A stretch of DNA of 20,108 nt from a virus. Position 1 is the first letter of the stretch. Each line of letters opens with the position of its first letter. A program made the position numbers and the translations under genes. Positions 1 to 20,108 of this stretch are shown piece by piece. The notes under the pieces are model-generated. The model ran no database searches. It was not told the origin of the DNA and saw nothing but the letters and a program-made list of their open reading frames with translations. Where the stretch lies: positions 1 through 20,108 of IMG/VR virus record IMGVR_UViG_3300031251_000959. One strand, written 5' to 3'.

Positions 1-1926
1 ATGCCGGAGATAGTGAGGAGAAAATTAGGAGAGAACCGTGTGCGGGCGGCAGTAGATGCTACCAGCTTCAACGAAACAGACCGTACCGTTGAGGTGGTAT
101 TTGCTACCGAAGCCGAGGTGGTTCGATATGGATGGGACGGCAAGTTTATCGAGGTACTCGATTGCAATGCAACTTCTGTGCGCCTGGAGCGACTCAATAG
201 CGGCGCTCCGGTTCTGGACAATCACAGTGCGTATTCACTGACCAATCAAATAGGTGTGGTTGTAAGGGCTTGGGTGACCGCTAATGAGTGCCGGGCATTA
301 TTGCGCTTTTCTGACCGCGACGATATAGCGGGCATTATTCAAGACATTAAGAACGGCATTATCCGCAACGTGTCCGTAGGATACCGGGTATATACTTATG
401 AGCAGAGCGAACAGGTAAAGGACGAAGTGCCTACATACCGCGCTCTTGATTGGGAGCCTATGGAAATATCTATGGTTCCGATTCCTGCCGATTATAACGC
501 CGGTACACGCAACGACGGCGGCTTCTACGAAGTACAAATCATTAGCAAAGAAAAATCAAATACAACAATGCCAGAGGAGAGCAAGGAAAGAGGCGGGCAG
601 CAGCCCCCTACGCCACCAGCCGCAGCGCCAGCCGCGCCGCCGGTGGATACGGAAGCTGTGCGCAGTGAAGGAGTTAAAGCAGAGCGCCAGCGTGTAACGG
701 ACATACGCGGCGCTGTACGCGCGGCAAAACTGGAAGACAATTTTGCCGACGATTTAATCAGCCGCGGCGTGGCTATTGAGGAAGCCCGCAGGCTGATCAT
801 TGACAAGCTGGCGGAAACGGAGCCGGTAGAAACACGCGGTACGCATGTTCCCCGCGTAAGTGTTGGCGGCGTAGATGAGGCGGTACAGAACCGTAACGCA
901 ATGGAGGAAGCATTAGCGCACCGCGCCGACCCTTCCAACTTCAAACTGGAAAGCGACAAGGCGAAGGATTACCGCGGGCATTCGCTAACGGATTTCTGCC
1001 GCAGCGTACTGGATGCACAGGGCGTGAAAACTACCGGCATGACTAAGGACGAATTAGCCAGCCGCGCCCTGACCACGTCGGACTTCCCGGCGCTTATGGC
1101 TAACGTGGTAAACAAGTTCCTGCGTCGTGCGTATAGCGCCGCGCCGCAGACGTGGAAGAAGTTAGCCAACCAAATGAGCGCAAGTGATTTTAAGCAGATC
1201 ACCGGCGTACAGTTCGGAGGTTCCCTGAAACTGGAAAAGGTCAACGAACATGGCGAGTTCAAGTACGGAAAGCTGACCGACAGCAAGGAAAACTTTAAGC
1301 TGGAGACTTACGGTAAAATCATTTCCATTACAAGGCAGGCTATCATTAACGATGATCTGAACGGTTTTACCCGCCTGAGCCAGTTGTTTGGTGCTGCCGC
1401 GGCAAATCTGGAAAGCGACATTATGTGGGGCCTTATTCTCGGCAACCCGAAAATGGGCGACGGCAAAACGCTGTTCCATGCCGACCATAAGAACCTCGCA
1501 GCCGCTGGCGCGGCAATCAGCGAAGCCACATTATCCGCCGCGCGTATTGCCATGATGCGCCAGAAAGGACTGGAGGACGAGGCGCTCAATATCCTTGCCA
1601 AATACTTCATCGTTCCGGTTGAATTGCTGACCGACGCGCAAAAGATCATGAGCAGCATTACCGCCAACAAGACCGGCGACGTGAACGTGTTTAACGGTGC
1701 TTATGAAATTATCACCGAGGCGCGTATTACCGATCCGAAGGCGTGGTATTTAGCCGCCGACTCCGCGCAGGTAGATATGCTTTCTTACGCCTACCTGAAC
1801 GGTCAAGGACTGTTCACGGAAACCCGTAACGGTTGGGAAGTGGATGGCGTAGAAGTAAAGGCAAGGCTGGACTTCGGCGGCGTGTGTTGGGATCACCGCG
1901 GCTTCTATAAAAATCCGGGCGCTTAA
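1..1926 (+). CDS. Fused prohead protease and major capsid protein
   Basis: This 641-residue protein joins a capsid maturation protease to the major head subunit. Residues 1-165 look like the HK97-type (S78) prohead protease: His75 lies in VLDNHS, Ser125 in NVSVGYR, and the family signature ExSxVxxPA occurs at residues 155-163. Residues 185-300 are a Pro/Ala-rich, charged, helical linker that may act as scaffold. From about residue 355 (ALTTSDFPALM) to the end it resembles Mu gpT-like HK97-fold capsid proteins. The known role is self-cleavage during procapsid assembly to release the shell subunit. The ATG is the first base of the window, so an upstream start cannot be excluded. An in-frame ATG at 568 (Met190), after an A-rich stretch, could start a shorter scaffold-capsid form. 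The fusion is seen directly; the processing sites are not. Confidence 0.88.
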   Translation: MPEIVRRKLGENRVRAAVDATSFNETDRTVEVVFATEAEVVRYGWDGKFIEVLDCNATSVRLERLNSGAPVLDNHSAYSLTNQIGVVVRAWVTANECRALLRFSDRDDIAGIIQDIKNGIIRNVSVGYRVYTYEQSEQVKDEVPTYRALDWEPMEISMVPIPADYNAGTRNDGGFYEVQIISKEKSNTTMPEESKERGGQQPPTPPAAAPAAPPVDTEAVRSEGVKAERQRVTDIRGAVRAAKLEDNFADDLISRGVAIEEARRLIIDKLAETEPVETRGTHVPRVSVGGVDEAVQNRNAMEEALAHRADPSNFKLESDKAKDYRGHSLTDFCRSVLDAQGVKTTGMTKDELASRALTTSDFPALMANVVNKFLRRAYSAAPQTWKKLANQMSASDFKQITGVQFGGSLKLEKVNEHGEFKYGKLTDSKENFKLETYGKIISITRQAIINDDLNGFTRLSQLFGAAAANLESDIMWGLILGNPKMGDGKTLFHADHKNLAAAGAAISEATLSAARIAMMRQKGLEDEALNILAKYFIVPVELLTDAQKIMSSITANKTGDVNVFNGAYEIITEARITDPKAWYLAADSAQVDMLSYAYLNGQGLFTETRNGWEVDGVEVKARLDFGGVCWDHRGFYKNPGA

Positions 1927-1953
1927 TCACAAAAACAAAAGGAGGACAAGAGC

Positions 1954-2283
1954 ATGAAAAATTTTATTGCGAGGGGTGAGGTATTGACGGTCATTGCCGC
2001 TGCCGCTATACTGGCGGGCGACCTTGTGAAGATAGGCAGCGGCGGGCTTATCGGCGTAGCCGCAAACAGCGCGGACACAGGCGAGGAAACGGAAGTATCG
2101 CTTACCGGCGTGTTTGCGGTTGCTAAGGCGGCAATAGCTATCAGCCAGGGCGACAAGCTATACGCGGACGAGGACGGCATATTGTCGAAAACCGCGGAGG
2201 GAAATACGTTTGCCGGTTATGCGTATGCAGACGCTACCGCCGGTGACGCAACGGTGGAACTATTGTTGACAAATGGCATCTGA
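1954..2283 (+). CDS. DUF2190-like capsid cement/decoration protein
   Basis: A 109-residue beta-rich protein, with GEVLTVIAAAAILAGDLVKIGS near its N-terminus and regular Gly/Ala strands. This is the usual pattern of DUF2190 proteins, which are encoded next to major capsid genes and are thought to stabilise the mature shell. It follows the capsid gene by 27 bases and has a clear Shine-Dalgarno (AAGGAGG at 1939-1945), which supports the ATG chosen. A strong, separate ribosome site fits a protein needed in amounts close to those of the capsid subunit. It overlaps the next gene by 11 bases. The family assignment is by pattern and position. Confidence 0.75.
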   Translation: MKNFIARGEVLTVIAAAAILAGDLVKIGSGGLIGVAANSADTGEETEVSLTGVFAVAKAAIAISQGDKLYADEDGILSKTAEGNTFAGYAYADATAGDATVELLLTNGI

Positions 2284-2620
2284 TAACCTGTTCGACGGAC
2301 TGCAGGCGGCAGCTTTTGACACAGTGACGGCGATTATGGGGTATAGCGCCGTCTGGCAGCCCTCGGACGGTTCGCCTGCACAAACGGCAAGGGTATTACT
2401 TAAAAACCCCACAGAGCCGCAAAAACTGGCCGATCAGGAGTACGACCCTTACCGTTATACAATGGAGTACAAAATGGGCGTGTTTCCCGGCTTAAAACAA
2501 AGCGTGGACGCTAACGGTACGGAGGAAGTAACCATAAGCGGGGCCAGCTACTACGTGCGGCAGGTACACGCAAGGTTTGACGGTAAAACAATGACGGCAA
2601 CACTGGAAGTAAAGCAATAG
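2273..2620 (+). CDS. Putative head-tail joining (head completion) protein
   Basis: A 115-residue protein with a short N-terminal helix (residues 1-22) followed by beta strands, ending in a VRQVHARFDGKTMTATLEV-type strand pair. Length, fold pattern and place between the capsid cement gene and the gp37-like neck gene fit a small head-completion or stopper protein of the lambda FII / SPP1 gp16 sort, which closes the portal channel and prepares it for tail docking. No catalytic motif is visible. It overlaps the preceding gene by 11 bases (ATGGCATCTGA), which implies coupled translation. Confidence in the reading frame is high and in the exact role moderate. Confidence 0.6.
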   Translation: MASDNLFDGLQAAAFDTVTAIMGYSAVWQPSDGSPAQTARVLLKNPTEPQKLADQEYDPYRYTMEYKMGVFPGLKQSVDANGTEEVTISGASYYVRQVHARFDGKTMTATLEVKQ

Positions 2621-2627
2621 TGACAGC

Positions 2628-3101
2628 ATGGATTACGGAGCGTTAGAGATAGAGATTGCAAACAGGCTGCAACAGAAATTACAGCCGCAGGGCTTTGATG
2701 CCATACCGCTGCCGGAAACGCAGGCGGAGTATTCAAAGCCCTTTACCAACGGGCGGGCCACGGTAGCGTTCACGAGCGCCAAGCTGGACGACCCGCAAAG
2801 CACCGGCGAAATTTCGCAGTACATCGTCGTTACATTTTCACTGAGCCTGCAATCGCGTTTCCTGCGCGGTGAAAAAGGCATACACCAATTATCGCAGCTG
2901 GTAAAACAATACCTGCTCGGCTTCCGGCCCACGGATTGCGACCGCCTGTATCATGTATCCCATGAATTTGTCCGCTATGAGGACGGCGTGTGGGAGCATG
3001 TAATGGACTTTGAAGCAAAGACGCTGTGGGCGCAGGGAATTGACGACCAGGACGACGAAGATTTACCGCTGCTGAAGCGACTGGATTTCGAGGAAAAATA
3101 G
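2628..3101 (+). CDS. Mu gp37-like neck / tail terminator protein
   Basis: A 157-residue acidic protein. It has an N-terminal helix (DYGALEIEIANRLQQKL), then strands, a central helix after FLRGEKGIHQLSQLVKQ, and a C-terminal strand pair. This is the pattern of the Mu Gp37 family, which sits in the neck and is thought to cap the tail tube. The order gp37-like, small gp38-like, sheath, tube is the same as in phage Mu and supports the call. It starts 7 bases after the previous stop with no strong Shine-Dalgarno. A general tail-terminator (lambda U / HK97 gp10 fold) role is the main alternative. Confidence 0.7.
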   Translation: MDYGALEIEIANRLQQKLQPQGFDAIPLPETQAEYSKPFTNGRATVAFTSAKLDDPQSTGEISQYIVVTFSLSLQSRFLRGEKGIHQLSQLVKQYLLGFRPTDCDRLYHVSHEFVRYEDGVWEHVMDFEAKTLWAQGIDDQDDEDLPLLKRLDFEEK

Positions 3102-3137
3102 CATTAACGAAAGATAGGATTTTGAGAGGATAGGTTA

Positions 3138-3311
3138 ATGAAAGAATACACATACACAGCAGCGACGCCCTGCCATTTTTCAATACAAACAAAAGATTAC
3201 TCCCTGCATCCCGGAGGCACATATACCCTCCCGGCGGATAACGGCTTCATTCAATCGCTGGTAGCGCAGGGACTGCTTCAGCAATCAGCAAACAACAAAA
3301 CAGAGGAGTAA
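3138..3311 (+). CDS. Small Mu gp38-like protein upstream of sheath
   Basis: A 57-codon ORF starting MKEYTYTAATPCHF and ending QSANNKTEE. Purine-rich GAGAGGA (3124-3130) lies seven bases before the ATG and could serve as ribosome site. Its last base is the first base of the sheath gene (TAATG), so the two are translationally coupled. Phage Mu has a similarly small gene, gp38, at exactly this place between gp37 and the sheath gene. The short basic-to-polar sequence with a GG turn (HPGGTYTLPADNGFIQSL) fits those small proteins. The function of gp38-type proteins is unknown. The call rests mainly on size and synteny. Confidence 0.7.
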   Translation: MKEYTYTAATPCHFSIQTKDYSLHPGGTYTLPADNGFIQSLVAQGLLQQSANNKTEE

Positions 3312-4726
3312 TGGCTGCAAATTTTTTGCACGGTGTAGAAACGATAGAGATAGAGAGCGGCTCCCGGACGATACAGGTAGTAAAATCTGCGGTAATTGGC
3401 TTAATAGGCATTGCGCCCACGGGTGACGCTAACACGCCGGTGCTGGTCAACAATGACCGCGAAGCGGCGCAGTTTGGCGATAAGCTGCCGGGCTTTACCA
3501 TACCGCAATCACTGGACGCGATATTCAAACAGGGCGCGGGTACAGTGATTGTAGTAAATATTTTTAACCCTGCGCTGCATACCGCGCAGGTAAATGATGA
3601 GGCGCTGGTCGTTACCAACGGTAAGGCAAAACTAAGCACCGCGCCCATTGGTAATGTTACCATAAACGACAGCAACGGCGACCCTATTACCTACATAGAC
3701 GGTACGGATTATACGCTGGACAGCTACGGCAATTTTGTGGTAACGTCTTCCGTTATTGCCGACGGCACGGCGCTGAAATTCACGTACAAAAAACTGGATG
3801 CCGCCGCGGTAACGCCCGCGGCCCTGATCGGTGACGTGGACGCGCTTACCGGGGCCAGAACGGGCATGAAGTGTTGGGACTTGACGTATAACCTGTACGG
3901 CTTTAAACCCAAGATTTTAATAGCGCCGGGGTATTCCAGCCTGAATGCCATATCTGCGGAATTAATCAGCGTAGCCACCAAGTTACGCGCGGTAAGTTAC
4001 CTCGACGCGCCTTACGGCGTTACCGTATCTCAGGCTATCAGCGGGCGCGGCGTTGCCGGTACGATCAACTTCAATACCTCCAGCAAACGCGCGGAGCTGT
4101 TGTACCCGCACCTTAAATGGTACGACGCGGCAACGGATAGTAACGCGGATTTCCCGTACAGCGCATTTAAAGCCGGAATACGGGCCGCCGTGGATAATAA
4201 CGAGGGATTTTGGGTGTCCGACTCCAACCACGAAATTTTGGGCATTGTAGGCGCGGAACGGGATATTTCCGCCGGTATCAGTGACGCGGACTCAGACGCA
4301 AACCTGTTAAACGAGGTAGGTATCACCACCATTTTTAACAGCTTCGGCACGGGCATACGCACCTGGGGAAACCGTAACGCTTCCTTTCCTGCCAGCACCG
4401 CCCCGGACAACTTCGTATGTGTCCGCCGTACCGCGGATATACTGCTGGAAAGCGTGGAGCAGGCAACGCTGCAATTCATAGACAAGCCAATCAATAACGC
4501 GCTCATTGACGCTATTAAGGAAAGCGTAAACAGCTTTATACGCACCCTTATAGGGCGCGGCGCATTGATAGACGGCAAATGCACGTTTGACCGCTCCAAG
4601 AACAGCAACGAGGAAATAGCCGCGGGCCACCTCGTGTTTGACATATCCTTCATGGCCCCGCCTGCCGGTGAGCGCATCACCTTCAACAGCTTCATAGACA
4701 TCAACCTGCTTAAAGCACTTAAATAA
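3311..4726 (+). CDS. Contractile tail sheath protein (P2 FI / Mu L type)
   Basis: This 471-residue protein is the contractile sheath that wraps the tube and shortens during infection. It opens with the family pattern HGVETIEIESGSRTIQVV followed by AVIGLIGIAP. It also has the conserved IPQSLDAIFKQGAG segment, a central GFKPKILIAPGYSS segment and a C-terminal domain with SFIRTLIGRGALIDG and a final FIDINLLKAL strand. Residues about 115-155 form an added beta domain (VTINDSNGDPITYIDGTDYT...), a surface insertion common in sheath proteins. It shares one base with the tube gene that follows (TAATG). Length matches Mu and P2-like sheaths. The assignment is strong. Confidence 0.93.
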   Translation: MAANFLHGVETIEIESGSRTIQVVKSAVIGLIGIAPTGDANTPVLVNNDREAAQFGDKLPGFTIPQSLDAIFKQGAGTVIVVNIFNPALHTAQVNDEALVVTNGKAKLSTAPIGNVTINDSNGDPITYIDGTDYTLDSYGNFVVTSSVIADGTALKFTYKKLDAAAVTPAALIGDVDALTGARTGMKCWDLTYNLYGFKPKILIAPGYSSLNAISAELISVATKLRAVSYLDAPYGVTVSQAISGRGVAGTINFNTSSKRAELLYPHLKWYDAATDSNADFPYSAFKAGIRAAVDNNEGFWVSDSNHEILGIVGAERDISAGISDADSDANLLNEVGITTIFNSFGTGIRTWGNRNASFPASTAPDNFVCVRRTADILLESVEQATLQFIDKPINNALIDAIKESVNSFIRTLIGRGALIDGKCTFDRSKNSNEEIAAGHLVFDISFMAPPAGERITFNSFIDINLLKALK

Positions 4727-5250
4727 TGGCTAACAAAATATCTATTAACAGGCTGACCAATGCCAATATATACGCGGACGGTAATTCCTTTTTGGGACGC
4801 GCTGAAGAAATAAATCTGCCACAGGTAAAATTTAAGAACGGGGAACATAAGGCCCTCGGTATGATCGGCGCTATTGAGTACTTCTCCGGCATTGATAAGC
4901 TGGAAGGAAAAATAAAGTGGAACTGCTATTACCCGGAGGTCATGAAAAAAACGGCCAACCCGTTTGAGGCAATGCAGTTAATGATACGCGCCTCATTGGA
5001 AACCTACGAAGGCGGCAGCCGTGTATCACAGGTTCCGGTGGTGTGCTATATCACCGCGCAGTCAAAAGATTTCCCGCTTGGCAACTTCAAGCAGCACGAC
5101 AACGTGGAACTGGAAAACAACTTCGGCGCTACCTATTGCAAACTGGAGGTTGACGGCGAAGAAATAATCGAAATAGACGTGGAAGCAAACATATTCAAGG
5201 TCGGCGGTGAAGATCTGCTGGCGGAGTACCGCGCTAACCTCGGCATATAA
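4726..5250 (+). CDS. Tail tube protein (P2 FII type)
   Basis: A 174-residue protein directly coupled to the sheath gene, as in P2 (FI-FII) and Mu (L-M). It starts with INRLTNANIYADGNSFLGRAEEINLPQVKF, the usual start of P2-like tube subunits, and ends in paired strands (CKLEVDGEEIIEIDVEANIFKVGGEDLL). Such subunits stack as hexameric rings to make the inner tube through which DNA passes. It is followed after seven bases by the tRNA gene at 5258, which would be cotranscribed. Length and position are normal for the family. Confidence 0.9.
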   Translation: MANKISINRLTNANIYADGNSFLGRAEEINLPQVKFKNGEHKALGMIGAIEYFSGIDKLEGKIKWNCYYPEVMKKTANPFEAMQLMIRASLETYEGGSRVSQVPVVCYITAQSKDFPLGNFKQHDNVELENNFGATYCKLEVDGEEIIEIDVEANIFKVGGEDLLAEYRANLGI

Positions 5251-5257
5251 GAAACGC

Positions 5258-5329
5258 AGCGCGGTAGAGCAGCGGTAGCTCGGCGGGCTCATTACCCGCA
5301 GGTCATGGGTTCGAGTCCCATCCGCGCAA
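5258..5329 (+). tRNA. Initiator-like tRNA-Met (CAT)
   Basis: A full cloverleaf can be drawn. The acceptor arm AGCGCGG (5258-5264) pairs with CCGCGCA (5322-5328) except at the first pair, which is A·A. The D arm is GAGC/GCTC with a seven-base loop. The anticodon stem is GCGGG (5283-5287) with CCCGC (5295-5299), loop CTCATTA, anticodon CAT at 5290-5292. The variable loop is AGGTC and the T arm ATGGG/CCCAT with loop TTCGAGT. The discriminator is A; CCA is not encoded. Three initiator hallmarks are present: a mismatch at position 1:72, three G:C pairs next to the anticodon loop, and A11:U24 in the D stem. U at position 37 is unusual. It lies inside the tail operon and must be cut from the late transcript. 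Confidence 0.9.
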
Positions 5330-5347
5330 CAAAATTTTTAAATCAGT

Positions 5348-5683
5348 ATGGAACAGCAAACCAAAGAGCAGGAACTGAAATTTTACTTTGCCGACAAGGA
5401 CGACGAGGTAATGGGTATTGAAACGCATGTGTACCCCAACGGCAACATGATTAAGCGCCTAAAACTTTCCACCGGCAAAACCGCCGTTGTGCGCGAATTA
5501 AAAGGCATGGATATGACGGACGTGGAAAAGCTGACCGACGGCGACACCTCAAAAGTATTTCCCGCTATCATTGCCGTGGCTACCAAGATAGACGGCGCGG
5601 GTATCGTTATGGAGGACGTACTCCAGTACAAGGCCAAAGATTACAACCGCCTGAAAATTGCAGCGTCCGCGCTAAATTTTTAG
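5348..5683 (+). CDS. Tail assembly chaperone (P2 E / Mu gp41 type)
   Basis: A 111-residue protein between tube and tape measure, the standard place of the tail assembly chaperone that coats the tape measure while the tube polymerises. It has N-terminal strands with VMGIETHVYPNGNMIKRL and an alternating VVRELKGMDMTDVEKLT segment, close in style to Mu gp41 and P2 E proteins. The zero-frame product ends ALNF at a TAG that directly follows the slippery sequence A AAT TTT. A fraction of ribosomes should therefore enter the -1 frame and make a longer form with the extension at 5683-5823, as known for P2 E+E' and lambda G-GT. Confidence 0.85.
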   Translation: MEQQTKEQELKFYFADKDDEVMGIETHVYPNGNMIKRLKLSTGKTAVVRELKGMDMTDVEKLTDGDTSKVFPAIIAVATKIDGAGIVMEDVLQYKAKDYNRLKIAASALNF

Positions 5684-5713
5684 TGAGTGCTGAAAACGTT
5701 ATGTTTTTAGCAC
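5674..5713 (+). promoter_or_regulatory. -1 ribosomal frameshift signal (tail chaperone)
   Basis: The heptamer A AAT TTT at 5674-5680 is in the correct zero-frame phase (AAT TTT, then TAG). After a 6-base spacer comes a strong stem-loop: GTGCTGAAAAC (5687-5697) pairs with GTTTTTAGCAC (5703-5713) over 11 pairs, one a G·U, with a five-base loop. Heptamer, spacer and hairpin together are the textbook form of a programmed -1 site. Slipping leads into the open frame ending at 5823. Confidence 0.82.
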
Positions 5714-5823
5714 ATTTCTCTCATACGCCGCTGGATGCGATTATGCAGTGGCCTTCAAAGGAAATTCAATACTGGTACGTGGAAGCGGACAAGCTGTTCA
5801 AAAAAATGTACCCGGACAAATAG
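5683..5823 (+). CDS. GpE'-like extension of tail chaperone (-1 frame)
   Basis: This 46-codon reading frame lies in the -1 frame relative to the chaperone gene and is reached by slipping at 5674-5680. The segment LAHFSHTPLDAIMQWPSKEI followed by QYWYVEADKLFKKM has the short helix-W-P-helix pattern of the P2 GpE' family, whose members bind the tape measure. It could start alone at GTG 5683, but that start has no Shine-Dalgarno and sits at the hairpin base. A fused E-E' product (5348-5823) is therefore the more likely form. It ends 21 bases before the tape measure gene. Confidence 0.75.
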   Translation: MSAENVMFLAHFSHTPLDAIMQWPSKEIQYWYVEADKLFKKMYPDK

Positions 5824-5830
5824 GTTTACA

Positions 5831-5835
5831 GGAGG
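5831..5835 (+). promoter_or_regulatory. Shine-Dalgarno deciding the GTG start of the tape measure
   Basis: GGAGG stands nine bases before GTG at 5845. No ATG lies in frame until Met19 (YDRMSS), which is inside a conserved-looking N-terminal helix. The GTG is therefore the best start for the tape measure gene. Confidence 0.7.
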
Positions 5836-5844
5836 TAAGGATTA

Positions 5845-7683
5845 GTGGACAGGGAAACCAAGATTGCGGTCATACTTACAGCGTATGACCGCATGTCGTC
5901 TGTAATAAACAGGTCGGTCAACAGCGCGTCGGCAAAAATGAAGTCGCTGAAAAAGGTAAGCGAAGGGCTTAACAGTTTCGGGGACAAGGCCCTGATCGGC
6001 GGCGGACTGGCGACGGCGTATTTTGGTACGACGCTGGAGGCGGCAGAAGAAAACGAGGTTGCGGTAAACAGGCTGCGGCAGGTCTTTAAAAGTATGGGCG
6101 CTGCCAATGACCAAGCCGCTGCACAGGCGGAGGCCTACGCCGGTAAGCTGGAGTTTCAGATAGGCGTGGAAGATGAGGCTATCATGGCGGTACAGGCCAA
6201 GATCGCCACCTTTAAATCACTGAGCAGCGAAACCGGGCGCATGGCCGGTATGTTTGACCGTGCGACAAAGGCTTCCTTTGATATGGCGGCCACCGGGTTT
6301 GGCGAGGCAGACCAGAACGCGGTGCAATTGGGTAAGGCATTGGAAGACCCGATAAAGGGTATCAGCGCCCTGCGCCGTTCCGGTATCACTTTTACCGAGT
6401 CGGAAAAGGCAAAGATTAAAGCCCTTACCGAAAGCGGGCAAAAGCTGAAGGCGCAGGAAATGATTATGAAGGCCGTTGAAAAGCAGGTCGGCGGCGTTGC
6501 GGAAAAAACGGTAACGAGTACGCGCATGGCTAAGGTGGCGTGGAGCGAGGTAACGGAGAATATCGGTAAAATCCTGATGCCTACCGTTGCGCAGTTAGGT
6601 AACAAATTCGTTAATGATGTTGTGCCGAAAGTCCAGGCATTTATCGAGAAGCACCCGCAGCTGATTAAATACGCGGCGGCGGCCAGCGTGGGCCTGCTGG
6701 CATTGGGCGGCGCGGCTAAGGTGCTGGCCTTCGGTATCAATGGCGTTATTTCCATAGTAAACGGCGCAAGCACGGCAATAAAGTTCATGGGCAATACCTT
6801 TTCCTTTGTCGGCAAATTGTTTGCCGCAAACCCGGTACTGCTCATTATTGCGGCGGTCGCGGTGGCGGCGCTGCTGATATACAAGTATTGGGATCAGATA
6901 AAGGCGTTCTTTGTTGGGCTATGGGCCAGCGTAACGGCGGCGTTCTCCAAAGCGTGGGAATGGATAAAGCGCATGTTCCTGAACTACACACCGCAGGGCC
7001 TTGTTATAAAGCATTGGGATAAGATACGCGCGTGGTTCAGTAGTTTATGGGATAAGGTTAAAGCCATATTCCGGGCTACGTGGGAAGCGATAAAATCGCT
7101 GTTCCTGAATTATACACCGCAGGGCCTTATCATAAAGTATTGGGATAAGATTGTGGCGTGGTTCGGTGAATTATGGAACCGGGTAAAAAGTATTTTTACC
7201 GGCTTTGTGTCCTGGCTGTTCGGGTTGGGTAATACCTTCCTGAATGCCGGTAAAAATATTGTCGACAGTATATGGAAGGGCATAAAAAGCGTAGCGCATA
7301 AACCTATTGAGGCTATTAAAGGCATGGTGAGCAAGATACGGGATTACCTGCCCTTCTCCCCGGCTAAGACCGGCGCTTTAAAGGACATACACCGTATTAA
7401 ACTGGTGGAGACCATTGCACAGAATATTAAAGCCACGCCGCTCATTCAGGCAATCAGTAGTGTTGCCGATCAGGTATTCCATTTCAAAGGGCAGCAATTC
7501 ACGCCCGCGCCGGTTATGGCAGGTAGTAACGGCGGTACGGTAACTATTCACTTTGCGCCTGTAATTCAATTAAGCGGTAGCGCCACACCGAAGGACGCAA
7601 ATATGCTGACCGCTGAAATGCGCAGGCAGTTTGACAAAATGATGAAGGATTACGAGGCCCGAATGAAGCGCGTAAAATTTTAG
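5845..7683 (+). CDS. Tail tape measure protein
   Basis: This 612-residue protein sets tail length and probably helps DNA cross the inner membrane. The N-terminal half is helical, with charged coiled-coil stretches and the AYDRMSSVINRSVNSASAKM start usual for Mu/P2-like tape measures. Two strongly hydrophobic segments follow: about residues 275-320, including LIKYAAAASVGLLALGGAAK, and about 330-350 (NPVLLIIAAVAVAALLIYKYW). A Trp-rich region with a 42-residue repeat covers about residues 344-460. The C-terminal part contains KIRDYLPFSPAKTGALKDIH, a motif typical of the tape measure end that contacts the baseplate. At roughly 0.15 nm per residue, the length predicts a tail near 90 nm. It is short compared with P2 gpT. 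Confidence 0.9.
   Translation: MDRETKIAVILTAYDRMSSVINRSVNSASAKMKSLKKVSEGLNSFGDKALIGGGLATAYFGTTLEAAEENEVAVNRLRQVFKSMGAANDQAAAQAEAYAGKLEFQIGVEDEAIMAVQAKIATFKSLSSETGRMAGMFDRATKASFDMAATGFGEADQNAVQLGKALEDPIKGISALRRSGITFTESEKAKIKALTESGQKLKAQEMIMKAVEKQVGGVAEKTVTSTRMAKVAWSEVTENIGKILMPTVAQLGNKFVNDVVPKVQAFIEKHPQLIKYAAAASVGLLALGGAAKVLAFGINGVISIVNGASTAIKFMGNTFSFVGKLFAANPVLLIIAAVAVAALLIYKYWDQIKAFFVGLWASVTAAFSKAWEWIKRMFLNYTPQGLVIKHWDKIRAWFSSLWDKVKAIFRATWEAIKSLFLNYTPQGLIIKYWDKIVAWFGELWNRVKSIFTGFVSWLFGLGNTFLNAGKNIVDSIWKGIKSVAHKPIEAIKGMVSKIRDYLPFSPAKTGALKDIHRIKLVETIAQNIKATPLIQAISSVADQVFHFKGQQFTPAPVMAGSNGGTVTIHFAPVIQLSGSATPKDANMLTAEMRRQFDKMMKDYEARMKRVKF
6874..7224 (+). repeat. Trp-rich 42-residue repeat inside the tape measure gene
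   Basis: Three units follow each other. The pattern is I-K-x-W-D-x-I-x-A-W-F-x-x-L-W-x-x-V, a spacer helix, and then FLNYTPQG ending units one and two. The FLNYTPQG-coding DNA recurs at 6976 and 7102, exactly 126 bases apart (42 codons). Codon differences between the copies show that the repeat is old and selected at protein level. Each unit looks like an amphipathic helix pair. Confidence 0.8.
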
Positions 7684-7703
7684 TACAAAACACGTACTAA
7701 TAC
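7681..7703 (+). repeat. 23-bp intergenic element, copy 1
   Basis: The sequence is TAGTACAAAAC, then ACGT, then ACTAATAC. It begins with the stop codon of the tape measure gene. The second copy at 17052-17074 also begins with a stop codon and differs only in the four central bases. Within copy 1, TAGTAC and GTACTA form a six-base inverted repeat around AAAACAC, followed by a T-rich run. A regulator-binding, processing or promoter site is possible; none can be proven from sequence alone. Confidence 0.55.
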
Positions 7704-7716
7704 TTTTTTGAAATAT

Positions 7717-7752
7717 CCCCCAATTTGGCAACCATGTATTGCCAGTTGGGGG
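7717..7752 (+). promoter_or_regulatory. Hairpin with the start codon of the U-like gene in its loop
   Basis: CCCCCAATTTGGCA (7717-7730) pairs with TGCCAGTTGGGGG (7740-7752). Seven outer and five inner pairs form, interrupted by a small internal loop. The nine-base loop ACCATGTAT carries the ATG at 7734. The structure buries the bases around the start and there is no Shine-Dalgarno. This suggests translational control of the downstream baseplate gene. Confidence 0.65.
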
Positions 7753-8594
7753 ACATTCTTTTTGAGGGATTGAAAGGCATTGAAGCGTGGAGCGTGGACG
7801 GTAACGAGGCATCCTATGGCGAACATGCGTTAATTGACGGCAAGCCGCGTTTGCAGAAAACCGGCGACACCTTGCAGGAGCTTACGCTCAACTTCCGGCT
7901 TCATGCCAAATTCTGCAACCCCGCGCAGGAACTTTCCAAACTGGATAAATCAAAGACCGACGGCGAAATACTGCCGCTGCTTATGGGCGACGGTACATAC
8001 GTTTCGGATTACGTGATTATCTCCGCGCCTTATACGGTTGACCATGCCCTTGCCGACGGTACAATCGTACAGGCCACCGTTACGCTGGCCCTTAAAGAGT
8101 TTGTACCCTATTCCAAAGAAGAACAGCAGCAGCAGCAGGCGCGTAAAAATTCCTTTGCCACCGGGGATAAAAAGCCGGTCATTACCAAGCCGCCGCAAGC
8201 GCCCACTGCGGCAGCGGCGGCGGCAAAGAACGTGACCGAAACCGCGCAGCAGGCAAACGAAGTGGACGGGCTGGTAAGCGATTATGAAAACAACGTATCC
8301 GCCCGGCATTCCATAGAGCAAGCCATTAAAAGCGCCTGCGACAAAGCTAACGACGCAATAGACGCACTCGACGACAAGCTGGATAATATAGAAGAATTAC
8401 AGGGCGTATATACCGCGCTGCAAGCGGCGGCGGGCGCTGTATCCGGCAGGTTCAGTTCCATAAAGGCGCTGTTCCCGCTTACCGGCATTTCGGATTTGCA
8501 GGACGCTAATACCTACCTGCAGGCCGACATGCGCAGTATGAACCGCGCCTCTATTCCTTTACTCAATAACGTTATAACGCGCCGCGGTTTATAG
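7734..8594 (+). CDS. P2 gpU-like tail protein with helical C-terminal extension
   Basis: The first 130 residues (MYCQLGDILFEGLKGIEAWS, ALIDGKPRLQKTGDTLQELT, YTVDHALADGTIVQATVTLA) match the P2 GpU pattern, a baseplate-tail tube component. The family is normally about 130-160 residues. Here about 155 more follow: a Gln run coded by five CAG at 8124-8138, a Pro/Ala linker, and an alpha-helical region with probable coiled coil (about residues 175-235) ending in NNVITRRGL. ATG 7734 is preferred. An upstream in-frame TTG at 7725 would add three residues (MAT), and both starts are held in the hairpin at 7717-7752. The gene is followed directly by X- and D-like genes, a usual cluster. Confidence 0.82.
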   Translation: MYCQLGDILFEGLKGIEAWSVDGNEASYGEHALIDGKPRLQKTGDTLQELTLNFRLHAKFCNPAQELSKLDKSKTDGEILPLLMGDGTYVSDYVIISAPYTVDHALADGTIVQATVTLALKEFVPYSKEEQQQQQARKNSFATGDKKPVITKPPQAPTAAAAAAKNVTETAQQANEVDGLVSDYENNVSARHSIEQAIKSACDKANDAIDALDDKLDNIEELQGVYTALQAAAGAVSGRFSSIKALFPLTGISDLQDANTYLQADMRSMNRASIPLLNNVITRRGL

Positions 8595-8596
8595 CA

Positions 8597-8821
8597 ATGG
8601 CAAAAACACAATACACAGTACAGGACGGCGAACGGTGGGACACTATTTCGTACAAGGCTTACGGGCGGGCAGACCTGGCTCATATCATTATTGCCGCCAA
8701 TCCTAACGTACCGATTACCGCCCGGCTTACAGGCGGTACGGTGCTGGATATACCCATACTGGAAGATACAACGGTTAAGACGGACGCGGAATTACTGCCG
8801 CCGTGGAAAAGAGATTTATAA
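8597..8821 (+). CDS. P2 gpX-like (LysM-like) tail protein
   Basis: A 74-residue protein with the pattern YTVQDGERWDTISYKAYGRADLAHIIIAANPNV, then a GGTVLDIPIL strand. This is the GpX / LysM-type fold that links the tube initiator to the D-type hub protein. It starts two bases after the U-like stop and ends just before the ATG of the D-like gene. Length is normal for the family. The C-terminal LLPPWKRDL, with Trp, is also usual. Confidence 0.88.
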   Translation: MAKTQYTVQDGERWDTISYKAYGRADLAHIIIAANPNVPITARLTGGTVLDIPILEDTTVKTDAELLPPWKRDL

Positions 8822-9844
8822 ATGAGCGTAGCGCCGAAGCCGTATTACAAGGTACTCTATGACGGCAAGAACATAACGGAGGATATTAGCAAACACCTGC
8901 TGACTCTTTCCTATACGGATAAGACGGAAGGCGAAAGCGACGAACTGGAAATAACGCTGGAAGATGTTGACCGGCTGTGGCAAAATGAATGGTATCCCAC
9001 GAAAGGCAGCATTATCAAAGCGGAGATAGGCATGGCGGGCGGCGCGGTGCTGTCCTGCGGTTCCTTTATGATTGACGAAATAGAATTTACCGGCCCGCCG
9101 GACGTAGTCAGCATTAAAGGGCTTGCCGCCGGTACGCATTCCGGTGTACGCACCAAAAAAAGCTACGCGCACGAAAACAAAACATTGTCCGAAGTGATAC
9201 GCACCGTTGCCGGTAATGCAGGCTTCCAGGTGTCCGGGCAAATTGAAAATATCCGCATAGGGCGGATTATGCAACACAGGGAAACAGACCTTGCCTTTAT
9301 TAAGCGTTTAAGCCGCGATTACGGCTATGTTTTCAGTGTCCGCGATAAAACCCTTGTCTTTACTTCTATCTATGATTTAGAGGCAAAAGATAAGGTGCTA
9401 ACGCTGGACAGGACAGACCTTACCGGCTTTTCCCTGCGGGATAAATCCGCCGACACTTACAAAGGTTCAAAAGTACAATACCACAATGTCAGCACTAAAG
9501 AACTGGTCAGCTACAGCGAGGACGATAGTGACGGCGACGGCGCAGCCGAAACATACGAGATACGCAGCAAGGCGGAAAATAAGCAGCAGGCGGAAGCCAA
9601 AGCAAAGGCGGCATTGCACCGCGCCAATTCGCGGGAGAAAACCGGGACGATCACCGCGCCGGGCAATGTACTGATAGTGGCCGGGATAAACATAGAGCTG
9701 ACCGGCTTAGGCGTACTATCCGGCAAGTACCATGTTACCGGCTCCCATCATACCATTGATAAATCTATGGCTTACGGAACCGAGGCGGAAATAAAGCGCG
9801 TGGGTACGGTTCCCGCAAGCAAATACAAAAGCAAAAAGAAATAG
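8822..9844 (+). CDS. P2 gpD-like baseplate hub protein
   Basis: This 340-residue protein belongs to the late control D / VgrG-N type family, whose members form the trimeric hub between tube and spike. Signs are KVLYDGKNITEDISKHLLTL at the start, TLEDVDRLWQNEWYPTKGS, the GLAAGTHSGVRTKKSY segment, and EVIRTVAGNAGFQVSG, RETDLAFIKRLSRDYGYVF and SGKYHVTGSHHTIDKSMAY near the end. No enzyme domain is attached. It follows the X-like stop directly and precedes the spike gene by three bases. Length and order (U, X, D, V) agree with the P2-like baseplate plan. Confidence 0.9.
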   Translation: MSVAPKPYYKVLYDGKNITEDISKHLLTLSYTDKTEGESDELEITLEDVDRLWQNEWYPTKGSIIKAEIGMAGGAVLSCGSFMIDEIEFTGPPDVVSIKGLAAGTHSGVRTKKSYAHENKTLSEVIRTVAGNAGFQVSGQIENIRIGRIMQHRETDLAFIKRLSRDYGYVFSVRDKTLVFTSIYDLEAKDKVLTLDRTDLTGFSLRDKSADTYKGSKVQYHNVSTKELVSYSEDDSDGDGAAETYEIRSKAENKQQAEAKAKAALHRANSREKTGTITAPGNVLIVAGINIELTGLGVLSGKYHVTGSHHTIDKSMAYGTEAEIKRVGTVPASKYKSKKK

Positions 9845-9847
9845 CCC

Positions 9848-10594
9848 GTGTTAAAGTTCGGATTGATATGTGAGGTGGACGCGGCGAAAGGACTGGCAAA
9901 GGTGCATTTTCAGGACGACGATGTACCGAGCGGCTGGCTGCCTATGAGCGTGCAAAAATCCCTGAAGGATAAATGGTCGTTTCCTTTTGACGTGAACGAG
10001 CATGTATGGTGCGTTATGGATGAGCATTGCGAGTACGGCGTGATCGGCGGCGCTATCTATAATGAGAAAGACCAGCCCGCCGGTGCGGGTGACGGTAAGC
10101 TGGTCATACAGTTTGCCGATAACTCGGCTATAACTTATGACCGTAATAGTAAAACTTTATCGCTCCAGATTAAAGGCGACATACAAATAGTCGCGGACGA
10201 AAAAGTGAGCGTACAATGTAAAGAGGCAGAAGTTATCGTAACCAATACGGCGAAGGTAAAGGCAAACGAGGTAAATGTAGAGGCGCAGGGTAACGCTACC
10301 GTAAAAGCGGCGGCGGTAAAACTGGACGCACCCAATGCGCAGGCTACCGGCAACCTGAGCGTAACCGGCACGATCACGGCGGCGGCTGTTACCGCTTCCG
10401 GTGCTGTTACGGCGGGAACAGTAGCCACCGGCGGTTTAGGCGCAAGCGGCGGCGGGCCGCTGAATGTGACCAGCCCGATAAGCGTTTCCAATATCAGCGC
10501 CAGCGGTGACGTGGTGGCCGGAACGGTAAGCCTGAAAAATCACAAGCATACCGCGCCAAGCGGCGGCGGCGCTACAACACCACCAATACCATAA
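9848..10594 (+). CDS. Baseplate spike protein (P2 gpV / Mu gp45 type)
   Basis: A 248-residue protein that starts with GTG. The N-terminal OB-fold-like domain (residues 1-85, with FPFDVNEHVWCVMDEHCEYGVIGGAIYNE) is followed by a long, regular Thr/Ala/Val-rich beta-helix. The C-terminal end NHKHTAPSGGGATTPPIP carries the His-x-His motif that in P2 gpV and phi92 spikes binds an iron ion at the tip. The known role is to pierce the outer membrane when the sheath contracts, which implies a Gram-negative host. The stop overlaps the next start (TAATG). Confidence 0.9.
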   Translation: MLKFGLICEVDAAKGLAKVHFQDDDVPSGWLPMSVQKSLKDKWSFPFDVNEHVWCVMDEHCEYGVIGGAIYNEKDQPAGAGDGKLVIQFADNSAITYDRNSKTLSLQIKGDIQIVADEKVSVQCKEAEVIVTNTAKVKANEVNVEAQGNATVKAAAVKLDAPNAQATGNLSVTGTITAAAVTASGAVTAGTVATGGLGASGGGPLNVTSPISVSNISASGDVVAGTVSLKNHKHTAPSGGGATTPPIP

Positions 10595-10887
10595 TGGCAC
10601 AGGTAAGCGACATAACGGCAACGGACTGGCAAATATCCGCAGACGGCGTGGGCATCATTGCGCAGGGCATGGACGACGTAAAGCAATGCGTCAATATCAT
10701 ATTGCTGACCCGCAAGGGCAGCGACCCGCTGCGCCCGGAGTTCGGCTGCGATATGTACCAGTACATTGACAGGCCCGTTAATACGGCGCTGCCGCAAATG
10801 ATAAAGGCCATGCTGGAGGCGCTGCGCCAATGGGAGCCGCGAATAGAAATTTTAGGCATTACACACGATTTTGATTTTGGCAGCTAA
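10594..10887 (+). CDS. Baseplate wedge protein (P2 W / T4 gp25 type)
   Basis: A 97-residue GPW/gp25 family protein. Typical features are the initial helix VKQCVNIILLTRKGSDPLRP, the EFGCDMYQYIDRP loop and the EPR core motif in QWEPRIEI near the end. In related phages it forms the wedge core with J and starts sheath polymerisation. It overlaps the spike gene by one base. The usual next gene, J, is here displaced by an extra gene at 10871-11536. The assignment is firm. Confidence 0.92.
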   Translation: MAQVSDITATDWQISADGVGIIAQGMDDVKQCVNIILLTRKGSDPLRPEFGCDMYQYIDRPVNTALPQMIKAMLEALRQWEPRIEILGITHDFDFGS

Positions 10888-11536
10888 TTCACTTATACGG
10901 TTTACGATCAGTTACAGAATGGTGGACAGCGGAACGCTGGACAGCCTCGACTTTATTGTAGGCAGTAAGGCGGCAACGGGCAGCGCCGGTATGCTGATAC
11001 TGGAAGCGCCTTTGCCGCAGGATATTAGCAGTACCTCCCGCCTGTTTATTACCCTGAGCCTTGACGGTACGCCGGTACTGCCGGAAACACCGCCGGGCGG
11101 GTTTACCAGCGCCAGCGACCTGTATAACTGGCTTCAGGCAAACTGGTATATATACGGCAGGTGGTTCATTACGGCGGATAAGGTCATGCTGTACCTGAAT
11201 GCGGGCCTTGCCACCACCGGGGCGCTGTCTGTTACATCCGCTTCACAGTTTGTATATACGGCGCTCATTCCCGCAATGGAGCCGGATGCTTACTACTATG
11301 TAACCTTCATCAAGAACGGCGGAGTAGTAACCCCGGCATTCCCGGAAGATATGGCAACGACCTACGAGGATATACTGGTATGGGTAAGCCAGAACTGGCC
11401 GGACGCGGGAACATGGCATATCGACGGCAATAACCTGATGCTGACAACGGACACCGCCGCGGATATAACGCTTACAGTTGCGGTACGACAGCCCGGCGGC
11501 TTTGATTTTGGATTTTCAGACGGCTTTGATACATAG
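10871..11536 (+). CDS. Unrecognised two-repeat protein inserted between W and J
   Basis: I do not recognise a family for this 221-residue protein. After an N-terminal strand region it has two similar segments of about 85 residues. Each has a Gly/Pro turn, a short Trp-containing helix (DLYNWLQANW and DILVWVSQNW), a G-x-W strand (YGRWFIT and AGTWHID) and closing strands. It ends in Phe/Gly-rich GGFDFGFSDGFDT. The frame has TTG at 10871 and 10877, overlapping W, and a first ATG at 10919. The ATG would remove the strand LIRFTISYR, so a start near 10871 is preferred but uncertain. A structural baseplate decoration or wedge-binding role is inferred from place only. Confidence 0.6.
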   Translation: MILAANSLIRFTISYRMVDSGTLDSLDFIVGSKAATGSAGMLILEAPLPQDISSTSRLFITLSLDGTPVLPETPPGGFTSASDLYNWLQANWYIYGRWFITADKVMLYLNAGLATTGALSVTSASQFVYTALIPAMEPDAYYYVTFIKNGGVVTPAFPEDMATTYEDILVWVSQNWPDAGTWHIDGNNLMLTTDTAADITLTVAVRQPGGFDFGFSDGFDT

Positions 11537-11570
11537 ATAAAACAAAACAGCGGAGTAAGGAACAGAGGGC

Positions 11571-12677
11571 ATGGATTTGACGAAACCGCAATTTATTGAT
11601 ATTGACGCGGCGGCTATTGTGAGCGACATGGTGGCGGACTATGAAACCGCCACCGGCAAGAAACTTGCACCCGCACAGGCGGAGCGTTTACTAATAAACG
11701 GCTTCGCATACCGCGAGTACATATTGCGCACGGCAATTAACGAGGCCGCGTTGCAAAACTTGGTATCCTTTGCCAGTTTCCCGGCGCTGGATTACCTCGG
11801 TGAGCTGGTAGGCGTTCGCCGCCTGCCGCCAAGTAAAGCAGCTTGCCTGATACGGTTTACACTCGTTGCCGGTCATGGCAGCCTGGTTATCCCCGACGGC
11901 ATCCGCATTCAGAGCGTGGACGGGCAGGCGGTATTTATCACTACCGAGGCAAAGACCGTGGACAATACCGTAATGACCGTCGATGTAAAAGCGGAATGCA
12001 CGGCGGAGGGAAACGTCGGTAACAACTACGCACCGGGGGACATATCCCTCATACTTGACCCGCAGGCATATATAGCAACGGCGGCAAACCTTGACACCAG
12101 TAACGGCGGCGCGGATGAGGAAAACGACGAGGAATTGCGGGAGCGTATCAAACTGGCCCCTGCCAGTTTTTCCAATGCGGGCAGCAAAGGCGCTTATAAA
12201 TTCTTTGCGAAGTCCGCGCACCCTTCCATTATTGACGTGGCCGTTACGTCCCCTGTTCCTGGGCAAGTGAATATTTACCCCTTGCTGCTGGACGGACAGC
12301 CGCCCTCCCCGGAAATTATAGACGCGGTATTTGCGAAATGCAACGCGGACAAAGTACGCCCGCTTACCGATACTGTTATCGTGCAGGCCCCGGTAATGGT
12401 AAGTTATGCGCTGGTGGTCAACCTTACGCTGCTTACCAATGCCATTACTACCGACGTAATAAACGAGGTAACACAAAACCTGCAAACCTATGTAAACGAC
12501 CGTAAAACACGCCTCGGCGTGGATGTTGTCGGGGCGCAGATTATCAGGCAATCCAATGTAACCAGCGTGTATAAAGCGGAGGTAATAAGCCCCGCCGCTG
12601 ATATAGTAGTGGCGGAGAATGAATACACCAGCTGCACCGGCATCACCGTAAACGTAACAGGATTTAGCGATGAGTAA
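11571..12677 (+). CDS. Baseplate J-like protein (Mu gp47 type)
   Basis: A 368-residue Baseplate_J family wedge protein. It shows the N-terminal LINGFAYREYILRTAINEAALQN helix, ALDYLGELVGVRRLPPSKA, the conserved GxxIPxGxxxQ-like core (GSLVIPDGIRIQSVDG), GNVGNNYAPGDISLI, and ENDEELRERIKLAPASFSNAGSKGAYKFF with the long helix typical of J. J, W and I build the wedges that transmit the contraction signal. It starts 34 bases after the repeat protein and overlaps the I-like gene by eight bases. Length is normal. Confidence 0.92.
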   Translation: MDLTKPQFIDIDAAAIVSDMVADYETATGKKLAPAQAERLLINGFAYREYILRTAINEAALQNLVSFASFPALDYLGELVGVRRLPPSKAACLIRFTLVAGHGSLVIPDGIRIQSVDGQAVFITTEAKTVDNTVMTVDVKAECTAEGNVGNNYAPGDISLILDPQAYIATAANLDTSNGGADEENDEELRERIKLAPASFSNAGSKGAYKFFAKSAHPSIIDVAVTSPVPGQVNIYPLLLDGQPPSPEIIDAVFAKCNADKVRPLTDTVIVQAPVMVSYALVVNLTLLTNAITTDVINEVTQNLQTYVNDRKTRLGVDVVGAQIIRQSNVTSVYKAEVISPAADIVVAENEYTSCTGITVNVTGFSDE

Positions 12678-13329
12678 CAAAGACGTGATACTGGCTAACA
12701 GCATTGCGGGCGTTCCGCACTTTGCCGCCTTCGACCTTATTGCAAAGAAAAGGCTGGAGGCGCTGCAACTTGACACACTGCTGGTGTACCTGATTGATAC
12801 GGTATCAGAGTCCGCGCTTTCCTTCCTTGCCGACCAGTTCGACGTATTGGGTTACAAAGGGCTGCGGCTGGCCACTACAACGGATCAGAAGCGGGAAATA
12901 ATAAAACGCGCCATTGAGCTGCACCGTTTCAAAGGCACGGTATGGGCGGTAAAGGAAGCCCTTAAAACAATCGGATACCCGGACGCGGTACTTACCGAGC
13001 ATGTAGGAACCGGCGCGGGCGCATGGGCAACGTTCCGCATTGAAATAGACGCGGGCAGTAATCCCGTATCAGCGGCAGCGGTGGACGAACTGGTGCGCAT
13101 GATTGACGAATACAAAAACGTCCGCAGCCACCTGCTGGACATTTCCTATAAAATCAGTTTCGACCCGGATAGTATAACGCTCACCGATGAAAGCTACGAA
13201 GGCCCTGCCGTGGACGACAGCGACGACCTGTACGTCGGCGGCGACTTCCGCTATAACGGTGCGTACACCTACAACGGGGACAGGAACTACAGCACGGACA
13301 CAGATATTTTGACAGTAACGATTATATGA
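12670..13329 (+). CDS. Baseplate I-like tail protein (P2 gpI type)
   Basis: A 219-residue P2 I family protein. It begins with a helix-rich domain (AAFDLIAKKRLEALQLDTLL, IDTVSESALSFLADQFDVLG) and then KREIIKRAIELHRFKGTVWA followed by VKEALKTIGYPDAVL, the strongest family signature. The last third is beta-rich and Asp/Tyr-rich (DDLYVGGDFRYNGAYTYNGD), probably contacting the fibre. It always follows J in P2-like phages and connects wedges to fibres. The stop shares four bases with the next gene (ATGA). Confidence 0.9.
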   Translation: MSNKDVILANSIAGVPHFAAFDLIAKKRLEALQLDTLLVYLIDTVSESALSFLADQFDVLGYKGLRLATTTDQKREIIKRAIELHRFKGTVWAVKEALKTIGYPDAVLTEHVGTGAGAWATFRIEIDAGSNPVSAAAVDELVRMIDEYKNVRSHLLDISYKISFDPDSITLTDESYEGPAVDDSDDLYVGGDFRYNGAYTYNGDRNYSTDTDILTVTII

Positions 13330-13769
13330 TGAAGGACGGAATAAAGGCAAAGGGGCTTTTCAGTGTAAAGGTCATTGAAGCCGCAACGGGAAAAATACTG
13401 GAGGACTACACGGACAACAACCTCGTAGTTACGTTAGGCAAGGCTAATACCGCGCAGTTGCTTGCGGGCGCGGTAACGGGCAAGAAGATAAGCAAGATTG
13501 CCGTCGGAGAAGGAACCGCGCCGCCGGACGTAGCGGATACGGCGCTCACTACGCCGTTCATTAAAAACGTGGACGGCTATTCATTTCCGAATACTAACGA
13601 GGTGCTGTTTAGCTGGACAATCGAAACAACCGAAGCAAACGGGCTGAATATTACCGAGTTCGGTTTAATGAACGACGGCGGTGTATTGTTCGCAAGGAAG
13701 ATACGCTCCGTTATCGTTAAAAGCGCCGCTATCAAACTGGTAGGCACATGGAAAATCACAATCAATTAA
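13326..13769 (+). CDS. Small tail fibre-associated protein
   Basis: A 147-residue beta-rich protein with a recognisable phage pattern: NLVVTLGKANTAQLLAGAVTG, then ISKIAVGEGTAPPDVADTAL, a FSWTIETTEANGLNITEFGL segment and a LFARKIRSVIVKSAAIKLVG strand. Proteins like this are common next to P2 I-like genes in Bacteroidota and proteobacterial phages and are annotated as tail fibre or fibre-adaptor proteins. An exact function is not known. ATG 13326 overlaps the I-like stop; a second ATG follows immediately at 13329. It is coupled to the collar protein gene after a 12-base gap. Confidence 0.65.
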   Translation: MMKDGIKAKGLFSVKVIEAATGKILEDYTDNNLVVTLGKANTAQLLAGAVTGKKISKIAVGEGTAPPDVADTALTTPFIKNVDGYSFPNTNEVLFSWTIETTEANGLNITEFGLMNDGGVLFARKIRSVIVKSAAIKLVGTWKITIN

Positions 13770-13781
13770 AGACACAGCAGC

Positions 13782-14843
13782 ATGGCAAATTTGACAGAAA
13801 CGGCAACGTGGGAAGCGGGAATATACCAGTTAGAGCAGACCGACCTTGTAATAGGTGGCGCAGGCGGTATATCAAATACGCAGGGCCAGCAGTTAGCCAA
13901 CCGCACAACCTGGCTCAAGGGACAAATAGGCATGATGAACCGCATGGCCGCCGGTACGATCATCAATGCAAATACAACGCTTACGTCGGCACATGCCGGT
14001 AATGCGATCATTGCCAATGGCGATAATAAGACGCTGGTCATAACGCTGCCGTTAGGTAATACCGTACCGCTTGGAACGGTCATTGCAATAACAGCTATCA
14101 ATGTCAATAAATCGCAGGTAACAATTAATGCCAACGCCGAAACGGTCGGCTATCCGATTGGGTTTACTTACTATGACATTATCCAGTACGGAGGGCAGGC
14201 AAGAAAAACCATGTATCTCGGACAGGGGGACAGCATTATCCTTGTAAGCTCTTATCCGCCGCCCGGTGTATCTATTTTGACCTCCGGCCTGTACTGGTAT
14301 GTGATAGAGGCAAAGGGCAATTTTGACGACGTGGGCGAGGCGACATTTTCTTACAAAGTATTACCGAATATGGTCGAGGCCAACGGGCAGGTACTCAACC
14401 GGGCGGACTATCCCCGTTTATGGGAATTTGCAAACAGCATCCCCGGCGGCCTGCCTACCGACGCGCAATGGTTGTCGGGTATCAGCGGGCAGTCAAATGC
14501 TTTCCGCGGCTGCTTCAGTTACGGCAACGGTAGTACCAACTTTCGCGTACCTGATTTACGGGCCATGTTCATACGCGGCCTCGATAACGGCAGGGGTATA
14601 GACCTCGGCAGGGTAACGACCGTACCGGGTGGCTATGAAAAGGACGAGGTAATAGCGCACAACCACATTAACGGGGGCTTTGACCGCCTGATGCGTTACG
14701 ACGGCGGTTATAATACCACCAGTACCAGCGCAGACTATTCACCGGGCGAACCGGACATTTATAACAGCGCACAGATACTGCCTTACGGCGGCGCGGAAAC
14801 GCGGCCTAAGAACGTGGGTTTGGTGGCGCAAATAAAATCATAG
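13782..14843 (+). CDS. Tail fibre with phage tail collar domain
   Basis: A 353-residue fibre. The N-terminal NLTETATWEAGIYQLEQTDL, GGAGGISNTQGQQLANRTTW is the usual baseplate-attachment start of P2 H-like fibres. The middle (residues 45-140) is beta-structured. The C-terminal part has the tail collar pattern: PDLRAMFIRGLDNGRG, a GGYEKDEVIAHNH loop with possible metal-binding His residues, and the terminal GAETRPKNVGLVAQI. Such domains end fibres and may bind receptor directly. Two bases separate it from the next small gene. Confidence 0.85.
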   Translation: MANLTETATWEAGIYQLEQTDLVIGGAGGISNTQGQQLANRTTWLKGQIGMMNRMAAGTIINANTTLTSAHAGNAIIANGDNKTLVITLPLGNTVPLGTVIAITAINVNKSQVTINANAETVGYPIGFTYYDIIQYGGQARKTMYLGQGDSIILVSSYPPPGVSILTSGLYWYVIEAKGNFDDVGEATFSYKVLPNMVEANGQVLNRADYPRLWEFANSIPGGLPTDAQWLSGISGQSNAFRGCFSYGNGSTNFRVPDLRAMFIRGLDNGRGIDLGRVTTVPGGYEKDEVIAHNHINGGFDRLMRYDGGYNTTSTSADYSPGEPDIYNSAQILPYGGAETRPKNVGLVAQIKS

Positions 14844-14844
14844 C

Positions 14845-15321
14845 ATGAACCCGGCAAAGCAGACATTACGCAACAAAGTATCGCTCAATATTCCCGACAA
14901 CCACGCGCGGGCCGTTACGCCTGCCCTGCTCCGGGAAGTACTGGAGAACATGCTCGATTTTTCCGAGGACGTGGCGACCGGCGGTATTCAGGATTTGACC
15001 ACAACGGAAGATAGCGCCGAGTGGGACGTGGAATTAGGCAATAAGGCGGCGATCACATTAAGCGGTGACGTGGCGCTATCCCTTACAAACGCTGTACCCG
15101 GTGGCCTGTACTGGCTGACGGTAAAGCAGGACGCGACCGGCGGGCATACGCTTACATACCCGGCGGACAGCGTTTTTGAAAACGACGAGGAACCGCCGCT
15201 CAACAGCGGGCCGGGCGCGGTTACTATCTTACCCGTACTGTTCGACGGTACAAGTTACCTGTGGCCCGGCAAAAGTGGAAATGATAACGCCGCCGTATTA
15301 TGGCAGCGTATGGATTGGTAA
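14845..15321 (+). CDS. Hypothetical tail fibre-region protein
   Basis: A 158-residue protein without a family I recognise. Residues 1-40 are helical and basic (MNPAKQTLRNKVSLNIPDNH, ALLREVLENMLDF). The rest is a single beta domain with KQDATGGHTLTYPADSVFEN and LFDGTSYLWPGKSG, the sort of sandwich seen in fibre tips and in some capsid or baseplate adhesins. It ends AVLWQRMDW, and the longer fibre gene downstream ends in the similar VMRWETVEW. It lies inside the fibre block, two bases after the collar gene, so a part in adsorption is likely but unproven. Confidence 0.55.
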   Translation: MNPAKQTLRNKVSLNIPDNHARAVTPALLREVLENMLDFSEDVATGGIQDLTTTEDSAEWDVELGNKAAITLSGDVALSLTNAVPGGLYWLTVKQDATGGHTLTYPADSVFENDEEPPLNSGPGAVTILPVLFDGTSYLWPGKSGNDNAAVLWQRMDW

Positions 15322-15351
15322 TTTTTTTTCAAACAATAAATACAATAGACT

Positions 15352-16524
15352 ATGGCAGGAAATGCTCAATTGAAAGTGTTTAAGGTAAACGTCTTACCGG
15401 GCGTTTTAGAGGCAAATGCAATTTACTATGTGAAGACGGGCGCAATGTTCCGCTGTTATATTACTGACAGTAGCGGGGCCATTGTGCAGGAGGACTCAGT
15501 AACGGCGGCGCAGCTTACGGGCAAACAAAATGCCAGCGCAGAGCTGACGGCGATTGCCGGTATTGCCGCGGCGAACAATGACATTATCCAGCGCAAGGGG
15601 GGCGTATGGGTCAACCGCACACCCGCGCTGTTTAAAGCGGATTTAGCCCTTGTAAAAGGCGATGTGGGCCTTGCCAACGTGGACAATACCTCGGACGTAA
15701 ACAAGCCCATTTCAACGGCGACACAAACGGCAATTAACCAAACCAACGCCGCCGTTACCGCGCATACGGGCAATACGGCAAACCCGCACGGTACGACACT
15801 GGAGCAGGCACGTACCGCGGGCAATATTCTGGCGGGTGTTATCAACATGAACGGCAACCGCATACAGAATTTGCCGGATGCTGCCTCCGCCTCGGAGCCG
15901 GTAACAAAGGCGCAGTTTGATGCGGTGAACACATCCGCCGGAAAGCAGCGCGGGGAAATAGACTGCTCCGCAAACCCTAACTATCCTGCTTCAAAAGCCG
16001 GTGACCGTTGGGAGGTAAGTGTTGCGGGTAAGATCGGCGGCGCTGCCGGTATTGACGTGGACGTGTACGATGAAATTGTTTGTAAGGCAGACAGCGCGGG
16101 CGGTACGCAGGCCGCGGCGGGTACAAGTTTCTATGTGATACAGGGCAATTTGACCCGCGCGACCGAAACGGTAACGGGTTATTCCCGTATTGCTACAACC
16201 GAGGAGGCAAACGCTGGCGCGGACAATACAACTATCATGACCCCGGCTAAGGTAAGGCTGCAGATTAATACGCTTGCGGTAGCTACTTCCGGCAATCAAA
16301 CTATTGCAGGGGTGAAAACATTTAGTTCCCCTCCCGTTATTCCTGATGCGGTGGGAGATACCAGCCCAACTTCCAAACGGCAGGTAACAAGCATGATTAC
16401 AGCCTCCGGTGCGCATACACACCCTAACATTGACGTATTGAATAGCCTTGTCGATGTAGGCGACGGCAAAAGCCTTGCCTATCAGGGATCGCCGGTAATG
16501 CGTTGGGAAACGGTAGAATGGTAA
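15352..16524 (+). CDS. Tail fibre / receptor-binding protein
   Basis: A 390-residue fibre. It has an N-terminal module of about 55 residues (MAGNAQLKVFKVNVLPGVLE...) shared with the gene at 16548, then VGLANVDNTSDVNKPIS-type fibre repeats, an AHTGNTANPHGTT segment, an INMNGNRIQNLPDAASASEP motif found in many phage fibres, a beta domain around residues 205-265, a TIMTPAKVRLQINT coiled segment, and a C-terminal tip ending VMRWETVEW. It starts after a 30-base AT-rich gap with eight T. Assigned with confidence as fibre; receptor unknown. Confidence 0.8.
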   Translation: MAGNAQLKVFKVNVLPGVLEANAIYYVKTGAMFRCYITDSSGAIVQEDSVTAAQLTGKQNASAELTAIAGIAAANNDIIQRKGGVWVNRTPALFKADLALVKGDVGLANVDNTSDVNKPISTATQTAINQTNAAVTAHTGNTANPHGTTLEQARTAGNILAGVINMNGNRIQNLPDAASASEPVTKAQFDAVNTSAGKQRGEIDCSANPNYPASKAGDRWEVSVAGKIGGAAGIDVDVYDEIVCKADSAGGTQAAAGTSFYVIQGNLTRATETVTGYSRIATTEEANAGADNTTIMTPAKVRLQINTLAVATSGNQTIAGVKTFSSPPVIPDAVGDTSPTSKRQVTSMITASGAHTHPNIDVLNSLVDVGDGKSLAYQGSPVMRWETVEW

Positions 16525-16547
16525 AACTAAAACGGAGGACGTAAGAA

Positions 16548-17054
16548 ATGGCAGGGAACAGATTATTGAAACTGTACAAAGTGGCGGAGGAACCGGGGGC
16601 ATTAACCCCGGACTCCGTTTACATTATCAAAAAACCCGGCAACACCGGCTTTGACATAAAAGTATCCGACGCGGGCGGCGGCGTTCTGTATTCCATGAAC
16701 TGCTGCGCCGATAGCGGCGGCGGAACTAATCCCGGCGGCGGTACAACACTGCCGTATAAATCCTATACGGCTATCCTCGTACAAAGGGATCAGCGCCCGC
16801 CGACTGTGGAAACGGAATTACAAAACGATTTCCCCGGCGCTTCGCCGCAGACAATTTACAACGGGCCGGGTATGTATAGCGTCATTATGCCGGGCGTGTT
16901 CACGGAGCGGACATTAGTGTTCTGTAATGCAATGGATACGGATGTTGCCAAGACACGACTTGCCGCCGGAAGATATACGGCGGACGGTGAGATACAAATA
17001 GACTGCGGGCAGGATAATAACCTTATCCAGCTGGACGTAAGGATATACGGATAG
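16548..17054 (+). CDS. Short fibre / adhesin sharing an N-terminal module
   Basis: A 168-residue protein. Residues 1-55 (MAGNRLLKLYKVAEEPGALT followed by VYIIKKPG) repeat the N-terminal module of the 15352 gene, which suggests that both proteins attach to the same site on the particle. A Gly-rich hinge (SGGGTNPGGGTTLP) leads to a beta domain of about 100 residues with no family I can name. A good Shine-Dalgarno (GGAGG at 16533-16537) precedes the ATG. Its stop is the first base triplet of the second copy of the 23-bp element. This may be an alternative or accessory receptor-binding protein. Confidence 0.6.
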   Translation: MAGNRLLKLYKVAEEPGALTPDSVYIIKKPGNTGFDIKVSDAGGGVLYSMNCCADSGGGTNPGGGTTLPYKSYTAILVQRDQRPPTVETELQNDFPGASPQTIYNGPGMYSVIMPGVFTERTLVFCNAMDTDVAKTRLAAGRYTADGEIQIDCGQDNNLIQLDVRIYG

Positions 17055-17074
17055 TACAAAACTTGGACTAATAC
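17052..17074 (+). repeat. 23-bp intergenic element, copy 2
   Basis: TAGTACAAAAC, then TTGG, then ACTAATAC. It is identical to copy 1 at 7681-7703 outside the four central bases. Its inverted repeat (TAGTAC/GGACTA) has one mismatch. It sits between the last fibre gene and the lysis genes. Confidence 0.55.
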
Positions 17075-17086
17075 AAACAGCAGGTA

Positions 17087-17221
17087 ATGACCACCTTTGT
17101 TTCACATTCGGGAAGTGGAGCAGGAATAGTGATTAAGGACGGGAAGCGGCAAAGGGATGAAAGAGAGCAAAGGGATAGAGAGCGCCGCTTCCCGTATTCC
17201 CGGATAAACCGGCAAATGTGA
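17087..17221 (+). CDS. Possible 44-codon ORF before the holin
   Basis: Starts MTTFVSHSGSGAG and continues with a very charged Arg/Glu/Asp stretch (KRQRDEREQRDRERR), ending RINRQM. Its TGA shares a base with the ATG at 17221, so it could be coupled to the holin. The charged part is coded largely by the purine-rich loop and arms of an inverted repeat, so it may be only a by-product of that structure. No family recognised; no clear Shine-Dalgarno apart from AGCAGG just upstream. Confidence 0.3.
   Translation: MTTFVSHSGSGAGIVIKDGKRQRDEREQRDRERRFPYSRINRQM
17139..17195 (+). repeat. 12-bp perfect inverted repeat around a purine-rich loop
   Basis: ACGGGAAGCGGC (17139-17150) is perfectly complementary to GCCGCTTCCCGT (17184-17195). 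The 33-base loop is nearly all purine and contains two copies of AAAGGGAT, each followed by an AGAGAGC-like segment. No T run follows, so a simple Rho-independent terminator is unlikely. It lies in the only gap longer than 100 bases in this window, just before the lysis genes. Confidence 0.7.
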
Positions 17222-17703
17222 TGAGAGGATTTTTGATGAAGGCGATTGCAGGAAAAATTATAGCACATACCAGCCCCATACTTTTAGTAGCCAGCGGCAT
17301 CGGGGCGTTAATCCAAAAATATATTTTCAGTGATACCGAGTATTTGACGTGGCTTTTAATTGCCGTCATGCTCGACCTGATTACCGGCATTACCAAAGTG
17401 TGGGTAAACCGTGGCCCAAGCCATGTTACCAGCCAGGGCTTGCGCATGACGGTTATTAAATTTATCCAGTACGGAGCCTTCCTCATCATTACGCACACCC
17501 TCGCAAATTTTACGGTGAACGGTGAGCGCGTTTCCCCCCTTGCCTTTGTAGAAAATTGGGGATACTCCCTTTTGATACTTATTGAGGCAAAGAGCGTGTA
17601 TGAAAATATTGTCGCTATCAACCCAAAGCTGGACTTTATAAAGCCGCTTATCGACAAGATCAGTAAAACAATAAAAGACCCGGAAAATGAGGAAGAGCAT
17701 TAG
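17221..17703 (+). CDS. Phage holin
   Basis: A holin of about 160 residues, of the Phage_holin_4 type often found in Bacteroidota phages. Hydrophobic segments lie near residues 16-35 (SPILLVASGIGALIQ), 43-62 (LTWLLIAVMLDLITGITKVW, with the conserved D-x-x-T-G) and 80-96 (VIKFIQYGAFLIITHTL). The C-terminus is charged and cytoplasmic (KTIKDPENEEEH). It forms lesions in the inner membrane that release or activate the endolysin. Start choice is open between ATG 17221, coupled by TGATG to the small ORF, and ATG 17236, which has GAGAGGA upstream. It overlaps the spanin gene by 17 bases. Confidence 0.82.
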   Translation: MRGFLMKAIAGKIIAHTSPILLVASGIGALIQKYIFSDTEYLTWLLIAVMLDLITGITKVWVNRGPSHVTSQGLRMTVIKFIQYGAFLIITHTLANFTVNGERVSPLAFVENWGYSLLILIEAKSVYENIVAINPKLDFIKPLIDKISKTIKDPENEEEH

Positions 17704-18172
17704 TGTTTACCTGTGCGCCCTTTTGGTGCTTTCAGGCTGTTATACCCAACGCAAAGCGGAAAGGCAGGTATTGAAAGCGCAGGCGCATTACCCGCAGGTG
17801 GTCGCCACCGATTGCGGCAACTGGTATCCGCCGAAGGAAAGCACCGTTACCAAAACGGAGTACAAGCCCGGCGCAACCGTGTACCATACGGATACGGTAA
17901 AAGTGGACTGCGACAGCGTAGTAAAAAACGGCAAGGGCAACAGCATTGTTTATTTGCCTTGTCCGCCGCAAGGTGTGCGCGTGGATACCTTCTATACTAC
18001 CAGCTTTAAGACAGTCGAAAATACCGCCAGAATAACGGCAATACAGCAATCCTATGACAAGGAGCATGACCGGGCGGAGCAGCTACTCTTTGAACGTAAC
18101 CTGTGGCGCGTCATTGCGCTTGTATGTTTAGGGGTAATAGTGGTATATGTAGTTATCAAGTTTGTTTTATAG
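17687..18172 (+). CDS. Probable unimolecular spanin (lipoprotein with C-terminal TM)
   Basis: A 161-residue protein with a type II signal peptide (MRKSISVYLCALLVLSGC; lipobox LSGC, Cys18), a soluble periplasmic middle and one C-terminal membrane helix (RVIALVCLGVIVVYVVIKFV). A lipid anchor at one end and a transmembrane helix at the other is the design of u-spanins such as T1 gp11, which fuse inner and outer membranes in the last lysis step. It overlaps the holin gene by 17 bases, as Rz-type genes often overlap lysis genes. The middle holds ten or so charged residues and four Cys, two of which (in YLPCPPQG and TDCGNW) could form a disulfide. Alternative: a plain lipoprotein of unknown role. 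Confidence 0.72.
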   Translation: MRKSISVYLCALLVLSGCYTQRKAERQVLKAQAHYPQVVATDCGNWYPPKESTVTKTEYKPGATVYHTDTVKVDCDSVVKNGKGNSIVYLPCPPQGVRVDTFYTTSFKTVENTARITAIQQSYDKEHDRAEQLLFERNLWRVIALVCLGVIVVYVVIKFVL

Positions 18173-18176
18173 GCTT

Positions 18177-18335
18177 ATGGAAAAAGAGCAGGAGAAAAAG
18201 GAACCGCCCAAAGGTTTTAGCTACCGGGAACAACACGCGGTCATTGTCAAGGTAGCAACGGAAAAGGAGCAGAAAGAGGTATTTGAAAAATTGAAGGAAT
18301 TAGGATTTACGGATTTAAAGGTTGTATCGGTATGA
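18177..18335 (+). CDS. Small 52-residue protein leading the accessory operon
   Basis: MEKEQEKKEPPKG, then a strand (HAVIVKVATE), a helix (KEQKEVFEKLKELG) and a final strand (DLKVVSV): one beta-alpha-beta unit. No Cys, so it does not resemble the zinc-finger protein Com of phage Mu. It starts four bases after the spanin stop and its TGA overlaps the ATPase start (ATGA), so it is probably translated together with the ATPase. Small proteins of this shape are found in many phages, but I do not know a function. Confidence 0.65.
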   Translation: MEKEQEKKEPPKGFSYREQHAVIVKVATEKEQKEVFEKLKELGFTDLKVVSV

Positions 18336-19021
18336 GGATAGAGGTAAACCATAGTTGCGAAAATTATAAATCGTTCAGGGCGGAAAAAGTAAAGTCCCTG
18401 TTCAACCCGGAAAGCGGGCATACATGGAGCCATATTGCGGATATTCCCGCCGAGGGCGCAGGCTGGCAGATAGGGCTGATCGTCGGCCCTTCCGGTAGTG
18501 GTAAATCCAGCCTCGGCAAACAGGTATGGGGCGCAGACCGCATTCATGACCTGTACAGCGGTTGGGACAATGATAAACCCATTGTCGATTGCATTGCACC
18601 GGAAGGAGATTTTAAAGCGGTAACGGGTGCGCTGGCCTCCGTTGGTTTGGGTGACGTTCCGGCGTGGCTCAGGCCGTTTAAAGTGTTGTCTAACGGCGAG
18701 CAATTCCGCGCGGGGCTGGCAAGGCTTACCGTGGACGCTCCGGACAAAGTAGTGGTGGACGAGTTCACCTCCGTTATTGACCGGCAGATTGCACAGGTAG
18801 GCGCTGCGGCATTTGCTAAGGCATGGCGCAGGAACACGGGTAAACAAATCATATTGCTGTCCTGCCATTACGATATTATCGAATGGCTGCAGCCCGATTG
18901 GGTTTATGATACACGCACGGCGGAAGTAAAAAAAAACTCCAGTCAAGGCCAGCTATTTCCCTTGACATCTGGAAGGTCAACGGCAGTTACTGGAAGTTTT
19001 TTAAAGCGCATTATTATTTAG
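18332..19021 (+). CDS. Soluble ABC-type ATPase (zero-frame part of an ATPase-GNAT fusion)
   Basis: All ABC ATPase motifs are present in order: Walker A GPSGSGKS (residues 52-59), a signature-like LSNGEQ (119-124), Walker B VVVDEF (140-145), a D-loop SVID (147-150) and an H-loop His179 in LLSCHYD. No membrane segment is seen, so it is not a transporter half; it is likely a soluble ATP-driven partner. The ATPase fold ends near residue 197, just before Lys200-Lys201 coded by the A run. The last 28 residues of the unshifted product have low complexity and look non-functional. The main product may be the fusion that continues in the -1 frame to 19455 (about 374 residues). Confidence 0.85.
   Translation: MRIEVNHSCENYKSFRAEKVKSLFNPESGHTWSHIADIPAEGAGWQIGLIVGPSGSGKSSLGKQVWGADRIHDLYSGWDNDKPIVDCIAPEGDFKAVTGALASVGLGDVPAWLRPFKVLSNGEQFRAGLARLTVDAPDKVVVDEFTSVIDRQIAQVGAAAFAKAWRRNTGKQIILLSCHYDIIEWLQPDWVYDTRTAEVKKNSSQGQLFPLTSGRSTAVTGSFLKRIII
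18931..18972 (+). promoter_or_regulatory. Putative -1 frameshift signal between ATPase and GNAT
   Basis: A run of nine A (18928-18936) followed by C contains the heptamer A AAA AAC (18931-18937), in phase with the ATPase frame. Five bases later TCAAGG (18943-18948) pairs with CCTTGA (18960-18965), and the outer CCAG/CTGG (18939-18942 / 18969-18972) can extend the stem across a three-base bulge. A programmed -1 shift would join the ATPase to the GNAT frame. A homopolymer length error of one A would give the same picture. Confidence 0.6.
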
Positions 19022-19455
19022 ACCTGCCGCACCCGCCGTGCGCGGAATACTTTGTCGCCACGGTAAACGGTGAGCTGGTCGCCCACGTTGCGGTTACGCC
19101 CTTCTTTACGGCTAAAGCATACCGCGCCACGCGCTTAGTGGTAATGCCGGAGTGGCAGGGTACGGGCGTAGGTACGCAGTTCTTAAAATTCGTTTGCCAG
19201 TATCATTTGGAGGGCAACGGCAGGAAGGGTAACAAATACCCTGTTTTCTTTCATACTTCCCACCCGCAGCTGTGCGCGTACTTACGGAAAGCCAAAGGCT
19301 GGATACAGACCGGGGCCATGATGTACGGCGCGAACAAAACGCGGAGTATGCAGAGCATAAAGAAAACGTGCAAATCAAAAAGTTTCAAAAAGACATCGGC
19401 GGGTTACGGCGGACATTTCCGCGCGGTGCAGGCATTCAAATACATAGGTGAGTGA
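18937..19455 (+). CDS. GNAT acyltransferase domain in the -1 frame
   Basis: The -1 frame is open from the A run to TGA at 19453-19455 and codes about 172 residues of a complete GNAT fold: WKFFKAHYYLDL, the strands EYFVATVNGELVAHVAVTP, the acyl-CoA motif RLVVMPEWQGTGVGTQFL with Q-G-T-G-V-G, and a C-terminal HTSHPQLCAYLRKAKGW. The region before the A run has a TGA in this frame at 18907 and there is no ATG or good GTG until 19138-19144, which would delete half the fold. Hence it is most likely made as the second half of the ATPase protein. Mom of phage Mu, a DNA-modifying enzyme, is also GNAT-like; that link is inference. The stop overlaps the following GTG start. Confidence 0.75.
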   Translation, partial: LQSRPAISLDIWKVNGSYWKFFKAHYYLDLPHPPCAEYFVATVNGELVAHVAVTPFFTAKAYRATRLVVMPEWQGTGVGTQFLKFVCQYHLEGNGRKGNKYPVFFHTSHPQLCAYLRKAKGWIQTGAMMYGANKTRSMQSIKKTCKSKSFKKTSAGYGGHFRAVQAFKYIGE

Positions 19456-20108
19456 GTAGAGGATTGAAGGTCTTTATATCAGGACAAAAGAAGTTTGGGG
19501 AGGAAGTATTGCGGCTGTGCCTGCAAAAAGGTTGCGAAGTAAAGGGCGTATGTTGCCCGCCGGAGGATAAGTACATAGGTACATTAGCCCGCCTGCATGA
19601 AATACCGATTACGCCCGCCGGTACGCTGAACGCGGACACAATGACCGGCGGCGTGGATTTGGGCATTACCGCACATTCATTTGACTACATAGGGAAAAGG
19701 ACGCGCTATATACCACGCCTCGGCTGGATAGGCTACCACCCGTCCTTACTGCCGCGCCACCGCGGGCGCTCCGCTATTGAGTGGGCTATCCGCATGAACG
19801 ACCCCGTTACCGGCGGGACGGTATTCTGGCTCAATGCCGGTATAGATCGCGGCGACATTGCGTACCAGGACTGGTGCTTTATTGACCCTATGCTGCGCAT
19901 TAAAGAGCCAAAGAAAGCCGCCGCGGTACTATGGCGCGAAACGCTGCTGCCTATGGGTATAAAGCTGATCGGTAAAGCCATAGACGATATAGCCGCCGGG
20001 GTCATTATCAAAATTCCGCAGGAGGACAGGTATTCCACATTTGAGCCGGGGACGGACGTAAAAGACGTGTACAGGCCCGACCTGCTCATGCTACCTGCCG
20101 CGCGGTAA
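19452..20108 (+). CDS. Formyltransferase-fold protein, 10-formyl-THF hydrolase-like
   Basis: A complete 218-residue protein with GTG start overlapping the GNAT stop by four bases (GTGA). It has the Rossmann-type start KVFISGQKKFGEEVLRLCLQ, the motif YHPSLLPRHRGRSAIEWAI (His96) and AGIDRGDI (Asp132). These match the catalytic His and Asp of formyl_trans_N enzymes. The catalytic Asn two residues before the His is Gly94, as also absent in the hydrolase domain of 10-formyl-THF dehydrogenase, whose YHPSLLP-RG motif it resembles. The tRNA-binding C-terminal domain of methionyl-tRNA formyltransferase is missing. Substrate unknown. Because of its operon partners, a role in modifying a nucleotide or acyl group is possible. 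Confidence 0.8.
   Translation: MSRGLKVFISGQKKFGEEVLRLCLQKGCEVKGVCCPPEDKYIGTLARLHEIPITPAGTLNADTMTGGVDLGITAHSFDYIGKRTRYIPRLGWIGYHPSLLPRHRGRSAIEWAIRMNDPVTGGTVFWLNAGIDRGDIAYQDWCFIDPMLRIKEPKKAAAVLWRETLLPMGIKLIGKAIDDIAAGVIIKIPQEDRYSTFEPGTDVKDVYRPDLLMLPAAR

Follow-up and report, generated by a model that had tools for sequence, protein, structure and literature searches.

The closest described relatives of the locus reported here are the ABC-GNAT proteins, in which a soluble ABC ATPase is coupled to a GNAT domain. For this family, acylation of a DNA base by the GNAT domain is an existing prediction (PMC7824862, citing Iyer 2013), and in that account the product of the family is called uncharacterized. 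The portion of PMC7824862 that deals with ABC-GNAT proteins makes no mention of a formyltransferase, a decarboxylase, a CoA-transferase, a ParB tail, or a frameshift. A second related system is the com-mom operon of phage Mu, which uses Com-activated translation and whose Mom protein belongs to the GNAT superfamily (PMC7824862). Two further systems bear on the one-carbon enzyme of the locus. FDH (ALDH1L1) hands a formyl group to the thiol of 4'-phosphopantetheine (PMC8748788), and for the homologous N-terminal formyl-THF domain of HypX the synthesis of formyl-CoA is a proposal only (PMC6802093). In Jace-type modules (Gordonia/Rhodococcus phage Jace and relatives), genes for a ParB-like protein and an ABC-GNAT protein are followed by a donor-slot gene.

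Organization of the Locus

The window analyzed here is a stretch of viral DNA of 20,108 nucleotides (IMG/VR record IMGVR_UViG_3300031251_000959). The contig comes from a Mu-like Bacteroidota phage and ends in a late operon of four parts, at positions 18177-20108 of the window. The features are as follows.

18177..18335, + strand: small ORF, 52 aa; ParB-like C-terminal tail, with the ParB domain itself missing
18332..19021, + strand: ABC ATPase without a membrane domain, 229 aa, frame 0; PF00005, phrog_11143
18928..18934, + strand: slippery heptamer A_AAA_AAA, within the 9-A run 18928-18936
18934..19455, + strand: GNAT acyltransferase domain, open -1 frame relative to the ABC frame; PF13508/PF00583
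19452..20108, + strand: formyltransferase-fold protein (FMT), FDH-hydrolase-like, predicted formyl-CoA maker, 218 aa; PF00551, phrog_9240

An earlier note on this DNA had described four linked coding parts that should be made together. All four are present, joined by an ATGA overlap between the small ORF and the ABC ORF (18332-18335), the -1 frame, and a GTGA overlap between the GNAT frame and the last ORF (19452-19455); these overlapping and -1-frame ORFs bear out a single translationally linked operon. Pfam matches were obtained for the ABC ATPase (PF00005, E 2.8e-6), the GNAT domain (PF13508, E 4.3e-8; PF00583, E 2.5e-7), and the last ORF (PF00551, E 1e-17). The Pfam search of the 52-aa small protein gave no match.

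The small protein does match phrog_28816 (E 6e-7), and in single-sequence searches it matches upstream proteins of 173-205 aa in relatives. An HMM of six full-length ParB-like proteins gave a score of 37.7 bits against it at model positions 140-186 of 187. By these comparisons the protein is assigned as the C-terminal tail that remains of a ParB-like protein, the full-length form of which lies upstream in many relatives, and weak ParB_N matches occur among the upstream neighbors of relatives. The small protein contains zero Cys residues and therefore no Com-type zinc finger.

The operon follows the tail genes at the right end, as com-mom does in Mu, and the com-mom-like place proposed in the earlier note is thus confirmed. 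The accompanying parallel with Mom as a GNAT-type enzyme stands for position and superfamily but not for sequence. Mu Mom was not matched by the family profile in hmmsearch, and hhalign returned a probability of 0.2 over 8 columns; membership in the Mom family was rejected for lack of a sequence or profile match. The small protein is likewise not Com-like. Where Mu has Com and Com-activated translation, the window operon has an ABC motor, an FMT partner, a ParB-tail protein, and a frameshift. An anti-restriction role, as in Mu, is probable.

Proposed Mechanism

The operon is interpreted, with a probability of roughly 0.4, as a late module for base acylation in a Mu-like phage. Its FDH-like FMT would take the formyl group from 10-formyl-THF and load it onto the thiol of CoA, or of a carrier resembling CoA, to make formyl-CoA. 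A dimer of the ABC ATPase, bound to DNA, would bring the attached GNAT domain into position there, and this domain would pass the acyl group to an exocyclic base amine (N6 of A or N4 of C) to give N-formylated, or otherwise acylated, bases. The conserved -1 frameshift would fix how much free ABC is made relative to ABC-GNAT, and the small protein may be what is left of a ParB-like partner, a tail that contacts ABC. Like Mom-modified Mu DNA, DNA with this mark would resist host restriction. The comparative data establish the operon, the slip site, the ParB-like source of the tail, the likeness to FDH, and the association of FMT with one ABC-GNAT clade; the remaining steps, from the DNA target to the resistance, are inferred. 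The new kind of base modification put forward in the earlier note is retained insofar as a DNA-base modification is likely; its novelty is reduced by the acylation already predicted for ABC-GNAT proteins (PMC7824862). What is added here is the partner slot after ABC-GNAT, the ABC-GNAT half being known as a prediction from the same source. The literature searched, the scope of which stopped short of Iyer 2013 and Krishnan 2020, yielded no ABC-GNAT joined to a formyltransferase, an aspartate decarboxylase, or a frameshift.

The ABC ATPase and GNAT Domain

The ABC ATPase matches positions 1-198 of the 357-position phrog_11143 profile (E 1e-82), and the GNAT domain matches positions 213-351 (E 8e-47). 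Because both match one PHROG, the fused protein is taken as the normal form of the family. The -1 frame restores ABC and GNAT in one product of ~374 aa, and ABC residues ~1-201 are common to the frame-0 ABC and the fused product. The first ATG, GTG, or TTG codon of the GNAT frame appears at 19138, inside the domain.

The earlier identification of a soluble ABC ATPase and a GNAT domain agrees with the alignment of 46 fused relatives, in which the ATPase motifs and the GNAT CoA loop are intact. The Walker A, signature, Walker B DE, and H-switch motifs are invariant, the QGxGxG CoA loop is kept with G279 and G281 invariant, and the other invariant columns include G52, G57, K58, S120, G122, D143, E144, and H179. 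The ABC motifs and the CoA loop are also readable in the window sequence itself.

The example named in PMC7824862, from Tenacibaculum phage pT24, was matched by the window ABC query with 45.8% identity over 115 residues. The pT24 protein carries the accession QAX98348.1 in PMC7824862 and BAV39160.1 in the database record. A structure model of the ABC-GNAT protein of locus L035 has a pLDDT of 89.0. The listing from a PDB structure search with this model, in which the GNAT half was predicted together with the ABC half, contains ABC domains only. In a viral structure library the L035 model aligns along its length with the ABC-GNAT protein of Leptospira phage LE4 (TMq 0.83, 26% identity), and the ABC-GNAT of Leptospira phage LE3, used as a query, returned one locus. 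Partial matches to PADLOC mad3, mad8, SspF, and AbiLi are confined to the ABC part and were taken as generic ABC similarity.

The Formyltransferase-like Enzyme

The last ORF matches phrog_9240 (E 6e-46) and carries the marks of the PF00551 superfamily, namely, the HxSLLPxxxG motif and the catalytic His and Asp. The window protein keeps H96, S98, and D132, with Gly94 at the catalytic Asn position. Two alignments of phage FMTs, of 52 and 49 rows, show no variation at H96, S98, L100, P101, G105, and D132, and the catalytic His and Asp are present in 52 of the 52 aligned proteins. The Asn position, two residues before the catalytic His, is occupied in these 52 proteins by Gly (48), Ile (2), or Val (2), and in none by Asn. 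The Asn mark of the amine N-formyltransferases (FMT, GART, and ArnA) is absent from the window protein and from all 52 aligned rows. This position holds Ile in FDH and Asn in the amine formylators (PMC4388273).

The nearest PDB relative by sequence is the FDH hydrolase domain (1s3i, E 6e-21); the best methionyl-tRNA formyltransferase appears at E 3.2e-9. The best NCBIfam model is methionyl-tRNA formyltransferase (E 2.1e-13), with a match that falls far short of the cut-off of that model. The structure model of the window protein (pLDDT 91.9) aligns with FDH 4qpd with a Z of 27.7 over 191 residues (rmsd 1.4, 31% identity) and with methionyl-tRNA formyltransferase with a Z of 27.2, a tie in which the fold does not separate the two. 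The Z for HypX is 21.4, with 16-17% identity.

The likeness to the FDH hydrolase domain thus comprises the fold, the HPSLLPRHRG motif, and a His/Ser/Asp triad without Asn. The phage enzyme differs in that it stands alone, without the C-terminal subdomain, the carrier, or the dehydrogenase domain of FDH, and has Gly rather than Ile. From its sequence it looks like a member of the thiol-formylating class and not an amine formylator; since the window has Gly and not Ile, the thiol acceptor is deduced from the loss of Asn and the overall similarity. HypX shares the formyl-THF domain, for which CoA formylation was proposed (PMC6802093), but its crotonase-like CO-releasing domain is absent from the window operon. 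The formyl or THF step suggested in the earlier note is therefore upheld as a PF00551 enzyme linked to ABC-GNAT, with thiol formylation favored because the amine-formylating Asn is absent.

These features bear directly on an alternative two-step hypermodification, in which GNAT adds an amino-acyl group (e.g., glycyl) to the base and FMT formylates the new amine, either directly in DNA or while the precursor is still free. Mom is thought to add a glycyl group, PF00551 takes in well-known amine formylators, one of which ties with FDH by fold, and a formylated amine is part of phage deazaguanine DNA modification. The Asn missing from every aligned module FMT and the nearest PDB relative both argue against such a pathway, which is judged unlikely while still deserving consideration.

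Gene Order and the Partner Slot

The module of small/ParB-like protein, ABC, GNAT, and FMT is conserved among relatives. With the ABC query, an FMT-like ORF was found in 64/80 viral loci and in 42/52 loci of the genome collection. Eleven of the 16 viral loci without it end inside the GNAT ORF or within 190 bases of it, and 5 have room but none; in the genome collection, 9 have room but none and 1 has no GNAT match. With the FMT query, GNAT and ABC lie immediately upstream in 50 of 55 loci (redundancy removed by shared 12-mers), 2 loci are cut off inside GNAT, and the 3 loci lacking GNAT or ABC (L145, L146, and L147) are all partial formyltransferase matches. The possibility raised at the outset, that homologues would consistently be found apart, was checked and is contradicted by the FMT-query loci, and all three counts tie the one-carbon enzyme to ABC-GNAT.

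For the tree, redundancy was cut with 3-mers, from 190 to 116 rows; the search was a quick one, and support is weak at many forks. A branch with an SH-aLRT of 100 has all 67 FMT-linked rows on the same side. This FMT clade of 78 rows also takes in 8 cut-off rows and 3 FMT-less rows, and 10 of the 11 PanD/CoA-transferase rows are located in one group of 12.

The neighboring genes point to DNA as the target: proteins with weak ParB_N matches lie upstream, a terminase is found nearby in relatives, and ASCH-domain proteins lie beside the module in 3/3 Streptococcus phages tested. The neighbor tested in Lactococcus phage P335 gave no ASCH match. TmcA is a tRNA acetyltransferase that combines an ATPase with a GNAT domain. 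An ATPase-GNAT pairing that acts on RNA therefore exists, and GNATs also act on proteins and small molecules, so the module might instead act on a host protein or tRNA during host takeover, as an analogue of TmcA with the ABC ATPase as a switch. This target is considered unlikely in view of the neighbors listed above, the late right-end place, and the DNA-base prediction published for the family (PMC7824862), with all of which a tRNA target would still be compatible. It is improbable that FMT simply hydrolyzes 10-formyl-THF, to the effect of altering the folate pools of the host, and lies beside ABC-GNAT by chance; the N-terminal domain of FDH alone does hydrolyze 10-formyl-THF in vitro at high thiol concentrations (PMC8748788), but FMT co-occurs with one ABC-GNAT clade and the reading frames overlap.

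In the sister clade, which contains the Jace-type modules, the slot after ABC-GNAT is filled not by FMT but by an aspartate decarboxylase (PanD) and/or a class III CoA-transferase-like protein. Slot proteins chosen by eye matched PF02261 in 5/5 and PF02515 in 6/6 of those tested. The occurrence of such CoA-linked enzymes in this slot favors the proposed mechanism. The CoA-transferase-like protein has ~220-240 aa against a Pfam profile of 366 positions, and 2 of the 6 matches are below the Pfam cut-off; NCBIfam gave weak or no matches for it, and one such protein searched against the PDB gave no match. The slot totals for 201 loci are 139 with FMT, 12 with PanD/CoA-transferase, 37 with room and neither, and 13 cut off. 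The loci were drawn with the window ABC, window FMT, Sisko, Jace, and LE3 protein queries, so these totals are not natural frequencies, and the profiles behind the PanD and CoA-transferase counts were built from loci within the same set.

It is tentatively suggested, as a doubtful extension of the base-acylation mechanism, that ABC-GNAT systems are a modular platform in which the slot supplies the acyl-CoA. This would be formyl-CoA here and, in the Jace clade, beta-alanyl-CoA made by the aspartate decarboxylase and the class III CoA-transferase-like enzyme. Alternatively, the PanD cassette could support the supply of pantothenate and CoA and have no part in a beta-alanyl donor. Formyl and beta-alanyl groups are thereby named as candidate chemistry for a family whose product is called uncharacterized in PMC7824862. 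If correct, both N-formylated and beta-alanylated bases would count as new DNA modifications, by which viruses could disguise their DNA in a new way, formyl-CoA would be a new GNAT donor with a role beyond the single reported use that the HypX paper mentions (PMC6802093), and one-carbon and CoA metabolism would be tied directly to DNA modification. Cultured phages carry the module too, among them Pseudomonas phage Komp_PAO1_1 of strain PAO1, the Gordonia phages Sisko and Mariokart, and others.

The ABC/GNAT Junction

Of 69 non-redundant -1-frame loci, 65 carry the heptamer A_AAA_AAN at the junction, versus 1 of 118 in-frame fused loci. At other places in the ABC ORFs of these 69 loci, the in-frame A_AAA_AA count is 25 in 13,365 codons. 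For these counts 20 of 280 loci without an ABC or GNAT match were set aside, and redundancy was removed by shared 12-mers. The -1-frame loci without A_AAA_AAN are L055, L086, L168, and L227. Judged from these sequences, the -1 relation between ABC and GNAT is more than chance, and because the junction heptamer is conserved, a -1 frameshift should yield both ABC and ABC-GNAT.

A downstream stimulatory RNA structure is common, though not universal, at A_AAA_AAN -1 frameshift genes. No such structure was found 3' of the slip (mean z of -0.43 over 65 loci), and RNAalifold, a test that covers structures other than pseudoknots, found no conserved structure in the alignment 3' of the slippery site. 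Transcriptional slippage on the A-run instead of a ribosomal shift is possible; 53 of the 65 loci have 9-11 A, which would suit the polymerase, but 12 have merely 6-7 A. A sequencing or assembly error at the homopolymer, or a decaying gene, is a very improbable source of the split and was rejected because the split recurs across loci. In favor of error or decay stand the 9-A homopolymer of the window, the otherwise split-type L035, whose sequence at the A-run gives a fusion, L243, which is read in a different frame, and L037, with its broken ABC. Against them, frame and site are identical in 65/69 loci from unrelated metagenomes and isolate genomes, and the A-runs of 6, 7, 9, 10, or 11 in every case give the -1 phase.

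The frame-0 stop lies 27-32 codons past the slip in 64 of the 65 loci, the exception being L037, on account of its broken ABC. This constant position was dropped as evidence for a functional short ABC because the codons of a conserved HYYL-type GNAT motif in the other frame force the stop. A separate origin of the slippery site in locus L225 was likewise dropped, since L225 lies beside other split loci on the tree.

Position and Family of the Module

The window is a 20.1-kb stretch from a Mu-like Bacteroidota phage. Encoded in order are a capsid/protease protein; the tail sheath, tape measure, baseplate and fibres; a holin; a weakly Rz-like lipoprotein; and the four-part operon, which forms the end of the contig.

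17687-18172, lipoprotein-like ORF after the holin, probably a diverged spanin (Rz-like spanin matches weak, best E 0.014)
18177-20108, + strand, operon of a small 52-aa protein, an ABC ATPase, a GNAT acyltransferase and a formyltransferase-fold protein (FMT, PF00551)

The operon organization described in the earlier note was borne out by the ORFs, their overlaps, and the Pfam and PHROG profile matches in the window. The mom-like location proposed there agrees with Porphyromonas phage phage008a, where 168 bases of the 34,571-base record follow the module, the same right-end position as com-mom of Mu. In Komp_PAO1_1, which carries transposase and Gam genes, the module again lies 3' of a tail-fibre assembly gene. 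Within the genome collection, the ABC gene has its nearest relatives in two Flavipsychrobacter MAGs (93% identity), and the genomes of Bizionia, Chryseobacterium, Flavobacterium, Capnocytophaga and Bacteroides isolates contain others.

Judged by its sequence, the module belongs to the ABC-GNAT family, and base acylation was predicted for this family by Iyer and colleagues (cited in a passage of PMC7824862). On sequence grounds it falls outside the Mom family, no match having been obtained in sequence profile comparisons with Mom. The passages available from the literature searched (Iyer 2013 outside it) contain no mention of donor-slot enzymes, a frameshift or a ParB tail for ABC-GNAT.

Probable Frameshift at the ABC/GNAT Junction

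The two halves of a single PHROG (phrog_11143) correspond to ABC and GNAT, respectively. In the window, GNAT is read in the -1 frame, whose earliest ATG, GTG or TTG is at 19138, within the domain. The junction was surveyed in 280 loci, of which 260 contained both domains and 188 were retained once near copies were removed. GNAT was in frame with ABC in 118 of these, in the -1 frame in 69, and in another frame in 1. At the junction, the slippery heptamer A_AAA_AAN is in frame with ABC in 65 of the 69 -1-frame loci versus 1 of the 118 in-frame loci. Between the preceding stop in the GNAT frame and codon 15 of the domain, 42 of the 65 heptamer loci have no ATG, GTG or TTG in that frame, so that a shift is the only evident route there to a full GNAT; the remaining 23 do have such a codon. 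That a -1 shift lets one message give both ABC and ABC-GNAT is strongly supported by this comparison and very probable. The A-runs at the 65 junctions are 6 (1 locus), 7 (11), 9 (24), 10 (28) and 11 (1) bases long, all of which would fit ribosomal slippage at A_AAA_AAN; polymerase slippage could contribute additionally at the long runs.

GNAT also occupies the -1 frame without A_AAA_AAN in five Streptococcus phages, one Lactococcus phage and one Oenococcus phage (L086, L285, L286, L287, L288, L290 and L087), and the ABC/GNAT split therefore extends beyond loci with the slippery site. The first six of these loci share a CCC CAC codon pair close to where the overlap starts. Among these phages, the GNAT of Javan420 has a further stop. 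In Pseudoalteromonas phage SL25, ABC and GNAT are fused in frame. Near the split clade, L035:8001-9131 is one fused ORF because its sequence differs at the A-run of the junction. An in-frame TGA (L283:3535-3537) lies inside the GNAT domain of Tenacibaculum phage pT24, and this interrupted gene is annotated as two ABC proteins. Viral contig L149 apparently carries two nearby ABC-GNAT genes (5067-6095 and 7224-8255).

Gene Following GNAT

The clue is the gene 3' of GNAT, the donor slot. Among loci collected with ABC-GNAT of Gordonia phage Sisko, the slot mostly holds FMT. In several loci from the phage Jace query it holds aspartate decarboxylase (PanD) and/or a 220-240 aa class III CoA-transferase-like protein. 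Jace-query proteins chosen by eye matched PF02261 (aspartate decarboxylase) in 5 of 5 cases (E 4e-28 to 2e-33) and PF02515 (class III CoA-transferase) in 6 of 6, two of them below the Pfam cut-off; one CoA-transferase-like protein searched against the PDB gave no match at E 0.1. A PanD and/or CoA-transferase-like gene is present in 12 of 201 non-redundant loci. A further 37 lack both cassettes despite sufficient space, so not every locus carries a donor gene.

The ABC-GNAT tree (116 rows) has a branch with SH-aLRT 100 that sets apart all 67 FMT rows; 8 cut-off rows and 3 FMT-less rows (L076, L243 and L267) lie on the same side of it. Of the 11 PanD/CoA-transferase rows, 10 fall in one group of 12. 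Slot type and GNAT clade thus go together, which would be expected if GNAT were fitted to a particular acyl-CoA; vertical descent alone would give such clustering too. In L243 (Riemerella columbipharyngis, FMT clade), the GNAT frame is neither 0 nor -1 and no FMT follows directly.

The best solved relatives of the window FMT are hydrolase domains of 10-formyl-THF dehydrogenase (FDH; 1s3i, E 6e-21), followed in the PDB by methionyl-tRNA formyltransferases (best E 3.2e-9). Against FDH-likeness, the top NCBIfam model is methionyl-tRNA formyltransferase (E 2.1e-13, 50 bits versus a cut-off of 201.5). The predicted structure (pLDDT 91.9) matches FDH 4qpd (Z 27.7, rmsd 1.4, 191 residues, 31% identity) and methionyl-tRNA formyltransferase 3q0i (Z 27.2, 25% identity), which are tied by Z, and HypX 6j1g (Z 21.4). 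Alignments of 52 and 49 rows show no variation at His96, Ser98 or Asp132. Two positions before the His, the 52 rows contain Gly (48), Ile (2) or Val (2) and never Asn; in passages of PMC4388273 the equivalent residue is Ile104 in FDH and a catalytic Asn in methionyl-tRNA formyltransferase, ArnA and GART. The formyl acceptor of FDH is a phosphopantetheine thiol (passage in PMC8748788), and formyl-CoA synthesis was proposed for the homologous domain of HypX (passage in PMC6802093).

Small Protein

In other phages, the protein 5' of ABC-GNAT is mostly 170-240 aa long and often has a weak ParB_N match. In a first set of upstream proteins, 5 of 6 matched at E <1 (Sisko 0.16; L067 none), and in a second set 5 of 6 matched with E up to 0.0046 (L097 none); over both sets, 3 of 12 reached the Pfam cut-off. 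A profile of six full-length ParB-like proteins (L053 and L067, first noticed through a small-protein match, and Sisko, Jace, LE3 and Javan141, which were not) matches the window 52-aa protein with a score of 37.7 bits, the match covering the final 47 positions of the model. Among the 201 loci, 79 have the tail only with FMT and 52 a full ParB-like protein with FMT. The small protein is read as a putative ABC-binding tail left behind when the ParB domain was lost. Neither the window nor either of two Mu-like phage records yielded a second ParB-like match.

The 'acr candidate' at L085:4876-5004 of a Porphyromonas phage is the module's ParB-tail protein, which makes the anti-CRISPR label look doubtful. 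At L145:4003-4868 and L146:1179-2044, a partial FMT-like gene comes immediately after a ParB-like gene, the intervening ABC-GNAT being absent; this arrangement is possibly a deletion derivative of the module.

Proposed Mechanism

A single message would yield ABC and ABC-GNAT via the -1 shift, the ATPase would act on nucleic acid, FMT would produce formyl-CoA, GNAT would formylate a base amine, and restriction evasion would be the purpose. Action on nucleic acid is suggested by the lack of a membrane domain, by ParB-like, terminase and ASCH neighbours, and by the published prediction. Formyl-CoA is suggested by FDH-likeness and the lost Asn, and restriction evasion by the mom-like place and the family. 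The target is probably DNA. The whole five-step chain, drawn from comparison and inference, is tentative (probability about 0.42). Mom is likewise late, right-end and dependent on acyl transfer, the manner in which the module is proposed to work.

ASCH domains are predicted readers of modified bases. The neighbour in the Lactococcus phage tested gave no ASCH match; the three Streptococcus phages tested have ASCH neighbours.

ASCH-domain proteins (PF04266) adjoining ABC/GNAT genes in three Streptococcus phages
L288:2575-2940
L286:2589-2963
L086:5087-5461
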